From NCBI RefSeq assembly GCF_017876495.1, contig NZ_JAGIOB010000001.1, forward strand, positions 3,658,001 to 3,722,000: 64,000 nt of DNA, read 5' to 3'. This document shows, piece after piece, positions 1 to 64,000 of this stretch. The stretch is from Microlunatus capsulatus (GTDB lineage Bacteria > Actinomycetota > Actinomycetes > Propionibacteriales > Propionibacteriaceae). The notes beneath the pieces are model-generated. The model saw only the letters and a list, made by a program, of their open reading frames with translations, was not told the DNA's origin and did no database searches. Numbering within the stretch: position 1 is the first letter of the stretch; the number at the start of each line of letters is the position of its first letter. Made by a program: the position numbers and the translations under genes.

Positions 1-584
1 CGCTGTGGCTGGGCTTCTTCGTCAACTGGCTCTCGGCCCTGCTGGCCCTGGGCGCCAACGCCTTCTACGTCGTCGTCTACACGATGCTGCTCAAGCGGCG
101 GACCTCCCAGAACATCGTCTGGGGCGGGATCGCCGGCTGCTTCCCGCCGCTGATCGGCTGGACCGCCGTCACCGGCGAGGTGGCGCTGGCCCCGTTCGTG
201 CTGTTCGCCATCGTCTTCTTCTGGACGCCGCCGCACACCTGGGCGCTGGCCTTCCGCTACCGCGAGGACTACGCCGCGGCCCAGGTGCCGATGCTGCCCG
301 TCGTCGCGCCCGCCCCGGCCGTCGCCGCACGGATCCTGGCCTACTCCGTGGTCACCGTGGCGGTCTCGCTGGCCCTGTGGCCCGTCGCCGGCACCGGCTG
401 GCTGTACCCGGTGGTGGCCGCGCTGACCGGCGCCGCCCTCATCTGGGAGTCGGTCCAGCTGCTGGTCCGTGCCCGGCGCGGGCTGACCGACGCCGCGCTG
501 AAGCCGATGCGGCTGTTCCACTGGAGCAACTCCTACCTCGCGCTCGTCTTCGTCGCCGCCGCGGTCGACCCGCTGCTGCGCTGA
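1..584 (+). CDS. ctaB: Protoheme IX farnesyltransferase (heme O synthase), 3' part
   Basis: The frame is open from the first bases of the window, so the N-terminal part, including the first DxxxD prenyl-diphosphate motif, lies outside. What is visible is a polytopic membrane protein with the family features [26 protein letters not shown] (the FxWTPPHxW signature) and [14 protein letters not shown] near the end. CtaB transfers a farnesyl group to heme B in the membrane to make heme O for cytochrome c oxidase. The partner enzyme CtaA is encoded 16 kb away on the other strand, and a SURF1 gene follows at 34 kb, so oxidase assembly genes are spread through this window. The TGA stop is at 582-584. 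Confidence 0.95.
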
Positions 585-606
585 GCACCACCCGGAGGAC
601 GCCGCG

Positions 607-1131
607 GTGACCCAGTCCGTCGAGCTCCTCCTCGACCGGGACGCCGAGCAGGCGGTCCGGGTGCTCTGGGCGCGGCTCGCCGAGGCGGACCTGCCGACCG
701 AGCAGCGGACCACCCCCAGCCCCAGCCACCGCCCGCACGTCACGCTGTTCGCCGGCGACGCGCTGGCCGAGGGGGCCGACGACGCCCTGCCCGGCCTGCT
801 CGCCGGGTTGGACCGGCCCCTCCGGCTCGGTGGCCTGCTCGCCTTCGGCCCGCGGAAGGGGAGCGTGGTGCTGGCCCGCCAGGTCGTCGTCGACGCCGCG
901 CTGCTGGCCCTGCAGACGAGGGTGGCCGCCGTCTGCGGCGCCGATCCCGACGGGCACTTCGGCCCCGGCCGGTGGACGCCGCACGTCACCCTGGCCCGAC
1001 GGGTCCCGGTCGCGCAGCTGTCGGCGGTGGTGGCCGCGCTCGGCGAGCTGCCCGAGCTGACGGCGTCCAGCCGGCGCTGCCGCCGCTGGGACAGCGTGCA
1101 GCGGGAGACCTGGGAGCTCACCGGGCGCTGA
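607..1131 (+). CDS. 2'-5' RNA ligase family / 2H phosphoesterase
   Basis: A 174-residue cytoplasmic protein with the two H-x-T motifs that define 2H phosphoesterases: RPHVTLFAG near residue 46 and TPHVTLARR near residue 124. Family members (LigT, ThpR and related) ligate or hydrolyse 2',5' or cyclic phosphodiester ends of RNA; the substrate here cannot be told. The GTG start at 607 follows the ctaB stop by 22 nt, with a GGAGGACG stretch just upstream serving as ribosome binding site, so it is probably co-transcribed with ctaB. The family is well supported, the reaction is not. Confidence 0.8.
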   Translation: MTQSVELLLDRDAEQAVRVLWARLAEADLPTEQRTTPSPSHRPHVTLFAGDALAEGADDALPGLLAGLDRPLRLGGLLAFGPRKGSVVLARQVVVDAALLALQTRVAAVCGADPDGHFGPGRWTPHVTLARRVPVAQLSAVVAALGELPELTASSRRCRRWDSVQRETWELTGR

Positions 1132-1183
1132 GCGGCCGCGCCGTGACCCGGTCCGGCGTGCACGACCGGTTAGGCTGCCCGGC

Positions 1184-2245
1184 ATGTCCTCCGACGACCC
1201 CGCTGCGGGAGCCGCCGGTCGGGCCCCCGGCATGCTGGACGTCGCCCGGCTCGCCGGCGTCTCCCACCAGACCGTCTCCCGGGTGCTCAACGACCACCCG
1301 AGCGTCCGGCCCGAGACCCGGGTGCGGGTCGAGACGGCGATCCGCGAGCTGGGCTACCGCCGCAACTCCGCCGCCCGCGCCCTGGCCACCCGGCGCAGCA
1401 GCACCGTCGGCCTGCTGACGGCCACGTCCAACCGCAGCGGTCCCGTCTCCACCCTGGTCGCCGTCGAGCAGGCCTCCCGGGCCGCCGGCCTGTGGGTGAG
1501 CGTGGCCAGCCTCAGCGTCTACGACCCCGAGTCGGTGCGTTCCGCGCTCGACCACTTCCTCGACCAGGGCGTCGACGGGATCATCGTCATCGCCCCCGTC
1601 GAGGAGGCCGTCCAGGTCGCCTCCGCCGTCGCCCTCGACGTGCCGGTGGTCATCGTGGCCCCGCGGGTCGAGGCGGGCAGCCGGGCCCTGGCCGTCGCGG
1701 TCGACCAGCGGCACGGCGCCCGGCTGGTCGTCCGGCACCTCGCCGGCCTGGGCCACACCCGGATCGCCCACGTCGCCGGCCCCGTCGGCTGGCTGGACGC
1801 CATCGAGCGCGAGGGCGGCTGGCGCGAGGAGCTCGCGGCCCTCGGGCTGGACGCGCCGGACACCGTCCGGGGGGACTGGACCGCGGCCAGCGGCTACGCG
1901 GTGGCCCGCGACCTCGACCCGGGCGCGACGGCGGTCTTCGCCTCCAACGACCAGATGGCCCTGGGCCTGGTCCGGGCGCTCGTCGAGCAGGGCCGCCGGG
2001 TGCCCGAGGACGTCTCGGTCGCTGGCTTCGACGACATCGAGACCGCCGGCTTCGCGCTGCCCCCGCTGACCACCGTCCGGCAGGACTTCGCCGAGCTGGG
2101 GCTGGCTGCGGTCCGCACCCTGGTGGGCCGGATGGCTGGTGAGCCGGCCCCGCCCGCGACGCTGGTCCAGCCCGTCCTGCAGGTCCGGGCCAGCACGGGC
2201 CCGCCCCCGTCGGGGCCGGCCGTCGACGTCGGTGGACCGGGTTGA
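1184..2245 (+). CDS. LacI-family transcriptional regulator, probable arabinose repressor
   Basis: A 353-residue regulator. Residues 13-65 form the LacI helix-turn-helix (DVARLAGVSHQTVSRVLND) and hinge helix (NSAARALATRRSSTVGLL). The rest is the periplasmic-binding-protein-like sensor domain, ending with the conserved VSVAGFDDIE and PPLTTVRQD stretches. The start is supported by a -10 box TAGGCT at 1171-1176, seven bases before the ATG, which gives a leaderless transcript. The gene lies just ahead of araD-araA on the same strand, and a LacI-type palindrome sits between them (2256-2269), so I infer that it represses araDA and is relieved by a pentose or its phosphate. The ligand is not determined by the sequence. 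Confidence 0.88.
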   Translation: MSSDDPAAGAAGRAPGMLDVARLAGVSHQTVSRVLNDHPSVRPETRVRVETAIRELGYRRNSAARALATRRSSTVGLLTATSNRSGPVSTLVAVEQASRAAGLWVSVASLSVYDPESVRSALDHFLDQGVDGIIVIAPVEEAVQVASAVALDVPVVIVAPRVEAGSRALAVAVDQRHGARLVVRHLAGLGHTRIAHVAGPVGWLDAIEREGGWREELAALGLDAPDTVRGDWTAASGYAVARDLDPGATAVFASNDQMALGLVRALVEQGRRVPEDVSVAGFDDIETAGFALPPLTTVRQDFAELGLAAVRTLVGRMAGEPAPPATLVQPVLQVRASTGPPPSGPAVDVGGPG

Positions 2246-2255
2246 CCGGTATGAG

Positions 2256-2269
2256 TGTGAACGTTAACA
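2256..2269. promoter_or_regulatory. LacI-type operator upstream of araDA
   Basis: TGTGAACGTTAACA is a 14-bp palindrome with only the fourth pair unmatched and the central A-A-C-G-T-T core typical of LacI-family operators. It begins 10 bases after the lacI-type gene stops and lies 80 bases before the araD ATG. It is the natural binding site for the neighbouring regulator. Position and symmetry are seen directly; the binding protein is inferred. Confidence 0.65.
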
Positions 2270-2322
2270 TCGGCCCGGGCCGCTGCCGATCCGCGCGGCC
2301 CCGTGACGAGAGGACAGCCACC

Positions 2323-2352
2323 GTGCCGCACCAGGACCGGACCGCCGCATGA
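2323..2352 (+). CDS. Possible 9-residue leader peptide overlapping araD
   Basis: A GTG codon at 2323 is preceded at ideal distance by the strong ribosome binding site GAGAGGA (2308-2314). It opens a nine-codon frame (MPHQDRTAA) whose TGA is at 2350-2352, overlapping the araD ATG at 2349 in an ATGA junction. The araD ATG itself has only a weak ribosome binding site. This arrangement would let ribosomes terminate and reinitiate on araD. It could also be fortuitous, as no homologue comparison was possible. Confidence 0.35.
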   Translation: MPHQDRTAA

Positions 2353-3026
2353 GCATCGCGAGCGAGGTCGACGACGTCATCACCCGGGTCCGGCGCGAGG
2401 TGGCGGCCCTGCACGCCGAGCTGCCGCGCAACGAGCTGGTGGTGTGGACCGCCGGCAACGTCTCGGCCCGCGTGCCGGGTCGCGACCTGCTGGTCATCAA
2501 GCCGTCCGGGGTGAGCTACGACGAGCTGACGCCCGAGACGATGGTCGTCTGCGACCTGCAGGGCCGGCTGGTCGAGGGGGAGCGCTCGCCGTCCTCCGAC
2601 ACCGCCGCCCACGCCTACGTCTACGCGCAGATGCCCGAGGTCGGCGGGGTGGTGCACACCCACTCCACCTACGCGACCGCCTGGGCCTCGCGCGGTGAGG
2701 CCGTGCCCTGCGTGCTGACGATGATGGCCGACGAGTTCGGCGGGGAGATCCCCGTCGGGCCGTTCGCGCTGATCGGCGACGACTCCATCGGCCAGGGCAT
2801 CGTCGAGACGCTGCGCCGGTACCGCTCGCGCGCCGTGCTCATGCAGAACCACGGCCCCTTCACCGTCGGCGCGACGGCGAAGGCCGCGGTCAAGGCCGCC
2901 GTCCTCTGCGAGGAGGTGGCCCGCACCGTGCACATCGCCCGGCAGCTGGGCGAGCCGCTGCCCATCCCGCAGGACGACGTCGACCGGCTCTACGACCGCT
3001 ACCAGAACGCCTACGGCCAGCGCTGA
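2349..3026 (+). CDS. araD: L-ribulose-5-phosphate 4-epimerase
   Basis: A 225-residue class II aldolase/AraD-family enzyme that interconverts L-ribulose 5-phosphate and D-xylulose 5-phosphate, feeding arabinose carbon into the pentose phosphate pathway. Visible features are the substrate loop [11 protein letters not shown] and phosphate-binding [11 protein letters not shown], the zinc ligands in [13 protein letters not shown], and the third zinc histidine in [11 protein letters not shown]. The length matches AraD. It is followed 100 bp later by araA on the same strand and preceded by a LacI regulator and its operator. No araB (ribulokinase) lies in the cluster, so that step must be encoded elsewhere. 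Confidence 0.93.
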
Positions 3027-3044
3027 GCGCCGGTCCCCGGGCAC

Positions 3045-3090
3045 GCGCCACCAGCACTGCGCACCACCAGCACCTCGCACCACCAGCACC
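3045..3090 (+). repeat. Short direct repeats between araD and araA
   Basis: Three near-identical copies of a 13-17 bp unit centred on CACCAGCAC (gcgccaccagcact, gcgcaccaccagcacct, cgcaccaccagcacc) fill half of the araD-araA gap. The unit is C/A-rich on the coding strand and therefore unstructured. No function is evident. It resembles replication-slippage product more than a regulatory array. Confidence 0.5.
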
Positions 3091-3126
3091 CGCACCGCAC
3101 CCCGACCCGAAGGATCACCGCCGACC

Positions 3127-4626
3127 ATGACCTCCACCCCCCGCGTCTGGTTCCTGACCGGCAGCCAGGGCCTCTACGGCCCCGAGACCGTCGCCCAGGT
3201 CGAGCAGCAGTCGCGCCAGATCGTCGACCAGCTGAACGAGGGCCGTGACCTCGGCCTACCCGTCGAGTGGCGGTCCGTGCTCACCGACTCCACCTCGATC
3301 CACCAGACGGTGCTGGCCGCGAACGCCGACCCCGACGTCGTCGGCGTCATCGCCTGGATGCACACGTTCTCGCCGGCCAAGATGTGGATCACCGGGATGG
3401 ACGCGCTGCGCACGCCGTTCCTGCACCTGCACACGCAGGCCAACGTGTCGCTGCCGTGGTCCGAGATCGACATGGACTTCATGAACCTCAACCAGGCCGC
3501 CCACGGCGACCGGGAGTTCGGCTACATCCAGACCCGGCTCGGGGTCGCCCGCAAGACCGTCGTCGGGCACGTCTCCGACCCGGCCGTCCGGGCCCGCGTC
3601 GCCGCCTGGCAGCGCGCGGCCGTCGGCGCCGCCGCCGTCCGCTCGCTGAAGCTGGCCCGGTTCGGGGACAACATGCGCGACGTGGCCGTCACCGAGGGCG
3701 ACAAGGTCGAGGCGCAGCTGCGCTTCGGCGTCTCGGTCAACACCTACGGCGTCAACGACCTGGTGGAGGCCGTCGACGGCGCCCCCGAGCAGGCCGTCGA
3801 CGACCTGGTGGCCGAGTACGCCGACCTCTACGACCTCGCTCCCGAGCTGGCCGTGGGCGGCGACCGGCACGACTCCCTGCGCTACGGCGCGCGGATCGAG
3901 GCGGGGCTGCGGGCGTTCCTGACCGCCGGCGGTTTCGGCGCCTTCACCACGAACTTCGAGGACCTGGGCGGGCTCCGCCAGCTGCCCGGCCTGGCCGTGC
4001 AGCGGCTGATGGCCGACGGCTACGGCTTCGGCGGTGAGGGCGACTGGAAGACCTCGGTCATGCTGCACACCATCAAGGCGATGGGTGCCGGTCTGCCGCA
4101 GGGGACGTCGTTCATGGAGGACTACACCTACCACCTGGGCCCGGGCACCCCGAAGATCCTCGGCGCGCACATGCTCGAGGTCTGCCCGACGATCGCCGCC
4201 GGCCGTCCCCGGGTCGAGATCCACCCGCTGGGCATCGGCGACCGGGAGGACCCGGTCCGCCTCGTCTTCGACGCCGCCACCGGCCCCGCCGCCGTCGTCG
4301 GCATCTGCGACCTGGGCGACCGGTTCCGGCTGGTGCTCAACGAGGTCGACGTCGTCGACCCCGACGAGCCGCTGCCCAAGCTCCCCGTGGCCCGCGCCGT
4401 CTGGGAGCCGAAGCCCTCGCTGTCCACCTCCGCGGAGGCCTGGCTGATGGCCGGCGGCCCGCACCACACGGTGCTGTCGCAGGCGGTCGGCACCGAGGAG
4501 CTGACCGACTTCGCCCGGATGGTCGGGGTGGAGCTGCTGGTCATCGACGGCGCCACCACCAGCCGCGACTTCGGCAACGAGATCCGCTGGAACCAGGCCG
4601 CCTACCGGCTCGGGATGGGCTTCTGA
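3127..4626 (+). CDS. araA: L-arabinose isomerase
   Basis: A 499-residue enzyme converting L-arabinose to L-ribulose, the usual length for AraA. The N-terminus [14 protein letters not shown] is the family signature. Residues such as FMEDYTYHL and the [16 protein letters not shown] segment carry the metal-binding glutamates and histidines. The ATG at 3127 is preceded by AAGGA at 3110-3114. It is the last gene of the short araDA unit. Its last 25 bases overlap the 3' end of the convergent epimerase gene, leaving no room for a terminator between them. Confidence 0.96.
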
Positions 4627-5600
4627 CCGCTCGCTGACCCGGGACCGACCAGGGCGCCCACCGCGGCGTCCAGGTCGGTCCAGGTGAAGCGGAAGCCCGC
4701 GTCCAGCAGGGCGGTCGGGACGGCCCAGCGGCTCTTCAGCAGCAGCTCGGACTCCTGGCGGAGCAGCCACATCCCCGGCTCGAGCAGCCAGCGGGGCACC
4801 GGCACGCCGACGGGCATCCCGACCGCGCGGCGCAGCGCCGCCATCAGCCCGCGGTTCGTCCCGGCCACCGGGGCGGCCAGGTTGACCGGCCCGGACAGGT
4901 CGTGGTCCTCCAGGAAGGCCATCGCGGCCAGCAGGTCGTCGACGTGGATCCAGCTGAACCGCTGCTCGCCGTGCGTGCGGCCGTGCGGCGCGGCGGGGCC
5001 CGTGGCGTCGGCGCCGATCCCGTCGTAGCGGTGGTGGGGGAACCACCAGCCGTCCAGCTGCGGCCCGCCGAAGCCGGTCCGGGCCGCCCGGGCCAGCATC
5101 GTCAGCGCGGGCCCGTCGCCCAGCACGATCGCCATCCGCAGGGCCACCCGGCGGGTGCCGGGCAGCGCGCCGGCGAAGAGCTCCCGCTCCCAGGCCCGGG
5201 CCACGTCGACGGAGAAGCCCGCGCCCAGCTCGCCGTCCGCCTCGGACTGCGGCCGGTCGGTCGCGTGCCGGTAGATGGTCGCGGTGCTGGCGTTCAGCCA
5301 CAGCCGTGGCGGGTCCGCGGCGGCGCTGACGGCCCGGTGCAGGGCCGCCGTGGTGGCCACCCGGGAGTCGTGGATGACGGCGCGGTTGCGCGCGGTGTAG
5401 CGGCAGCCGACGCTCCGGCCGGCGAGGTTGACGACCAGGTCGGACCCGTCCACGAGGGCCGCGAGCCGGTCGGGCTGGTCCCAGCGCGCGTCCGGCCCGG
5501 TCCGTCCGACGACGACCACGTCGTGCCCGCGGGCGGCGAGGTCGGCGGCGACCAGCGGCCCGAGGAAGCCCGAGGCCCCGGCCAGGACCGCCCGGCTCAC
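4602..5600 (-). CDS. TIGR01777-family NAD(P)-dependent epimerase (DUF1731)
   Basis: A 332-residue Rossmann-fold protein of the extended SDR, YfcH-like family. It has the nucleotide motif [11 protein letters not shown] at the N-terminus, the [11 protein letters not shown] segment specific to this family, STATIYRH, the central [13 protein letters not shown] and the C-terminal DUF1731 region. The substrate is unknown for the family. The GTG start at 5600 overlaps the stop of the upstream serpin gene by four bases (GTGA), so the two are translationally coupled. The 3' end overlaps araA tail to tail. The last dozen residues extend beyond the usual family end. Confidence 0.85.
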
Positions 5601-6895
5601 GAGGCCGCCGCCGTCGGGTCGACGACCTGGACGAGCAGCAGCGGCAGCCCGGTCTCCACGTCGTGCAGGCAGGCCAGGTAGGGCCGGTCCAGGGTCAGCT
5701 CCAGCGGCGTCGAGGGGGCGCTGACCGGCTCCATCGTCACCCCGGTGGCCGCGGCCGCCTCCAGCCCCTCCTCGTCGAGTGCCAGCCAGCCCTGGTGCTG
5801 CACCGCGGCCACCAGCAGCCGCTCGGCGCGGGTCATGCCGTCGAACTCGGCCTCGGGGGTGAAGGCGCGGCGCATCCCCAGGCGCCGCAGCGCGTCGGTC
5901 AGCTCGAGCGCGGTGCGCAGCTCGACGGGCGGCATCCGCAGGGCGACGCCGCGGTCCGGCTCCCGGCGCAGCAGGTTCGCGAGGCCGTCCCCGCGCAGGG
6001 CGGGGCGCAGCGTGGCGAGGTCCACGTCGGGCCGGATGACGGTGAGCGCCAGCTCGTCCCCGGCCAGCGGCACCCGGGCCGCCGTCCAGCCCTCGCCGAT
6101 GGCGCCGCCCCCGGGGAGCACCGTCGCCATCGACGGCACCGTCACGGGCCCCCCGGGCGCGGCGAACTCCAGCGGCCCGCCCGGGTCGAAGGCCTTCCGC
6201 CACGGCGCGCGGACGTGCAGGGCGTTCGCGAGCACCATCCGGGTGCCGGGCCGGACCGACCCCTCGGGCATCAGCTCCTCGATGCGGTCGTGGGTCTGGT
6301 CCGCCACCCAGGCGTTGACCGCCCGCCGGGCCGCCTCGGGATCGCCGGCGAGGTCGGTCTCGGACACCCCGGTGCCGAACCACGCCGCGAGGTCCTCGAG
6401 GAACGGCCTCTCCCAGGCCGAGCCCTGCTGCCCCCAGACCCGGTTCGCGGTGTCGAGCACGACCGTCGTCTTCTTCCCGGCGGCGTTCTCCCGCCGCCCC
6501 GACCGCGTCCCCAGCAGCTGGTCGAGGGCGCTCAGGCCCGGCCCCAGGGCGGCCAGGTCGGGCAGGTGCAGGGCGGCGTCCATCTCCTCAGCCGTGGTGC
6601 CGGTCGCGCCGTACCGGACCATGGCCAGGGCCACCAGCACCGACCAGGGCGAGCAGACGAGGTTCCCCTCCTCGCCGACGGCGTCGAGCAGGTCCGCGCC
6701 GAAGGCGCCCACCGCGTCCACCAGCGCGGGGACCCGAGCGGGGTCGCCCGGCCGACGGGCGACGTCCGCGGCGACCAGGTCGCCGCCCGCGGCGGCGCAG
6801 CCGGCCAGGCCGCCGGCCCCGGCCAGGGCGGCGAGCCCGCCGAGGGCCAGCAGGGTGCGGCGGGGGAGCAGGACGTCCGCGGTCCGGGGACTCAT
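5597..6895 (-). CDS. Serpin-family protein with lipoprotein signal peptide
   Basis: A 432-residue serpin. The N-terminus has a twin-arginine-like PRR followed by a hydrophobic stretch ending in LAGC, a lipobox, so the mature protein should be anchored outside the membrane. Serpin landmarks include NLVCSPWSVLVALAMV, ANRVWGQQG, LANALHVRAPW and the reactive-centre hinge DEEGLEAAAATG, then the shutter strand LDRPYL. The alanine-rich hinge is typical of inhibitory serpins, but P14 is Leu rather than Thr or Ser. By counting 17 residues from the hinge the scissile bond would be near Val-Ser in EPVSAP. A -10 box TAGCCT lies seven bases before the ATG. Target protease unknown. Confidence 0.88.
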   Translation of the reverse strand: MSPRTADVLLPRRTLLALGGLAALAGAGGLAGCAAAGGDLVAADVARRPGDPARVPALVDAVGAFGADLLDAVGEEGNLVCSPWSVLVALAMVRYGATGTTAEEMDAALHLPDLAALGPGLSALDQLLGTRSGRRENAAGKKTTVVLDTANRVWGQQGSAWERPFLEDLAAWFGTGVSETDLAGDPEAARRAVNAWVADQTHDRIEELMPEGSVRPGTRMVLANALHVRAPWRKAFDPGGPLEFAAPGGPVTVPSMATVLPGGGAIGEGWTAARVPLAGDELALTVIRPDVDLATLRPALRGDGLANLLRREPDRGVALRMPPVELRTALELTDALRRLGMRRAFTPEAEFDGMTRAERLLVAAVQHQGWLALDEEGLEAAAATGVTMEPVSAPSTPLELTLDRPYLACLHDVETGLPLLLVQVVDPTAAAS

Positions 6896-7009
6896 GGCCC
6901 GCAGGCTAGGCGCGGCGGAGGGCGCGCAGCCAGGGCGGGGCGCCGGTCGACGCCGCATCGTGACCGGACGGCTGGCGGGCCGGGGCCGCGGTGGTCCACG
7001 ATGGGCCGG

Positions 7010-7173
7010 GTGAGGTGGTGCTACCGGCGAGACACGGTCCCTCCGTGGACCGGCGCCCGAGGAACCCTCCGGTGACAGCACGTCGACCCTGCCGCAGGAC
7101 CGCAGGTGCACGCCTGCGCTCCGCGCAGCTCGGCACCCGCACCCGCACGACCGGTCGCCCGGCACCACCTCAC
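7010..7173 (+). ncRNA. Retron msr-msd non-coding RNA (candidate)
   Basis: A perfect 12-bp inverted repeat, GTGAGGTGGTGC at 7010-7021 and GCACCACCTCAC at 7162-7173, brackets 140 bases. It matches the a1/a2 arms that pair the ends of retron RNAs. Inside, 7035-7052 forms a small msr-like hairpin (CGGTCC/GGACCG, 6 bp, loop CTCCGT). The 7082-7134 segment folds into a long interrupted stem with an apical hairpin CGCAGG/CCTGCG at 7101-7118, as expected for msd. The unpaired run after a1 contains G7029 and G7031, candidates for the branching guanosine. A -10-like CACGAT at 6997-7002 would place the transcript start at about 7009-7010, the first base of a1. The RT begins 44 nt after a2. Confidence 0.75.
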
Positions 7174-7217
7174 GCCCCGGGCCGCGGCCGTGCGCTCCTC
7201 CGGACCGCGGACGCCCG

Positions 7218-8558
7218 GTGAGGCGCGCCGACCCCGTCGCGCACGTCGCCCGGGCGCTGGCGTGGGCCTTCCTGGCCGCGCCCGCCTGGACCGAGCCGGA
7301 GCTGCGCCGCTCGGCCTGGACGACCCTGGGCCGACGGCACCGCTGGGTCACCCCGCTGGTCCGGCTCGCGCTCGTGGTGCACCGGACCGCACCGACGGGG
7401 CAGCCCGCCGAGCTGGCGCGGCTGCTGGCCGGCACCGACGAGCTTCCGGCCGCGCTGCACCGGGCCGCCCGCCGCGGCGCCCCCGTCCGGGTCCGGGTGG
7501 TCCCGGCCGTGCCGGCTCGGACCGCTTCCCCGCGCTGGCCCGTGCCGGAGGTGGCGGGCGCGCCGGACCTCGCCCGGCTGCTCGGCGTGCCCCTGGAGCA
7601 GTTGGACTGGCTGGCCGACGCCCAGGGCCGGCAGCGCCGCACCCCCGCCGGGCCGCTGCACCTCTACCGCTACCGCTGGGTCGAGCGGCCGGGCGCCGTC
7701 CCGCGGCTGCTCGAGGCGCCGACGCCGCTGCTGCGGCACGTCCTGCGCCGGCTGCTCGACGAGGTGCTGGTCTGGGTGCCCGCCCACCCCGCGGCGCACG
7801 GCTTCGTCCGCGGTCGCAGCGCGCTGAGCCACGCCCGGCTGCACGTCGGTGCCGCGCAGGTGGTGTCGCTGGACCTGCGGCACTTCTTCGCGGCGGTGAC
7901 CGCGGCGCGGGTGCGGGGGCTGTGGACGCTGGTCGGCTACCCCGAGGGCGTCACCGCCCTGCTCACCGGGCTGACAACGCACCGCACCCCGGTGCACGTG
8001 CTGACGGCGATGCCCCCGGGCGGCGACGCCAGCGCGCGGCACCTGCTGCGCGCGCGTCTGCGCGCCCCGCACCTCCCGCAGGGCGCGGCGAGCTCTCCGG
8101 CGCTGGCCAACCTCGCGTGCGCCCGGCTCGACCGCCGCCTCGCCGGCTACGCCGCGGCGCTGGGCGCGACGTACAGCCGCTACGCCGACGACCTGACCAT
8201 CTCCGGACCCGCCGACCTCGCCGCGCCCCGGCTGGTCCGCGCGGTGTCGGCCGTCGTCGTCGAGGAGGGCTTCGCGGTGAACCCGGCCAAGACGCGGGTG
8301 CAGCGGTCCTCGGCCCGTCAGCAGGTCACCGGCGTCGTGGTCAACGCCCGGACGAGCGTGCCGCGGGAGGAGGAGGACCGGCTGCGGGCCGTCCTGCACG
8401 ACGCCGTCCGGAACGGCCCCGACGCGGCGAACCGGGCTGCCGTCCCCGATTTCCGGGCGCACCTCGAGGGCCGGGTGGGCTGGGTGAGCGCGGTCAACCC
8501 CGTCCGCGGGGCCCGGCTCCGTCGACAGCTGGACGCGGTGGTCTGGCCCGGGCGCTGA
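7218..8558 (+). CDS. Retron-type reverse transcriptase (Mx162-like clade) with N-terminal extension
   Basis: A 446-residue RNA-directed DNA polymerase. Residues 160-440 carry the RT palm and fingers: AAHGFVRGRS (193-201), catalytic Asp219 in VVSLDLRHFF, LPQGAASSPALANL (286-299), YADD at 322-325 with both catalytic aspartates, VNPAKTRV, and VTGVVVN at 370-376. HARLH (205-209) takes the place of the retron NAxxH motif. From memory the sequence aligns block by block with the Myxococcus Mx162 RT, including HGFVxGRS and the VTG motif. Residues 1-150 form a helical, Arg/Ala-rich extension (VARALAWAFLAAPAW, LGRRHRWVTPLVR). The GTG start at 7218 follows the msr-msd region. No maturase or endonuclease domain is seen. 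Confidence 0.92.
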   Translation: MRRADPVAHVARALAWAFLAAPAWTEPELRRSAWTTLGRRHRWVTPLVRLALVVHRTAPTGQPAELARLLAGTDELPAALHRAARRGAPVRVRVVPAVPARTASPRWPVPEVAGAPDLARLLGVPLEQLDWLADAQGRQRRTPAGPLHLYRYRWVERPGAVPRLLEAPTPLLRHVLRRLLDEVLVWVPAHPAAHGFVRGRSALSHARLHVGAAQVVSLDLRHFFAAVTAARVRGLWTLVGYPEGVTALLTGLTTHRTPVHVLTAMPPGGDASARHLLRARLRAPHLPQGAASSPALANLACARLDRRLAGYAAALGATYSRYADDLTISGPADLAAPRLVRAVSAVVVEEGFAVNPAKTRVQRSSARQQVTGVVVNARTSVPREEEDRLRAVLHDAVRNGPDAANRAAVPDFRAHLEGRVGWVSAVNPVRGARLRRQLDAVVWPGR

Positions 8559-8567
8559 GCCGTCGGC

Positions 8568-8891
8568 TCAGTGGCTGTCGCCCACGAGCTTCAGCCCGAT
8601 GACGCAGCCGACGAGGCCGAGGATCAGCAGCACCTTGACCAGCGAGACGGGCTCGGTCCCCGTCAGCATGGCCCAGGTGACGGTGCCCGCGGCCCCGATG
8701 CCCACCCAGACCGCGTAGGCCGTCCCGGTCGGCAGGTCGCGGAGGGCGAAGCCGAGACCGGCCATGCTCAGCAGCAGGGCGACGCCGAAGACGACGGTGG
8801 GCACCAGCCGGGAGAAGCCCTCCGAGCGGCCGAGGGCCGTGGCCCACACCGCCTCCAGGACCCCGGCGACCACGAGCACGATCCAGGCCAT
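8568..8891 (-). CDS. gdx: Guanidinium exporter of the SMR family (Gdx/SugE)
   Basis: A 107-residue protein with four transmembrane helices, the standard size of small multidrug resistance proteins. Glu13 in VLEAVWA is the essential proton and substrate-binding glutamate, and YAVWVGIGAAGT matches the Gdx signature WxGxG in helix 3. Gdx dimers exchange guanidinium for protons across the membrane. The assignment to Gdx rather than a QAC pump is strongly supported by a guanidine-III riboswitch directly in front of the gene. A ribosome binding site AGGAGG (plus-strand CCTCCT, 8902-8907) lies ten bases before the ATG. The gene converges on the retron RT, stopping ten bases from its 3' end. Confidence 0.92.
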   Translation of the reverse strand: MAWIVLVVAGVLEAVWATALGRSEGFSRLVPTVVFGVALLLSMAGLGFALRDLPTGTAYAVWVGIGAAGTVTWAMLTGTEPVSLVKVLLILGLVGCVIGLKLVGDSH

Positions 8892-8907
8892 GACGACCCC
8901 ACCTCCT

Positions 8908-8953
8908 GCACGCCAGTCTTGTCGCTGTCCGGGTACTGGGTGGCCTCGTCCGG
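8908..8953 (-). promoter_or_regulatory. Guanidine-III riboswitch (ykkC-III) controlling gdx
   Basis: Read on the minus strand, the leader contains CCGGACGAGG, then GTACCCGG, CAG, GACAAGAC and GGCG in the order and spacing of the class III guanidine aptamer known from Thermobifida fusca. The pairing is preserved although the stem sequence differs: CCAGT pairs with ACTGG and CAC with GTG. This is covariation relative to the known aptamer, which has GCGCCGT/ACGGCGC there. The aptamer ends at 8908, immediately abutting the ribosome binding site AGGAGG, so translational control is likely: guanidine binding to the pseudoknot should raise exporter synthesis. The alignment is from memory. Confidence 0.88.
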
Positions 8954-9020
8954 CGGCGTGCTGACGCCGTCCCGGCAGCCTAGCCGAGGACCCCGGTCCG
9001 GTCAGCCCTAGAGTCCCCGG

Positions 9021-9965
9021 GTGGGAACCGCAACCGACGCACCGTCCGCCGCCCCCGGGCCGGACGACCTGGCCGCCGCGTTCGGCCTGGTCGACGTCGG
9101 TCCGGGCTCGCTGTCGCCCTGGTCGGCGGTGTTCCGCGCGACCGCGCCGGGCGGCGCCCCCGTCGTGGTGAAGCGGACCGCGCACCGGGCGGAGAACGCC
9201 CGGGCCATGGCGGGCTGGACCACCGCCGCGGCGGCCGCCGGGTTCCCGGTGGTGGCCCCGGTGCCGCTGGCCGTGGACAACCCCCAGCGGGTGGGTGAGG
9301 ACTGGTGGGTGGTCTACCCGTGGGTGGAGGGCGAGGTCTACCGGGGCGCGCGGGAGCAGGTGCGCCAGGCCGGCGACCTGCTGGGCCGCCAGCACGCCCT
9401 GGCCGTCGACGCGTCCGCTCTGCGCGGGTACCGGTGGCCCGACGTCGACCCCGATGCCGTGGCCGCCGAGCTGGCGGCGCTGGCCGGGCGGGTGCCGGAG
9501 CCGGAGCTGCTGGCCGACCTTGCCGGCCGCTGGGCGCGGCAGCTGCCGGCGCTGCGCTCGGCCGGGCTGCCCGCCGCCGGGGTCAGCAGCGACTTCAAGG
9601 CCGTGAACCTCGTGTGGGCGGGCACCCGCGGCCCGGTGCTGGTCGACCCGGACAACGGGGGCCGCGAGCCCCGCCTGTTCGACCTGGCCCTCGCGGTGCT
9701 GCTGTTCCACCACGAGTGCCCCACCGCCCCCGGCCGGCTCTTCGACGCGGGGGAGTGGGCCACCTTCCGCGACGCCTACCGCGCCCACGTCCGGCTGGAC
9801 GCCGCCGAGCAGCGGCTCTGGGCCGAGACCGTCGACCACCTGCTCTGGGAGGAGGGCAGCTGGGCCCTCGCCGACCAGGACGACGACGCCTGGGCCGACC
9901 CGCGGCAGGGGGCCTTCCTCCGGGACCTGGCCACGACGCGGCTGGACCGGTTCCCGCTGACCTGA
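9021..9965 (+). CDS. Aminoglycoside phosphotransferase-like kinase family protein
   Basis: A 314-residue protein with the APH/choline-kinase fold: VVVKRTAHRAEN holds the ATP-binding lysine, VVYPWVEGEVYRG is the hinge, SSDFKAVNLVW the catalytic loop, and LVDPDNGG the metal-binding Asp-Pro-Asp. The catalytic loop has Ser-Ser-Asp where most members have His-Gly-Asp, but the Asp and the Asn five residues later are kept. The substrate is unknown; the fold also includes sugar, homoserine and drug kinases. The GTG start is exactly seven bases after a -10 box TAGAGT (9009-9014), which implies leaderless translation. It is divergent from gdx. Confidence 0.75.
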   Translation: MGTATDAPSAAPGPDDLAAAFGLVDVGPGSLSPWSAVFRATAPGGAPVVVKRTAHRAENARAMAGWTTAAAAAGFPVVAPVPLAVDNPQRVGEDWWVVYPWVEGEVYRGAREQVRQAGDLLGRQHALAVDASALRGYRWPDVDPDAVAAELAALAGRVPEPELLADLAGRWARQLPALRSAGLPAAGVSSDFKAVNLVWAGTRGPVLVDPDNGGREPRLFDLALAVLLFHHECPTAPGRLFDAGEWATFRDAYRAHVRLDAAEQRLWAETVDHLLWEEGSWALADQDDDAWADPRQGAFLRDLATTRLDRFPLT

Positions 9966-9975
9966 GCGAGCGGGG

Positions 9976-11325
9976 TCAGCCCACCCGGCCGTCGAGCGGC
10001 TCGTCGTGGTGGCCGTCCACGACGACCGGGGCCGGGGTGGCCGGGGCCGGCGGCTGCGTCCGGTCCGAGGCGACGCGGTTGACCAGCTGGCGCAGGTCGA
10101 CGCCCGTCATCTTCTCCAGCATGGTCACGGTGTCGTTGACGTTGCCGGCGATGTTGCGGGACAGCTGGCCGGCTCCGTCGTTGGAGATGACGGTCAGGTC
10201 CTTGATGTTGCCGTAGGGCGCCGCCAGCTCGCGCGCGATCTTGGGCAGCACCTCGACGAGCCGGTCGATGACGGCGGCGTCGTTGAACTGCTGGTACGCC
10301 TCGGCCTTCGCCTGGACGGCGGCCGCCTCCGCGCGTCCCGCGGCCTCCAGCGACTCCGCCTCGGCGAGGCCGTCGGCCCGGCGGGCCTCCGCCTCGGCCC
10401 GGCGGCGGGCCAGCAGCGAGGCGGCCTCCTGCTCGGCCTGGTACTTCGCGGCGTCGGCCGGGCGGCGCACCTCGGTGTCGAGCTGGCGCTCCTTGAGCTC
10501 GGCCTGCCGGACGGCGACCTGCTCCTCGCGCTGGATGATCGCCTGCCGCTGCTCGGCCTGGGCCAGCGGCCCGGCCGCGTCGGCGGCGGCCTGCCGGGCG
10601 TCGGTCTGCTCCTTGAGCTCGGCGCGCCGGATCGCCAGCCGCTGCTGGGCGATGGCGATGCCCTCGTCGGAGACGGCCTGCTTCTCCGCGGCCTCCTGCC
10701 GGGCGTTCGCCTCGGCGATGGCGGCCGCCTTCTCGACCTGCGCGCTCTCGGGCCGGCCGAGGTTGCGCAGGTAGTTGGTGTCGTCCTCGACGCTGGAGAT
10801 CTGCAGGGTGTCGACGATCAGGCCCTGGTTGTTGAGCGACTCCAGGGCGACGTCCTGCACCGACTTCGCGAGCGCGGCCCGCTCGTGGATGATCTGCTCG
10901 ACCGTGAGCGTACCGACGACCGAGCGCAGCGAGCCGGCCAGGATGTCCTGGGTGTAGCGCTCGATCTGGTCCTGCTGCTGCAGGAAGCGTTGGGCGGCCA
11001 GCCGCACGTTCTCCTCGTCACCGCCGACCTTGACCTGCGCCACCCCCTGCAGCGACAGCTTGATGCCGTTCTTGGAGATGCCCTCGACGGTCACCTGCAC
11101 CGAGCGCGACGCGAGGCTCAGCGTGTAGGCCTTGTTGACGAAGGGGTAGACCACAGAGCGGGCGCCCACCACCACCTTCGACGGCTTGGTCGCGCTCCGG
11201 CCGGTGATGATCAGCGCCTCGTCGGGGCGGGCGGTGCGGTAGCTGCGGATCAGCACGACCAGCGCGATGAGGACGACGACCGCGATGACGACGGCGAGGG
11301 CGAGGGTCGTCGTGAGCTCGACCAT
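9976..11325 (-). CDS. floT: Flotillin-like SPFH-domain membrane protein
   Basis: A 449-residue protein with one N-terminal membrane helix (residues 5-27). It is followed by an SPFH/Band-7 domain (about 30-200, with DEALIITGRS and GIKLSLQGVAQVKVGG) and a long Ala/Glu/Arg-rich coiled coil (about 200-370) that mediates oligomerisation. Flotillins organise lipid microdomains and associated signalling or secretion complexes. The ATG has a GGAG ribosome binding site eight bases upstream. The gene stands alone, with the convergent kinase-like gene ending ten bases away. A second SPFH protein, of the stomatin type, is encoded at 56993. Confidence 0.9.
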   Translation of the reverse strand: MVELTTTLALAVVIAVVVLIALVVLIRSYRTARPDEALIITGRSATKPSKVVVGARSVVYPFVNKAYTLSLASRSVQVTVEGISKNGIKLSLQGVAQVKVGGDEENVRLAAQRFLQQQDQIERYTQDILAGSLRSVVGTLTVEQIIHERAALAKSVQDVALESLNNQGLIVDTLQISSVEDDTNYLRNLGRPESAQVEKAAAIAEANARQEAAEKQAVSDEGIAIAQQRLAIRRAELKEQTDARQAAADAAGPLAQAEQRQAIIQREEQVAVRQAELKERQLDTEVRRPADAAKYQAEQEAASLLARRRAEAEARRADGLAEAESLEAAGRAEAAAVQAKAEAYQQFNDAAVIDRLVEVLPKIARELAAPYGNIKDLTVISNDGAGQLSRNIAGNVNDTVTMLEKMTGVDLRQLVNRVASDRTQPPAPATPAPVVVDGHHDEPLDGRVG

Positions 11326-11419
11326 GGTGCTCCGATCGGAGGGGGAGGGGGTCGTCCACGGTAACGGACGACGGGTCCGGCGAGGCCGTCCCGGCCTGAG
11401 AAGAGGCCGGGAATCGGTC

Positions 11420-11935
11420 TCAGCGGGCCACCCAGCCGTAGAAGCTGCGGAGCTCCGGGCCCCAGTCGACGACGTCGCCCCCGTCCTCGGCGTAGAAGGC
11501 CCGGACGGCCACCCGGACCTCCGCCGGCCGGCCGAGGCAGCTGCGCGGGATGCTGAGGGCGACCTCCTCGGGGCCGAAGGCGTCCGACGTCGCCCGGAAC
11601 CCGTCGCAGTCCATCGCGGTGCCCCCGCTCGTGAAGCTGCCGACGCGCAGCAGCCGGGGGCCCTCGGTGTTCGGCCAGACGTCCGCCTTGTACTCGGGGC
11701 CGCTGTTGCCGGCGTCGGTGTCCAGCCAGAAGGTGGTGTGGTCGCCGATGTCGAAGGGGCCGACGAAGGCGCGGACGCCGACCTTCGTCGCGGTGTGCGA
11801 CACCCGGACGCTCGTCAGGTGGGCGCCGCCGTCGGTGAACGTGCGGGTCTCGGCGTGCGCGGCTGGGGCGAGCGCGACGGTGGCGGTGAGGCAGGCCGCG
11901 GCGACGGCGGCGGCGCGGGCGGTGCGGTGGGGCAC
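11420..11935 (-). CDS. Secreted protein of unknown function
   Basis: A 171-residue protein with an N-terminal Sec-type signal peptide (basic PHRTAR, a hydrophobic Ala-rich core and AHA/E cleavage site near residue 29). The mature part has beta-strand-like alternation (FDIGDHTTFWLDTDAG) and two cysteines that could form a disulfide. I do not recognise the family, although the pattern recalls small secreted domains of other actinobacteria. The GTG start at 11935 is chosen because AGGAG stands seven bases upstream and the signal peptide begins there. The frame remains open further upstream but without a good start. Confidence 0.7.
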   Translation of the reverse strand: MPHRTARAAAVAAACLTATVALAPAAHAETRTFTDGGAHLTSVRVSHTATKVGVRAFVGPFDIGDHTTFWLDTDAGNSGPEYKADVWPNTEGPRLLRVGSFTSGGTAMDCDGFRATSDAFGPEEVALSIPRSCLGRPAEVRVAVRAFYAEDGGDVVDWGPELRSFYGWVAR

Positions 11936-12092
11936 GGCGATCTCCTGGGGTCCGGGTCCCGGGGACGTCCCCCGGTCACCGGTAAGGAGCCGCGGGGCCC
12001 CGCCCTGATACGTCTCCACCCGGGTGCCGGCTGCCCGCGCGCGGACGACCGCGGTGGACGGAGCCCGGGTCTGGTGCCGACCCGGGGAGGTA

Positions 12093-12131
12093 GCTGAGCC
12101 CGCGGAGCACAGGGCTCGACGCGGGCTCAGC
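12093..12131. repeat. Perfect 12-bp inverted repeat forming a stable hairpin
   Basis: GCTGAGCCCGCG (12093-12104) and CGCGGGCTCAGC (12120-12131) are exact reverse complements. An inner GAGC/GCTC pair extends the stem toward a five-base loop. It lies in the 578-bp non-coding stretch between the minus-strand secreted protein and the desaturase, about 160 bp upstream of the former. There is no T-run after it on either strand. It may be a terminator for an unannotated transcript or a 5' leader structure. Confidence 0.55.
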
Positions 12132-12224
12132 CAGCCGTGCGGCGAGAGGATCCCCCGATCGTCGGACGCCGTACGGGGTGATGCTGTCACCGGCGGATCA
12201 CGGTGGATAGGACCCTGACGCGAT

Positions 12225-12256
12225 TGTCCTCTATCGGACATGTCCTCAAGTGGACA
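12225..12256. promoter_or_regulatory. Two tandem 16-bp dyads, TGTCC-N6-GGACA
   Basis: TGTCCTCTATCGGACA at 12225-12240 is followed without a gap by TGTCCTCAAGTGGACA at 12241-12256. Each is a dyad with identical arms and identical spacing, so half-sites recur on the same face every 16 bp. A related GATAGGAC lies 15 bp upstream. This is the architecture of a double operator for a dimeric repressor such as a TetR- or GntR-family protein. It lies between divergent genes; the desaturase is the likelier target. No regulator gene is adjacent. Confidence 0.55.
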
Positions 12257-12303
12257 CGGTATCGCCGGCGGGAGCGAGACGGACGTGGTTGTCTTGTCCG
12301 TGA

Positions 12304-12349
12304 GAGGTCCGTGGTCACCTGAACCCCCGAGCAGGTGACCACGGACCTC
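12304..12349. repeat. Perfect 18-bp inverted repeat with 10-nt loop
   Basis: GAGGTCCGTGGTCACCTG (12304-12321) and its exact reverse complement (12332-12349) flank the loop AACCCCCGAG. It is upstream of both divergent genes and downstream of the tandem dyads, with no U-tract. It could be a terminator-like attenuator for a leader transcript starting near the dyads, or the 3' end of a small RNA. The desaturase has its own putative -10 box (TACGTT, 12453-12458) after it. Confidence 0.6.
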
Positions 12350-12513
12350 GTGCTGTCCCCAGCATGGACCGCCCGGGCCACCGGCGCCAGGGCCCACCCC
12401 GGGACCACCCCGGTCCTGTCCTCGCGAGGCCGCCGGTCGCGGCTCCCGGGGGTACGTTGGCCGCGAGCTGCCGCCCCGCGCAGCCTTTCGCACGAGGACC
12501 GGGGGCTGCACCC

Positions 12514-13599
12514 ATGACCACCCTTCCCGCCGTCGAGCCGCGACCCCGCGGCCGGGCCGGCCAGCGCTACGTCAGCGACTTCACCGAGCTCACCCGCCGC
12601 GTCCAGGCCGAGGGTCTGATGGGCCGGGCCTACGGCTTCTACTGGACCTGCCTGGGGGCGGCCGCGGTCGCCCTGGGCTCCCTGGTCGCCGGCATGCTCC
12701 TGCTGGGCGACAGCTGGCTGCAGCTCCTGCTCGCCGGGGCGCTGGGCGTCCTGATGGCCCAGCTCGGCTTCCTCGGCCACGAGGCGTCGCACCGGCAGAT
12801 GTTCCGCTCCGCCCGCTGGAACGACTGGACGGGACGGGTGCTGTCCGGGCTGCTGGTCGGCATCAGCTACGGCTGGTGGATGCGCAAGCACACCCGCCAC
12901 CACGCCAGCCCCAACCAGCTGGGCAAGGACCCCGACATCGTCAGCGGCGCGGTCGCGTTCAGCGCCGAGGCCGTCGCCTCGCGGGGGACCGTCGGGGAGT
13001 GGCTGGCGCGGCGCCAGGGCTTCTTCTACCTGCCACTGCTCGCGCTGGAGGGCCTCAGCCTGCACGTCTCGTCCGTCCGGCACCTGCTCGACAGGCAGCC
13101 CGTCCGGCACCGGTGGGTGGAGATCCTCTTCGTCGGCGTCCGGCTGGTCGGCTACCCGGTCGCCGTCTTCCTGCTGCTGCCGCCCGGGATGGCCCTCGCC
13201 TTCATCGGGGTGCAGGTCGGCGTCTTCGGCTTCCTCCTCGGCGGGGCGTTCACCCCCAACCACGTGGCCATGCCGATCGTCGACCGCGGGGTCAAGGTCG
13301 ACTTCCTCCGCCGCCAGGTGCTGATGTCGCGCAACATCACCGGGGGCCCCCTCGTGCACTTCCTCATGGGCGGGCTCGCCCACCAGGTCGAGCACCACCT
13401 CTTCCCCGGGATGGCCCGGCCCCACCTGCGGCGGGCCGCGGTGCACGTCCGCCGCTACTGCGCCGAGCACGACATCCCCTACACCGAGAACACCCTCGTC
13501 GGGGCCTACCGGCACGTGCTGGGCTACCTCAACGACGTCGGGCTGCAGGGCCGGGCGGACACGTTCGCCTGCCCGCTGGCCCAGGCGCACCGGGTCTGA
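12514..13599 (+). CDS. Membrane fatty acid (acyl-CoA/acyl-lipid) desaturase
   Basis: A 361-residue integral membrane di-iron desaturase. The three histidine boxes are intact: GHEASH (88-93), HTRHH (126-130) and HQVEHH near residue 290. Hydrophobic pairs lie between them (about 45-85 and 205-250). It inserts a double bond into a fatty acyl chain, probably of phospholipid or acyl-CoA, using reductant from a ferredoxin or oxidoreductase not encoded here. The ATG at 12514 has GAGGA about 15 bases upstream and a -10-like TACGTT 56 bases upstream; an upstream in-frame ATG at 12364 would add an unrelated Arg-rich tail. The tandem dyads upstream suggest regulation. Confidence 0.93.
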   Translation: MTTLPAVEPRPRGRAGQRYVSDFTELTRRVQAEGLMGRAYGFYWTCLGAAAVALGSLVAGMLLLGDSWLQLLLAGALGVLMAQLGFLGHEASHRQMFRSARWNDWTGRVLSGLLVGISYGWWMRKHTRHHASPNQLGKDPDIVSGAVAFSAEAVASRGTVGEWLARRQGFFYLPLLALEGLSLHVSSVRHLLDRQPVRHRWVEILFVGVRLVGYPVAVFLLLPPGMALAFIGVQVGVFGFLLGGAFTPNHVAMPIVDRGVKVDFLRRQVLMSRNITGGPLVHFLMGGLAHQVEHHLFPGMARPHLRRAAVHVRRYCAEHDIPYTENTLVGAYRHVLGYLNDVGLQGRADTFACPLAQAHRV

Positions 13600-13620
13600 G
13601 CCCCGCGGCGGGGGCCGGTC

Positions 13621-14187
13621 TCAGCTGATCCGGAGCCAGCCGTGGCCGGCCGTCCAGGCCACCGGGTCGAAGGGGTACCAGCTGCCCTGGCCCGGCTGGT
13701 CGTGCCGGCGGTCGACGGGCTCGCGCTCCAGGTCGCACCAGAGCAGCGTCCCGACGGCGCCGTGCGCCACGAACCCGACCGCCTCGTCGCGGCCGGCCGT
13801 GTGCCGGCGCACCGCCGCGACGACCCGCTGCTGCGCGTGCCGCGCGGTCTCCCAGCCCCGGACGCTCTCGTCGGGGCGGGCGAAGAAGGCGTCGGCCACC
13901 CGTTCGAACTCCTCCGGCGGCAGGAACCCGGTCGCGCTCCGGTCGTTCTCGCCGAGCTCGGCGTCGACGGTCCAGGGCAGCCCGTGGACGGTGGCCAGCA
14001 CCTCGGCGGTCTCGCAGGCCTTGCGCTCGGCGCTGCTGACCAGCCGGCTGAGTCCGGCCGTCCACGGGAGCGCCGCCAACCGCTCGGCGCGCGCCCGCCC
14101 GGCGGCCGAGAGGGACCAGCGCGTGACGTCGGTGCCGGGATCGACGGCGACCTCGGGGTGGGTGACCAGGTAGCAGGTGGGGGCCAC
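13621..14187 (-). CDS. Histidine phosphatase family protein
   Basis: A 188-residue cytoplasmic protein with the phosphoglycerate-mutase-like fold: LVTHPEV at the N-terminus where most members read LVRHGE, SSAERKACETAEVL (second conserved Arg region), and FVAHGAVG containing the second catalytic histidine. The canonical Arg of the RHG motif is Thr, while the nucleophilic His is kept. I recall the THPE form as a recognisable actinobacterial subgroup. The substrate is unknown. The GTG at 14187 is chosen because it puts the catalytic strand five residues in; a GTG at 14202 is the alternative. It converges with the desaturase, 21 bp from its stop. Confidence 0.78.
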   Translation of the reverse strand: MAPTCYLVTHPEVAVDPGTDVTRWSLSAAGRARAERLAALPWTAGLSRLVSSAERKACETAEVLATVHGLPWTVDAELGENDRSATGFLPPEEFERVADAFFARPDESVRGWETARHAQQRVVAAVRRHTAGRDEAVGFVAHGAVGTLLWCDLEREPVDRRHDQPGQGSWYPFDPVAWTAGHGWLRIS

Positions 14188-14295
14188 GCCCCATCGTGGC
14201 ACGCAGGGAGCGGCCCGGGGAGGGGGCTCCGGCACCGCCGCGGTGCTCCCGGCCCGGCCGCCCGGACGGGCGGGGCGGCTCGTTACGGTGCCCCG

Positions 14296-15660
14296 GTGAC
14301 TGCTCTGCTGCCCACCACCGCTCGGGCCCTGCTGCACCGGCTCGCCGTCGCCCAGGCCGAGGGCCGCGCGCCGTCGGTCGTGGCCGGGACGGTGCGTGAC
14401 GGCGCGCTGGCCTGGTCCGCCGCCCGCAGCGCCGACGGGGCCGACGGGGCCGGCGTCGAGCGGGCCTACCGGATCGGCTCGATCACCAAGACGTTCACCG
14501 CCGTCCTGGTCCTGCAGCTGCGCGACGAGGGCGCCCTGGCCCTCACCGACCCGCTGGCCGACCACGTCCCCGGGGTCGGCGGCCACGCGACCCTGCTGCA
14601 GCTGCTGGCGCACGCCGGCGGGCTGACCTCGGAGCTGCCCGGGGCCTGGTGGGAGCGGGTGCCCGGCCCGGACGCGGACGGGCTGCTCGGCGCCCTGGCG
14701 GACGAGCCGCCGCGGCTCGAGGCCGGCGCGCGGCTGCACTACTCCAACGTCGGCTTCGCGCTGCTGGGCGAGGTGGTGGCGCGCCGCTGCGGCGCCCCCT
14801 GGGAGCAGGTGCTCGAGGAGCGGCTGCTGCGCCCGCTGGGCCTGCAGCGGACCGGTCCGGCGCCGGTCGGCCCGTCCGCCGCGGGCTGGGCGGTGCACCC
14901 GCACGCCGACGTCCTGCTGCCCGAGCCGTCCGCGGCCACCGGCGCGATGGCGCCGGCGGGGGAGCTGTGGTCGACGGTGGGCGACCTCGCGCGCTGGGGC
15001 GCGTTCCTCGCGGGTGACACCGGCGACGTGCTGGACCCGGCCACGCTGGAGGAGATGCGGCAGCCCGCCGCGGTCGACGACGGCGACAGCTGGACCACCG
15101 CCTGGGGGCTGGGGCTGCAGCTGGTCCGCGCGGGGGGCCGCCGGCTCGTGGGGCACGGCGGCTCGATGCCCGGGTTCCTCGCGGGCCTGCTCGTCGAGCC
15201 CGCGACCGGCGACGGCGCGGTGGCCCTGACCAACGCGACGGCCGGGGTGCCGGTCGCCCGGCTGACCCAGGACCTGCTGGCCACCATGGCCGACCTGGAG
15301 CCCGCCCTGCCACGGCCCTGGCGCCCGGCGGCGGTGCCGGCGGACCTGCTCGCGCTCACCGGCACCTGGTACTGGGGGCCGGCGGCGTTCACGCTGGCCG
15401 TCGAGGGCGTCGACCGGCTGCGGCTCACCCCGCTGGAGGCCGGCGGCGGCCGCAGCTCGCGGTTCCGGCCGGCGGCCGACGGCGGCTGGACCGGCCTGGA
15501 CAACTACTACGCGGGGGAGCGGCTCCGGGTCGTCCGTGACGCCACGGGCGCCGTCAGCCACCTCGACCTGGCGACGTTCGTGCTGACCCGGGAGCCCTAC
15601 GCCCCGGCCGACGTCGTGCCCGGCGGCGTCGACCCGCGCGGCTGGCACCGTCCGGGCTGA
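14296..15660 (+). CDS. Serine hydrolase of the beta-lactamase / class C PBP family
   Basis: A 454-residue enzyme with the acylation motif SITK (Ser62-Lys65), the YSN motif in LHYSNVGFALLG near residue 152, and the HGG triad in GHGGSMPGF. A C-terminal lipocalin-like beta domain follows after about residue 350 (LTGTWYWGP). The family includes esterases, D-aminopeptidases and AmpC-like enzymes; no signal peptide is visible, so an intracellular esterase or peptidase role is likelier than cell-wall work. The GTG start is six bases after a -10 box TACGGT (14284-14289), giving a leaderless message. Its 3' end overlaps the next, convergent gene by 64 bases. Confidence 0.88.
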   Translation: MTALLPTTARALLHRLAVAQAEGRAPSVVAGTVRDGALAWSAARSADGADGAGVERAYRIGSITKTFTAVLVLQLRDEGALALTDPLADHVPGVGGHATLLQLLAHAGGLTSELPGAWWERVPGPDADGLLGALADEPPRLEAGARLHYSNVGFALLGEVVARRCGAPWEQVLEERLLRPLGLQRTGPAPVGPSAAGWAVHPHADVLLPEPSAATGAMAPAGELWSTVGDLARWGAFLAGDTGDVLDPATLEEMRQPAAVDDGDSWTTAWGLGLQLVRAGGRRLVGHGGSMPGFLAGLLVEPATGDGAVALTNATAGVPVARLTQDLLATMADLEPALPRPWRPAAVPADLLALTGTWYWGPAAFTLAVEGVDRLRLTPLEAGGGRSSRFRPAADGGWTGLDNYYAGERLRVVRDATGAVSHLDLATFVLTREPYAPADVVPGGVDPRGWHRPG

Positions 15661-15968
15661 GTGCCGGTGGGCGGGGCGTCACCGGCGGCCGGGTCGTGCC
15701 CGGTCTCCGGCTGCCAGCCGCCCAGGAACGCGAGGACGGTGGCTGCGGGCATCTCGCACGGCCGGAGCACGTCGCCGGAACCGGTGCGGTAGACGTTGGT
15801 GCTCACGACGTCCGCGCCACCCAGCTCCTCGGCGTAGATCGCGACGCTGCGGCCCTGCGCCCGGCTGGTCCGGCGCAGGCCGTAGGGACGGCCGCGGTAG
15901 CGGACCGCCGTCCAGCCCTCGGGCACCCGGTCGACCAGCGCCGGCAGGTCCTCGGGGCGCGCGTCCAC
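15597..15968 (-). CDS. Conserved hypothetical protein
   Basis: A 123-residue protein. The first 90 residues look conserved (GWTAVRYRGRPYGLRRT, VAIYAEELGG, VLAFLGGW) and I recall similar uncharacterised actinobacterial proteins; the last 30 residues are Pro/Gly/Thr-rich and read antisense to the end of the serine hydrolase gene. No membrane segment or signal peptide is seen. The start is a GTG at 15968. The function is not known. The 64-bp tail-to-tail overlap suggests the original stop was lost and the gene extended. Confidence 0.6.
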   Translation of the reverse strand: MDARPEDLPALVDRVPEGWTAVRYRGRPYGLRRTSRAQGRSVAIYAEELGGADVVSTNVYRTGSGDVLRPCEMPAATVLAFLGGWQPETGHDPAAGDAPPTGTQPGRCQPRGSTPPGTTSAGA

Positions 15969-16000
15969 GTGCCCACTGTGCCAGCGGCCTCGCGCCCCGC

Positions 16001-16339
16001 TCAGGTGCGCGGCTGGGCCGGGTTCGTCGGGTCGCCCTGCGACGGCGGGTTCTGCGGCGGGGCGTCGGTGCTCATCCCGGTCGCGCGCGGCGTCGCGGGG
16101 GCGGCGCCCGCCTCCGGGGCCAGGCCGGCCGGGTCGCCGCCGGACGGCTCCGCCCCGCCGGCCAGCTCCTCGAGCCGCTGGCGGAGCACCTCGGTCACCG
16201 GCAGCCGGTGGCCGTGCGCCTGCTCGTGGTCGAGCAGCGCCTGCACCCCTGCGGCGTCGAGCGTCCGGACCCGCTGGGCCAGGGCCGGCACCGGCAGGTG
16301 GTCGTAGTCGGGCAGCGGCAGGCTGTCGTGGTCGCTCAT
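16001..16339 (-). CDS. Conserved hypothetical protein with PDYDHLP motif
   Basis: A 112-residue acidic protein. The N-terminal 65 residues (LPLPDYDHLPVPALAQRV, LDAAGVQALLDHEQAHGHR) form a short helical domain that I recognise as recurring, uncharacterised, in actinobacteria. The rest is low-complexity Pro/Ala/Gly. No enzyme motif is present. It starts with ATG 37 bases downstream of the ctaA stop, on the same strand, so it may be the last-but-one gene of that transcription unit. Confidence 0.65.
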   Translation of the reverse strand: MSDHDSLPLPDYDHLPVPALAQRVRTLDAAGVQALLDHEQAHGHRLPVTEVLRQRLEELAGGAEPSGGDPAGLAPEAGAAPATPRATGMSTDAPPQNPPSQGDPTNPAQPRT

Positions 16340-16376
16340 GCCCGTGCGCTACCCGCGCCCCGGTCGTCCGAACCGC

Positions 16377-17333
16377 TCAGCCGACGACGGCGAGGGTCCC
16401 GCGGCGCACCGTCAGGAACAGGTTCGTGGCGGCGGCCACGGCCAGCGAGGCGCCCAGCAGGTGCAGCAGCACCAGCCCGATGGGCAGCCCCAGGTTGTAC
16501 TGCGCGATGCCGATCGCGGCCTGCAGGACGAGCACCGCCAGGACGAGCAGCGCCGCGCGGCTGCGCAGGGCCGCGAGGGCGACGACGGTGGTGGCCACGG
16601 TGGCGTAGACGGCGACCGCGTGCAGGTGGGTGACGAACGCGCCGTCGAAGCCGGTCCGGACGGCGTCCAGGTCGCCGGCGTGCGGGCCGCTGCCGGTCAC
16701 GACGGTGCCCAGCCAGACTGTCAGGCCCATCAGCACCAGCGTCGACCGGGCGGCCAGCACGCCGAGGCGGCCCGCCGGCTGCTGGCGCAGGCCGCGGCTG
16801 CGCCGGACCAGCCAGGTGCTGAGCCCGATGAGCACCATCGAGACCATCAGGTGGAAGGCCACGACGAACGGGTTGAGGTGGGTCCACACCGAGATGCCGC
16901 CGATCACGGCCTGCGCGGGGATGCCGAGGGCCAGGCCGGCGGCGATCCAGCGCAGGTCGCGGCGCTTCCGGCCGCCGTCGCGGTGCAGCATCGCGCTGAC
17001 CCAGGTGAGCACGGCGATGACCACGAGGACGAAGGTCAGCAGCCGGTTGCCGAACTCGATGGCGCCGTGGATGCCCAGCGAGGGGTGGGTGACGTAGGAG
17101 TCCTCGGTGCAGCGCGGCCAGGTGGGGCAGCCCATCCCCGAGGCGGTCAGCCGGACGAGGGCGCCGGTGACGACGATGCCGATGTTGGCCACCAGGGAGG
17201 CGATGGCCCAGCGGCGCGGCGCCCGCGGGCTGGTGACGAGCCGGGCGAGGGCGTCCAGCGGGCCGGGCCCGGGGGCGGGGTCGCCCGCCGAGGTGGCGCC
17301 GGCGCGCACGGGGGTGGTGGTCAGGCCGTCCAT
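16377..17333 (-). CDS. ctaA: Heme A synthase (COX15/CtaA family)
   Basis: A 318-residue membrane protein with about eight helices. Conserved features are the external loop GMGCPTWPRCTEDSY with the paired cysteines, the histidine-bearing helices HGAIEFGNRLLTF and HLNPFVVAFHLMVSM, and VTHLHAVAVYATVA in the second half. CtaA hydroxylates heme O at the C8 methyl to give heme A for cytochrome aa3 oxidase, following CtaB, whose gene ends at 584. The ATG at 17333 overlaps the upstream ABC permease gene by 13 bases, placing it third in an operon with the two ABC transporter genes. Confidence 0.94.
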   Translation of the reverse strand: MDGLTTTPVRAGATSAGDPAPGPGPLDALARLVTSPRAPRRWAIASLVANIGIVVTGALVRLTASGMGCPTWPRCTEDSYVTHPSLGIHGAIEFGNRLLTFVLVVIAVLTWVSAMLHRDGGRKRRDLRWIAAGLALGIPAQAVIGGISVWTHLNPFVVAFHLMVSMVLIGLSTWLVRRSRGLRQQPAGRLGVLAARSTLVLMGLTVWLGTVVTGSGPHAGDLDAVRTGFDGAFVTHLHAVAVYATVATTVVALAALRSRAALLVLAVLVLQAAIGIAQYNLGLPIGLVLLHLLGASLAVAAATNLFLTVRRGTLAVVG

Positions 17334-18082
17334 CGAAACACCTTCCGGGCGGCGAGGCCGCCGAGCAGCAACCAGACGAGGCAGACCAGGAGGGGCCAGC
17401 CGAGGACCGTGCCCGTCGCCGCCGCCCGCAGGCCCTCGCCGAGCGCGGCGGTGGGCAGCAGCTCCAGCACGGGCGCCACGGCGGCGGGGTACCGGCTCAG
17501 CGGCAGCACCAGGCCGCCGCCGACCAGCAGCACGACGTAGACGAGGTTCGCCAGCCCCAGCGTGGCCTCCGCGCGCAGCCGGCCGGCCAGCAGCAGGGCC
17601 AGGCTGACGAACGCGGCCGCGGCCAGGACCACGAGCAGCACGGCGACGAGGACGGACCCGACGGTGGGCGTGGGCCGCCAGCCCAGTGCCAGGGCGGCGA
17701 CGGCGAGCACGACCAGCTGACCCGTCACGACGACCACCACGGACAGCGCCTTGCCGGCCAGCAGCCCGGTGCGGCCCAGCGGGGTGGCGGCCAGCCGCTC
17801 GAGCACGCCGTAGCGGCGCTCGAAGCCCGTGGCGATGGCGACGGAGGTGAAGGCCGTCGACCAGACGGCCAGGCCCAGGACCGACGGGGCCAGCGTCTCC
17901 AGCGCGCCCAGCCGACCGCCGACGACGCGGCCGGCGACGAGGATGCCCAGCGGGATGACCAGGGCGAGCAGCAGCTGCTCGCCGTTGCGGACCAGCAGCC
18001 GGGTCTCGGTCAGCGCGTGCCGCACCACCCGCTGGCGCGCCGGCGCCGCGCCGGGGGCGGGGGAGAGGTCGAGCGCGCTCAT
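17321..18082 (-). CDS. ABC-2 type transporter permease
   Basis: A 253-residue protein with six predicted transmembrane segments and the ABC-2 layout: an N-terminal helix after TETRLLVRNGEQLLLAL, a coupling region FERRYGVLERLAATPLGR, and a terminal helix pair. The start ATG overlaps the stop of the ATPase gene as ATGA, and its own end overlaps ctaA. The exported substrate is unknown. Pairing with ctaA in an actinobacterial operon has led to suggestions of a role in cytochrome oxidase biogenesis; that remains inference. Confidence 0.87.
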   Translation of the reverse strand: MSALDLSPAPGAAPARQRVVRHALTETRLLVRNGEQLLLALVIPLGILVAGRVVGGRLGALETLAPSVLGLAVWSTAFTSVAIATGFERRYGVLERLAATPLGRTGLLAGKALSVVVVVTGQLVVLAVAALALGWRPTPTVGSVLVAVLLVVLAAAAFVSLALLLAGRLRAEATLGLANLVYVVLLVGGGLVLPLSRYPAAVAPVLELLPTAALGEGLRAAATGTVLGWPLLVCLVWLLLGGLAARKVFRWTA

Positions 18083-18798
18083 CCGGCCTGCACCGTGGTG
18101 TGGGCGAGGAAGACGTCCTCGAGGCTCTGGCCGGCGCTGGTCAGCTCGGGGACGGTGCCGGCGACGGCGACGTGGCCCCGGTCGAGGATGAAGACCTGGT
18201 CGGCCAGGGCGGCGGCCTCCTCCATGGCGTGGGTGGTGAGCACGACGGTCACGCCGGCCGCCCGGAGCCGCTCCAGCAGGCGCCAGGTCGTCCGGCGCGC
18301 GTGCGGGTCCATCCCCGCCGTCGGCTCGTCCAGGAAGACCAGCTCGGGGCGCCCGACCAGCGCGGCGGCCAGGTTGACGGCCTGCTGCTGGCCGCCGGAC
18401 AGCCGGCGGTAGGGGGTGCGCAGCACCGGTCCCAGGCCCAGCTCGGCGACCAGGGCGTCGACGTCCTGGGGGGTGGCGTGCAGGCCGGCCAGGTAGCGGA
18501 GCAGCTCCCCGGCCCGGATGCCCGACCAGGCGCCGGTGCTCTGCGGCATCAGCCCGACCCGGGCGGCGGTGCCGCGGTCGCCCGCGGGGGAGCCGAGCAC
18601 GGAGACGCGGCCGGCGCCGGGCCGGACCAGGCCCGTGCAGCAGCGGACCAGGGTCGTCTTGCCCGCGCCGTTGGGCCCGAGGACCGCGGTCAGGGCGCCG
18701 CGCCGGGCGGTCAGCGTGAGCCCGGCCAGCACCTCGCGCCCGCCCAGGACGACCCGCAGGTCCTCGACCGCGAGAGCGGCGTCGTCAGCGGTGGGCAC
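18079..18798 (-). CDS. ABC transporter ATP-binding protein (ABC-2 exporter)
   Basis: A 239-residue ATPase with Walker A GPNGAGKTTLV, the Q-loop in GLMPQSTGAW, signature LSGGQQQAVNLA, Walker B LVFLDEPTAGMD and switch histidine TTHAMEE. It powers the permease encoded immediately downstream with a four-base overlap. The GTG start is six bases after a TAGACT -10 box, so the operon ATPase-permease-ctaA probably starts as a leaderless transcript at 18798. Confidence 0.92.
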   Translation of the reverse strand: MPTADDAALAVEDLRVVLGGREVLAGLTLTARRGALTAVLGPNGAGKTTLVRCCTGLVRPGAGRVSVLGSPAGDRGTAARVGLMPQSTGAWSGIRAGELLRYLAGLHATPQDVDALVAELGLGPVLRTPYRRLSGGQQQAVNLAAALVGRPELVFLDEPTAGMDPHARRTTWRLLERLRAAGVTVVLTTHAMEEAAALADQVFILDRGHVAVAGTVPELTSAGQSLEDVFLAHTTVQAG

Positions 18799-18947
18799 CG
18801 GTGCAGTCTAGGTCGCCGACGCCCGTCCGGACCGCGCGGTGAGCCGGCTCACGTCGGCCGGCGGTCGTGCTCCGCCGGGAGCCCCGCCCGGCTGGCGACG
18901 GGCCGGTGCTGCGCCCCCGTCCGGGCCCGGCCCGGAGGCCGGTGCGC

Positions 18948-19062
18948 TACTGTGGACCGCAGTGCCTCGCTGAGTCTCGCCGCGAAGCACCGGTGACGTC
19001 GAGCGAACCTGCTCCTCACTCGCTGCTGTGCACTGCCGCACCGTGACTCCGGCCCCGAGCCT
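18948..19062 (+). promoter_or_regulatory. Promoter and about 100-nt leader of the DEAD-box helicase gene
   Basis: TACTGT at 18948-18953 is the best -10 match in the 264-bp gap between the ABC ATPase and the helicase. It would give a leader of about 100 nt, much longer than the leaderless starts common in this window. DEAD-box helicase mRNAs often carry long leaders for cold or autoregulatory control. The start site is not certain. Confidence 0.4.
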
Positions 19063-20631
19063 GTGAGCACGAAACCCTCTGGTGAGACGCCACAGAATGT
19101 GATGTCCCTCTTGTCCGTCGACACGACGATCGTCCCTGCCTTCTCCGAGCTCGGCGTCCCCGCCACGCTCGTCAAGGTCCTCTCCGCTCTCGGCATCGAG
19201 ACCCCCACCCCCATCCAGGCCGCCACGCTGCGCGACTCGCTCGCCGGCCGCGACGTCCTGGGCCGCGGCCGCACCGGCTCCGGCAAGACCTACGCCTTCC
19301 TGCTGCCGCTGGTCGCCCGCCTCACGGCGTCGGGCAGCCGTCGCACAGCCAAGGCGCCCCGCGCCCTGATCCTGGCCCCCACGCGCGAGCTGGTCGGCCA
19401 GATCGAGGCCGCCCTCAAGCCGCTGGCCGCCACGGCCGGCCTGACCACTCTGACGATCTTCGGCGGGGTGGGCCAGAACCCGCAGGTCCGCGGCCTGCAG
19501 AACGGCGTCGACATCGTCCTCGCCTGCCCCGGCCGCCTCGAGGACCTGATCAAGCAGCGCGCCTGCACGCTGGCGTCGGTCGAGATCACGATCCTCGACG
19601 AGGCCGACCACATGGCCGACCTGGGCTTCCTGCCCGCCGTCACCCGGCTGCTCGGCCAGACCGCCCCGAACGGCCAGCGGATGCTCTTCTCCGCGACCCT
19701 CGACGGCGCCGTCAACGGCCTGGTCCGCAAGTTCCTGCACGACCCGCGGACGCACGAGGCCGACTCGGCCCAGTCGCCGGTCTCGACGATGGCGCACCAC
19801 GTCCTGCACGTGAACCGCGACCAGCGGATCCCCGTGCTGGCCGACCTGACCAGCGCGCCCGGCCGCACCGTGGTCTTCACCCGCACCAAGCACGGCGCCA
19901 AGGCCCTGGCCAAGCAGCTGAACGCCCGCGGCATCCCCGCGGTCGAGCTGCACGGCAACCTCAGCCAGAACGCCCGCACCCGCAACATGGACGCGTTCCA
20001 CGCCGGCACCGCCAGCACCCTGGTGGCCACCGACATCGCGGCCCGCGGCATCCACGTGGACGACGTGGCCCTGGTCGTGCACGCCGACCCGCCCGTGGAG
20101 CACAAGGCTTACCTGCACCGCTCGGGCCGCACCGCCCGCGCCGGCCAGGACGGCACCGTCATCACGCTGATGACCGACGAGCAGGTCTCCGACGTCCGCG
20201 CCCTGACCCGGGCGGCCGGCATCAAGCCGACCACCACCCGCGTCTCCGGCGTCGACCACCCGCTGCTCCAGACGCTGGCCCCGGGCGAGCGCGTGCTCGT
20301 CCCCGGCGGCCTCGTCCCGGCGCACACCCCGGAGCCCCAGGGCCCCGGTCGCCGGTCCTCGGGCTCGGCCCCGCGCAGCGGTGGTGGCGGGGGCGGTGGC
20401 GGTGGCGGCCGCGGCCGTCGCGGTCCCAGCCAGGGCGGCGGTGGCGCGCCCGCCGGTCGCTCGGCGGGCGGCTCCGGTCGCTCGGCCGGTGGTTCGGGCC
20501 GTTCGGGCGGGCAGGGCCGTGGGGCTCGCAGCGGCTCCGGCGGGCCGTCGACCTACACGACGTCCAGCCCCGGCCTCTCCTCCGGCTCGCACAGCGCCGC
20601 GGGCTTCAGCCGGAGCTCGCGCCGCGGCTGA
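19063..20631 (+). CDS. DEAD-box ATP-dependent RNA helicase with Gly/Arg-rich tail
   Basis: A 522-residue RNA helicase. In order: Q motif (GIETPTPIQ), Walker A GRTGSGKT, PTREL, GRLEDL, motif II DEAD in LDEADHMADLGF, SAT, then the second RecA domain with TDIAARGIHV and HRSGRTARAG. Residues from about 425 are an Arg/Gly/Ser-rich RNA-binding tail with GGGGGGGGRGRR and repeated SAGGSGR units. RhlE-like proteins of this type unwind RNA in ribosome assembly, decay or cold shock. The GTG at 19063 has no clear ribosome binding site; ATG 19102 is possible and would remove 13 residues. Confidence 0.93.
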   Translation: MSTKPSGETPQNVMSLLSVDTTIVPAFSELGVPATLVKVLSALGIETPTPIQAATLRDSLAGRDVLGRGRTGSGKTYAFLLPLVARLTASGSRRTAKAPRALILAPTRELVGQIEAALKPLAATAGLTTLTIFGGVGQNPQVRGLQNGVDIVLACPGRLEDLIKQRACTLASVEITILDEADHMADLGFLPAVTRLLGQTAPNGQRMLFSATLDGAVNGLVRKFLHDPRTHEADSAQSPVSTMAHHVLHVNRDQRIPVLADLTSAPGRTVVFTRTKHGAKALAKQLNARGIPAVELHGNLSQNARTRNMDAFHAGTASTLVATDIAARGIHVDDVALVVHADPPVEHKAYLHRSGRTARAGQDGTVITLMTDEQVSDVRALTRAAGIKPTTTRVSGVDHPLLQTLAPGERVLVPGGLVPAHTPEPQGPGRRSSGSAPRSGGGGGGGGGGRGRRGPSQGGGGAPAGRSAGGSGRSAGGSGRSGGQGRGARSGSGGPSTYTTSSPGLSSGSHSAAGFSRSSRRG

Positions 20632-20648
20632 CCCGCAGCAGACCTGAC

Positions 20649-20684
20649 GACAGCGCTCGTGCCCTCCGGGGCGCGGGCGCTGTC
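20649..20684. terminator. Terminator-like hairpin after the helicase gene
   Basis: GACAGCGC (20649-20656) pairs with GCGCTGTC (20677-20684), and further G/C pairs are possible inside. It begins 17 bases after the helicase stop. There is no U-tract, which is usual for actinobacterial intrinsic terminators. Confidence 0.55.
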
Positions 20685-20693
20685 GCGTCCGGC

Positions 20694-20756
20694 GGCCGAG
20701 AAGGAGGAAGAACCGCTCGACCGAGCCCCGGGCGGCTCAGGACCTCCTTCTCGGCC
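20694..20756. repeat. Perfect 14-bp inverted repeat carrying a Shine-Dalgarno core, plus adjacent dyad
   Basis: GGCCGAGAAGGAGG (20694-20707) and CCTCCTTCTCGGCC (20743-20756) are exact reverse complements enclosing 35 bases. The left arm holds a consensus ribosome binding site, AAGGAGG, that no start codon follows and that the right arm would mask. A further perfect dyad, GGCTGAC/GTCAGCC with a four-base loop, occupies 20770-20787 just before the ligase start. Three hairpins in 140 bp suggest a strong transcription stop between helicase and ligase or structured leader RNA. Confidence 0.55.
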
Positions 20757-20808
20757 CTCGCCGCCCGTCGGCTGACGGCTGTCAGCCCGGTCGGCCATGA
20801 TGAGCGGC

Positions 20809-21882
20809 ATGCAGCTGCCCGTCATGCCCCCGGTGAAGCCGATGCTGGCGAAGTCGGTGCCGACCATCCCCACCGGCGAGCTCTCCTACGAGCCCAAGTG
20901 GGACGGGTTCCGCTCCATCGTCTTCCGCGACGGCGACGAGGTGGAGATCGGCTCGCGCAACGAGAAGCCGATGACGCGCTACTTCCCCGAGGTCGTGGCC
21001 GCGGTGCTGGAGCACCTGCCGGAGCGGTGCGTGCTGGACGGCGAGATCGTCGTCGCGGTCGGCGACCGGCTCGAGTTCGAGGTGCTGCAGCAGCGCATCC
21101 ACCCCGCCGTCAGCCGGATCACCAAGCTCTCGCTCGAGACCCCGGCCCGCTTCGTCGCCTTCGACCTGCTGGCCCTCGGCGACGTCGACTACACCGGCGA
21201 GCCGTTCGCCGTCCGCCGCGCGGCGCTGGAGGAGGCGCTCGCCGACGTCGGCGCGCCGGTCCACCTGACGCCGGCCACCCGGGACCCCGCGCTGGCCCAG
21301 GACTGGTTCTCCCAGTTCGAGGGCGCCGGCCTCGACGGCGTGGTGGCCAAGCCGCTGGCCGGCACCTACCAGCCGGACAAGCGGACGATGTTCAAGATCA
21401 AGCACCAGCGGACGGCCGACTGCGTCGTCGCGGGCTACCGGGTGCACAAGAGCGGGCCCGACAGCATCGGCTCGCTGCTGCTCGGCCTCTACGACGACGA
21501 GGGCACCCTCGCCAGCGTCGGGGTGATCGGCGCGTTCCCGGCGGCGCGGCGGCGCGAGCTCTTCGCCGAGCTGCAGCCGCTCGTGACCACCTTCGACGAC
21601 CACCCGTGGGCCTGGGCGAAGCAGGAGGAGGGGACGCGGACACCGCGCAACTCCGAGGGCAGCCGGTGGAACAACGGCAAGGACCTGTCCTTCACCCCGC
21701 TCTCGCCCGAGCTCGTCGTCGAGGTCCGCTACGAGCACATGGAGGGCACCCGCTTCCGGCACACGGCCCAGTTCAACCGCTGGCGGCCGGACCGCGACCC
21801 GCGCTCGTGCACCTACGAGCAGCTCGAGGAGCCGGTCACCTACGACCTGGCCGACATCCTGGCGGGCAGCCACCGGCAGTAG
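20809..21882 (+). CDS. ligC: ATP-dependent DNA ligase, LigC type
   Basis: A 357-residue ligase. The adenylation domain has the nucleotidyl-lysine motif KWDGFRS, motif III VLDGEIVVA, motif IV GLDGVVAK and motif V MFKIKHQRTADCVV. The OB domain follows (LGVIGAFP, FTPLSPELVVEVRYEH). LigC proteins accompany non-homologous end joining or base-excision repair systems; no Ku or polymerase gene is nearby. The ATG at 20809 gives MQLPVMPPVKPML, the usual LigC N-terminus; ATGs at 20797 and 20800 are in frame alternatives. Confidence 0.92.
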   Translation: MQLPVMPPVKPMLAKSVPTIPTGELSYEPKWDGFRSIVFRDGDEVEIGSRNEKPMTRYFPEVVAAVLEHLPERCVLDGEIVVAVGDRLEFEVLQQRIHPAVSRITKLSLETPARFVAFDLLALGDVDYTGEPFAVRRAALEEALADVGAPVHLTPATRDPALAQDWFSQFEGAGLDGVVAKPLAGTYQPDKRTMFKIKHQRTADCVVAGYRVHKSGPDSIGSLLLGLYDDEGTLASVGVIGAFPAARRRELFAELQPLVTTFDDHPWAWAKQEEGTRTPRNSEGSRWNNGKDLSFTPLSPELVVEVRYEHMEGTRFRHTAQFNRWRPDRDPRSCTYEQLEEPVTYDLADILAGSHRQ

Positions 21883-21943
21883 CCGTTAGCCGCTCCCGGA
21901 GCCGGGTACCCGAGCCCTCACGACCACGACGAGGGAGCAGCAG

Positions 21944-22195
21944 ATGAGCATGGACGCAGGCAGCGCGCACGGGGGCGACCTGGAGGACGTCGGCCCGGGC
22001 GAGGACGCCGGCCGCATCGGGCAGGCCCCGACCACGACCGACGTGACCGACCCGGAGCGCTCGTCGCGCGGCACGGCCAGCGGCAGCGGGTCGGAGCCGG
22101 GCGAGGGCCCGGTCCAGCCCGCCGCCGACGGCGGCGGGGGCACCGACCCCTCGGTCAGCATCGAGCCGCACAACCAGGGCGACGCCCCCAGCTGA
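21944..22195 (+). CDS. Small acidic hypothetical protein
   Basis: An 83-residue protein rich in Gly, Asp, Glu, Ser and Pro, with no hydrophobic segment and no recognised motif; it is probably intrinsically disordered. The ATG has a GAGGGAG ribosome binding site eight bases upstream, which is the main reason to accept it. It lies alone between ligC and the suf operon. Confidence 0.55.
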   Translation: MSMDAGSAHGGDLEDVGPGEDAGRIGQAPTTTDVTDPERSSRGTASGSGSEPGEGPVQPAADGGGGTDPSVSIEPHNQGDAPS

Positions 22196-22243
22196 CGGCC
22201 CCCTCCCGGGGGCGTGAGCAGGCTCACCACCCCCGCTCCGGGG

Positions 22244-22262
22244 TAAGGCGGGCCTTGCTTGA
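22244..22262. promoter_or_regulatory. Candidate iron-box (IdeR/DmdR type) upstream of sufR
   Basis: The 19-bp stretch TAAGGCGGGCCTTGCTTGA agrees at 13 of 19 positions with the actinobacterial iron box TWAGGTWAGSCTWACCTWA, including the central GSCT. It lies 32 bp upstream of the sufR GTG, and iron control of suf is biologically expected. A smaller dyad ACACTGGTGT at 22283-22292, overlapping the probable -10 region next to the start, could be the SufR site itself. Matches are by eye and imperfect. Confidence 0.35.
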
Positions 22263-22294
22263 ACGGGCTCGTCGAATAAGAGCACACTGGTGTT

Positions 22295-23098
22295 GTGAAA
22301 AACCTCCAGGACGTCGCCACGCGCGCTCCTGGCCCCGGCACGCCCGAGGACGCCCCGCGTCCCGGCCCCGAGGCGGACGCCTCGACGCGGCACCGGGTGG
22401 CGCTGTCCATCCTCGAGCACGGCCCCTCGACGGCGGCCGCGCTCGGCGACCGGCTGGGCCTCACCGCCGCTGCCGTCCGCCGCCACCTCGACGGGCTGCT
22501 GGAGCGCGGGGTGCTGACCGCCCGTGAGCAGCGCGTCTACGGATCGCGCGGTCGCGGCCGTCCCGCCAAGGTCTTCGCGCTCACCGACGCCGGCCGGGCC
22601 GACTTCCCGGCTGCCTACGACGACATCGCCATCGCCGCCCTGGAATTCCTGGCCGACGAGGTGGGTTCCTCTGCTGTGAGGACCTTCGCGGAGCGCCGGG
22701 CCGCCCCGGCGGAGGCCCGCTACCGCGAGGCCGTCGACGGGGCCGACCCGTCGGTCTCGCCCGCGCTGGCCCTCGCCGCGGCCCTGACCGCGGACGGCTA
22801 CGTCGCCTCGGTCCGCCCCTCGGCCCTCGGCGAGCAGCTCTGCCAGCACCACTGCCCGGTCGCGCACGTGGCCGAGCGCTTCCCGCAGCTGTGCGAGGTG
22901 GAGACCGAGATGTTCTCCCGCGTGCTGGGCGTGCACGTCCAGCGCCTCGCCACCCTCGCCCACGGGGACGGGGTCTGCACGACCCACGTCCCCACGAGCA
23001 GCGGCGCGGCCCCGGCCGCCGCCGCACCCGCACCACCCGGAATGACACCACCGCACGACCTCGACATGACCACCCCTGAGGAGAGGCCCGCACCATGA
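22295..23098 (+). CDS. sufR: SufR-type iron-sulfur transcriptional repressor of the suf operon
   Basis: A 267-residue regulator with an ArsR/DeoR-like winged helix (residues 32-110: [50 protein letters not shown]). A cysteine cluster Cys183-x3-Cys187-x12-Cys200 ([17 protein letters not shown]) is of the kind that binds a 4Fe-4S cluster in SufR. Holo-SufR represses the suf operon, and loss of the cluster under iron limitation or oxidation derepresses it. The GTG start lies near a CACACT -10-like element. The stop overlaps the sufB ATG (ATGA), so regulator and operon are coupled. Confidence 0.93.
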
Positions 23099-24552
23099 CG
23101 CAGATCCACGAGCCGATCACCACCACCGGACCCGTCGGCACGGGCCACACCCAGGACGAGCACCTCGAGGCGCTCGGCCGCTACCGCTTCGGCTGGTCGG
23201 ACTCCGACGTCGCCGGCTCGACGGCCAAGCGCGGCCTGACCCCCGAGGTCGTCGCCAACATCTCCGCCCTCAAGAGCGAGCCGCAGTGGATGCTCGACCT
23301 GCGGATGAAGGGCCTGCGGCTGTTCGAGCGCAAGCCCATGCCGACGTGGGGTGCCGAGCTCGACGGCATCGACTTCGACAACATCAAGTACTTCGTCCGC
23401 TCGACGGAGAAGCAGGCCACCACCTGGGACGACCTGCCGGCCGACATCAAGTCGACCTACGACAAGCTGGGCATCCCGGAGGCCGAGAAGGCCCGCCTGG
23501 TGTCCGGTGTCGCGGCCCAGTACGAGTCCGAGGTCGTCTACCACAAGATCAACGAGGAGCTGGAGAAGCAGGGCGTCATCTTCCTCGACACCGACACCGC
23601 GCTCAAGGAGTACCCGGACCTGTTCCGCGAGTACTTCGCCACGGTGATCCCCGTCGGGGACAACAAGTTCTCCGCGCTGAACTCCGCCGTCTGGTCCGGC
23701 GGCTCCTTCATCTACGTGCCGAAGGGCGTGCACGTCGAGATCCCGCTGCAGGCCTACTTCCGGATCAACACCGAGAACATGGGCCAGTTCGAGCGGACGC
23801 TGATCATCGTCGACGAGGACGCCTACGTGCACTACGTCGAGGGCTGCACCGCACCGATCTACTCCAGCGACTCGCTGCACTCCGCGGTCGTCGAGATCGT
23901 GGTCAAGAAGGGCGCCCGCTGCCGCTACACGACCATCCAGAACTGGTCGAACAACGTCTACAACCTCGTCACCAAGCGCGCCACCTGCGAGGAGGGCGCG
24001 ACGATGGAGTGGATCGACGGCAACATCGGCTCCAAGGTCACCATGAAGTACCCGGCCGTCTACCTGATGGGCGCCCACGCCAAGGGCGAGACGCTGTCCA
24101 TCGCCTTCGCCGGCGAGGGCCAGCACCAGGACGCCGGCTCCAAGATGGTGCACTGCGCGCCGTACACGTCGAGCTCGATCATCTCCAAGTCCGTCGCCCG
24201 CGGCGGCGGCCGAACCTCCTACCGCGGCCTGGTCCAGGTCCAGGAGGGGGCCTCGCACTCCGCCTCGGTGGTCAAGTGCGACGCGCTGCTGGTCGACCAG
24301 ATCAGCCGCTCGGACACCTACCCCTACGTCGACGTCCGCGAGGACGACGTGTCGATGGCCCACGAGGCGACCGTCTCGAAGGTCTCCGACGACCAGCTCT
24401 TCTACCTGATGAGCCGGGGCATGGGCGAGGACGAGGCGATGGCCATGATCGTCCGCGGGTTCGTGGAGCCGATCGCCCGCGAGCTGCCGATGGAGTACGC
24501 CCTCGAGCTCAACCGGCTGATCGAGCTGCAGATGGAGGGCGCGGTCGGCTGA
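23095..24552 (+). CDS. sufB: Fe-S cluster assembly scaffold protein SufB
   Basis: A 485-residue SufB, the usual length, with the parallel beta-helix core and conserved segments [38 protein letters not shown] and the C-terminal [15 protein letters not shown]. SufB forms the SufBC2D complex, on which Fe-S clusters are built from sulfur supplied by SufS and SufU. The ATG overlaps the sufR stop by four bases. It is followed by a strong hairpin before sufD. Confidence 0.97.
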
Positions 24553-24576
24553 CGCCGGCCCCGCTCCCGCCCCGAG

Positions 24577-24600
24577 CCCTCCCGCGCCAGCGCGGGAGGG
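24577..24600. repeat. 10-bp hairpin between sufB and sufD
   Basis: CCCTCCCGCG (24577-24586) and CGCGGGAGGG (24591-24600) are perfect complements around a CCAG tetraloop, 24 bases after the sufB stop. It has no U-tract and lies inside an otherwise tightly packed operon. It may act as a partial terminator or an mRNA-stabilising element giving more SufB than downstream proteins. Confidence 0.6.
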
Positions 24601-24634
24601 CCACCCCGGATCCCCAGAGAGAGAACGCCTTCCC

Positions 24635-25963
24635 GTGACGATTGTTGACACCGACCCGAGCACGGCCGCCGAGTCCGCCGCCCATTCGGCGGACGCCGTG
24701 GCCGGCGCCGTCGAGACGACGGACAAGATCGCCAGCCACCTGCACCCGGTCGGCTCCTTCGACGTCGCCGACCACCCGCGCCCCACCGGGCGCGAGGAGG
24801 TGTGGCGCTTCACCCCGCTCAAGCGGATGCAGGGCCTGCTCGACGCGCTGCCCACCGAGGACGGCGCGCTCGACGTCGCCGTCTCGGTGCCCGACGGCGT
24901 CGAGGCCGGCACGCTGGCGCCCGGCGAGGGCGTCCGCGGCTCCGTGCTCGTCCCCACCGACGGCCCCGCGGCCGCCGCGTCGGCGGGCACGCCGGACGGC
25001 CTGCACCTGCGGATCCCCGCCGAGCACGAGGCGAGCGCCCCGCTGACGGTGACGCTGACCGGCCGGGGCGCCGGCCGCCGCTCGAACGCCCACACCGTCG
25101 TCGAGGCGGGCGCCTTCAGCAAGGCGACGGTCGTGCTGCGGCACGAGGGCTCCGGGGTGCACACGGGCAACCTCGAGGTGGTCGTCGGCGACGGCGCGCA
25201 GCTCACGGTCGTCAGCATCCAGGACTGGGCCGACGACGCCGTGCACACCGGCCAGCACGAGGCCTCGGTGGGCCGGGACGCGACCTACAAGCACGTCGTC
25301 GTCAGCTTCGGCGGCGACCTGGTGCGGCTGCACAGCAACGTGTCCTACGCCGGGCCGGGTGCCCAGTCGGAGATGTTCGGCCTCTACTTCGCCGACGCCG
25401 GCCAGCACCTCGAGCACCGGCTGTTCGTCGACCACAACGCCCCCCGCACCCGCTCCGACGTGGACTACCGCGGCGCTCTGCAGGGCCGGGGCGCCCACAC
25501 CGTGTGGATCGGCGACGTGCTGATCCGCAAGGTCGCCGAGGGCATCGAGACCTACGAGTCCAACCGCAACCTCGTCCTCACCGACGGCTGCCGCGCCGAC
25601 TCCGTGCCCAACCTGGAGATCGAGACCGGCGAGATCGCCGGCGCCGGGCACGCGTCGACCACCGGCCGCTTCGACGACGAGCAGCTGTTCTACCTGCGCA
25701 GCCGTGGCATCGACGAGGCCGAGGCCCGCCGCCTGGTGGTTCACGGCTTCTTCGCCGACATCATCCGCAAGGTCGGCGTCCCCGAGGTCGAGGCGCAGCT
25801 GCTGGAGGCCGTCGAGGCCGAGCTGGCCGTCAACGTCGGCGTCCCGCTGGGCACCGGCAGCACCGACCTGCCCACCCCGGGCCCCGACGGGACGGGCACC
25901 GCCGACGAGGTGCCGACCCCCGTGCACGAGGAGACCGTCACCGAGGCCGGGAGGATCGGGTGA
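24635..25963 (+). CDS. sufD: Fe-S cluster assembly protein SufD
   Basis: A 442-residue SufD, paralogue and partner of SufB, with EEVWRFTPLKRMQGLL at the N-terminal part, beta-helix repeats, and the conserved C-terminal block DVDYRGALQGRGAHTVWIGDVLI followed by ETYESNRNLVLTDG. It lacks the SufB sulfur-receiving cysteines, as expected. The GTG at 24635 has GAGAGA upstream. The C-terminus carries a Pro/Thr/Gly extension of about 25 residues and ends in a four-base overlap with the Rieske gene. Confidence 0.95.
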   Translation: MTIVDTDPSTAAESAAHSADAVAGAVETTDKIASHLHPVGSFDVADHPRPTGREEVWRFTPLKRMQGLLDALPTEDGALDVAVSVPDGVEAGTLAPGEGVRGSVLVPTDGPAAAASAGTPDGLHLRIPAEHEASAPLTVTLTGRGAGRRSNAHTVVEAGAFSKATVVLRHEGSGVHTGNLEVVVGDGAQLTVVSIQDWADDAVHTGQHEASVGRDATYKHVVVSFGGDLVRLHSNVSYAGPGAQSEMFGLYFADAGQHLEHRLFVDHNAPRTRSDVDYRGALQGRGAHTVWIGDVLIRKVAEGIETYESNRNLVLTDGCRADSVPNLEIETGEIAGAGHASTTGRFDDEQLFYLRSRGIDEAEARRLVVHGFFADIIRKVGVPEVEAQLLEAVEAELAVNVGVPLGTGSTDLPTPGPDGTGTADEVPTPVHEETVTEAGRIG

Positions 25964-26280
25964 GCTTCGTCCGCGCCTGCGCCCTGGCCGAGCTCAAGGC
26001 CGGCACCGCCCTGGCCGTCGAGGTCGACGGCGAGGACGTGGCCGTCGTCCGCAGCGGCGACGACTACTTCGCCATCGCCGACCTGTGCAGCCACGCCGCC
26101 ATCCCGCTGAGCGAGGGCGACGTCGAGGACGGGGAGATCGAGTGCTACCTGCACGGCTCCCGCTTCGACCTCCGCACCGGCAAGCCGACCGGGCTGCCCG
26201 CCACCGAGAAGGTCGCCGTCTACCCCGTCCGGGTCGAGGGCGACGACCTGCTGGTGGACGTCACCAGCCCCACGAACTGA
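25960..26280 (+). CDS. Rieske-type [2Fe-2S] ferredoxin of the suf operon
   Basis: A 106-residue single-domain Rieske protein with both ligand pairs: CSHAAIPL (Cys-x-His) and CYLHGSRFD (Cys-x2-His). Its usual annotation is bifunctional or non-heme dioxygenase ferredoxin subunit, and it is a standard member of actinobacterial suf operons. A role in supplying electrons for assembly is plausible but unproven. The GTG at 25960 overlaps the sufD TGA (GTGA), indicating coupled translation. Confidence 0.92.
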   Translation: MSFVRACALAELKAGTALAVEVDGEDVAVVRSGDDYFAIADLCSHAAIPLSEGDVEDGEIECYLHGSRFDLRTGKPTGLPATEKVAVYPVRVEGDDLLVDVTSPTN

Positions 26281-26308
26281 CCGCAGAACAGCACCAGGAG
26301 ACACAGAC

Positions 26309-27085
26309 ATGGCCACGCTCGAGATCCGCGACCTGCACGTCACCGTCGACACCGAGTCCGGGGTGAAGGAGATCCTCAAGGGGGTCGACCTGACCATCCG
26401 GTCCGGGGAGACGCACGCGATCATGGGGCCCAACGGCTCCGGCAAGTCCACCCTCGCCTACTCGATCGCCGGGCACCCGAAGTACACGATCACCTCCGGC
26501 AGCGTCACCCTCGACGGTGAGGACCTGCTGGCCATGAGCGTCGACGAGCGGGCGCGGGCCGGGCTGTTCCTGGCCATGCAGTACCCGGTCGAGGTCCCCG
26601 GGGTCTCGGTGTCGAACTTCCTCCGCACGGCCAAGACCGCCGTCGACGGCGAGGCGCCGAAGCTGCGCACCTGGGTCAAGGACGTCAACGCCGCCATGGA
26701 CAAGGTCCAGATGGACCGCGAGTTCGCCAACCGCAGCGTCAACGAGGGCTTCTCCGGCGGTGAGAAGAAGCGCCACGAGATCGTCCAGCTGGAGCTGCTC
26801 AACCCGAAGTTCGCGATCCTCGACGAGACGGACTCGGGCCTCGACATCGACGCGCTGCGGATCGTCTCCGAGGGCGTCAACCGCTTCTCGGCCCAGGGCG
26901 ACCGCGGCGTGCTGCTGATCACCCACTACACGCGGATCCTGCGCTACATCAAGCCCGACTACGTGCACGTCTTCGTCGCCGGCCGGGTCGCCGAGCAGGG
27001 CGGCCAGGAGCTGGCCGAGCGGCTCGAGGTAGAGGGCTACGACCGCTACGTCAAGGCCGCCGCGGCGACCGCCGGAGCCGAGTGA
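26309..27085 (+). CDS. sufC: Fe-S cluster assembly ATPase SufC
   Basis: A 258-residue ABC-type ATPase: Walker A GPNGSGKSTLAY, SufC-typical AMQYPVEVPGVSVSNFLR, signature NEGFSGGEKKRHEI, Walker B KFAILDETDSGLD and switch HYTRILRYI. SufC drives the conformational change of the SufBCD scaffold in the cytoplasm. The ATG lies 28 bases after the Rieske gene with a CAGGAG ribosome binding site. Confidence 0.97.
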   Translation: MATLEIRDLHVTVDTESGVKEILKGVDLTIRSGETHAIMGPNGSGKSTLAYSIAGHPKYTITSGSVTLDGEDLLAMSVDERARAGLFLAMQYPVEVPGVSVSNFLRTAKTAVDGEAPKLRTWVKDVNAAMDKVQMDREFANRSVNEGFSGGEKKRHEIVQLELLNPKFAILDETDSGLDIDALRIVSEGVNRFSAQGDRGVLLITHYTRILRYIKPDYVHVFVAGRVAEQGGQELAERLEVEGYDRYVKAAAATAGAE

Positions 27086-27114
27086 GCCATGACGTCACCA
27101 CGGGGGGAGCTCCG

Positions 27115-28500
27115 ATGACCACCGAGGCGGAGGCCGCCACCCGGCTGCCGGAGTACGCGCCGACGGTGCCGCTGGACGCGGCGCCGGTCGGCGACCTGCC
27201 CGCGGACGAGAGCATCCCCTTCGACGTGGAGGCCATCCGGGCCGACTTCCCGATCCTCGAGCGCACCACGCCCGACGGGCTGCCGCTGGTCTACCTGGAC
27301 AGCGCCAACACCTCGCAGAAGCCGCGGGTGGTCGTCGAGGCGGTCGAGGACCACTACCTGAACCACAACGCCAACGTCGCCCGGGCCATGCACCTGCTGG
27401 GCGGCGAGGCCACGGAGGCGTTCGAGGGCGCCCGCGCGACGCTGGCGAACTTCATCGGCGCCGCGCGCTCGGAGGAGGTCGTCTTCACCAAGAACGCCTC
27501 CGAGGCCCTCAACCTCTGCGCGCACACCCTGGGCGCCCGGCTGCGGCCCGGCGACGAGATCGTCGTCTCGGTGATGGAGCACCACTCCAACATCGTGCCG
27601 TGGCAGATGCTCGCCGAGCGGACCGGCGCCGTGCTGCGCTGGTACGACGTGACCGAGGACGGCCGTCTCGACCTCGACGGCGCCGTGCGGGACGGCCTGC
27701 TCAACGAGCGGACCAAGATCGTCTCCGTCGTGCACGTCTCCAACGTGCTGGGCACCGTCAACCCCGTCGCCCAGATCGCGGCCGCGGCCCACGCCGTCGG
27801 CGCGGTCGTCGTGGTCGACGCCTCGCAGTCGGTGCCGCAGATGGCCGTCGACGTGCAGGCGCTGGGCGCGGACCTGCTGGTCTTCACCGGCCACAAGATG
27901 GTCGGCCCGACCGGCATCGGCGTCCTCTGGGGCCGCTACGACCTGCTCGCCGAGCTGCCGCCGTTCCTCGGCGGCGGCGAGATGATCGAGGTCGTCAAGA
28001 TGAGCGGCTCGACGTACGCCCCGCCGCCGCACCGCTTCGAGGCCGGCACGCCGCCCATCGCGCAGGCCGTCGGCCTGGCCACCGCGGCCAGCTACCTGAG
28101 CGACCTCGGGATGGACCAGATCGCCGCGCACGAGCAGGAGATCACCGCCTACGCGCTGCAGGGCCTGGCCACCGTGCCGGGGCTGCGCGTCGTGGGACCG
28201 GCCGAGCCGGTCGACCGGGGCGGCGCGATCTCGTTCACGCTGCGCACGCCCGACGGCGGCGAGGTGCACCCGCACGACGTCAGCCAGCTGCTGGACGCCC
28301 GGGGGATCGCCGTCCGCGGCGGGCACCACTGCGCGCGCCCGCTGCACGAGCGCTTCGGCGTGCAGTCCTCGACCCGTGCGTCGTTCTACCTCTACACGAC
28401 CCGCGCGGAAATAGACGCGCTCGTCGAGGGGTTGAACTCCACCGTGAGGTTCTTCAGCCGCGACACGTCCGCCCCGCGCTCGAGGAGGGCCGCCCGGTGA
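27115..28500 (+). CDS. sufS: Cysteine desulfurase SufS
   Basis: A PLP-dependent, group II (SufS-type) cysteine desulfurase of 461 residues. It has the aldimine lysine in FTGHKMVGPTGIG, the HHSNIVPWQ segment, and the sulfur-carrying cysteine in RGGHHCARPLH. It mobilises sulfur from cysteine and hands it to SufU. I place the start at ATG 27115, which has GGGGGAG seven bases upstream. A GTG at 27082, overlapping the sufC stop, would add 11 residues. About 40 residues precede the conserved core, longer than most SufS. Confidence 0.95.
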   Translation: MTTEAEAATRLPEYAPTVPLDAAPVGDLPADESIPFDVEAIRADFPILERTTPDGLPLVYLDSANTSQKPRVVVEAVEDHYLNHNANVARAMHLLGGEATEAFEGARATLANFIGAARSEEVVFTKNASEALNLCAHTLGARLRPGDEIVVSVMEHHSNIVPWQMLAERTGAVLRWYDVTEDGRLDLDGAVRDGLLNERTKIVSVVHVSNVLGTVNPVAQIAAAAHAVGAVVVVDASQSVPQMAVDVQALGADLLVFTGHKMVGPTGIGVLWGRYDLLAELPPFLGGGEMIEVVKMSGSTYAPPPHRFEAGTPPIAQAVGLATAASYLSDLGMDQIAAHEQEITAYALQGLATVPGLRVVGPAEPVDRGGAISFTLRTPDGGEVHPHDVSQLLDARGIAVRGGHHCARPLHERFGVQSSTRASFYLYTTRAEIDALVEGLNSTVRFFSRDTSAPRSRRAAR

Positions 28501-28970
28501 AGGTCGACGACCTGTACCAGGAGATCATCCTCGACCACTACCGCGCGAAGCTGCACAGCGGCCTGCGCGACCCGTACGAGGCCGAGGTGCACCACGTCAA
28601 CCCCAGCTGCGGGGACGAGGTGACCCTGCGCGTCCACCTGGACGCGGGGACCGTCAGCGACGTCTCCTACGAGGGGCTGGGCTGCTCCATCTCCCAGGCC
28701 TCGACGTCGGTGATGAGCGACCTCGTCATCGGCCACCCCGTCGAGCACGGGCTGGAGCTGCACCAGGAGTTCCTCGAGCTGATGCAGAGCAAGGGCACGC
28801 TGGAGCCGGACGAGGACCGTCTCGAGGACGGGATCGCGTTCGCCGGCGTCTCGAAGTTCCCGGCGCGCGTGAAGTGCGCGCTGCTGGGCTGGTCGGCGTT
28901 CAAGGACGCCGTGCTGCGTGCGCAGGCCGACCAGGCAGGCACCACCGACGAGCAGGGAGCTGCACGATGA
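28497..28970 (+). CDS. sufU: Zinc-dependent sulfurtransferase / scaffold SufU
   Basis: A 157-residue IscU-like protein of the SufU type. Cys38 and Asp40 (NPSCGDEV), Cys63 (GLGCSISQAS) and Cys127 (ARVKCALLGW) are the zinc ligands and sulfur acceptor. An insertion of about 20 residues relative to IscU, characteristic of SufU, lies between Cys63 and Cys127. It accepts persulfide from SufS for SufBCD. The GTG overlaps the sufS stop (GTGA) with GAGGAGGG upstream. Confidence 0.95.
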   Translation: MKVDDLYQEIILDHYRAKLHSGLRDPYEAEVHHVNPSCGDEVTLRVHLDAGTVSDVSYEGLGCSISQASTSVMSDLVIGHPVEHGLELHQEFLELMQSKGTLEPDEDRLEDGIAFAGVSKFPARVKCALLGWSAFKDAVLRAQADQAGTTDEQGAAR

Positions 28971-29407
28971 CCGACACCCAGACCGGGACCGACCCCCGCA
29001 CCGAGACCCTCGCCCCCGCGGGCGACCTCGCCGCCGAGCAGCGGCCGTCCGACCTGGTCAGCGACGCGCTGCCCGACGTCGAGGCCGGCTGGACCTCCCG
29101 GCCCAGCCTGGAGGACCTCGAGGAGGCCCTCAAGGACGTCGTCGACCCCGAGCTGGGGATCAACGTCGTCGACCTGGGCCTGATCTACGGGCTGAAGCTC
29201 GAGGACGACGGCTCGCTGACCATCGACATGACGCTGACGTCGGCGGCCTGCCCGCTGACCGACGTCATCGAGGACCAGACCGGCTCGGCCCTGGAGGGCC
29301 TGGTCAACGGCTTCGTCATCAACTGGGTCTGGATGCCGCCGTGGGGCCTGGAGAAGATCACCGACGACGGCCGCGAGCAGCTGCGCGCCCTCGGCTTCAA
29401 CGTCTGA
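28967..29407 (+). CDS. sufT: Metal-sulfur cluster assembly factor SufT (DUF59/MIP18)
   Basis: A 146-residue protein. The first 45 residues are disordered; the MIP18/DUF59 domain follows with LKDVVDPELGINVVDLGLIY, the reactive cysteine in TSAACPLTD and a WMPPWGLEKIT end. SufT helps maturation of Fe-S proteins. The ATG overlaps the sufU stop. This is the last gene of the operon; a strong hairpin follows at 29428. Confidence 0.93.
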   Translation: MTDTQTGTDPRTETLAPAGDLAAEQRPSDLVSDALPDVEAGWTSRPSLEDLEEALKDVVDPELGINVVDLGLIYGLKLEDDGSLTIDMTLTSAACPLTDVIEDQTGSALEGLVNGFVINWVWMPPWGLEKITDDGREQLRALGFNV

Positions 29408-29427
29408 GCGCTCCGCCCCGCGCCTGA

Positions 29428-29469
29428 CCGGCCGCCGTCCGGGTCCTCGTCGACCCGGGCTGCGGCCGG
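29428..29469 (+). terminator. suf operon terminator hairpin
   Basis: CCGGCCGC (29428-29435) pairs with GCGGCCGG (29462-29469). After a 3x3 internal loop CCGGGTC pairs with GACCCGG around the hexaloop CTCGTC. It begins 21 bases after the sufT stop. No U-run follows, consistent with GC-rich actinobacterial terminators. Confidence 0.7.
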
Positions 29470-29563
29470 ACGCGCGTCCGGCGCCGGTCCCGCCCGTCGC
29501 CACCACCCGCCCCACCCGCAGAACCGCCCGGCACGACCGGGCAGAGGGAAGTCAGAGCAGAAC

Positions 29564-31162
<1,599 letters not shown>

Positions 31163-31181
31163 GGCCGGTCCCCGCCGGCCG

Positions 31182-31238
31182 CCATGATCATCGGCGGGTC
31201 CCGGCGCTTGCCCCATGATCATCCGCCAACGATCATGG
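31182..31238. repeat. Imperfect 16-bp palindrome with CATGATCAT cores
   Basis: CCATGATCATCGGCGG (31182-31197) and CCGCCAACGATCATGG (31223-31238) match as inverted repeats at 14 of 16 positions. A further CCATGATCATC copy sits at 31213-31223. The element fills the gap between the ABC-F gene and the HTH gene. It may end the ABC-F transcript, serve as an operator for the HTH protein, or be a copy of a dispersed palindromic element. Confidence 0.55.
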
Positions 31239-31276
31239 TCCCGACGTCGCGCACGCGACCCGGCACAGGAGGCACG

Positions 31277-31888
31277 GTGGCCCAGGCACTGGCACGAGGA
31301 TCGCGGATCACGGGGACGCAGCGGACGGAGCTGGCCGCCGAGCTGGGCCGGCGCTACGCCGCGGGGGAGAGCCTCCGGGCGATCGCCGAGGACACGGGGC
31401 GCTCCTTCGGCTTCGTGCACGGCCTGGTCAAGGAGTCCGGCGTCGACCTCCGCGGCCGGGGCGGGGCGACCCGGGGCCCGGCCGCCCGCAGCGCCGCCGC
31501 CGCCCGCGCCGGCCGGGCCGCGCCCGCCGGGGCCGACGGCGCCGCCCCCGCGGCCGCCAAGCCCCGCCGCACCCGCACGCCGGCCGTCGCGCCGCTCGAC
31601 CGCACCGGTCCCACCGTCGAGGCCGTCCGAGCCGACGACGCCCCGGCCGGCGCGGGGATGGGGACCGCGAAGGCCGGGAAGGTCGGGAAGGCCGCGAAGC
31701 CCGGGAAGGCCGGGAAGGCCGGGAAGAAGGAGGACGGGGCCGGGAGCGGGAAGAAGGCGACGGCGAAGGCGCAGGAGAAGCTCGCGAAGGCGGCCGAGAA
31801 GGCGGAGAAGCTCGCGAAGGCGGCGAAGAAGACGGGCGCCGGGAAGAAGTCCGGGACGAAGAAGTCGGGCACGAAGGGCGCGCGCTGA
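31277..31888 (+). CDS. Helix-turn-helix protein with histone H1-like Lys/Ala tail
   Basis: A 203-residue protein. Residues 1-65 form a helix-turn-helix (ELGRRYAAGESLRAIAEDTG, SFGFVHGLVKESGVDLRGRGG) of a small actinobacterial family. From about residue 125 the chain becomes Lys/Ala/Gly-rich with repeated KAGK-type units and KLAKAAEKAEK, strongly basic and like the tails of HupB or histone H1. A nucleoid-binding or global DNA-binding role is likely. The GTG at 31277 has AGGAGG upstream and gives MAQALARGSRITG, the conserved N-terminus. Confidence 0.8.
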   Translation: MAQALARGSRITGTQRTELAAELGRRYAAGESLRAIAEDTGRSFGFVHGLVKESGVDLRGRGGATRGPAARSAAAARAGRAAPAGADGAAPAAAKPRRTRTPAVAPLDRTGPTVEAVRADDAPAGAGMGTAKAGKVGKAAKPGKAGKAGKKEDGAGSGKKATAKAQEKLAKAAEKAEKLAKAAKKTGAGKKSGTKKSGTKGAR

Positions 31889-31932
31889 CCGCGGCCGTCC
31901 CGTCGGCCGCCGGGGAGCTGCTGCCCGGCGGT

Positions 31933-32682
31933 GTGCGGCTCGCCGTCGACGGCCCCGTCGCGACGGTGTGGCTGGACCGGCCCGAGGTGCGCAACGCCCA
32001 GACCTTCGCCACGTGGTCCTCGCTGGCCCGGGTGCCGGGCCTGCTGCCGCCCGATGTCCGCGTCGTCCTCCTGCGCGCCACCGGCCCGGACTTCAGCGCG
32101 GGCCTGGACCTGCGCCAGCTCCGGCCGGGCGGGACCGCCGAGGGCTCGGTCGAGGCCCTGCTGCCGGGCAGCGACGCCGAGGTGGCGGCGGCGATCGCCG
32201 GCTTCCAGGAGGCGTTCACGCCCTGGCGGGCGCTGCCGGCCGTCGTCGTCGCCGTCGTGCAGGGCCGGGCGCTGGGGGCGGGGGCCCAGCTGGCGCTGGC
32301 CGCCGACCTCCGCGTCCTCGCCGCGGACGCCCAGCTCGTGGTGGCGGAGGCCCGGCTGGGCCTGGTCCCCGACCTCGGCGGCACCGCGGTGCTCGTCGAG
32401 CTGGTGGGCTACGCCCGGGCGCTGGAGCTCTGCCTGCTGGCCCGGCCCGTGGGGGCCGCGGAGGCGCTGGCCTGGGGTCTCGTCACCGCTGTCGCGGGCG
32501 AGGAGGGGCTGGACGCGGCCGTCGACGCCCTCGTCGCCGCCCTGCTGGCCCTGCCCGCTCCTGTGCTGGCGGCCACCAAGCAGCTGGTCGCCGGCGCGGT
32601 GGGGCGCACCGCCGACGAGCAGCGCCGCGCCGAGCGGACCGCCCAGGTGCCCTTGCTGCGGGCGGCGGCCCGGCCGGGCTGA
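31933..32682 (+). CDS. Enoyl-CoA hydratase/isomerase family protein
   Basis: A 249-residue crotonase-fold protein: VATVWLDRPEVRNAQ at the N-terminus, the oxyanion-hole segment TGPDFSAGLDLRQL, GRALGAGAQLALAADLRV, and ARLGLVPDLGGTAVL. The second catalytic glutamate of true hydratases is not obvious (LVPDLGG has Asp), so the reaction may be isomerase-, dehalogenase- or lyase-like. The annotated GTG at 31933 lacks a close ribosome binding site; the true N-terminus may be slightly upstream at a rarer codon. The gene lies 44 bp after the HTH gene. Confidence 0.8.
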   Translation: MRLAVDGPVATVWLDRPEVRNAQTFATWSSLARVPGLLPPDVRVVLLRATGPDFSAGLDLRQLRPGGTAEGSVEALLPGSDAEVAAAIAGFQEAFTPWRALPAVVVAVVQGRALGAGAQLALAADLRVLAADAQLVVAEARLGLVPDLGGTAVLVELVGYARALELCLLARPVGAAEALAWGLVTAVAGEEGLDAAVDALVAALLALPAPVLAATKQLVAGAVGRTADEQRRAERTAQVPLLRAAARPG

Positions 32683-32689
32683 GCGTCGC

Positions 32690-33547
32690 TCAGCCGCGCG
32701 GCCGCCAGGTCGAGACGGCCACGGCGACCGTCGTCGTCACCGGGTCCGGCAGCCCGGCCGCCCGCTCCCGCACCGCCGCGTCGTCGAGGTGGAAGGCGTT
32801 GGGGCCCATCGCCACCAGGTCCACCACCCGCGCGCGGGACCAGGCCGCCTCGAACCGGACGTCGACCTCGCCCGCCGGGGTGAAGCCGTCGGCCAGGCCG
32901 GCGGCCAGCCGCTCCTGCTTCACCGGGTCGACGTCGAGCAGCCCGAGCGCCGCCCGCAGCTCCTGCAGGTGCGCGGACCGGGGCGTGACCACCACCAGCA
33001 CCCCGTCGGGACGGAGCACGCGGGCGAACTCGGCCGGGTTGCGCGGGGCGAAGACGCTGGCCACCACGTCGACGACGCCGTCGCCCAGCGGCAGGCCCGC
33101 CCAGGCGTCGGCCACGACGGCGGCGGCGGCCGGGTGCGCCCGGGCCGCCCGGCGCGCGGCGGCCACGGAGATGTCGAGGGCGACGGCCCGGCCGCCCAGG
33201 CCCTCGAGCAGCGCGGCGGTGTAGTAGCCGGTGCCGGCCCCGGCCTCCAGCAGCGCGGGTGCGGCGGTCCGGGAGCTCCGGGCGGCCGCGAGCCCGGCCC
33301 GGGCGGCGGCGACCAGGGCGTCGGCGACGGGGGAGTAGGCGCCGCTGGCCAGGAACCGCGCGCGCGCGGCGACCATGGCGGCGGTGTCCGCGTGCGCCGG
33401 CGGCCGGGAGCCCAGCAGGTTGAGGTAGCCCTGACGGGCGAGGTCGAAGCGGTGCCCGGTGGCGCAGCGCACGCCGCCGCCGTCGTCGGCGAAGCCCTGC
33501 CCGCACAGCGGGCAGCGCAGCAGGTCGAGGACCGCGGGGACGCTCAC
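32690..33547 (-). CDS. rlmA: 23S rRNA (guanine-N1)-methyltransferase, RlmA/TlrB type
   Basis: A 285-residue SAM-dependent methyltransferase with an N-terminal zinc finger, Cys12-x2-Cys15 ... Cys28-x3-His32 (RCPLCG, RCATGH). The family signature DLARQGYLNLL follows, then the SAM-binding ALLEAGAGTGYYT, ALDISVAAARRAA and SVFAPRNPAEFARVLRPDG. Relatives methylate G745 or G748 of 23S rRNA; TlrB gives tylosin resistance. The GTG overlaps the stop of the upstream SDR gene (GTGA). Confidence 0.9.
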   Translation of the reverse strand: MSVPAVLDLLRCPLCGQGFADDGGGVRCATGHRFDLARQGYLNLLGSRPPAHADTAAMVAARARFLASGAYSPVADALVAAARAGLAAARSSRTAAPALLEAGAGTGYYTAALLEGLGGRAVALDISVAAARRAARAHPAAAAVVADAWAGLPLGDGVVDVVASVFAPRNPAEFARVLRPDGVLVVVTPRSAHLQELRAALGLLDVDPVKQERLAAGLADGFTPAGEVDVRFEAAWSRARVVDLVAMGPNAFHLDDAAVRERAAGLPDPVTTTVAVAVSTWRPRG

Positions 33548-34326
33548 AGCGAGCGCAGGGCCCCGCCCTCGACGGGCACGACGCAGCCGGTGAGGTAGGA
33601 GGCGGCGGGAGAGAGCACGAAGGCGGCCACCCGGCCGAACTCCTCCGGCCGGCCGTAGCGGCGCAGCGGGATGCCCGCCTCGGACGCGCGGCGGGCCGCG
33701 GCGGGGTCGTCGGCCAGGCCGTCGAGGTGCTGCACCCGCTCGGTGTCCACGCGTCCCGGCATCAGCCCGACGACGCGGTGTCCGTCCGGCCCGACCTCGT
33801 CGGCCAGCTGCTTGACCAGCAGGCCGAGGCCCGGCCGCAGGCCGTTCGAGGCCGCCAGCCCGCCCACGGGTGACTTCACCGAGGTGGACAGCACCCAGGC
33901 GAGGGCCAGGTCGGGCGCCGTGCCGGCCGCCAGCACGGCCTCGCTGACGCCGAGCGCGGCCAGGAAGACGCTGTCGAACGCGCTGCGCCACTGCTCCGCC
34001 GTCGTGCCGCGGACGCTGCCGGCCGGGGGGCCGCCGACGCTCACCAGGGCGCCGTCGAGCCGGCCGAAGGTCTCCAGGGCCAGCGCCGCGGCCGCCGGGC
34101 CGGTGCCGGGGTCGGCGACGTCGGCGGTCAGGGCCACCGCGACGGGCCCGTCGGCGGCGGGGGCGCCCGTCCCGAGCTCGTCGACGACGTCGGCGAGCAC
34201 CGCTCCGCGCCGAGCCACCACGACCACGCGGGCCCCCTCGGCGACGAGCGCGGCTGCGCTCGCCCGGCCCAGGCCGCTGCTCGCGGCGGTCACGACGAAG
34301 GTGCGTCCGGTCAGGCCGAGGTCCAT
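33544..34326 (-). CDS. SDR-family oxidoreductase with atypical active site
   Basis: A 260-residue Rossmann protein: nucleotide motif TAASSGLGRASA, VVVVARRG, VSVGGPPAGSV, and C-terminal YLTGCVVPVEGGALRS. At the position of the catalytic YxxxK the chain reads LAASNGLRPGLGLL, so the tyrosine is replaced by Asn, as in an actinobacterial subgroup labelled 3-oxoacyl-ACP reductase-like. Activity may differ. A TACTCT -10 box lies six bases before the ATG. It is coupled to rlmA by a four-base overlap. Confidence 0.85.
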   Translation of the reverse strand: MDLGLTGRTFVVTAASSGLGRASAAALVAEGARVVVVARRGAVLADVVDELGTGAPAADGPVAVALTADVADPGTGPAAAALALETFGRLDGALVSVGGPPAGSVRGTTAEQWRSAFDSVFLAALGVSEAVLAAGTAPDLALAWVLSTSVKSPVGGLAASNGLRPGLGLLVKQLADEVGPDGHRVVGLMPGRVDTERVQHLDGLADDPAAARRASEAGIPLRRYGRPEEFGRVAAFVLSPAASYLTGCVVPVEGGALRSL

Positions 34327-34376
34327 GCCCGAAGAGTAGGGGTGCGGCCGGGCGGCAGCGTGCGGCGGTCCGGCCC

Positions 34377-35180
34377 TCAGGAGGCGGAGGGGACCTTCGG
34401 CTCGTCGGCGTCCGCGCCGGCCCCGGGCCCCGGTGCGGCCCCTGCGGCCGCCGCGGCCGCGCGCTCCTCTCGGCGGGCGCGCAGGTCGCCGCGGATGAAG
34501 ACGACGACCCCGGCCAGGCCGATGGCGGTGAACATGAACCACTGGACGGCGTACCAGAAGTGCGGTCCGTCGGAGATCTCCGGCAGCTGCACCGTCTCGA
34601 AGCCCCCGGACTGGGCCGGGTCGACGCTCAGCAGGCCGATGTAGCCGTTGGCGACGGGGTAGGGGAGGGTCGGCGCGATCGCGGTGGAGCTGACCAGGCG
34701 CATCTGGCCGTCGACGGGGCGGGTGGCGGCCCCGCGGCCGCGCTCGTCGCGGCGGACGTGGCCCGTCACGGTGACCTCGCCGGCGGGCGGCGCCGGCGCG
34801 GCGGAGGGGATGGGCTGGCCCTTCTCGAGCCGCACGAACCCGCGGTCCACGAGGACTGCGCCGGCGGAGGTCCGCAGCGGGGTGACCACCTCGTAGCCGT
34901 TCGCCCCGCCGTTGCTGCGGTAGCGGAGCACGAACTGGTGCTCGGCGTCGAAGGTTCCCCGGGCCTCCACCCGCTGCCACTGGTCGGCCTCGGCGATGGG
35001 GCGGGTGAACACCTGCTCGTACGGGACGACCGGGTTGGCCTCGTTGGCCAGGGTGTCGCGGTTGCGCTGCTGGCGCTGGTCCAGCCGGTCCAGCTGCCAC
35101 TCCCCGAGGTTGACGAAGACCGTGCCCAGCACGGCCACGAACACCACGAGCAAGGTCCAGCGGACCCACAGAGGACGCAC
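34377..35180 (-). CDS. SURF1 family cytochrome oxidase biogenesis protein
   Basis: A 267-residue protein with two membrane helices, one at residues 9-27 (WTLLVVFVAVLGTVF) and one near 205-225 (AVQWFMFTAIGLAGVVV), around an external domain. Signature stretches are NLGEWQLDRLDQR, VLVDRGFV and GPHFWYAVQW. SURF1 helps insert heme A into subunit I of cytochrome c oxidase, matching ctaA and ctaB in this window. An Ala/Gly/Pro tail ends the protein. The GTG is six bases after a TACGCT -10 box, implying a leaderless message. Confidence 0.92.
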   Translation of the reverse strand: MRPLWVRWTLLVVFVAVLGTVFVNLGEWQLDRLDQRQQRNRDTLANEANPVVPYEQVFTRPIAEADQWQRVEARGTFDAEHQFVLRYRSNGGANGYEVVTPLRTSAGAVLVDRGFVRLEKGQPIPSAAPAPPAGEVTVTGHVRRDERGRGAATRPVDGQMRLVSSTAIAPTLPYPVANGYIGLLSVDPAQSGGFETVQLPEISDGPHFWYAVQWFMFTAIGLAGVVVFIRGDLRARREERAAAAAAGAAPGPGAGADADEPKVPSAS

Positions 35181-35219
35181 CGCCCCAGCGTACGCGCCGG
35201 CCCCGGCGCCCGGCCGGGC

Positions 35220-35477
35220 TCAGCCCGGGCTGTCCTCGGCCTGCGGACCGGGCTCGGCCAGCAGGTTGGTGAGGGTGCGGGCGGCGTCCTCCAGGGAGAG
35301 GCCCCGGCCGACGGCCACCCCGGCCAGGAAGGTGGTCAGCGGGGCGGCGACCCGCTCGACCTCGTGCGCGGCGTCGCGGGCCAGGTCCAGCAGCACCGAC
35401 ACCTCGGTCTCGGACAGCGGGCCGCCCGGCAGGTCCAGCCGCTGGGCGACCGCCTCGAGCCACTCCGGGAGCTCCAC
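35220..35477 (-). CDS. DUF6457 protein (molybdopterin-associated small protein)
   Basis: An 85-residue helical, acidic cytoplasmic protein (LPEWLEAVAQRLDLPG, LLDLARDAAHEVERVAAPLTTFLAG). I recognise it as the DUF6457 type often found beside fdhD or molybdenum cofactor genes, and fdhD is divergently encoded 92 bp away. A very strong ribosome binding site, GGAGGAGG, precedes the GTG by five bases. Molecular function unknown. Confidence 0.75.
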   Translation of the reverse strand: MELPEWLEAVAQRLDLPGGPLSETEVSVLLDLARDAAHEVERVAAPLTTFLAGVAVGRGLSLEDAARTLTNLLAEPGPQAEDSPG

Positions 35478-35569
35478 GGTGTCCTCCTCCGCCGCTGCGC
35501 GACGTCCGCGACGACCGCGGGCGGGCCCGTGGTCGTGACCGGTCAGGTGGCCGGTGCCAGGATGATGGC

Positions 35570-36406
35570 ATGGGACGTGTCACCCGCCTGCACCCGGTGC
35601 TCAAGCTCGGACCCGGTCCGGCCGTGCGCCGCACCGACACCCTCGCCGTCGAGGAGCCGCTGGAGATCCGGCTGGACGGCGAGTCCTTCCAGGTCACCAT
35701 GCGGACCCCGGGCGACGACGTCGACCTCGTCCACGGCCTGCTGCACAGCGAGGGCGTCATCTCCTGCGCCGAGGACCTGGTGGGCGCGCGGTACTGCGAC
35801 GGCGTCGGGCCCGACGGCGCCAACACCTACAACGTGCTCGACGTCGCCCTGGCGCCGACGGCGCGGCCCCCCGCCCCCGAGCAGCTCCGCCGGGTGACGA
35901 CCACGAGCGCGTGCGGGGTCTGCGGGACGACGAGCATCGACCAGGTGGTCAAGCAGACCTCCCACGCGCTGGGGGAGGGGCTGGCCCTGCCGGCCGCCCT
36001 CGTCTCGGCCGCCCCGGACCGGCTGCGCGAGCACCAGAAGGCCTTCGACAAGACCGGCGGGCTGCACGCCGCCGGGCTGATGACGGCCGACGGCACGATC
36101 GTCTGCGCCCGGGAGGACGTCGGCCGGCACAACGCCGTCGACAAGGTGGTCGGCTGGGCGCTGCGCCAGGGCCGGCTGCCGCTGTCCGACCTCGTGCTCG
36201 TCGTCTCGGGGCGGGCGTCGTTCGAGCTGACGCAGAAGGCGGTGCTCGCCGGGCTGCCGATGATGGTCGCGGTCTCGGCCCCGAGCTCGCTGGCCGCGGA
36301 GCTGGCCACCGAGGCCGGCCTGACCCTGGTCGGGTTCGTGCGGGGCGACCGGATGAACGTCTACTCCCACCCCGGGCGCGTGCTCACCCCCGCACCCGTC
36401 GGTTGA
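35570..36406 (+). CDS. fdhD: Formate dehydrogenase accessory sulfurtransferase FdhD
   Basis: A 278-residue FdhD. The sulfur-relay loop CGVCG sits in TTSACGVCGTTSI near residue 120; other landmarks are LVHGLLHSEGVI, GGLHAAGLM, EDVGRHNAVDKVVG and SGRASFELTQKA. It passes sulfur from a cysteine desulfurase to the Mo-bis-PGD cofactor of formate dehydrogenase. The dehydrogenase itself is not in the window. The stop lies within a dyad ahead of the DoxX gene. Confidence 0.95.
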   Translation: MGRVTRLHPVLKLGPGPAVRRTDTLAVEEPLEIRLDGESFQVTMRTPGDDVDLVHGLLHSEGVISCAEDLVGARYCDGVGPDGANTYNVLDVALAPTARPPAPEQLRRVTTTSACGVCGTTSIDQVVKQTSHALGEGLALPAALVSAAPDRLREHQKAFDKTGGLHAAGLMTADGTIVCAREDVGRHNAVDKVVGWALRQGRLPLSDLVLVVSGRASFELTQKAVLAGLPMMVAVSAPSSLAAELATEAGLTLVGFVRGDRMNVYSHPGRVLTPAPVG

Positions 36407-36417
36407 ACCCACAACCG
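36400..36417. promoter_or_regulatory. CGGTTG-N6-CAACCG dyad overlapping the fdhD stop
   Basis: CGGTTG (36400-36405) and CAACCG (36412-36417) are perfect inverted repeats. They abut a -10-like TAGCGT at 36419-36424 that would start the DoxX transcript about 29 nt before its ATG. The position just upstream of the -10 box suits an operator or activator site. It could instead be a weak fdhD terminator. Confidence 0.4.
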
Positions 36418-36459
36418 GTAGCGTCGCCCCACAGGTTCTCCCAGCGGAAGGTGTGCCAG

Positions 36460-37008
36460 ATGAGCAAGGGAAGTGACTTCGGTCTGCTGTTGGTCCGGGT
36501 CGGCGTCGGAGCCGCCTGCGTCGCCCACGGCGCCCAGAAGCTGTTCGGCTCCTTCGGGGGCTACGGCATCAAGGGCACCGGGGGCTGGTTCGAGTCCGTC
36601 GGCTTCGTGCCGGGCGAGCGCAACGCCATCGCCGCGGGCCTGGCGGAGGCCGGGGGCGGCGCGCTGCTCGCGCTCGGCCTGGCCAGCGGCCCGGCGGGTG
36701 CTGCCGTCGCCGGCAACATGGTGGTGGCGAGCTCGACCCACACCGGCTTCTTCAACACCGGCGGCGGCTACGAGCTGCCCGCCACGTTCGGCCTGGTGGG
36801 TGCCGCGGTCGCGGCCGGCGGCCCGGGCCGCTACTCCCTCGACGCCCTCACCGGCGACGCGCTGAACAAGCCCTGGCTGCGGGCGGTCGCCCTGGTCGGG
36901 GCGGTGGCCTCGGCCGCCTACCTCATCAGCGAGCGGGCCCGCGTCCTCGCCGAGCGAGGCGACGACACCGCCGCCGAGGACACCGGCGACCCGCACGCCG
37001 AGGGCTGA
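36460..37008 (+). CDS. DoxX family membrane protein
   Basis: A 182-residue protein with four membrane helices. The DoxX pattern is clear: LLLVRVGVGAACVAHGAQKLFG, GTGGWFESVGFVPG, and later STHTGFFNTGGGYELPATFG. DoxX-like proteins are linked to thiosulfate or redox metabolism and oxidative stress, without an agreed reaction. A disordered acidic tail follows the last helix. GGAAGG upstream of the ATG serves as ribosome binding site. Confidence 0.85.
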   Translation: MSKGSDFGLLLVRVGVGAACVAHGAQKLFGSFGGYGIKGTGGWFESVGFVPGERNAIAAGLAEAGGGALLALGLASGPAGAAVAGNMVVASSTHTGFFNTGGGYELPATFGLVGAAVAAGGPGRYSLDALTGDALNKPWLRAVALVGAVASAAYLISERARVLAERGDDTAAEDTGDPHAEG

Positions 37009-37015
37009 CCCCGGA

Positions 37016-37043
37016 CCCGGGCCCGTCCGAGGACGGGCCCGGG
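37016..37043. terminator. Bidirectional terminator between DoxX and response regulator genes
   Basis: CCCGGGCCCGTC (37016-37027) and GACGGGCCCGGG (37032-37043) form a perfect 12-bp stem with a CGAG tetraloop. It lies 8 bp after the DoxX stop and 11 bp after the stop of the convergent regulator gene, so it can serve both. Confidence 0.85.
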
Positions 37044-37053
37044 ACCGTCGGCT

Positions 37054-37779
37054 TCAGCGCCCCGAGCCGGTGGTGGGGCCGTTCGTACCGCCGTTGGCGG
37101 TGTTGCGCAGCTGCGACCCGTAGACCGCGGCCTGGGTGCGGCGCTGCATGCCCAGCTTGGTCAGCAGGATGGAGACGTAGTTCTTGACCGTCTTCTCGGC
37201 CAGGAACAGGGTGTCGCCGATCTGCCGGTTGGTGTAGCCGTCGGTGATCAGGTCGAGGATCTCCCGCTCCCGCGGCGTCAGCTGGTCGAGCTTCGAGGAC
37301 TCCTTGACCGGGTTGCGCAGCCGGTCGAGCAGCTTCTGGGTGACGGCCGGGTCGATCAGCGAGTGCCCGGCCGCCACCTGCCGGATGCCGGCGATGAGGT
37401 TCGAGCCGCCGACCTCCTTGAGCAGGTAGCCCGACGCGCCGGCCATGATCGCCGAGAACAGGGCCTCGTCGTCGTCGAAGGACGTGAGGATGACGCAGCG
37501 GATGCTCGGGTGGCCGGAACGGATGTCGCGGCAGACGTCGATGCCGCTGCCGTCGGGCAGCCGCCCGTCGAGCAGGGCGACGTCGGGTCGCGCGCCGGGG
37601 ATCCGGCGCAGCGCCTCGGCCGCCGTGCCCGCCTCGCCCACCACGGTGATGTCGGGCTCGGACTTGAGGAGGTCGACGAGGCCCCGCCGGACCAGCTCGT
37701 GGTCGTCCATCAGGAACACCCGGATGGTCGACGTGCCGGGCTCGAGCGGCGGGGTCGTGATCAGAGGGGAATTGCCCAT
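37054..37779 (-). CDS. NarL/FixJ-family response regulator, DevR/DosR-like
   Basis: A 241-residue regulator. The receiver domain (about 19-135) has FLMDDHELVRRG, the phosphoacceptor Asp in VALLDGRLPDGSG and KEVGG. The LuxR-type HTH (about 165-225) has LTPREREILDLITDGYTNRQIG and KTVKNYVSILLTKLGMQRRTQAA, very close to DosR. The ATG overlaps the 3' end of the sensor kinase gene by 19 bases, so the pair is co-expressed. In mycobacteria the equivalent pair switches on dormancy genes under hypoxia, NO or CO. Confidence 0.93.
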   Translation of the reverse strand: MGNSPLITTPPLEPGTSTIRVFLMDDHELVRRGLVDLLKSEPDITVVGEAGTAAEALRRIPGARPDVALLDGRLPDGSGIDVCRDIRSGHPSIRCVILTSFDDDEALFSAIMAGASGYLLKEVGGSNLIAGIRQVAAGHSLIDPAVTQKLLDRLRNPVKESSKLDQLTPREREILDLITDGYTNRQIGDTLFLAEKTVKNYVSILLTKLGMQRRTQAAVYGSQLRNTANGGTNGPTTGSGR

Positions 37780-39494
37780 AGCAGTCTGAGGCCACCTTCA
37801 GTTGAGTTGTCGATGTCGAGATGTCCCCCGTGGCGTTCGGCGCGGCGGCGGAGGTTGTCCAGACCGCTGCGCCGGGTCGTTCCCTGCAGCCCGACGCCGT
37901 CGTCGACGACCGCCAGCTCCAGCCGGCTCCCGTCGGTGACGACGCGGACCCCGACGCGCGAGGCGCCGGCGTACTTGCTGACGTTGGTCAGCGACTCGCG
38001 GACCACCGCCTCGACGTCCCGCACCAGCGGGGCGCTCGCCGGCCAGGCCAGCGGCCCCACCAGCTCCACCTGCGGCCGGAGGCCGAGGACGGGCACGAGC
38101 TCCTCGACGACGGCGAGGACGGCCTCGCCGACCGTCGTGGTCGTGGGGGCGTCGGCCGCCAGGGTGAAGACCGAGGCCCGGATCTGGCGGACGGTCTCCT
38201 CGACCTGCTCGGCGCAGCGCAGCAGCCGGTCGCGCACCGGTGGGTCCGTAACGCCCGCGGCGGTCTCCTGCAGGTCGGCCCGGAGGGCGAACAGCCGCTG
38301 GACGACCTGCTCGTGCAGCTCGCGGGCGATGCCGTCCCGCTGCTCCAGGCCGTCCAGGCGCTGGGTGCCGGAGAGGCGCTCCGCCAGCTGCAGGGCGACG
38401 GCGGCCTGGCCGGCGAAGGTCTCGGCCATGTCGAGCTCGGACTGGGTGAAGGGGGCGCGGCGCGGTCGGCGGACCGCCAGCAGCACGCCCGCGCCGGGTC
38501 CGTCGGCGCGCAGCGGCAGCACCAGGGCCGGTCCGGCCGGCGCCACGGCGGCCAGCGCCGTCTCCGCGACGTGCTGTGCGCGCTCCAGGTCGACGTGCAG
38601 CCCCTGGCCGTGCCGCAGGCACCGCCCGGCCAGGCTGGTCGCGGTCGGCAGCGAGAGGCCGACGAGGTCGGGCCCGCTCGGGCCGGTGGCCGCGACGACC
38701 TCGAGGTGGGTGCGGCCCGGTCCCGGCACCAGGACGGCCACGTCGTCGGCGCCGAGCAGCCGGCGGACGACGTCGGCGGTGTGGGCGAGCGCGCCCGCAC
38801 GGTCCAGGTCGCCCGCGAGCAGCAGCCGGGTCAGCCCGGCGGCGGCCCGCAGCCACTCCTGCCGGCGCCGGGAGTCCTCGTGCACGAGGGCGTTGTCGAC
38901 CGCGATGCCGGCCGTGACGGCGAGGGCCTCGGCGAGGTCCTCGTCCTCCTCGGTGAAGGCGCGGCCGTCCGTCCGCTCGGCCAGGTGGAGGACGGCGTGC
39001 AGCCCGTCGCGGCTGCGCACCGGCACGCTGAGCAGGGTGTCCAGAGCCGGGTGCCCGACGGGGAAGCCCCCGGACTGCGGGTGGGCGGCGACGCTGGTCA
39101 GGCGGGTGGGCACCGGGTCCTCGACGACCAGCGCCAGCACGCCCCGGCCCTTCGGCGGCTCGCCCGCGGCCAGCAGCTCGGCCGGCGACAGCCCGCTGTG
39201 CAGCAGCTGCTCGACGTGCCCGGTGGGCCCGAGCACGGCGAGCGCGGCGTAGCGGGTCCCGACGACCTCCCGGGCGACGTCGGGGACCGACTGCAGCAGC
39301 GCGGGGAGGCCGAGCTCGCCGATGATCCGCCGGTTGCCGTCCTGGAACGTGCGGAGGCGGTCCTGGGCGGCGCCGACGTCAGCGGCGTGCTGGACCAGCT
39401 GCTCGACCAGCGTGCTGATCGGCAGGTGCGGCGCGTCTGGCTGTCCCCCGCCAGCGAGCGTGCCGATATCTCGAAAGCTATCGGGGGAGCTCAT
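37761..39494 (-). CDS. GAF-domain sensor histidine kinase, DevS/DosS-like (probable heme sensor)
   Basis: A 577-residue kinase, practically the length of mycobacterial DosS (578). Domains: GAF-A (about 62-200), GAF-B (about 230-370), HisKA_3 dimerisation with the phosphoacceptor in GIARELHEQVVQRLFAL, and a C-terminal HATPase (ESLTNVSKYAGASRVGV, VDDGVGL). His148 in FPVGHPALDTLL falls where DosS has its heme-ligating His149. The position of distal Tyr171 is His170 here (VLHLAERT), and DosS Glu87 is Ala86. It therefore probably binds heme and senses O2, NO or CO with altered ligand handling. ATG 39494 is chosen from the DosS-like N-terminus. Confidence 0.9.
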   Translation of the reverse strand: MSSPDSFRDIGTLAGGGQPDAPHLPISTLVEQLVQHAADVGAAQDRLRTFQDGNRRIIGELGLPALLQSVPDVAREVVGTRYAALAVLGPTGHVEQLLHSGLSPAELLAAGEPPKGRGVLALVVEDPVPTRLTSVAAHPQSGGFPVGHPALDTLLSVPVRSRDGLHAVLHLAERTDGRAFTEEDEDLAEALAVTAGIAVDNALVHEDSRRRQEWLRAAAGLTRLLLAGDLDRAGALAHTADVVRRLLGADDVAVLVPGPGRTHLEVVAATGPSGPDLVGLSLPTATSLAGRCLRHGQGLHVDLERAQHVAETALAAVAPAGPALVLPLRADGPGAGVLLAVRRPRRAPFTQSELDMAETFAGQAAVALQLAERLSGTQRLDGLEQRDGIARELHEQVVQRLFALRADLQETAAGVTDPPVRDRLLRCAEQVEETVRQIRASVFTLAADAPTTTTVGEAVLAVVEELVPVLGLRPQVELVGPLAWPASAPLVRDVEAVVRESLTNVSKYAGASRVGVRVVTDGSRLELAVVDDGVGLQGTTRRSGLDNLRRRAERHGGHLDIDNSTEGGLRLLWAIPL

Positions 39495-39599
39495 CCTGGC
39501 GGACACGATATGACGGAAACACCGGCTGCACGTCACCGATCGGGCAAACCGGGGGGAATTCGTGACCCCGGCGCTGCCGGGGCGACCGGGACGGGCGCG

Positions 39600-39633
39600 G
39601 CTCCGGCGCCGAGGGGGTCCTCGACGCCGGAGC
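39600..39633 (-). terminator. Terminator hairpin after the beta-helix protein gene
   Basis: GCTCCGGCGCCGAGG (39600-39614) pairs with CCTCGACGCCGGAGC (39619-39633), 15 bp with one C-A mismatch and a GGGT loop. It lies 56 bases beyond the stop of the minus-strand beta-helix gene and upstream of the sensor kinase. Between it and that stop are two copies of GGTGCGGGTGGGTGG. Confidence 0.75.
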
Positions 39634-39688
39634 GGGTGCGCGGGTGGTGCGGGTGGGTGGCTGGTGCGGGTGGGTGGTGCGACCGGGC

Positions 39689-42304
39689 TCAGGCGGTCGG
39701 CCGGGTCCACGCCCCGAGGTACTTCTCACCGGTCGGCTTGCCGATCCGGTCGGCGACCTCCGAGGGCAGCGGCTGGGCCACGGCCCCCACCTTGCTCGCG
39801 ACCGAGCTGACCGGGCGGTAGGCGCCGTCCACCGGCGTCGAGAGCATCGGGTTGATGCTGGTGCGCTCCTGGCCGGTGTTGTCGCGGAAGTCGTCGAGCA
39901 TGATGAAGTGGTAGGGCTGGCTACCCTTGCGGGCCCAGACCGCCGTCGCGTTCGGCACCCCCAGCGCGGTCTGGGAGTAGACGTTGCCGTTGGTGGAGAT
40001 CCCGAGGTCGCTGGCGTTGGAGATCAGCTCGTAGACCTCGTAGGCCACCAGGGCGCCGGAGGTGGAGCCGGCCGACATCACGTTGTTGCCGATCGTGCTG
40101 TTCCCGATCACCCAGGGCATCGACAGGTCGGGCTGGGTGCGCCGCGGGTCGTGGCCGGAGACCGCCAGCTGCTCGATGCGGCGGGAGTCCTGGGCGAAGG
40201 CGATGGCCTTGCGGTTGCCCACCAGGGTGTTGTTCCAGATGTGCACCTTGTCGGTGTTGGCGACCAGGACGCCGTCGAAGGCGTTGCCGGCGATGATGTT
40301 GTCGGCGACCGTGGCGGTGGAGGAGATCTCCAGGACCACCCCGTAGCGGGAGCCGTCGAGGATCTCGTTGCCGAAGACGTTGATGTTGAAGGTCGACTGG
40401 TCGGTCCAGAACTGGCTGCCGTAGGTCCGCAGCAGCTCGCTGTTCTTCAGCGTCACGCCGCGGGTCTGGGTGATCTTGATCCCGCCCGAGCTGGGAGCCG
40501 GGTTGAAGTGCTCGTCGTTGCTGTCGGTGATCGAGAGGTTGTCGAGCACCAGGTCGTCGGCCTGGTTGGCGTGCAGGGCGATCTGGCCGGAGCCGTCGAT
40601 GGTGGTGTTCTTGATCACCGAGCCCTGCTTGAAGAAGCCGACGCCGCCGGTGGCGCTGTCCAGCACCGTCATGTTGTCCAGGGTCATCCGCTCCCAGTAG
40701 CTGCTGATCACGCCCTGCTGCCACACCGAGTCGGCGTAGCGCTGGATGCCGAAGCCGCGCAGCACGGTGCCGGGGGCGCGGAGGGAGAACGCCACCTGCA
40801 GGTCTGAGGCGCGCACCTCGCGGTCGCCCGGGTCGCTGCCCAGGTAGAGCTTGTCGGCGGCGTAGTCGACGTAGAAGGTGCCCGGCACCAGGGCCGCGAC
40901 GCTGCCCACCTGCGTCTGCTCCTCGTCACCGATCCAGACCATGTCGGGGTTGGCCGCCAGCGGGTACTTCGGGTCCAGCCAGGTCCAGCCGACGGCCGTG
41001 CCGTCCGGCTGGCCCTTGGTGTAGGTGGGGCTGTGGTCGAACTCGGTGGTCCAGCCGCCGGCGACGACGCCGGGGCCGCTCTTGGTGAAGCCGGTGACGG
41101 GGCGGGTGCCGTCGAACCAGACCTTCTCGCCCGGGTAGGGCTGGATCGTGGCGGCGCGACCCGGGGCGACCAGCACGGACTCGTGGTAGGTGCCGGCCCG
41201 CAGCACGATGGTCTGGCCGGACCAGTTCTTGGTCAGCGCCTTGTTGAGCGTCCGGAACGGCTTGTCCTGGGTGCCGGGGAAGGTGTCGTCACCGGCGGTC
41301 GGGGAGACGAACAGCGCGTTGGACGGGACCGGGTAGGTGGCGCTGCCGACCGGGTCCGCGCCGTGCCTCGTGGCCAGCTTGACCGGCGGGGGCGGCGGCG
41401 GGGCGATGGTCGGCGTGCCGCCGCCGGGCGTCGGGCTGGTGGTGCCGCCGCCGGGGGTGGGGCTCGTGGTGCCGCCACCGGGGGCCGGGGAGGTGGAGCC
41501 CCCCGGCTCGACCGACGGCTCGGGGTCGGGCTCGGGGGTGGTGTCGGTGACGGTGAAGGCCTGCGTGGCCAGGTTGATGGCGGCGTTGGCGCCGCCGTTG
41601 TAGGCCTGCAGGCCGGCGTAGCCCGGCGTCTTGAGCGCGGCGGCGGCGGAGTCCAGGAAGGTGACCTGCCACCCCGGCTCGGTCGTGCCGCTGACGAAGA
41701 CCTTGCCCCGCACGATGACGGGCGCCTCGCCGGTGGTGGAGAGCTTGAGGGTCAGCTTCTGGCCCACGACGACCGGGGTCTCCAGCGTCATCTCCTTGAG
41801 CATGGTGAGCGCGGCGCCCTGGGTCCGCAGGACCTCGATGTGCAGCTTGCCGGCGGAGTCGATCCGGCCGCGAGCCAGGTAGGCGGAGAGGTCCGCCTGC
41901 TTGCGCGCCTCGATCGTGTAGATGAAGTCCTTCGCGGCCGGCACGGTGAACTCGGCGCGCACCTCGGTGTCCTCGGCGGCGACCGCCTTCTGGTAGGCGC
42001 GGAAGCTGCGCCCGCCGAGGATGTTCGTCACCCTGCCCTCGCTGCCCGAGACCGAGGTGGAGCTGCCGCCGATCATGTCGGCCCAGGCGCTCCCGGCGTC
42101 GGCCTTGCCCCAGCCGCTGGTGACCGAGCGGTCGAAGCCGTCGACGACGAGGTTGGTGGCGGCCGCGGCGGTGCCCGGGAGGAGCAGCGGGGCCGCGCCG
42201 GCGGCCAGCGTCAGGGCCGCGGAGACGATGATCCGGGTGGCGCGCCGGAAGGCGCTCGGGCCGGCGGGGGCCGGCTGGTCGGGGGTGGGGCGGGGGATGG
42301 TCAT
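39689..42304 (-). CDS. Large secreted right-handed parallel beta-helix protein
   Basis: An 871-residue exported protein. It has a signal peptide (about residues 1-48, ending TAAAA) and an N-terminal beta-sandwich-like domain (about 50-250, with FIYTIEARKQADLSAYLARG). A linker follows with three tandem SPTPGGGTT-like nonapeptides and a run of prolines. The C-terminal half is a pectate-lyase-like beta-helix (about 325-860; LFVSPTAGDDTFPGTQ, FRTLNKAL, IVLRAGTYHESV, and many N-T/N-N ladder turns). Such proteins bind or cleave polysaccharides; catalytic residues cannot be named. The linker gives 27-bp tandem DNA repeats near 41420-41500. A GGAG precedes the ATG. Confidence 0.85.
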   Translation of the reverse strand: MTIPRPTPDQPAPAGPSAFRRATRIIVSAALTLAAGAAPLLLPGTAAAATNLVVDGFDRSVTSGWGKADAGSAWADMIGGSSTSVSGSEGRVTNILGGRSFRAYQKAVAAEDTEVRAEFTVPAAKDFIYTIEARKQADLSAYLARGRIDSAGKLHIEVLRTQGAALTMLKEMTLETPVVVGQKLTLKLSTTGEAPVIVRGKVFVSGTTEPGWQVTFLDSAAAALKTPGYAGLQAYNGGANAAINLATQAFTVTDTTPEPDPEPSVEPGGSTSPAPGGGTTSPTPGGGTTSPTPGGGTPTIAPPPPPPVKLATRHGADPVGSATYPVPSNALFVSPTAGDDTFPGTQDKPFRTLNKALTKNWSGQTIVLRAGTYHESVLVAPGRAATIQPYPGEKVWFDGTRPVTGFTKSGPGVVAGGWTTEFDHSPTYTKGQPDGTAVGWTWLDPKYPLAANPDMVWIGDEEQTQVGSVAALVPGTFYVDYAADKLYLGSDPGDREVRASDLQVAFSLRAPGTVLRGFGIQRYADSVWQQGVISSYWERMTLDNMTVLDSATGGVGFFKQGSVIKNTTIDGSGQIALHANQADDLVLDNLSITDSNDEHFNPAPSSGGIKITQTRGVTLKNSELLRTYGSQFWTDQSTFNINVFGNEILDGSRYGVVLEISSTATVADNIIAGNAFDGVLVANTDKVHIWNNTLVGNRKAIAFAQDSRRIEQLAVSGHDPRRTQPDLSMPWVIGNSTIGNNVMSAGSTSGALVAYEVYELISNASDLGISTNGNVYSQTALGVPNATAVWARKGSQPYHFIMLDDFRDNTGQERTSINPMLSTPVDGAYRPVSSVASKVGAVAQPLPSEVADRIGKPTGEKYLGAWTRPTA

Positions 42305-42425
42305 GGCGCAGGCTCCAGGGGGTGAGGGCGCAGGGCAGCGCCCGGACGGGTGGGGAGGGCCGTCGTCGGCCGGGGGAGGGGTGGCGCCGGGGAGGTGGCG
42401 CCGGGGGCGGGGACCGCGGGGCGGC

Positions 42426-42536
42426 TTACCGGAGGAGGGCCCGGAAGGGGCGCGTCCCCTGACCACCGGCGTCGTCGACCTGGCTGACGGCGCCCACCCG
42501 CGAGGTGCTGCCGCGGCGGGTGGTGGTGGGGGACAT
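42426..42536 (-). CDS. Possible 36-residue Arg-rich small protein upstream of the beta-helix gene
   Basis: An ATG at 42536 preceded by GAGGAG with four-base spacing, among the best ribosome binding sites in the window, opens a 36-codon frame (SPTTTRRGSTSRVGAVSQV...FRALLR) ending in TAA, a stop codon rarely used here. It lies 121 bp upstream of the beta-helix gene on the same strand. It could be a leader peptide or a small standalone protein; no homologue is known to me. Confidence 0.45.
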   Translation of the reverse strand: MSPTTTRRGSTSRVGAVSQVDDAGGQGTRPFRALLR

Positions 42537-42794
42537 GGCTCTCCTCGGTGGTGGAACACGGTTCCTGCCCCCCGAGCAGAAGCTGATGACCTCATCCTGC
42601 CGAGGCCCCGCGGGCGGGTGCAGAGGACAAAGCACCCTCTGCGACGGCCCTGAGGTCCCGGTCCGCCCGGGCCGTCCCGGGCCCCTCCCCGGGACCTCCG
42701 GGACCTCGGTCCCGGGCCTGGGCCGCACCCGGCCCGGGTCGGGTGTCCCGGCGGCCGCGCCCCCGGACCCGGCGGCGGGACCTAGACTCGGGCC
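42537..42794. other. Non-coding region between the small ORF and moaA
   Basis: This 258-bp stretch holds no convincing gene. It contains a 7-bp hairpin GCAGAGG/CCTCTGC (42620-42642) and a run of overlapping CCCGGG/CCGGGACC palindromes from 42650 to 42760 that could fold into a strong structure. The moaA -10 box TAGACT is at 42783-42788. No molybdenum-cofactor riboswitch pattern was recognised. Confidence 0.5.
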
Positions 42795-43868
42795 GTGGTG
42801 ACCACCGACCTGGCGATGCCGAGCGTGCGACCCGGCGACGAGCCGGCTCCCGCGCCCGGACCCGGCGCGGGAGCGCTCCGCGACCGGTACGGCCGGGTGG
42901 CCACCGACCTGCGGATCTCGCTCACCGACCGGTGCAACCTGCGCTGCACCTACTGCATGCCTGCCGAGGGCCTCGACTGGATGCCGCACGAGGAGGTGCT
43001 CGACGACGCCGAGGTGGTCCGGCTGGCCCGGATCGGCGTCGAGCGGCTCGGCATCACCACGCTGCGGCTGACCGGCGGCGAGCCGCTGCTGCGCAAGGAC
43101 CTCGAGCACCTGGTCGCCGAGCTCACGGCTCTCCGGCCCCGGCCGGTCGTGGCCCTGACGACCAACGGCATCGGGCTGGCCCGCCGGGCCGACGCGCTGG
43201 CCGCCGCGGGCCTGGACCGGATCAACGTCTCCTTGGACACGCTGCAGGCGGACACCTTCACGAAGCTGACCCGCCGCCGCCGGCTGGACGACGTGCTGGC
43301 CGGCGTGCGGGCGGCTCGCCGCGCGGGGCTGGACCCGGTCAAGATCAACACCGTGCTGATGCGCGGGGTCAACGACCACGAGGCCGTGCCGCTGCTGCGC
43401 TGGGCGATGGAGGAGGGCGTCCAGCTCCGCTTCATCGAGCAGATGCCGCTGGACGCCCAGCACGCCTGGGAGCGGGAGACGATGGTGACCGCGGCCGAGA
43501 TCCGCGCCCGCATCGAGCCCCACCTGCCCCTCGTGGAGGACCCGGCCGACGCCCTGGCCCGCGGCAGCGCGCCCGCCGAGCTCTTCCGGGTGGCGGGCAC
43601 CGAGCACAGCGTCGGGATCATCGCCGCGGTCTCCAAGCCGTTCTGCGGCAGCTGCGACCGGGTCCGGCTGACCGCCGACGGCCAGATCCGCACGTGCCTG
43701 TTCTCCCGCACCGAGTCCGACCTGCGCGGGGCGCTGCGGGCCGGCGCCGACGACGCGACGATCGCCGACCGCTGGCTGGTCGCCGTGGCCGGCAAGCAGG
43801 CCGGGCACGGCATCGACGACCCGTCCTTCCTGCAGCCCGACCGGCCGATGTCCGCCATCGGCGGCTGA
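42795..43868 (+). CDS. moaA: GTP 3',8-cyclase (molybdenum cofactor biosynthesis protein A)
   Basis: A 357-residue radical-SAM enzyme. The first cluster motif is CNLRCTYC (Cys-x3-Cys-x2-Cys) after ISLTDR; LTGGEPLLRKDL binds SAM; the second cluster is CGSCDRVR ... TCLFS; the protein ends in SAIGG, the conserved GG tail. With MoaC it converts GTP to cyclic pyranopterin monophosphate. It complements fdhD in the molybdoenzyme theme of this window. The GTG is six bases after TAGACT, so the mRNA is probably leaderless. Confidence 0.97.
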   Translation: MVTTDLAMPSVRPGDEPAPAPGPGAGALRDRYGRVATDLRISLTDRCNLRCTYCMPAEGLDWMPHEEVLDDAEVVRLARIGVERLGITTLRLTGGEPLLRKDLEHLVAELTALRPRPVVALTTNGIGLARRADALAAAGLDRINVSLDTLQADTFTKLTRRRRLDDVLAGVRAARRAGLDPVKINTVLMRGVNDHEAVPLLRWAMEEGVQLRFIEQMPLDAQHAWERETMVTAAEIRARIEPHLPLVEDPADALARGSAPAELFRVAGTEHSVGIIAAVSKPFCGSCDRVRLTADGQIRTCLFSRTESDLRGALRAGADDATIADRWLVAVAGKQAGHGIDDPSFLQPDRPMSAIGG

Positions 43869-43916
43869 GACCTCGTCCGCCCCGGCCTGACGGGCGCGAG
43901 GGCCCGGTGCCCGGGC

Positions 43917-44180
43917 TCAGGCGCTCTCGGCCCCCAGCGGCTCGACCTCGCGGAGGAAGCCGCGCGAGGCCAGGAAGCAGCGCAGCTGCTCGCGGTGCGC
44001 GTCGCAGGCCAGCCAGTGCTTGCGCCGGTCCTCGGGGTGGATCTTCGGGTTGTTCCACCGCAGGTCGGTGGTCGCCGGCTCGCGGCAGCCCTTCGCCGAG
44101 CAGACCAGGCCGTCCGGCCCGACCGGCAGCGGGTCGACCCCGCGCAGCACCGACCCGGGGTCCGCTCCCGGCTCAGGCAA
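43917..44180 (-). CDS. Conserved hypothetical protein with Cys/His clusters (TTG start)
   Basis: An 87-residue protein with paired Cys/His residues (LVCSAKGCREPA, LACDAHREQLRCF) likely to bind zinc, and the family-typical DLRWNNPKIHPEDRR. I recall uncharacterised actinobacterial homologues beside DUF3099 genes. I place the start at TTG 44180 because GGAGGG stands six bases upstream and the frame overlaps the DUF3099 stop. No ATG or GTG gives a sensible N-terminus. Function unknown. Confidence 0.7.
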   Translation of the reverse strand: MPEPGADPGSVLRGVDPLPVGPDGLVCSAKGCREPATTDLRWNNPKIHPEDRRKHWLACDAHREQLRCFLASRGFLREVEPLGAESA

Positions 44181-44646
44181 CGCGATCCCTCCGCTCGTCC
44201 TCGTCCTCGGGCCCGTCCACGACGGACCCCTCCACCGGGCCCTCCGCGACGACGTCACCCTCGACGACATCGCCCTCGACGACGACCACGCCCGTCGTCA
44301 GCTGCGGGGCGTCCTCGGGGGCCCCGTGCTCGACCTCGCTGCCCTTGGTGCGCTCGTCGGCCTGGTTGGCCAGCACGACGGCGACGTAGGGCAGGAAGAC
44401 GGCGCAGGCCAGCAGCACCCACCGCAACCAGCCCTGCACCCAGATCATGCTGACGAAGCAGGCCATCCGGAACGCCATGGTGATCGTGTAGCGCCGCATC
44501 CGGCCGGACAGCTCACGGCTCGAGGCGCCGCGCGCGTCGGTGATGACGGCGGCGGGGACGGGTCGGCTGCGGGCCCGGGATCCGGGGCCGGACGGGCGCT
44601 GCGGAGGGCGGCGGCCCGGGTCGGCGTCCTGCTCGGGGTCGGCCAC
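44173..44646 (-). CDS. DUF3099 membrane protein
   Basis: A 157-residue protein: a disordered Arg/Pro-rich start, the DUF3099 core (VITDARGASSRELSGRMRRY, then two membrane helices within MAFRMACFVSMIW and WVLLACAVFLPYVAVVLANQ), and an acidic tail. The function is unknown. The GTG is six bases after TACGCT on its strand. It shares a 55-bp divergent promoter region with fabG. Confidence 0.82.
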   Translation of the reverse strand: MADPEQDADPGRRPPQRPSGPGSRARSRPVPAAVITDARGASSRELSGRMRRYTITMAFRMACFVSMIWVQGWLRWVLLACAVFLPYVAVVLANQADERTKGSEVEHGAPEDAPQLTTGVVVVEGDVVEGDVVAEGPVEGSVVDGPEDEDERRDRVA

Positions 44647-44701
44647 CGCGCCAGCGTACGCCTGGTCGCCAGAGCCCTCGCGGGCTCGCTACCGTGTGGC
44701 C
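44647..44701. promoter_or_regulatory. Divergent leaderless promoters of DUF3099 and fabG
   Basis: On the plus strand TACCGT (44690-44695) stands six bases before the fabG GTG. On the minus strand TACGCT (plus-strand AGCGTA, 44653-44658) stands six bases before the DUF3099 GTG. Both predicted transcript starts coincide with the start codons. The two -10 boxes are about 30 bp apart and share the upstream region, so the genes may be co-regulated. Confidence 0.6.
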
Positions 44702-45442
44702 GTGACCACCACCGCCAGCCCCGCCGCGCCCGCCCCCACCCCCCGGACCGTCCTGGTCACGGGCGGCAGCCGGGGCATCGGCCGCGGCATCGCCGAGCGG
44801 ATGGCGGCCTCGGGCCACCGGGTGGCGGCCACCTACCGCAGCGGTGGGGTCCCCGAGGGCGTGCTGGGCGTGCAGGCCGACGTCACCGACGGCGAGCAGG
44901 TCGAGGCCGCCTTCGCCCGCGTCGAGGCCGAGCTGGGTCCCGTCGAGGTGCTGGTGGCCAACGCCGGCATCACCCGCGACACGCTCCTGATGCGGATGAC
45001 CGACGAGGACTGGGACGCGGTGCTGGCCACCAACCTCACCGGCGCCTTCCGGCTGGCCCGGCGGGCGGCGCGCCCGATGGTCCGGGCCCGGTTCGGCCGG
45101 CTGGTCTTCATCTCCTCCGTCGTCGGCCAGCTGGGCTCGGCCGGCCAGGTGAACTACGCCGCCTCCAAGTCCGGCCTCGTCGGCCTGGCCCGGTCCGTGG
45201 CCCGCGAGCTGGGCTCCCGCGGGATCACCGCCAACGTCGTCGCCCCGGGGTTCGTCGAGACCGACATGACCGCCGAGCTGGGGGAGGAGACCGTGCAGAA
45301 GTACGCCGCGCAGATCCCGCTGGGCCGGCTCGGCGCCGTCGACGACGTGGCTGCGGCCGTGGAGTTCCTCGCCTCCGACGCGGCGGGCTACGTCACCGGG
45401 GCGCTGCTCCCGGTCGACGGCGGGCTGGGCATGGGACACTGA
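44702..45442 (+). CDS. fabG: 3-oxoacyl-[acyl-carrier-protein] reductase
   Basis: A 246-residue SDR enzyme: NADPH motif TGGSRGIGRGIA, NAGITRD, catalytic Ser in ISSVVGQLG, Tyr and Lys in YAASKSG, and the C-terminal GALLPVDGGLGMGH. It reduces 3-oxoacyl-ACP in type II fatty acid synthesis. The neighbour fabI catalyses the last step of the same cycle, the arrangement seen in mycobacteria and Streptomyces. The GTG is part of a leaderless start. Confidence 0.96.
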   Translation: MTTTASPAAPAPTPRTVLVTGGSRGIGRGIAERMAASGHRVAATYRSGGVPEGVLGVQADVTDGEQVEAAFARVEAELGPVEVLVANAGITRDTLLMRMTDEDWDAVLATNLTGAFRLARRAARPMVRARFGRLVFISSVVGQLGSAGQVNYAASKSGLVGLARSVARELGSRGITANVVAPGFVETDMTAELGEETVQKYAAQIPLGRLGAVDDVAAAVEFLASDAAGYVTGALLPVDGGLGMGH

Positions 45443-45493
45443 CGGACCGTCCGACCGGCGTCGTCACACCGTCAAGAGCAGGAGCAGCAGCAC

Positions 45494-46264
45494 GTGGGAA
45501 TCCTCGAAGGCAAGAACATCCTGGTGGCCGGTGTCACCCTCGACACCTCGATCGGCTTCCACGTCGCGCGCATCGCGCAGGCCGAGGGCGCCACGGTCGT
45601 CGTGTCCAACTTCGGGCGGGCGATGAGCCTGACGGGCCGGGTGATCAAGAAGCTGGACCCGGTGCCGCCGCTGCTCGAGGTCGACGTCACGAACGAGGAG
45701 CACCTGGGCGGGCTGGCCGAGAAGCTCGGCGAGCACGTCGACCGGCTGGACGGCGTCGTCCACTCCCTCGCCTTCGCCAACCCCGAGACCGCGCTGGGCG
45801 GCAAGTTCCTCAGCACCCCGTGGGCCGACGTCGCCACCGCGCTCCAGGTCTCGGCCTACTCCCTGGCCTCGCTCACGATGGCGTGCAAGCCGCTACTGGC
45901 GCCGTCCGCCTCGGTGGTCGGGATGACCTTCGACGCCCAGGTCTCCTGGCCCGTCTACGACTGGATGGGCGTCTCCAAGTCGGCCCTGGAGAGCACCAGC
46001 CGCTACCTGGCCCGCTACCTCGGTCCCGAGGGCGTCCGGGTGAACCTCGTCGCCGCGGGTCCGCTGGAGACGCTGGCCAAGCGGGCGATCGGCGGCGCCG
46101 ACACCTTCAACGAGGTCTGGGGCCAGCGCGCCCCGCTCGGCTGGGACCCGAAGGACATGGAGCCGACGGCCCGCGCCGTCGTCGCCCTGCTCAGCGACTG
46201 GTTCCCCAAGACGACGGGTGAGATGGTGCACGTCGACGGCGGCCTGCACTCCACCGGCGCCTGA
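45494..46264 (+). CDS. fabI: Enoyl-[acyl-carrier-protein] reductase (InhA-like FabI)
   Basis: A 256-residue NADH-dependent enoyl-ACP reductase: KNILVAGVTLDTSIG at the nucleotide site, DGVVHSLAFANPE, MTFDAQVSWPVYDWMGVSKSA holding the catalytic Tyr and Lys with InhA spacing, and AAGPLETLAKRAI. The GTG has AGGAG upstream. It is cotranscribed with fabG, 51 bp away, and followed after seven bases by the Mur-ligase-like gene. Confidence 0.97.
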   Translation: MGILEGKNILVAGVTLDTSIGFHVARIAQAEGATVVVSNFGRAMSLTGRVIKKLDPVPPLLEVDVTNEEHLGGLAEKLGEHVDRLDGVVHSLAFANPETALGGKFLSTPWADVATALQVSAYSLASLTMACKPLLAPSASVVGMTFDAQVSWPVYDWMGVSKSALESTSRYLARYLGPEGVRVNLVAAGPLETLAKRAIGGADTFNEVWGQRAPLGWDPKDMEPTARAVVALLSDWFPKTTGEMVHVDGGLHSTGA

Positions 46265-46271
46265 GCCCGGC

Positions 46272-48011
46272 GTGCCCCCGTCCGCGCTCGTCGAGGTGCG
46301 GCTGCTGGTCGGCCCCAACCTCTACTTCCCCCGCCCGGCCGCCAAGCTGACGCTGGACGTCAGCCACCTGCTGGGGCTCGGGGTGGACGACGCGCGCGCG
46401 GTGGCCGCCGCCCTGGGGCTGCCGGGGTCGCGGCCCGGGCCGCCCCGCTCGTCGTTCCGGCAGCGCTCCGTCGCCCGCTGGGTGGCGCGGCTGGTGCGCC
46501 GGCTGGCGGCCGAGGCCGGGGTCTCCCGGCTCGCCGTCCGGTCGCGGCCCGGCACGGTGACCGAGGAGCTCGTGGTGGCCTACCCCTGGCGCAGCTCCGG
46601 GCGCGCCGAGGCGCTCGGCGGGGCGGTGGCCGCCGTCCTCGACGCCCTCGCGGACGGCACCGACCCCGGGCAGCTCGACCCGGTGCTGGCCCGGGCCGGT
46701 GCCGCGGTCCGCGACGCCCCCCGGGGGCGCGGGCCCGCGCTGCTGCGCCCGCAGGTGCCCGTCGTCGCGGTCACCGGGACCAACGGCAAGACCACGACGT
46801 CACGGATGATCGGCCACGTCGCCCAGCGGGCCGGCTGGTCGGTCGGCTGGTCCAGCACCGACGGGGTCTACCTCGACGGCGTGCTGGTGGAGGCCGGGGA
46901 CTTCTCCGGCCCCAGCGGAGCCGGCCAGGTGCTGCGGCACCCCGGCGTGCAGCTGGCCGTCACCGAGACCGCCCGGGGCGGCATCCTGCGCCGCGGCGTC
47001 GGCGTCGCCTGGAATGACGTCTCCGTGGTCACCAACATCAGCGCCGACCACCTCGGCGTGGACGGGATCGACACGCTCGACCAGCTGGCCGAGGTCAAGG
47101 CCGTCATCACCAAGATCACGCGGCCGGGCGGCTGGTGCGTGCTCAACGCCGACGACCCTCGCACCTTCGCCATGCGCACCGGCACCCGCGCCGGGGTCTG
47201 GGTCTTCAGCCGCGACCCCGACTCGCCCTCGGGACGCGCCGTGCTCGACGCCGGCGGCCGGGTGACCACCGTGCTCGACGGCTGGGTGGCGGTGCTGCGG
47301 CCGAGTGCGGACCCGCTGGCCGTCGTCGAGGTCGCCGACGTGCCGATGACGCTGGCCGGGCTCAGCCGGGTCAACGTCGAGAACGCGCTGGCCGTCGCCT
47401 CCGCCACCCTGGCGCTGGGCTTCACCCCCGAGCAGGTCGCCGACGGCCTGCGCTCGTTCCGCCCGGGCGAGGACAACCCGGGCCGGATGAACCTGTGGAC
47501 CCTGCCGCGGCCGGCCGGCGGGTCCGCGACGGTGGTCGTCGACCTCGCTCACAACGAGGCCGGGCTGGAGGCGCTGCTGGAGATCATGGCCGGTGTCGCC
47601 CGGCCGGGGGCCCGGCTGCTGCTCGGCGTCGGCACGGCCGGGGACCGGGGCGACGACATCCTGGTCCGGCTGGGCGAGATCGCCGCCGTCGGCGCCGACG
47701 TCGTCGAGGTCGCCCGGAAGAGCGAGTACCTCCGCGGCCGGACGCCGGAGGAGATGGGGCGGCTGATCGCCGAGGGCGCCCGGCACGCCGGGGTGGAGTC
47801 GCTCCGCGAGCACGACGACGAGCTCGGCTGCCTGGTCTCGCTGACCGGCCAGGCCGGTGACGGGGACGTGGTGGGGCTGATGACGCACCAGGACCGCGCG
47901 GCCGTCGACCGCTGGCTGCTCGAGCACGGCGCCACCCGCGACGACCCCACGACCCTGCGGGCCAAGGTGCGCGCGGCCGCGGGGACGACGACGCCCCCGG
48001 ACCCGGCCTAG
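46272..48011 (+). CDS. Mur ligase family protein resembling cyanophycin synthetase without its ATP-grasp domain
   Basis: A 579-residue protein. Residues 8-150 (EVRLLVGPNLYFPRPAAKL) resemble the N-terminal domain of CphA (GPNVWHYEPA in the CphA encoded at 50.8-53.6 kb). At residue 163 it goes directly into a Mur-ligase domain: P-loop VAVTGTNGKTTTSRM, STDGVYLDG, ETARGGILRRGVG, VTNISADHLGVDGIDTL, NADDPRTFAM, and AHNEAGLEALLE in the C-terminal domain. The roughly 270-residue ATP-grasp segment of CphA is absent. It may ligate a single amino acid to a peptide or polymer; substrate unknown. The GTG follows the fabI stop by seven bases. Confidence 0.85.
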   Translation: MPPSALVEVRLLVGPNLYFPRPAAKLTLDVSHLLGLGVDDARAVAAALGLPGSRPGPPRSSFRQRSVARWVARLVRRLAAEAGVSRLAVRSRPGTVTEELVVAYPWRSSGRAEALGGAVAAVLDALADGTDPGQLDPVLARAGAAVRDAPRGRGPALLRPQVPVVAVTGTNGKTTTSRMIGHVAQRAGWSVGWSSTDGVYLDGVLVEAGDFSGPSGAGQVLRHPGVQLAVTETARGGILRRGVGVAWNDVSVVTNISADHLGVDGIDTLDQLAEVKAVITKITRPGGWCVLNADDPRTFAMRTGTRAGVWVFSRDPDSPSGRAVLDAGGRVTTVLDGWVAVLRPSADPLAVVEVADVPMTLAGLSRVNVENALAVASATLALGFTPEQVADGLRSFRPGEDNPGRMNLWTLPRPAGGSATVVVDLAHNEAGLEALLEIMAGVARPGARLLLGVGTAGDRGDDILVRLGEIAAVGADVVEVARKSEYLRGRTPEEMGRLIAEGARHAGVESLREHDDELGCLVSLTGQAGDGDVVGLMTHQDRAAVDRWLLEHGATRDDPTTLRAKVRAAAGTTTPPDPA

Positions 48012-48038
48012 GCCGGCGCCGGGGGCGTCGCAGGGGTG

Positions 48039-48302
48039 CTACTGGGCGGTCGGGGAGTCCTGGCCGCCGAGGTCGTCGCCGTCCTCGGCGCCGGCCGCCG
48101 CGCCGTCCAGCTCGGCCTCGGGGTCCGACTTCTCGTCCAGCACGTCGTCCAGGGCCTCGCGCACGGCCTGCCGGGTGGCCAGCCGCACCGACGCCGCGCG
48201 CTGCAGGTCGGCGTTGTCGGCCTCGGCCAGCCGCTGGCGCTCGGTGCGCTCGGCCGCGAGGGCCTGGTCGCGGGCGAAACGGATGCGCTCGAAGATGTCC
48301 AT
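48039..48302 (-). CDS. Small hypothetical protein with acidic tail
   Basis: An 87-residue protein: an amphipathic helical, Arg/Ala/Glu-rich N-terminal 55 residues (FERIRFARDQALAAERTERQ) and a disordered acidic tail (ELDGAAAGAEDGDDLGG). Not recognised. The ATG has AGAGGA eight bases upstream. It converges on the Mur-ligase gene, ending 27 bp from it. Confidence 0.6.
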   Translation of the reverse strand: MDIFERIRFARDQALAAERTERQRLAEADNADLQRAASVRLATRQAVREALDDVLDEKSDPEAELDGAAAGAEDGDDLGGQDSPTAQ

Positions 48303-48502
48303 GGGTCGATCCTCTCGTGCCCGCCGCGACGGGCGGGGGTGGGGCGGGGTTTGACGGGGTCGCCGGTGGGATACCTGGACCCGACGACCACTCTTCGGCC
48401 GCGTGCGGCCCACCGGATTCAGGCCGCGGCGCGGTCGCTTACGCTGTACGCGCTCGTCCGTGACCGGGCGGGCGCGCCGTCCCCCACCCCAGGAAGCTGA
48501 CG

Positions 48503-49504
48503 ATGACTCCAGGCGCCACCCAGACCTCCACCCAGGCCGACGGCGTCCCCGGCGGCACCGCTGAGAAGCCGACCGAGGTCCCCGCCAAGGGCTGGGTCCA
48601 GATCGCCAAGCGCGGCTGGGCCGAGGCCAAGGCCGACAACGTGCCGCTGCTCGCCGCGGGCATGGCCTACTACGCCTTCCTCGCGATCTTCCCCGCGCTG
48701 ATCGCCGCCGTGCTGCTGTACGCGCTCTTCGCCGACCCGGCCACCATCGCCGAGCAGGTCAACAACCTCGGCTCGGCGCTGCCGGCCGAGATCCGCCAGA
48801 CGATCACCGACCAGATCACCCTGGCCGAGGGCCGGGGCGCGGGCTGGGGTGCCGTCGTCGCCATCGCGCTCGCCCTCTTCAGCGCCTCCGGCGGGGTCGG
48901 CAACATGATGACGGCCATCAACACCGCCTACGACGAGGACGAGACCCGCGGCTTCGTCAAGAAGCGGGCCATCGCCCTCGCGCTGACCCTCGGCGCCATC
49001 GTGTTCCTGCTCGTCGTCGTCGCCCTCGTCGCGGTGCTCCCCGGCGTCCTGCAGGTGCTGGGCACCAGCACGCTGGTGACGGTCGGCATCCAGGTGGTCC
49101 GCTGGGCGCTCATCGTCGTGGTCATCGCCGTCGCCCTCGCCGTGCTGTACCGCGTCGCCCCGGACCGCGACGCCCCGAAGATCCGCTGGACCTCGGTCGG
49201 CGCGATCATCGCCACCGTGCTGTGGATCGTCGCCTCGGTCGGGCTGTCCCTCTACGTCTCCAACTTCGGCAGCTACGCCAAGACCTACGGCGCCCTCGCG
49301 GGCATCGTGATCCTGCTGCTGTGGCTGTTCATCACGTCCTACGCGATCCTGCTCGGCGCCGAGATCAACGCCGAGTCCGAGCAGCAGACCGCGGCCGACA
49401 CCACGAAGGGCCCGGCCCAGCCGATGGGGGAGCGCGACGCCGTCAAGGCCGACACCCAGGCCGGCGACCCGGACCCCGCAGCGAGCTCGGGAGGAGCACG
49501 TTGA
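48503..49504 (+). CDS. YihY/BrkB family inner-membrane protein
   Basis: A 333-residue protein with six membrane helices and the YihY pattern: NVPLLAAGMAYYAFLAIFPALIA near the N-terminus, SASGGVGNMMTAINTAYD, and GSYAKTYGALAGIVILLLWLF toward the end. The family was once called ribonuclease BN in error; its function is an unknown membrane or transport role. A -10-like TACGCT at 48434-48439 gives a leader of about 60 nt, and AGGAAG provides the ribosome binding site. It heads a four-gene cassette with a holin-like protein, DUF3618 and DUF4235. Confidence 0.9.
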   Translation: MTPGATQTSTQADGVPGGTAEKPTEVPAKGWVQIAKRGWAEAKADNVPLLAAGMAYYAFLAIFPALIAAVLLYALFADPATIAEQVNNLGSALPAEIRQTITDQITLAEGRGAGWGAVVAIALALFSASGGVGNMMTAINTAYDEDETRGFVKKRAIALALTLGAIVFLLVVVALVAVLPGVLQVLGTSTLVTVGIQVVRWALIVVVIAVALAVLYRVAPDRDAPKIRWTSVGAIIATVLWIVASVGLSLYVSNFGSYAKTYGALAGIVILLLWLFITSYAILLGAEINAESEQQTAADTTKGPAQPMGERDAVKADTQAGDPDPAASSGGAR

Positions 49505-49536
49505 CCGCTCGTCCCCCCGCACCCCAGGAGCACCGC

Positions 49537-50001
49537 ATGAGCACCACCCCGAACGACCCGACGCCGACCGGCGCCGGGGCCAGCGCGCTGGACACCCCGG
49601 CCGGCGCCGCCGCCCCGGCCGACCGCTCCGTCGGCGAGCTCGTCAGCTCGCTGTCCACCGACCTCAGCCGGCTCGTCCGCGACGAGATGCGCCTCGCGCA
49701 GGCCGAGGTCACCACCAAGGCCAAGAAGGCCGGCATCGGCGTGGGTGCCTTCGGCGCCGCCGGCGTGCTGGCCCTGTACGCCGTCGGCGTGCTGCTGGCC
49801 GCCGCCGTCCTCGGGCTGAGCACGGTCCTGCCGGGCTGGCTCGCGGCGCTGATCGTGGGCGTCGTCGTGCTGCTCGTGGCCGGCGTCGCGGCCCTGGTGG
49901 GCCGCAAGAAGGTCCAGGAGGCGGCGCCGCCGGTGCCGACCCGGGCGGTCGAGAGCGTCAAGACCGACGTGCAGGAGATCAAGGAGAGCGTGAAGCGATG
50001 A
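49537..50001 (+). CDS. Actinobacterial holin-X / phage holin superfamily III-like membrane protein
   Basis: A 154-residue protein with two membrane helices (about 75-98 and 102-125) preceded by the family-typical SVGELVSSLSTDLSRLVRDEMRLAQAEV. Despite the name it is a chromosomal membrane protein unrelated to lysis, usually found with DUF3618 and YihY genes as here. CAGGAG precedes the ATG, and the stop overlaps the next ATG (ATGA). Confidence 0.85.
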   Translation: MSTTPNDPTPTGAGASALDTPAGAAAPADRSVGELVSSLSTDLSRLVRDEMRLAQAEVTTKAKKAGIGVGAFGAAGVLALYAVGVLLAAAVLGLSTVLPGWLAALIVGVVVLLVAGVAALVGRKKVQEAAPPVPTRAVESVKTDVQEIKESVKR

Positions 50002-50324
50002 GCGAGCCCACCCAGACCGGACCCGGTCCCGACGCCACCCCCGAGGAGATCGAGGCCGACATCGCCGCGACCCGCGCCCGGCTCGCCGACAACGTCGACG
50101 CCCTGGCCGACAAGGTCGACGTCAAGGGCCGCGCCCAGGACAAGGTCGAGGACGTCAAGGTCGCCGCCCAGGCGCGCGCCGAGGAGGGCCGGGAGAAGGT
50201 CGCCGCCGGCACCCGCGAGGTCACCGAGCGCTACCAGGGCCTGCCCCGGCCCGCCCAGATCGCCCTCGCGGTCGCCCCGGTCGTCCTGCTGGTCGTCCTG
50301 GTCGTCCGTAAGATCCGTTCCTGA
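49998..50324 (+). CDS. DUF3618 membrane protein
   Basis: A 108-residue protein: the DUF3618 motif TPEEIEADIAATRARLADNVDALADKV cut into a charged amphipathic helix, a KVEDVKVAAQARAEE repeat helix like those of stress-related LEA proteins, and one C-terminal membrane helix (ALAVAPVVLLVVLVV). It probably lies along the inner face of the membrane with its partner holin-like protein. Its ATG overlaps the previous stop. Confidence 0.88.
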   Translation: MSEPTQTGPGPDATPEEIEADIAATRARLADNVDALADKVDVKGRAQDKVEDVKVAAQARAEEGREKVAAGTREVTERYQGLPRPAQIALAVAPVVLLVVLVVRKIRS

Positions 50325-50352
50325 CCCGCCCCGCGACCATCGGAGACAACTG

Positions 50353-50628
50353 ATGCCCTCCAAGTCCGCCCAGCTCGCCTACCGCCCGGTGGGGCTGCTG
50401 GCCAGCCTCGCCGCCGGCTCCCTCGCCGGCGCGATCTTCAAGCAGATCTGGAAGCGGGTGGCGCACGAGGACGACGCGCCCGACGCCCTCCAGTCGGAGT
50501 ACACCTTCGGCAAGGTGCTGCTGGCCGCCGCCATCCAGGGCGCCATCTTCGCCGTCGTCAAGGCCGCCATCGACCGCGGCGGCGCCCGCGGGTTCGAGAA
50601 GCTGACGGGATCCTGGCCCGGGAACTGA
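50353..50628 (+). CDS. DUF4235 membrane protein
   Basis: A 91-residue protein with two membrane helices (RPVGLLASLAAGSLAGAIF and KVLLAAAIQGAIFAVVKAA) separated by a charged loop containing the conserved IWKRVAHEDDAPDA. It is a regular fourth member of the YihY-holin-DUF3618 cassette in actinobacteria. The function is unknown. GGAG lies upstream of the ATG. Confidence 0.87.
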   Translation: MPSKSAQLAYRPVGLLASLAAGSLAGAIFKQIWKRVAHEDDAPDALQSEYTFGKVLLAAAIQGAIFAVVKAAIDRGGARGFEKLTGSWPGN

Positions 50629-50748
50629 GTCTTCGTCCTCGCTCCGCTCGGACGTGGTCCGCGCTCCCGTCCGCCGGCTCCTCCTCGCTCCGGCGGCGCG
50701 CGGAGCGGTGGTGGTCGGGACCGCACCTGGTGCCCTGCCCCTGACGTG

Positions 50749-50787
50749 ACGACACCCCGTCGCAGCGCTGCTGCGGCGGGGTGTCGT
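50749..50787. terminator. Bidirectional terminator between DUF4235 and cphA
   Basis: ACGACACCCCGTCGCAGC (50749-50766) pairs with GCTGCGGCGGGGTGTCGT (50770-50787), 18 bp including one G-T pair, with a three-base loop. It lies 120 bp after DUF4235 and 10 bp after the cphA stop. The 120-bp stretch before it also holds a CCGCCGG/CCGGCGG hairpin and no gene. Confidence 0.88.
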
Positions 50788-50797
50788 GCGTCTGCGG

Positions 50798-53635
50798 TCA
50801 GGGGAGGGTGAGCGTCTCCTCGGGCTCGACCGTGGTGGCGGCCGGGGAGAAGTCCGGGTCGCCGACCCGGGCGACGCCGGAGGCGGGCTCGCCGTCGCCC
50901 CGGGCGCCGGGCTGGGCCTGGCGGCCGTAGGACTCCAGCTCGGCCATCACCACGGCGTGCTGGTCGACGCAGATGACGATCAGGTCGCCGGGGTTGGAGC
51001 GGGCGATGGCGTGCCGGGTGGCCTCGATCTCGTCCAGCACCGTCTCCAGCTGCCGGCAGCGGGCGCCGGCGTCCATGGCCGTGCGCACGCCCTCGGCCAC
51101 CAGCGCGGCCACCTCGCCGCGGGCGCGGCCCCGCAGCTGGGCGTCCTCGCGGACCACGACGACGTCGAAGTGCCGGGCGGCGATGGCGCCGAGCTCGCGC
51201 ATGTCGTCGTCGCGGCGGTCGCCGGCGGTGGCGATGACGCCGATCCGCTGGACCTTGCCGAGGTCGCTGGCGCCGGCCAGCTGGTCGGCGGTCTTGTCGA
51301 CGAAGTCCCCGAGCATGGTCATGCCCGGCGCGTTGTGGCAGTAGTCGACGATCACCGTGCGGCCCTCCACCGGCACCTCGTTGAGGCGGCCCGGGGAGAG
51401 GTAGTAGTTCGTCGAGAACGAGCGCAGGCCCTGGCGGATGTCGTGCAGCGACGCGCCGGCGGCGAAGGCCGCGGCGGCCGCGGCCATGGCGTTCTGGACG
51501 TTCATGGTGGCCCGGCCCCCGAACGTCGAGGGCAGCAGGTGCGTCCAGGCCAGCTGCATGGCCCGGCGCCCCTCCTTGACCACGATCATGTCGCCGAGGT
51601 CGCTGTGCTCGAGGACGACGGCGCGGCCGCCGCGGCGGCACTGGTCGTCGACCGACTCGCGGATCTCGCTGCCCGGCTCGGCCATGGTGAACCACACCAC
51701 CCGGCCCGAGCACTTGCGGCGCATCGCCCGGACCAGCGGGTCGTCGGCGTTGAGGACCGCGAAACCGCTGCGGGGCACCGCCTCCACGACGACGGCCTTG
51801 ACGTCGGCCAGCTGCTCGACCGTGTCGATGCCGCGCAGGCCCAGGTGGTCCGGCTGCACGTTGAGGACGACGCCGACGTCGTTGCGCTCGTAGCCCAGGC
51901 CCTCGCGCAGGATGCCGCCGCGGGCGACCTCGAAGACGGCGAAGTCCACGCGGGGGTTCTGCAGCACCATCTTGGCCGAGCGCGGCCCCGAGGCGTCGGC
52001 CCGGATGATCAGCCGCTCGTCGACGACGACGCCGTCGGTCGAGGTCATCCCGACCTTCTTGCCGATGCCCTTGAAGATGTGCGCGATCATCCGCGAGGTC
52101 GTCGTCTTGCCGTTCGTGCCGGTCACCGCGACGATCGGGATGCGGCTGGGGGTGCCCGGCGGGAAGAGCATGTCGACGACGGGCTTGGCCACGTACTGCG
52201 GGTCGCCCACGGTCGGGTGGGTGTGCATGCGGAAGCCCGGGGCGGCGTTGACCTCGCAGATCGCCCCGCCGGTCTCGCGGACCGGCTGGGTGATGTCGGG
52301 GGCGATGAAGTCGATGCCGGCGATGTCCAGGCCGACGACGCGGGCGGCCTCCTCGGCGATCTCGATGTTCTCCGGGTGCGCCTCGAAGGTGCGGTCGATG
52401 GAGATCCCGCCGGTCGACATGTTGCCGGTCAGCGTCAGCTTGACGGTGGTCCCGGCGGGCGGCACGTCGTCCATCGCCAGGCCCTGCTCGGTCACCAGCG
52501 CCACCGCGGCGTCGTCGACCTTGATCCGGGTCAGCACCTTCTCGTGGCCGACGCCGCGGCGCGGGTCGGCGTTCGTCCGCTCGACGAGCTCGGCCACCGT
52601 GGCCGTGCCGTCGCCGACGACGTGCGCCGGCACCCGCTCGGCGATGGCCGCGATGCGGCCGCCGATGACCAGGCAGCGGTAGTCCCGCCCGGTGATGTAG
52701 CTCTCGACGATCACCCAACCGCCGCGCGACTCCTCCTTCGCCGTGGGGAAGGCGGCGCGGACGGCGTCGGCGTCGGCCAGGTCCAGCATCACGCCGCGGC
52801 CGTGGTTGCCGTCCAGCGGCTTGAGGACGACGGGGTAGCCCGTCCGCTCGGCCAGCCGGACCGCCTCGTCGACGGTGCGCACCGACTGCGAACGGGGGAC
52901 CGGCAGGCCCGCCGAGCCCAGCAGGGTGAGCGTCAGCTCCTTGTTGCCGGCGATGTCGACGGCGATCGAGGAGGTCTTCGACGTCATGGTGGCGCGGATC
53001 CGCTGCTGGTGGACGCCCTGGCCCAGCTGCACCAGCGAGGACGTGTTGAGCCGCAGCCACGGGATGTCCCGGCTCACCGCCTCGTCGACGATCGCCTGGG
53101 TGGAGGGCCCGAAGGCCGTCCGCTCGCCGCGGACGATGAAGTGCTCCAGCTCGGCCTCGAAGTCGAACTCCGGGTCGTGCTCGACGAGGTCGTTGACCAG
53201 CCGGACGGCCAGCTCGCCCGCCGCCAGGCCGACGTTCTCGTCGGCGTAGGCGTAGATGACGTTGTAGCGCCCGCGCTCGCCGCGGACCTGGCGGGTCTTG
53301 CCGCGCCGCATGTCGTGGCCGACCGACTGCTGCAGCTGCAGGGCGACGTGCTCGGCGACGTGGCCGACCCAGGTGCCCTCGTGCAGGCGCTCGACGAAGC
53401 CGCCGCGGCGGCCGCGGCTGCAGCTGTGCGAGGCCAGCCCTGGCAGCCGCTCGACCAGGCCGTCGGCGAAGCCGGGCAGCAGGTTCGTCGGGAAGTCCTC
53501 CAGCACGCCGAGGTCGACGACCAGCTGGATCGCCGGCTCGTAGTGCCAGACGTTGGGGCCGCGGTAGACGCGGCTGGACAGGATCCGCAGGTCCGGACGC
53601 GGGGACGGGCTGGTGGGCCCGGGCTCGGACGTCAC
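50798..53635 (-). CDS. cphA: Cyanophycin synthetase
   Basis: A 945-residue three-part enzyme of CphA1 type, slightly longer than cyanobacterial forms. The N-domain (about 1-215) has SSRVYRGPNVWHYEPA. The ATP-grasp domain (about 218-486) has YPVVLKPLDGNHGRGV and AICEVNAAPGFRMH. The Mur-ligase domain has P-loop TGTNGKTTTSRM at 505-516, FEVARGGILREGLG, VLNVQPDHLGLRGIDT and YCHNAPGM. It polymerises aspartate and arginine into cyanophycin using ATP, a cytoplasmic nitrogen store. The GTG at 53635 is chosen for its AGGAG seven bases upstream. Upstream on the same strand lies the degrading enzyme CphB. Confidence 0.95.
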   Translation of the reverse strand: MTSEPGPTSPSPRPDLRILSSRVYRGPNVWHYEPAIQLVVDLGVLEDFPTNLLPGFADGLVERLPGLASHSCSRGRRGGFVERLHEGTWVGHVAEHVALQLQQSVGHDMRRGKTRQVRGERGRYNVIYAYADENVGLAAGELAVRLVNDLVEHDPEFDFEAELEHFIVRGERTAFGPSTQAIVDEAVSRDIPWLRLNTSSLVQLGQGVHQQRIRATMTSKTSSIAVDIAGNKELTLTLLGSAGLPVPRSQSVRTVDEAVRLAERTGYPVVLKPLDGNHGRGVMLDLADADAVRAAFPTAKEESRGGWVIVESYITGRDYRCLVIGGRIAAIAERVPAHVVGDGTATVAELVERTNADPRRGVGHEKVLTRIKVDDAAVALVTEQGLAMDDVPPAGTTVKLTLTGNMSTGGISIDRTFEAHPENIEIAEEAARVVGLDIAGIDFIAPDITQPVRETGGAICEVNAAPGFRMHTHPTVGDPQYVAKPVVDMLFPPGTPSRIPIVAVTGTNGKTTTSRMIAHIFKGIGKKVGMTSTDGVVVDERLIIRADASGPRSAKMVLQNPRVDFAVFEVARGGILREGLGYERNDVGVVLNVQPDHLGLRGIDTVEQLADVKAVVVEAVPRSGFAVLNADDPLVRAMRRKCSGRVVWFTMAEPGSEIRESVDDQCRRGGRAVVLEHSDLGDMIVVKEGRRAMQLAWTHLLPSTFGGRATMNVQNAMAAAAAAFAAGASLHDIRQGLRSFSTNYYLSPGRLNEVPVEGRTVIVDYCHNAPGMTMLGDFVDKTADQLAGASDLGKVQRIGVIATAGDRRDDDMRELGAIAARHFDVVVVREDAQLRGRARGEVAALVAEGVRTAMDAGARCRQLETVLDEIEATRHAIARSNPGDLIVICVDQHAVVMAELESYGRQAQPGARGDGEPASGVARVGDPDFSPAATTVEPEETLTLP

Positions 53636-53720
53636 AGGGCAACTCCTCACGAGGTCGGCTGCGCTGATCCTCGCACCTGCCGCCCCCGGGCCGCGCCGCC
53701 GACCGCGGCGGCGGGCGGGG

Positions 53721-54668
53721 CTAGGCCTGCCCGCGCCGCACGTGCCGGCGGTAGTTCGTCGGCGAGACGCCCTCGGCCGCGATCTCGACGGCCAGCTGCC
53801 GCAGGTCCGCCTCGGCGGCCCGCGTCTCCTGCACCTCGACGTCGGCCACGGCGGTGTGGTGGCCGATGAGCGTACGGGTGGTGAGGTCGAAGCTGCTGCC
53901 GGCGGGCAGCACGTGCAGCGCCGCCCCGGAGACGAGCAGCGGGGCCGTCGGCTGCGCGGTGTAGGCGTTGGAGACCAGGTGCCGGCCGTCGACCAGGGTG
54001 ACCGCGCCGCGGCCGACCACCTCCAGCCGGGTGCCGTCGCTGACCACGGCGGCGGTGTCCTCGTCCACGCCGATGCCCAGCAGCGAGGGGGACTGGGCGA
54101 CGAGGCTGAGGAGGCGGCCGTAGCGGTTGCGCTGGGCGAAGTGCTGGTCGACGACGGCCCCGCGGAGCAGCCCGAGGCCCACCGAGAGCTGGCTCATCCG
54201 CTGCCGCGGGGTGGAGCCGGCGCCGCCGAAGGCGATCATGTGCTCGGCCAGGATGCTGGCCCCGGCCGAGGTGCCGCCGACGACCGCGCCCCGCTGGTGC
54301 GCCGCCACCACCGCGTCGCCGAAGACGGTGCCGGTGATGAAGGCGCTCAGCTTCAGCTGGTTGCCGCCGGTCATGAAGACGCCCGTGACGTCGGCCAGCG
54401 GGGCGGCGACGGCGGGGTCCTGGGCCTCGGCCCGGCTCTCGGGGCGCAGCGCCACCACCTCGCCGGCGCCGAGCGAGGCGAACACGGCGCGGTACACCTC
54501 GATCACCTCGGGGCCCAGCGAGGAGGCGGTGGGGACGACGGCGATCCGGGCGTCGGCCCCGCCGGCCGCGGCCACGAAGGCGCGGAGGACCGTGCGGCGG
54601 CGCAGCTTCGCCTCGGCGCCGCCGATCGCGAAGAGGGTGCCGACGGAGGTGGGGGACGGGTCCGGCAT
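53721..54668 (-). CDS. cphB: Cyanophycinase (serine-type exopeptidase)
   Basis: A 315-residue S51-family peptidase with GTLFAIGGAEAKL, VFMTGGNQLKLS, the nucleophile in GGTSAGAS, VDQHFAQRNRYGRLL and IGVDEDTAAVV, all typical of CphB. It degrades cyanophycin to beta-Asp-Arg dipeptides. At 315 residues it is longer than the roughly 270-residue cyanobacterial enzyme, with an added C-terminal segment ending in Arg-rich YRRHVRRGQA. TAGCCT is six bases before the ATG (leaderless). It is followed 85 bp later by cphA on the same strand, so synthesis and breakdown may share a transcript. Confidence 0.93.
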   Translation of the reverse strand: MPDPSPTSVGTLFAIGGAEAKLRRRTVLRAFVAAAGGADARIAVVPTASSLGPEVIEVYRAVFASLGAGEVVALRPESRAEAQDPAVAAPLADVTGVFMTGGNQLKLSAFITGTVFGDAVVAAHQRGAVVGGTSAGASILAEHMIAFGGAGSTPRQRMSQLSVGLGLLRGAVVDQHFAQRNRYGRLLSLVAQSPSLLGIGVDEDTAAVVSDGTRLEVVGRGAVTLVDGRHLVSNAYTAQPTAPLLVSGAALHVLPAGSSFDLTTRTLIGHHTAVADVEVQETRAAEADLRQLAVEIAAEGVSPTNYRRHVRRGQA

Positions 54669-54770
54669 GGGCCCCAGGCTACGGGGCGCCGACGCCCCGG
54701 CCGGGGCGGCCACGGCGGGCGGACGGCCGTCGGGAGACCGGCGGCCGCTCCGCCGGCGGGCAGGTCGTGG

Positions 54771-55481
54771 TCAGCGCTGCATCCAGGTGACCGCGGAGCA
54801 GAGGGCGTCGGCGGCCGCGCGGCGCAGGCGGCGCAGCTCCCGGGCGCGGACCTCGGCCTCGTGCACGCTGATCGCCCCGCCGTCGTCGGCCAGGGCCACG
54901 TCGCAGGCCACGAGCAGCCGGGCGGCGCGGTCGGCGGCCAGCCGCTGCCGGGGGCTGTAGCCGGGCGCCAGCACCGCGCCGGTGTCCTCGGGCCGGCTGC
55001 CGCCCGCCACGCCCAGCCGGGTCAGCGTCTCGGCCGCGCTCAGCACGGTCTCGCCGAGGGCCCGCTCGGCGTCGTAGGAGCTGGGCGGGGACGCCGGCCG
55101 CTCGGCCCGGTGGACGCGCCACTGCACGCCGCGCCCGACGACGTGGGGGACCAGGGCCAGCCCGCCGCCCGCGGCGACGACGGCCTCGCCGGCCTCGACC
55201 GCCGCCAGGTTCAGCGGCGCCGGGCCGCGCAGCGGGGTCAGCGCGCCGGGCACGGGGAGGGCGAGCACCCAGTGCTCCGGCTCGCGCGCGGCGAGGGCGG
55301 GCAGAGCGGCCGACAGCGGGGTGGCGGCGAGCGGGTCGAGGCCCAGCAGGTCGTCGGGGTCGACGACGTGGTGGGCGACGTCACCGGCCACCACGGCGGC
55401 GACGGCCTCGGGCACGCCGACCTGGAAGCGGAGGACGGCGTTGAGGTTGGCCGTCAGCCGCAGCGAGGGGAGCGACTGCAC
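54771..55481 (-). CDS. Conserved hypothetical protein beside the cyanophycin genes
   Basis: A 236-residue soluble protein, Ala/Leu/Arg-rich, with no motif I can name. The first half (LRLTANLNAVLRFQVGVPEAV, EHWVLALPVPGALTPLRGPAPLN) looks like an alpha/beta domain and the end is helical (EVRARELRRLRRAAADALC). The GTG start is six bases after TACGGT, a leaderless start. It lies 102 bp upstream of cphB on the same strand. A link with cyanophycin metabolism rests only on position. Confidence 0.65.
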   Translation of the reverse strand: MQSLPSLRLTANLNAVLRFQVGVPEAVAAVVAGDVAHHVVDPDDLLGLDPLAATPLSAALPALAAREPEHWVLALPVPGALTPLRGPAPLNLAAVEAGEAVVAAGGGLALVPHVVGRGVQWRVHRAERPASPPSSYDAERALGETVLSAAETLTRLGVAGGSRPEDTGAVLAPGYSPRQRLAADRAARLLVACDVALADDGGAISVHEAEVRARELRRLRRAAADALCSAVTWMQR

Positions 55482-55578
55482 CGGACCACCGTACGTGCGG
55501 CCCCGGCGCGCCGGGGTCCGCACCGGCGCGGGCGGACGGCGCTCCGCCCCCGCGGCGGCGTTCGCTAGGTTGGTCGTC

Positions 55579-56361
55579 ATGTCAGCAGTCGTGGACCTCG
55601 CCGGCGTCAGCATCGTCCGCGGGGGCGCGACGCTGCTGGACGACGTGGACTGGACCGTGGACGAGGCCGACCGCTGGGTGGTCATCGGTCCCAACGGGGC
55701 CGGCAAGACGACGTTGCTCCAGGTGCTCGCCGCCCAGATCCACCCCTCCAGCGGCGTCGCCGGGCTGCTCGGGGAGGTGCTGGGCACCGTCGACGTCTTC
55801 GAGCTGCGGCCGCGCATCGGGATCACCTCGGCCGTCCTGGCCGAGCGGGTGCCGCGCGGGGAGCGGGTGCACGACGTCGTCGTCTCGGCCTCCTACGCCG
55901 TGGTGGGCCGCTGGCGCGAGGAGTACGACGCCCTCGACCACGAGCGCGCCGACGAGCTGCTGGCCTCCCTGCACATCGACCAGCTCGCCGACCGCACCTT
56001 CGGCACCCTCAGCGAGGGCGAGCGCAAGCGCGTCCAGATCGCCCGCGCGCTGATGACCGACCCCGAGCTGCTGCTGCTCGACGAGCCGGCCGCCGGGCTG
56101 GACCTCACCGGCCGGGAGTCGCTGGTGCGCACGCTCAGCGAGCTGGCCACCGACCCGCACGCGCCCGCCTCGGTGCTGGTCACCCACCACGTCGAGGAGA
56201 TCCCCGTCGGCATCACCCACGCACTGCTCCTGAAGCACGGGCGGGTGGTCGCCGCGGGCCCGCTGCGCGAGACGCTGACCGCGGAGAACCTCACCGCGAC
56301 GTTCGACCTGCCGCTGGCCCTCACCGAGACCGACGGACGCTGGGCCGCCCGTGCCGTCTAG
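55579..56361 (+). CDS. ABC transporter ATP-binding protein
   Basis: A 260-residue ATPase: Walker A GPNGAGKTTLLQVL, a Q-loop region within RIGITSAVLAERV, signature LSEGERKRVQIARAL, Walker B LLLLDEPAAGLD and VTHHVEEIP. The LSEGE form of the signature is that of ModF/YlmA-type soluble ABC ATPases. No permease gene is adjacent, so it may act on a distantly encoded permease or alone. TAGGTT (55566-55571) is seven bases before the ATG. Confidence 0.9.
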   Translation: MSAVVDLAGVSIVRGGATLLDDVDWTVDEADRWVVIGPNGAGKTTLLQVLAAQIHPSSGVAGLLGEVLGTVDVFELRPRIGITSAVLAERVPRGERVHDVVVSASYAVVGRWREEYDALDHERADELLASLHIDQLADRTFGTLSEGERKRVQIARALMTDPELLLLDEPAAGLDLTGRESLVRTLSELATDPHAPASVLVTHHVEEIPVGITHALLLKHGRVVAAGPLRETLTAENLTATFDLPLALTETDGRWAARAV

Positions 56362-56460
56362 CAGGGGCGGGTCCCGCGCCGGGTCCGGTCCGGGCCTTCG
56401 GCGGTCTGGCAGCATGGGGGCAGGCCCGCCGCCGGTCGACCCGACCGCGGGAGGCGCACC

Positions 56461-56937
56461 GTGGAGGTGAACTTGACCGACTGGCTGGGTGACCACGCCT
56501 GGGCGATCTGGCTGAGCCTCGCGTTCCTGCTGGCCGTGGCCGAGATCGTCTCGCTGGACCTCGTGCTGATCATGCTCGCGGTCGGCGCCCTCGCGGGCGC
56601 CGGCGTCGCGGTGGCCGCGCCCGACCTCTGGTGGCTGCAGGTCCTCGTCGCCTCCGGCGTCAGCGTGGGGATGCTGGCGCTGCTGCGCCCGACCCTCATC
56701 GACCGGGTCCGGAGCATGCCCGGCTACCGCTCCTCGACGGCCAAGATGGTCGGCAGCTCCGGCGTCGCCGTGTCCCAGATCGACCGCGCGGGCGGGGAGA
56801 TCAAGGTGGACGGGCAGAGCTGGTCGGCCCGCCCCTACGCCTCCGACCTCGTCATCGACGCGGGCACCGAGATCGAGGTCTACGAGATCGACGGGGCCAT
56901 CGCCGTCGTCTACCCCAAGTACGACGCCCTGCCCTGA
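56461..56937 (+). CDS. NfeD-like membrane protein
   Basis: A 158-residue short NfeD: two or three membrane helices (about 15-80, WLSLAFLLAVAEIVSLDLVLIM cut by a turn) and a C-terminal OB-fold domain (about 95-155, SSGVAVSQIDRAGGEIKVDG, DLVIDAGTEIEVYEIDG). NfeD proteins pair with SPFH proteins, and the next gene encodes one. GGGAGG precedes the GTG at 56461; a GTG at 56467 is possible. Confidence 0.9.
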   Translation: MEVNLTDWLGDHAWAIWLSLAFLLAVAEIVSLDLVLIMLAVGALAGAGVAVAAPDLWWLQVLVASGVSVGMLALLRPTLIDRVRSMPGYRSSTAKMVGSSGVAVSQIDRAGGEIKVDGQSWSARPYASDLVIDAGTEIEVYEIDGAIAVVYPKYDALP

Positions 56938-56992
56938 GCGCGGGGCAGACTGGAGGTCCACCCGGCTGCGGGTGGGCTAGGAGGACAGACCC

Positions 56993-58174
56993 GTGGACCC
57001 CACGACCCTGATCGTCAGCCTCGTCATCGCGCTGGCGGCGATCTTCATCCTCGCCAACTCGATCAAGATCATCCGCCAGCAGCGGGTGGGCGTGGTCGAG
57101 CGGCTGGGCAAGTTCAACCGCACCCTGGAGTCCGGTCCGCACCTGCTGGTGCCGGTGCTCGACAAGGTGCGCATCAACCTCGACATGCGCGAGACCGTCG
57201 TCCCGTTCCCGCCGCAGGGCGTGATCACCGAGGACAACCTGATGGTGAGCATCGACTCGGTCATCTACTTCCAGGTGATCGACCCGGTCCGCGCCGCCTA
57301 CGAGGCGCAGGACTACATCAAGGCGATCGAGCAGCTGACCATGACCACGCTGCGCAACATCATCGGCGGGCTCGACCTCGAGCAGACCCTGACCAGCCGC
57401 GAGGAGATCAACCAGAAGCTGCGCCTCGTCCTCGACGAGGCCACCGGCAAGTGGGGGATCAAGGTCAACCGCGTCGAGCTGCGGGCCATCGAGCCGCCCG
57501 CCACCATCCGCGACGCCATGGAGAAGGGTGCCCGCGCCGAGCGCGACAAGCGCGCCTCGATCCTCATCGCCGAGGGCCAGCGCCAGTCGCAGATCCTCGC
57601 CGCCGGCGGTGAGAAGGAGTCCGCGATCCTGCGGGCCCAGGGTGACCGCGAGGCCGCCGTGCTGCGCGCGCAGGCCGACCGGCAGGCCCAGATGCTGCGG
57701 GCCGAGGGCGAGGCGCAGGCCATCAGCACCGTCTTCGGCGCGATCCACGCCGGCCAGCCCGACCAGGCGCTGCTGGCGTACCAGTACATGCAGATGCTGC
57801 CGAACCTGGCCAAGGGTGACGCCAACAAGGTCTGGATCGTGCCGAGCGAGCTGAACGACGCCCTCAAGGGCCTGGGCAGCGCTGTCGGCGAGATCACCTC
57901 CGGCATCCCGGCCAGCGCGAAGGGCGAGTTCAGCGCGCCGCCGAAGATCGACGTGCAGGCCGAGATCAGCAAGCAGAACGCGGCCGAGGCCGCCGCGTCC
58001 GAGCGGACCATGCAGGAGGCCATCGCAGCGGCCCAGCAGCTGGAGAAGGGCTCCGCCGCGGGCAAGCCGGCCCTGTCCACCCGGCCCGAGGCCATCGAGG
58101 CGGCCACCAGCGGCTTCGAGAAGCCGGCCGCCGAGGACAGCGTCCCGGCCGGGCCGGAGCCCGAGCTGCGCTAG
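56993..58174 (+). CDS. SPFH/Band-7 protein (stomatin/QmcA type)
   Basis: A 393-residue protein: one N-terminal membrane helix (6-24), the Band-7 domain (about 28-185; VGVVERLGKFNRTLESGPHLLVP shortened, VVPFPPQGVITEDNLMVSID, WGIKVNRVELRAIEPP), a coiled coil of AEGQRQSQILAAGGEKES type, and a disordered Ala/Pro tail of about 90 residues. Together with the adjacent NfeD it forms the classic stomatin-NfeD operon, implicated in membrane-domain organisation and protease control. The GTG has AGGAGG ten bases upstream. Confidence 0.93.
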   Translation: MDPTTLIVSLVIALAAIFILANSIKIIRQQRVGVVERLGKFNRTLESGPHLLVPVLDKVRINLDMRETVVPFPPQGVITEDNLMVSIDSVIYFQVIDPVRAAYEAQDYIKAIEQLTMTTLRNIIGGLDLEQTLTSREEINQKLRLVLDEATGKWGIKVNRVELRAIEPPATIRDAMEKGARAERDKRASILIAEGQRQSQILAAGGEKESAILRAQGDREAAVLRAQADRQAQMLRAEGEAQAISTVFGAIHAGQPDQALLAYQYMQMLPNLAKGDANKVWIVPSELNDALKGLGSAVGEITSGIPASAKGEFSAPPKIDVQAEISKQNAAEAAASERTMQEAIAAAQQLEKGSAAGKPALSTRPEAIEAATSGFEKPAAEDSVPAGPEPELR

Positions 58175-58936
58175 GTGGAGTGGTGGCAGCTGCTGCTCGT
58201 CGCCCTCGTCGGGGCGGCGGCCGGCCTCATCAACACGGTGGTCGGCAGCGGCACCCTCATCACCTTCCCCACCCTGCTGGCCCTCGGCATGCCGCCGGTG
58301 CTGGCGAACGTCTCGAACTGCATCGGCCTGGCCCCGGGCTCCTTCGCCGGGGCCCTGGCCGGCCGCCAGGAGCTGGTCGGGCAGCGGGCGCGGGTGCTGC
58401 GCTACGGCTCGGCCTCGCTGCTCGGCGCGGTCGTCGGCGCCCTGCTGCTGCTGCGGCTGCCGTCGGCGGCCTTCGACGCCATCGTCCCCGTCCTCATCGG
58501 GATCGGGCTGGTGCTCGTGGTCGTCGGGCCGGCCCTGTCGCGCCGGGTGGCGGCGCGGCGTGAGCGTCTCGGCCAGACCGCCGACGGGCGCGGCCCGCTG
58601 TGGCTGTGGCCCGTGGTCGTGGTCACGGGCGCCTACGGCGGCTACTTCGGCGCCGCCTAGGGCGTCCTGGTCATCGCGGTCATGGGCGTGGCGCTCAGCG
58701 AGACGCTGGCGCGGGTCAACGCCCTGAAGAACGTGCTGACCGGGATCGCCAACGGCGTCGCCGGGGTGGTGTTCATCCTGATCTCCGAGGTCGACTGGAC
58801 CGTCGTCGCGCTGCTCGCCGTCGGCTCGGTGCTCGGCGCCCAGGTCGGGGCGCGGGTGGGCCGCCGGCTGCCGCCGAAGGTCTACCGCGTGGTGATCGTC
58901 GTCGGCCTCGCGGCGATCGTCAACCTGCTGCGCTGA
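58175..58936 (+). pseudogene. TauE/SafE-family sulfite exporter, interrupted by an in-frame TAG
   Basis: The frame reads as a normal TauE/SafE permease: NTVVGSGTLITFPTLLALG and ANVSNCIGLAPGSFAG in the first half, and VMGVALSETLARVNALKNVL and VLGAQVGARVGRRLPPKVYRV in the second. It is split by a TAG at 58658-58660 in the same frame. The stop replaces the glutamine of the conserved FGAAQG motif, so a single CAG to TAG change accounts for it; there is no frameshift. Read through, the protein would have about 253 residues, the family norm. Either the gene is a recent nonsense pseudogene or the base is a sequencing error. The GTG abuts the previous stop. Confidence 0.88.
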
Positions 58937-59465
58937 CCGCCAGGGCCAGCACCTCCGCGCCGGGCAGCCGGGCCAGGTCCTCGCCGCGGACGGCGAGCTT
59001 GCCGCCCCGGGTGCCGCTGCCGACCACCACCCAGCCGGCCCCGGCGACGCCGGCGTCGACCAGCAGCGGCCAGTCCGCCGGCAGGCCGACCGGGGTGATC
59101 CCGCCGTGGGCCATGCCGGTGCGGCTCACCGCCTCCTCCATCGGCGCGAAGGAGATCTTGCGGACGTCGAGGTGCCGGCGGACCACCTTGTTGACGTCGG
59201 CCCGGTCGGTGGCCAGCACCAGGCATGCGGCCAGCGTCGTCTCCTCGCCCCGCCGGCCCGCGACGACGACGCAGTTGGCCGAGGCGGCCAGCGGTACGTC
59301 GTAGGTGGCGCAGAAGGCGGCGGTGTCGGCGAGGTCGGCGTCGATCGGGGCCACGAACCAGCCGGGCCCGGCGTCCGCGAGCGCCGCGGCCACCGGGGCG
59401 GCGAGCAGGTCGGGCCGGTCGAGGGCCGGGCGCCAGTCGAGGGTGCCGAGAGCGGGGCTGTCCAC
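58920..59465 (-). CDS. YbaK/EbsC-family (aminoacyl-tRNA deacylase-like) protein
   Basis: A 181-residue protein with the YbaK fold: CVVVAGRRGEETTLAACLVLATDRADV, the conserved lysine in ADVNKVVRRHL, RKISFAPMEEAVSRTGMAHGGITPVGLP, and VVGSGTRGGKLAV at the end. Family members hydrolyse mischarged Cys-tRNA or Ala-tRNA in trans. The GTG is six bases after TAGGCT. Its 3' end overlaps the convergent TauE/SafE frame by 17 bases. Confidence 0.87.
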   Translation of the reverse strand: MDSPALGTLDWRPALDRPDLLAAPVAAALADAGPGWFVAPIDADLADTAAFCATYDVPLAASANCVVVAGRRGEETTLAACLVLATDRADVNKVVRRHLDVRKISFAPMEEAVSRTGMAHGGITPVGLPADWPLLVDAGVAGAGWVVVGSGTRGGKLAVRGEDLARLPGAEVLALAVSAAG

Positions 59466-59491
59466 GGGGCCAGCCTAGGCAGGCCCGCCGC

Positions 59492-60049
59492 TCAGGTGAG
59501 GACCAGGACGGTGCCGGCGCAGACCGCGGCCCAGCCCAGGCTGGTGAAGGTGCCGACGATGAAGCGCTCGACGGCGCCGGTGGCCGGGCTGGCCCGCAGC
59601 TCGGGGTAGCGCGCGAACGCCTTGACGGCCACGACCGCGGCCAGCCCCGCCGGCCAGCCGGCGACGACCACCGCGGTCAGCGCCAGCCGTTCGAGCGCGC
59701 CGATCCAGGTGCCGCCGCGCAGGACGGTGCGCTGCACCCGCGGGCCGCCGGTCCGGGTGGAGGCGTCGGCCAGCGCCAGCACGCAGCTGGTCACCACCCC
59801 GCCGCACAGCAGCGAGGCGGCGCAGGCGAGGACGACCGCGAACCACGACCACGGGGCGGGCAGCGGGCTGCCCAGCGCCCCGAGCAGGGCGACGGCCCCG
59901 GTGCCCAGCACCTCCGCGGCCAGCACGCCCACCAGGGCCGGCGTCCGGGTCAGCCGGGGCCGGCGGCGCCCCGGGTCCCGCCAGGCGAGGACGCTGAGCG
60001 CGGTCAGCACCAGCCAGAGCAGGGCGGCCAGCCCGGTCAGCAGCGTCAC
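59492..60049 (-). CDS. Conserved membrane protein coupled to SatD
   Basis: A 185-residue protein with about five membrane helices (residues 1-20, 38-60, 68-92, 112-135 and 160-185). The segment VAVKAFARYPELRASPATGAVERFIVGTFTSLG is recognisable in part from membrane proteins that accompany SatD-like regulators. No catalytic motif. Its GTG overlaps the stop of the SatD gene (GTGA), so the two are translated together. Function unknown. Confidence 0.72.
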   Translation of the reverse strand: MTLLTGLAALLWLVLTALSVLAWRDPGRRRPRLTRTPALVGVLAAEVLGTGAVALLGALGSPLPAPWSWFAVVLACAASLLCGGVVTSCVLALADASTRTGGPRVQRTVLRGGTWIGALERLALTAVVVAGWPAGLAAVVAVKAFARYPELRASPATGAVERFIVGTFTSLGWAAVCAGTVLVLT

Positions 60050-60648
60050 GGCCGGCCGCCGGCGACGACTTCAGCCCGGGCCAGCAGCCGCGCCAGGGTG
60101 GGCAGCGTCCGCTGCTCCAGCGCCCAGCCCGCGGCCCGCAGCCGCTGGCCGACGGCCTGCCGGGTGACGCCGAGGCGCTCGGCGACCTCGGCCTGCTGGC
60201 CGCTGGCCGCCATCGCGTCGACCGCCTCCCAGCCGGCGTCGGTCCGGCGCTCGCGGAGGTCGGCGAGGAGCTGCAGCACGACGGCCGCGTCCTCGGCCTC
60301 GGCGGGCGCGTCCGGGGCGACGACGTGCACGAGGCCCGGCGCCCGCTTGGCGAGCTCGACGGCGCGGCGGGCGGCGAGGAACGCCGTCCCGCGGGCCGCC
60401 CGGGGGTCGTCGGGCAACGGCTCCTCCACGGCGCCGATGCCGAGGCCGACGTGCCAGGTCCTGCTGCGCATGAGCGTCAGGATGGCATCGACCACCGACA
60501 CCGGGTCCTCCAGCACACCCTGGAACTCGTCCCCGACGGTGCGGGTGAACGGGAGCCGGGGGCGCAGCGGGGCCAGGGCCTCCGTCGTCGACGGCACGAG
60601 GTCGGGATGACGGCGGGAGCCGGCCTGGTCGACGGTGAGCACGAACAC
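60046..60648 (-). CDS. SatD-family protein with helix-turn-helix
   Basis: A 200-residue protein. The N-terminal 130 residues match the SatD domain (VLTVDQAGSRR, FTRTVGDEFQGVL, WHVGLGIGAVEEPLP); the C-terminal part has an HTH (AEVAERLGVTRQAVGQRLRAAGW). SatD proteins are thought to be regulatory; the target is unknown. The GTG is six bases after TAGACT, a leaderless start. It is first in a two-gene unit with the membrane protein. Confidence 0.8.
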   Translation of the reverse strand: MFVLTVDQAGSRRHPDLVPSTTEALAPLRPRLPFTRTVGDEFQGVLEDPVSVVDAILTLMRSRTWHVGLGIGAVEEPLPDDPRAARGTAFLAARRAVELAKRAPGLVHVVAPDAPAEAEDAAVVLQLLADLRERRTDAGWEAVDAMAASGQQAEVAERLGVTRQAVGQRLRAAGWALEQRTLPTLARLLARAEVVAGGRP

Positions 60649-60748
60649 CGGGCAAGTCTAGAGCCTTGCGCACGCACGACGAAAGACTTCAGGCTTGACG
60701 GGCCTGGACGGCGGCCCGAGCGGCGGGGGCGTGGGTCATCATGGACCT

Positions 60749-61234
60749 GTGGACAGCGACGGCGGGCTCGCGGCCCCCTACCTGACCGGCCTGCGGCTGA
60801 CCGGCCGGCGGGTCGTCGTGGTGGGCGGCGGCCAGGTCGCCAGCCGGCGGCTGCCCCGGCTGGTCGAGGCCGGTGCCCGCGTCTGCGTCGTGGCCCCGAC
60901 CGTCAGCCCCGCCCTGGCCCGGGCCGCCGAGGCGGGGGAGCTGACGTGGTGGCCGCGGACCTTCCGCACCGGCGACCTCGAGGGGGCCTGGTACGTGCTC
61001 GCCGCCACCGACGACGCGGAGGCCAACCGGGCCGTCTCGGCCGAGGCGGAGCGGCTGCGGGTGTTCTGCGTCCGGGCCGACCGCGCCGAGGAGGCCACGG
61101 CCTGGACCCCGGCCACCGGCGAGGTCGACGGCGTGCAGGTCGCCGTGCTCGCGGGCCGGCGCCCGCGCGAGGCGGCCAGGGTCCGCGACCTGCTCGTCGG
61201 GGTGCTGGACCGGCTCCGGCGACGGGCGGCCTGA
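60749..61234 (+). CDS. Precorrin-2 dehydrogenase / sirohydrochlorin ferrochelatase (CysG N-terminal type)
   Basis: A 161-residue NAD-binding protein equivalent to the first domain of CysG: LRLTGRRVVVVGGGQVASRR, VCVVAPTVSP, GAWYVLAATDDAEANRAV. It oxidises precorrin-2 to sirohydrochlorin and may insert iron, giving siroheme for sulfite or nitrite reductase. The dimerisation and methyltransferase domains of full CysG are absent. The GTG at 60749 is chosen to match the family N-terminus; an upstream in-frame start at 60695 would add 18 residues. Confidence 0.85.
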   Translation: MDSDGGLAAPYLTGLRLTGRRVVVVGGGQVASRRLPRLVEAGARVCVVAPTVSPALARAAEAGELTWWPRTFRTGDLEGAWYVLAATDDAEANRAVSAEAERLRVFCVRADRAEEATAWTPATGEVDGVQVAVLAGRRPREAARVRDLLVGVLDRLRRRAA

Positions 61235-61235
61235 G

Positions 61236-62114
61236 GTGCCGCTCGTCCCCGTCGAGCGCGCCGACGACGACCGGCTGGCCGACTACGTCCGGCTGCGCGA
61301 GACGTCGCTGCGCCGCTCGCTCGAGTCCGCGCAGGGGCTGTTCATCGCCGAGGGGGAGAAGGTCATCCGGCGGGCCGTCGAGGCCGGCTACCGGCCGCGG
61401 TCCTTCCTGCTGGCGCCGCGCTGGCTGGACAGCCTGCAGGACGTCCTGGAGCGCTGGCCGGACGTGCCGGTGCACGTGGTCAGCGAGCAGCTGGCCGAGG
61501 AGGTCACCGGCTTCCACGTGCACCGCGGGGCGCTGGCGTCGCTGCACCGCGAGCAGCGGCACGACGTCGCCGACCTGCTGGCCCGCGAGCGGCTGGTCGT
61601 CTGCGAGGACGTCGTCGACCACACCAACGTCGGGGCCCTGCTCCGCAACGCCGCCGGCCTCGGCTGGGACGGCGTCCTGCTCTCACCGCGGGCGGCGGAC
61701 CCGCTCTACCGGCGCGCCGTCAAGGTCAGCATGGGGGCCGTCTTCTCGTTGCCCTGGGCGCGGCTGCCCGACTGGCACGCCGCTCCGGCGCAGCTGGCCG
61801 ACGCCGGCTTCACCACGCTCGCGCTGACCCTGGCGCCCGACGCCGTCGACCTCGCCGAGGTGGCCGCCGACCTGGCCCGGACGCCGCGGAAGGTCGCGGT
61901 GCTGCTGGGCACCGAGGGCGCCGGGCTGTCGGAGCGCTGGAGCAGCCAGGCCACCACCCGCGTCACCATCCCGATGGCCGCGGGCATCGACTCGCTCAAC
62001 GTCGCCGCGGCCGCGGCGATCGCCTGCTACGTGCTGGGCCAGGGCCCGCGTCAGTCCTCGTCGTCCTCGTCGTCGTCGCGCACCCGCGGCGAGACCGGCC
62101 AGTCGTCGGGGTAG
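61236..62114 (+). CDS. TrmH-family (SpoU) RNA 2'-O-methyltransferase
   Basis: A 292-residue enzyme with an N-terminal substrate-binding domain (FIAEGEKVIRRAVEAGYRPRS) and the SPOUT knot: VCEDVVDHTNVGALLRNAAG (motif 1), VAVLLGTEGAGLS (motif 2) and TIPMAAGIDSLNVAAAAAI (motif 3). It methylates ribose in tRNA or rRNA; the site is unknown. It ends in a run of eight serines and a Thr/Gly tail whose DNA also encodes, antisense, the acidic tail of peptide deformylase. The GTG follows the previous TGA by one base. Confidence 0.92.
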   Translation: MPLVPVERADDDRLADYVRLRETSLRRSLESAQGLFIAEGEKVIRRAVEAGYRPRSFLLAPRWLDSLQDVLERWPDVPVHVVSEQLAEEVTGFHVHRGALASLHREQRHDVADLLARERLVVCEDVVDHTNVGALLRNAAGLGWDGVLLSPRAADPLYRRAVKVSMGAVFSLPWARLPDWHAAPAQLADAGFTTLALTLAPDAVDLAEVAADLARTPRKVAVLLGTEGAGLSERWSSQATTRVTIPMAAGIDSLNVAAAAAIACYVLGQGPRQSSSSSSSSRTRGETGQSSG

Positions 62115-62653
62115 CCGTCGGCGCGGTCCTCGTGCAGCCGGTACAGCTTCTTGCGGGCGCGGCCCGAGAGCCGGTCCCCGAAGACCGTGCCGTTGAGGTG
62201 GTCGGTCTCGTGCTGCAGGCAGCGCGACAGCAGCCCGGTGCCGGTGACCTCGACCGGGTTCCCCTCGACGTCCTGACCGCGGCAGACGGCGTGGTCGGGC
62301 CGGGCCAGCTCGATGTAGGCGCCCGGCAGGGACAGGCAGCCCTCGTCGGCGGCCTCGAGCACGCGGTCCTTGCCCTCGGGCAGCTCGACGACCGGGTTGC
62401 AGATGACCCCGGAGTGCCGGACGTGGTCGTCGTCGGGGCAGTCGAACACGAACACCGCCAGGTCGACGCCGACCTGGGTGGCGGCCAGCCCGACCCCCTC
62501 CGCGGCGTACATGGTGGCGAACATGTCGGCCACCAGGCTCTGGAGGCGGTCGTCGAACTCGGTCACCGGCCGGGTGCGCGCGTGCATGACGGGCTCACCC
62601 CACCGGGCGATCGGCAGCACGGTGCCGCCGGTCGTCACGTCGGTAGTGGTCAC
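62051..62653 (-). CDS. def: Peptide deformylase
   Basis: A 200-residue metalloenzyme removing the N-formyl group from nascent proteins. All three motifs are present: GVGLAATQVG, EGCLSLPG (metal-binding Cys) and the HExxH-type QHETDHLNG. An added C-terminal acidic run (RDDDEDDED) overlaps the convergent TrmH gene by 64 bases. The GTG is six bases after a TAACCT -10 box. The enzyme is normally essential; another copy may exist elsewhere. Confidence 0.96.
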   Translation of the reverse strand: MTTTDVTTGGTVLPIARWGEPVMHARTRPVTEFDDRLQSLVADMFATMYAAEGVGLAATQVGVDLAVFVFDCPDDDHVRHSGVICNPVVELPEGKDRVLEAADEGCLSLPGAYIELARPDHAVCRGQDVEGNPVEVTGTGLLSRCLQHETDHLNGTVFGDRLSGRARKKLYRLHEDRADGYPDDWPVSPRVRDDDEDDED

Positions 62654-62662
62654 CGGCCCAGG

Positions 62663-63745
62663 TTATCCATCGACGCCCGCGGGTCCCAGCAGGATGCAGG
62701 CCGGCGCCGGGGTGGCGAGGAGGAGGACCGGCTCGCCCTCGCCGTCCCCACCGCCGTCGCCCCCGCCGTCGTCACCGCCGCGGCGCAGCACGGTGACGAC
62801 GTCGTCGGTCTGGTTCGCCACCCACAGCAGGTCGTCGCTGACGACGAGGTCCCGGGGCCAGCGGCCGCCGCCCGAGCGCTCCTCGAGCAGTCGCAGCGTG
62901 CCGGCCTCGGCGTCCAGCGCGAACGTCGCGACGGTGCCCGGTCCGCGGTTGGCCACCAGCACGGTGTCGCCATCGGCGCGCAGGGCGGACGGGTAGAGCT
63001 CGCCGTCGCCGGTGGTGGCCGTGCAGGGCACCCGGTCCACCTCGGTCCAGCCGCCGTCGGAGGCGCGACGGCCCAGCCAGAGCTCCCCGCTGAGCTCGGT
63101 GGCGACGACGAGGTGGTCCCCGAGCACGACGAGGTGCCGAGGTCCCGAGCCGGCCGGCAGCGGCACGGCGGGGCCGGCCTCCTGGAGGTCGCCGTCGGCC
63201 CCGACGCGGAGCCGGAGGACCTGGTCGGTGCCGAGGTCGGCCACCAGCACCTCGTCGCCGTCGACGACGACCTGGTGCGCGTGCGGGCTCTCCTGCCGCT
63301 CGGCGTCGGGCCCGGAGCCCTCGGAGCGCCAGAAGCCGGTCCGCGCGGCGAGCCGGCCGTCGTCACCGACGGGGACGCAGCACACGGTGCCCGAGCCGTA
63401 GTCGGCCACCAGCACGTGCCGGCCGTCGGCGGTGAGGGCGACGTGGCAGCTCCCGCTGCCGCCGGTGGCCTGCGTGGAGAGCAGGGTCAGCCCGCCGTCG
63501 TCCTCCAGCCGCACGCTGCTCACCTGGCCGTCCTCGGCCTCGCCGACCACGAACAGCCAGGGCTGTTCGGGGTGGGCCACGAGGTAGGTGGGGCTCGGCA
63601 GCGCCAGGGAGCCGACGACGGCCAGCCCGTCGCCGTCCGGGCCGGGGCGCAGCGAGGTGAGCCCGACGGCGTCCCCGTCCGGCCCGGGGGTGTAGCCGCC
63701 GATGACGACCTGACCGGGGAGCGTGGTCCCCACCGCGGGCTGCAT
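62663..63745 (-). CDS. Lactonase family beta-propeller protein (Pgl-like)
   Basis: A 360-residue seven-bladed propeller of the YbhE/cyclic-lactonase type: SPTYLVAHPEQPWLFVVGE, GGSGSCHVALTADGRHVLVADYGSG, ESPHAHQVVVDGDEVLVADLG, GSGPRHLVV, YPSALRADGDTVLVANRG and WPRDLVVSDDLLWVANQ. Members act as 6-phosphogluconolactonases or are of unknown lactone specificity. A Gly/Asp-rich loop (GGDDGGGDGGGDGEG) interrupts the last blade. The stop lies ten bases from the deformylase start on the same strand. Confidence 0.88.
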   Translation of the reverse strand: MQPAVGTTLPGQVVIGGYTPGPDGDAVGLTSLRPGPDGDGLAVVGSLALPSPTYLVAHPEQPWLFVVGEAEDGQVSSVRLEDDGGLTLLSTQATGGSGSCHVALTADGRHVLVADYGSGTVCCVPVGDDGRLAARTGFWRSEGSGPDAERQESPHAHQVVVDGDEVLVADLGTDQVLRLRVGADGDLQEAGPAVPLPAGSGPRHLVVLGDHLVVATELSGELWLGRRASDGGWTEVDRVPCTATTGDGELYPSALRADGDTVLVANRGPGTVATFALDAEAGTLRLLEERSGGGRWPRDLVVSDDLLWVANQTDDVVTVLRRGGDDGGGDGGGDGEGEPVLLLATPAPACILLGPAGVDG

Positions 63746-63850
63746 CGCCCCTGGATACCACAGCTCCTGCGCCGCACCGGGGGTCGCGGGTCCGCAGGGA
63801 CGGGCGGAGTGGCGGCTTGCCCGGACCGGCGGGCCGGGCGAGGGTGAGAC

Positions 63851-64000
63851 GTGACCACCCAGGACCCGAGCGCCGCCGACGGCGAGGAGCCCCTGGGCGC
63901 CGGGTTCCGCGCGCTGGTGGAGGACTACGGCCGCCACCTGCGGCTGCAGCGCGAGCTGTCCGCGCACACCGTCCGCGCCTACACCGGCGACGTCACCGGG
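63851..64000 (+). CDS. xerC: Tyrosine recombinase XerC, 5' end (truncated by window)
   Basis: Fifty codons from a GTG at 63851 to the window end. FRALVEDYGRHLRLQRELS and AHTVRAYTGDVTG match the N-terminal core-binding SAM-like domain of XerC/XerD recombinases; the catalytic domain is outside. A 16-residue acidic leader precedes the domain. XerC resolves chromosome dimers at dif. It could in principle be a mobile-element integrase, but the chromosomal neighbours favour XerC. Confidence 0.75.
   Translation, partial: MTTQDPSAADGEEPLGAGFRALVEDYGRHLRLQRELSAHTVRAYTGDVTG

Follow-up and report, generated by a model that had tools for sequence, protein, structure and literature searches.

Layout of the Locus

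The window analysed here, a 64,000-nt stretch of the Microlunatus capsulatus genome, carries a reverse transcriptase (RT) gene preceded by a short, structured region closed by two complementary arms. A sequence-only reading of this DNA had described such a layout, and its elements are indeed present: an exact 12-bp inverted repeat (7010-7021/7162-7173) enclosing 140 nt, msr-like and msd-like hairpins between the arms, the main two at 7054-7074 and 7102-7140, and a 446-codon ORF that starts 44 nt 3' of the second arm and carries the LPQGA, YADD, and VTG motifs. The features of the locus are listed below.

7010-7173, + strand: msr-msd non-coding RNA, 164 nt from a1 to a2, matched by covariance model R1 at 7005-7174
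7010-7021, + strand: a1 arm, GTGAGGTGGTGC, extended by a T7022-G7161 wobble pair; covaries in relatives
7026-7030, + strand: 5' side of helix 1b, GGCGA, pairing with 7155-7159; hand-assigned
7031, + strand: predicted branch (priming) guanosine, the G after helix 1b, in an AGA context
7035-7052, + strand: msr stem-loop 1, CGGTCC/GGACCG, sequence-variable; read by eye and outside model R1
7054-7074, + strand: msr stem-loop 2 (helix 2), with a conserved GAGG-AAC-CCTC core
7075-7154, + strand: predicted msDNA template span, 5' end near 7154 and 3' end within 7075-7101, deduced from the layout together with the branch G and helix 1b
7102-7140, + strand: msd stem-loop (helices 3 and 4), 7102-7109/7133-7140 and 7114-7119/7123-7128, loop TCC
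7155-7159, + strand: 3' side of helix 1b, TCGCC, with GG just before it; hand-assigned
7162-7173, + strand: a2 arm, GCACCACCTCAC, the exact complement of a1; covaries in relatives
7218-8558, + strand: retron RT, 446 aa, GTG start (Pfam, PADLOC, tree, and Foldseek)
7218-7472, + strand: N-terminal domain of the RT, residues 1-85, five helices predicted by AF2
8181-8192 and 8325-8333, + strand: RT motifs YADD and VTG, with LPQGA at residues 286-290; read from the sequence and alignment

Taken by itself, the 12-bp repeat is weak evidence, as it is marginally unusual in GC-rich DNA and not clearly beyond chance: when the 400 nt preceding the RT were dinucleotide-shuffled 200 times, 12 of the shuffles held an exact inverted repeat of at least 12 bp with a span of 60-320 nt. 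Since shuffling can reach the repeat alone, the case for the RNA was made by comparison. A scan for sigma-70-like promoters and intrinsic terminators, which suits actinomycetes poorly, found none in 6850-8700.

Conservation and Covariation of the Upstream RNA

The upstream regions of 14 RT loci were aligned on sequence alone (alignment A1), and RNAalifold folded these 14 rows into 30 pairs, with two-sided changes at 19 of them. Covariance model R1 (170 positions) was derived from 14 RT-upstream regions; the window scores 128.8 bits against it, being itself a training row. In A3, an alignment of 21 rows fitted to the structure by the model and containing one spurious antisense row as well as the weak L032, 93.3% of cells are paired and two-sided changes occur at 23 of the 30 pairs, a level reached by none of 500 shuffles; shifting the pairing partners along the alignment destroys the signal. 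What gives the a1/a2 repeat its significance is conservation in relatives, helix 1 showing two-sided changes at 8 of the 9 pairs counted. Msr stem-loop 2 has 94.4% of cells paired and such changes at 4 of 8 pairs, and in the msd stem-loop, helices 3 and 4 have 95% and 100% of cells paired, with two-sided changes at 11 of 13 pairs.

The sequence-only reading had proposed building a covariance model from regions upstream of the homologous RTs, and had held that homologues lacking an upstream repeat would speak against a retron. The homologues keep the upstream RNA instead: R1 recovers it upstream of the RT at 20 of 21 related loci or remnants outside the training set (E < 0.001). These include L012, L013, L036, L031, and a remnant in genome G098 (L017); the Dietzia, Tsukamurella, and three Burkholderia loci (41.9-51.1 bits); and all 10 new class-level loci (37.8-75 bits), among them L124, where the C-terminal part of the RT is all that is matched. 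The 21st, from an uncultured Granulosicoccus, matches weakly (E 0.02-0.07), and Acidisphaera is also among the related RT loci with an R1 match upstream. At E ≤ 1, R1 matches none of 14 RT loci outside the clade defined below and none of five group-II-like loci. A scan of 197 genomes of the family at E ≤ 0.01, with stricter filters, gave 14 genomes, namely the 13 with a close RT and G098 with its decayed copy, and the spans of the family-level matches are 163-187 nt, the G098 remnant aside. The window's own genome (4.41 Mb, one contig) holds one good copy, the next best match having an E-value of 1.68.

Comparison with the closest relative, L039, goes in the same direction. The RNA is identical at 158 of 164 positions (96.3%), a higher share than in any of the five other stretches examined, with 80% for the RT DNA, 67% for the stretch before the RNA, 41% for the gap after it, and 72% and 77% for two flanking stretches. 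A search of 6900-7300 against Rfam 15 returned chance matches only, far below gathering scores, and the RNA has no Rfam family.

We, therefore, reject on comparative evidence the idea that the inverted repeat and hairpins arose by chance in GC-rich DNA beside an RT with no dedicated RNA. The shuffles that yield a repeat at least equally long speak for it, and the repeat itself does not exclude chance; compensatory changes, matches at non-training loci, and genome-wide specificity leave it next to no probability.

Predicted Anatomy of the RNA and of Its msDNA

Inside the arms, the ends of the RNA can be joined by a second helix, 1b. In 23 loci where we assigned it by hand, four of its positions are paired in 22, 22, 23, and 23 loci as raw counts; the replacements GTGA/TCAC, ACGA/TCGT, CCGA/TCGG, and TCAA/TTGA occur among the loci, and the helix was left unassigned in L017 and L032. 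When the rule was applied to 10 further loci, 7 fitted at the expected place, a number that does not represent independent fits since L115, L117, L118, and L124 are close kin; two displaced matches (L119 and L120) were not counted, and L122 has none.

A G directly follows the hand-assigned helix in 22 of the 23 loci, the context being AGA in the window and AGC in the relatives from Burkholderia and Acidisphaera. AGC is described as the usual priming context of known retrons, with AGC and AGA contexts both reported (PMC6868368). The position of helix 1b and these contexts suggest by analogy that G7031 is the branch guanosine. Of the elements that follow, msr stem-loop 1 was read by eye, and the single-sequence fold pairs 7035-7052 otherwise. 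The msDNA had been expected to end at 7137, which we revise: the second helix and the GG preceding its 3' side place the predicted first copied base near 7154.

The Reverse Transcriptase

The RT matches Pfam RVT_1 (1.2e-17) and, as its best PADLOC models, RT_other (PDLC02949, 531 bits over residues 5-444) and RT_outgroup (PDLC03740, 503 bits over residues 8-443), both of which match all 15 rows of protein alignment A4, window included (row L035 begins 11 residues early, within the RNA). A third, RT_XIII, gives 290 bits over residues 109-441. The NCBIfam group II maturase model, with a cut-off of 300 bits, scores 45.7; a DUF4853 match at residues 336-400 was discarded, its score being below its own cut-off. 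When the AF2 model of the RT (mean pLDDT 89.8, pTM 0.66) was searched with Foldseek, the first 18 structures were retron structures, ahead of any group II RT, the best being Ec86 (2.8e-18, TM 0.76 by target length).

Setting the RT against retron RT clades, as had been suggested, places it on the retron side of a 40-row tree: it lies in a 22-row clade (100/99), with 13 further rows on the same side (100/100) and five group-II-like rows apart (100/100), the labels "other retron" and "group-II-like" being our own. L012, L019, L023, L025, L028, and L030 were removed before the tree was built, and L013, L017, L033, and L037 were not extracted. A placement in group II or among DGR RTs had been named as the result that would overturn the retron reading; the tree answers the group II half, and the DGR half is answered by model and fold ranks, the tree holding no known Mx162-type, DGR, or DRT row.

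At the motif level, VTG, here in the Y region, is listed as a retron motif, and NAXXH in region X is given for 59% of retron RTs (PMC4244168). Region X reads HARLH in the window, with H209 invariant in A4, and NARAH and NAARH in L005 and L006. Models, fold ranks, and tree concur that this is a retron RT and not one of the group II maturase type.

One also has to consider that the RT might use the RNA as a template in a non-retron way, giving repeated or unbranched cDNA as in ncRNA-associated DRT systems; DRT2 and others are described as likewise pairing an RT with an adjacent structured RNA, and the Drt2 model does match the RT weakly, at 31.2 bits. We find this improbable, given the 503-531 bits of the retron models against 31 for Drt2, the presence of VTG, the conserved G that terminates the a1/a2 closing stem, and the retron-side position in the tree, one without a DRT row.

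Ahead of the RT fold lies the five-helix N-terminal domain, for which AF2 gives a mean pLDDT of 88.4 over residues 1-106 alone. The region has no Pfam match, and Foldseek against the PDB returned nothing at E ≤ 0.001 (best E 1.6). An HMM built from 11 close rows matches those 11 together with L038, the three Burkholderia rows, and Acidisphaera (E-values of 1.4e-14 to 6.4e-4 for these five), i.e., 16 rows of the 22-row clade. It finds nothing in the clade rows L032, L034, L035, L036, Tsukamurella, and Dietzia, nor among rows outside the clade; the domain, thus, characterises most of the clade but not all of it. In L036 (genome G494), just 63 nt separate the end of the RNA from where residue 99 would lie, leaving room for about 20 residues only. 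A structural or RNA-binding role for the domain seems to us just as likely as an effector role.

Relatives and Distribution

Some RT match at E ≤ 0.001 occurs in 33 of the 197 family genomes; RTs of the close kind (E ≤ 1.5e-33) are found in 13, 9 of the 20 genomes in the window's genus and 4 in other genera, and the next genome stands at 1.4e-21. Counting the window's own genome each time, 5 of 396 genomes of the phylum sample have a match at E ≤ 1e-40, and 13 of 393 of the class sample at E ≤ 1e-60 with alignment A4. Named relatives come from Acidisphaera and the uncultured Granulosicoccus, and others from plasmid records of three Burkholderia, Tsukamurella, and Dietzia. In the tree, RTs from other genomes of the window's class group with the Tsukamurella and Dietzia RTs, and one genome of that class, G867, has gene order in common with the Tsukamurella record. 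The peptide patterns used found no relative among viral contigs; phage records gave eight distant matches.

Three genomes from a different genus of the family carry a separate set of similar RTs, as open frames of 364 aa (L018, L019, and L021), unaccompanied by this RNA; in the tree, L018 and L021 fall outside the clade.

Several relatives are damaged. In G028 (L013) and G085 (L012), the RT is split in two frames next to RNAs scoring 105 and 82 bits, so the RNA can persist after its RT is broken; G850, G867, and G494 have a stop inside the matched RT stretch, and in G657 the C-terminal part alone is matched. A decayed retron was noted at the sdhB/epimerase site of G098 (L098, 838-1228): its RNA lacks the msd part, the last 54 residues of its RT are recognised in one frame, and a longer alignment runs through six stops.

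Such damage, together with the patchy distribution (9 of 20 genus genomes plus one remnant) and the lack of a recognised promoter in 6850-8700, might suggest a retron by descent that is silent or decaying in this genome as well. Against this, the ORF is intact with its YADD, and the RNA is the stretch most conserved with L039; we hold such a decay to be very improbable.

Neighbouring Genes

The genes around the retron encode a serpin, an SMR transporter, an APH-family kinase, and a flotillin-like protein. Three neighbouring features deserve mention in their own right:

5597-6895, - strand: serpin-family gene adjoining the retron (225.6 bits)
8568-8891, - strand: SMR-family transporter gene, with the riboswitch just upstream
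8908-8973, - strand: Guanidine-III riboswitch (45.7 bits, E 2.6e-6)

Bacterial serpins are uncommon. The SMR transporter under its Guanidine-III riboswitch is likely a guanidine-controlled exporter.

Neighbours were clustered in two rounds, of 18 loci (228 ORFs) and 31 loci (1120 mechanically called ORFs; L045, which gave no RT ORF, was dropped), and neither revealed a gene family specific to the surroundings of the RT. Four families recur in at least three of the 31 loci (in 6, 5, 3, and 3), the two largest being, in our reading of their sequences, probable ABC ATPases and SDR dehydrogenases; all other recurring families are pairs, many of them from shared gene order. These loci are partly non-independent, since the window and L039, L044 and L046, L069 and L133, and the Burkholderia loci share surroundings or kinship; the sites of the window and L039 are common by descent, as are those of L044, L046, and the G098 remnant. 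With no locus-specific recurring family in either round, a conserved neighbour was rejected as effector.

No linked or fused effector of the tripartite type was recognised at the locus, and the N-terminal fold could still be an unrecognised one; any effector would be either part of the RT, for example this helical domain, or a gene elsewhere. As PMC8867640 describes other retrons that also appear without a clear effector, the lack of one here is not unheard of; our literature search for effector-less retrons gave nothing related among the matches listed.

We also looked for empty sites. The window gene at 9021-9965 is unmatched in the other genomes of the 20 in the genus, the search with the flotillin-like gene led to no syntenic empty site that was followed up, and the sdhB/epimerase site common to G125 and G107 holds the decayed copy in G098, with no clean empty site among the loci fetched.

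Interpretation

The locus shows what is expected of a retron: an RT placed among retron RTs, YADD and VTG, and an msr-msd RNA closed by a1/a2 arms upstream of it. The observations underneath are a conserved and covarying RNA, its co-occurrence with the RT clade, and the position of the RT among retron RTs. We, therefore, consider with a probability of about 0.88 that this is a complete two-part retron (RNA at about 7010-7173 and RT at 7218-8558), a predicted msDNA maker without a linked effector gene. Counting against it are the often damaged relatives, the lack of a recognised promoter or terminator in 6850-8700, AGA in place of AGC, a hand-assigned helix 1b that misses the expected place at 3 of 10 further loci, the weak Granulosicoccus match, the structure-fitted alignment A3 with its antisense row, and an N-terminal domain that is not in all rows.

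The two-part retron would operate as follows. RNA and RT are probably on one transcript. The ends of the RNA would be closed by a1/a2 and by the second helix GGCGA/TCGCC, leaving G7031 at the junction; the RT would bind the RNA and prime DNA synthesis from the 2'-OH of G7031, the putative branch point, then proceed leftwards across the msd hairpin, starting at about 7154, and halt before the msr hairpins. The expected product is a branched RNA-DNA molecule whose DNA part is roughly 55-80 nt long. By analogy with other retrons, the locus may act in phage defence.

A different view of the same parts is that RT and RNA form a self-contained retron that occurs across phyla; the N-terminal five-helix domain would be its effector or sensor, restrained by msDNA, making a separate toxin unnecessary. 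We regard this as unlikely, the more so as 6 of the 22 clade rows gave no match to the domain and G494 could hold only about 20 residues ahead of the RT core.

For the two-part retron that we favour, the present work provides a tested RNA model and a predicted branch point and msDNA ends for a little-studied group that PADLOC files only as "other" or "outgroup". If msDNA is made, this would be an actinomycete retron that might serve high-GC hosts as a native supply of single-stranded DNA. Its lack of a linked effector makes it a clean test of whether a retron RT and its RNA alone can act.

Comparison with Known Systems

Retrons have been predicted earlier in Actinobacteria (PMC6868368). The 531 and 503 bits to RT_other and RT_outgroup mean that a public defence library, PADLOC, already covers this RT family, whereas the RNA has no family in Rfam 15; the RNA is well supported, and the retron has unusual features. 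Type XIII RTs are the next best model, but leave the first 108 residues uncovered, and in contrast to type XIII retrons, no family-specific partner gene was seen next to the RTs of the present clade.

Mx162, Mx65, Sa163, and Ne144 can be set beside our locus by description: an extended N-terminal region is reported there too (PMC6868368). The same source gives for Mx162 a 241-nt transcript and a 162-nt msDNA, against 164 nt from a1 to a2 here, length not being known to define a group, and for Mx162 and Sa163 the branch motif CAGC, where AGA is predicted here.

Ec86 (Eco1), which aligns with the present RT, also carries, with variation, the motifs from which the sequence-only reading took its Mx162-type label, a label that stays putative here. 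It is the best solved fold match (TM 0.76), its solved chain of about 310-320 residues lacking the N-terminal stretch; Ec86 was solved with a separate effector, as the title of 7v9x indicates, whereas none was found linked to the present locus.
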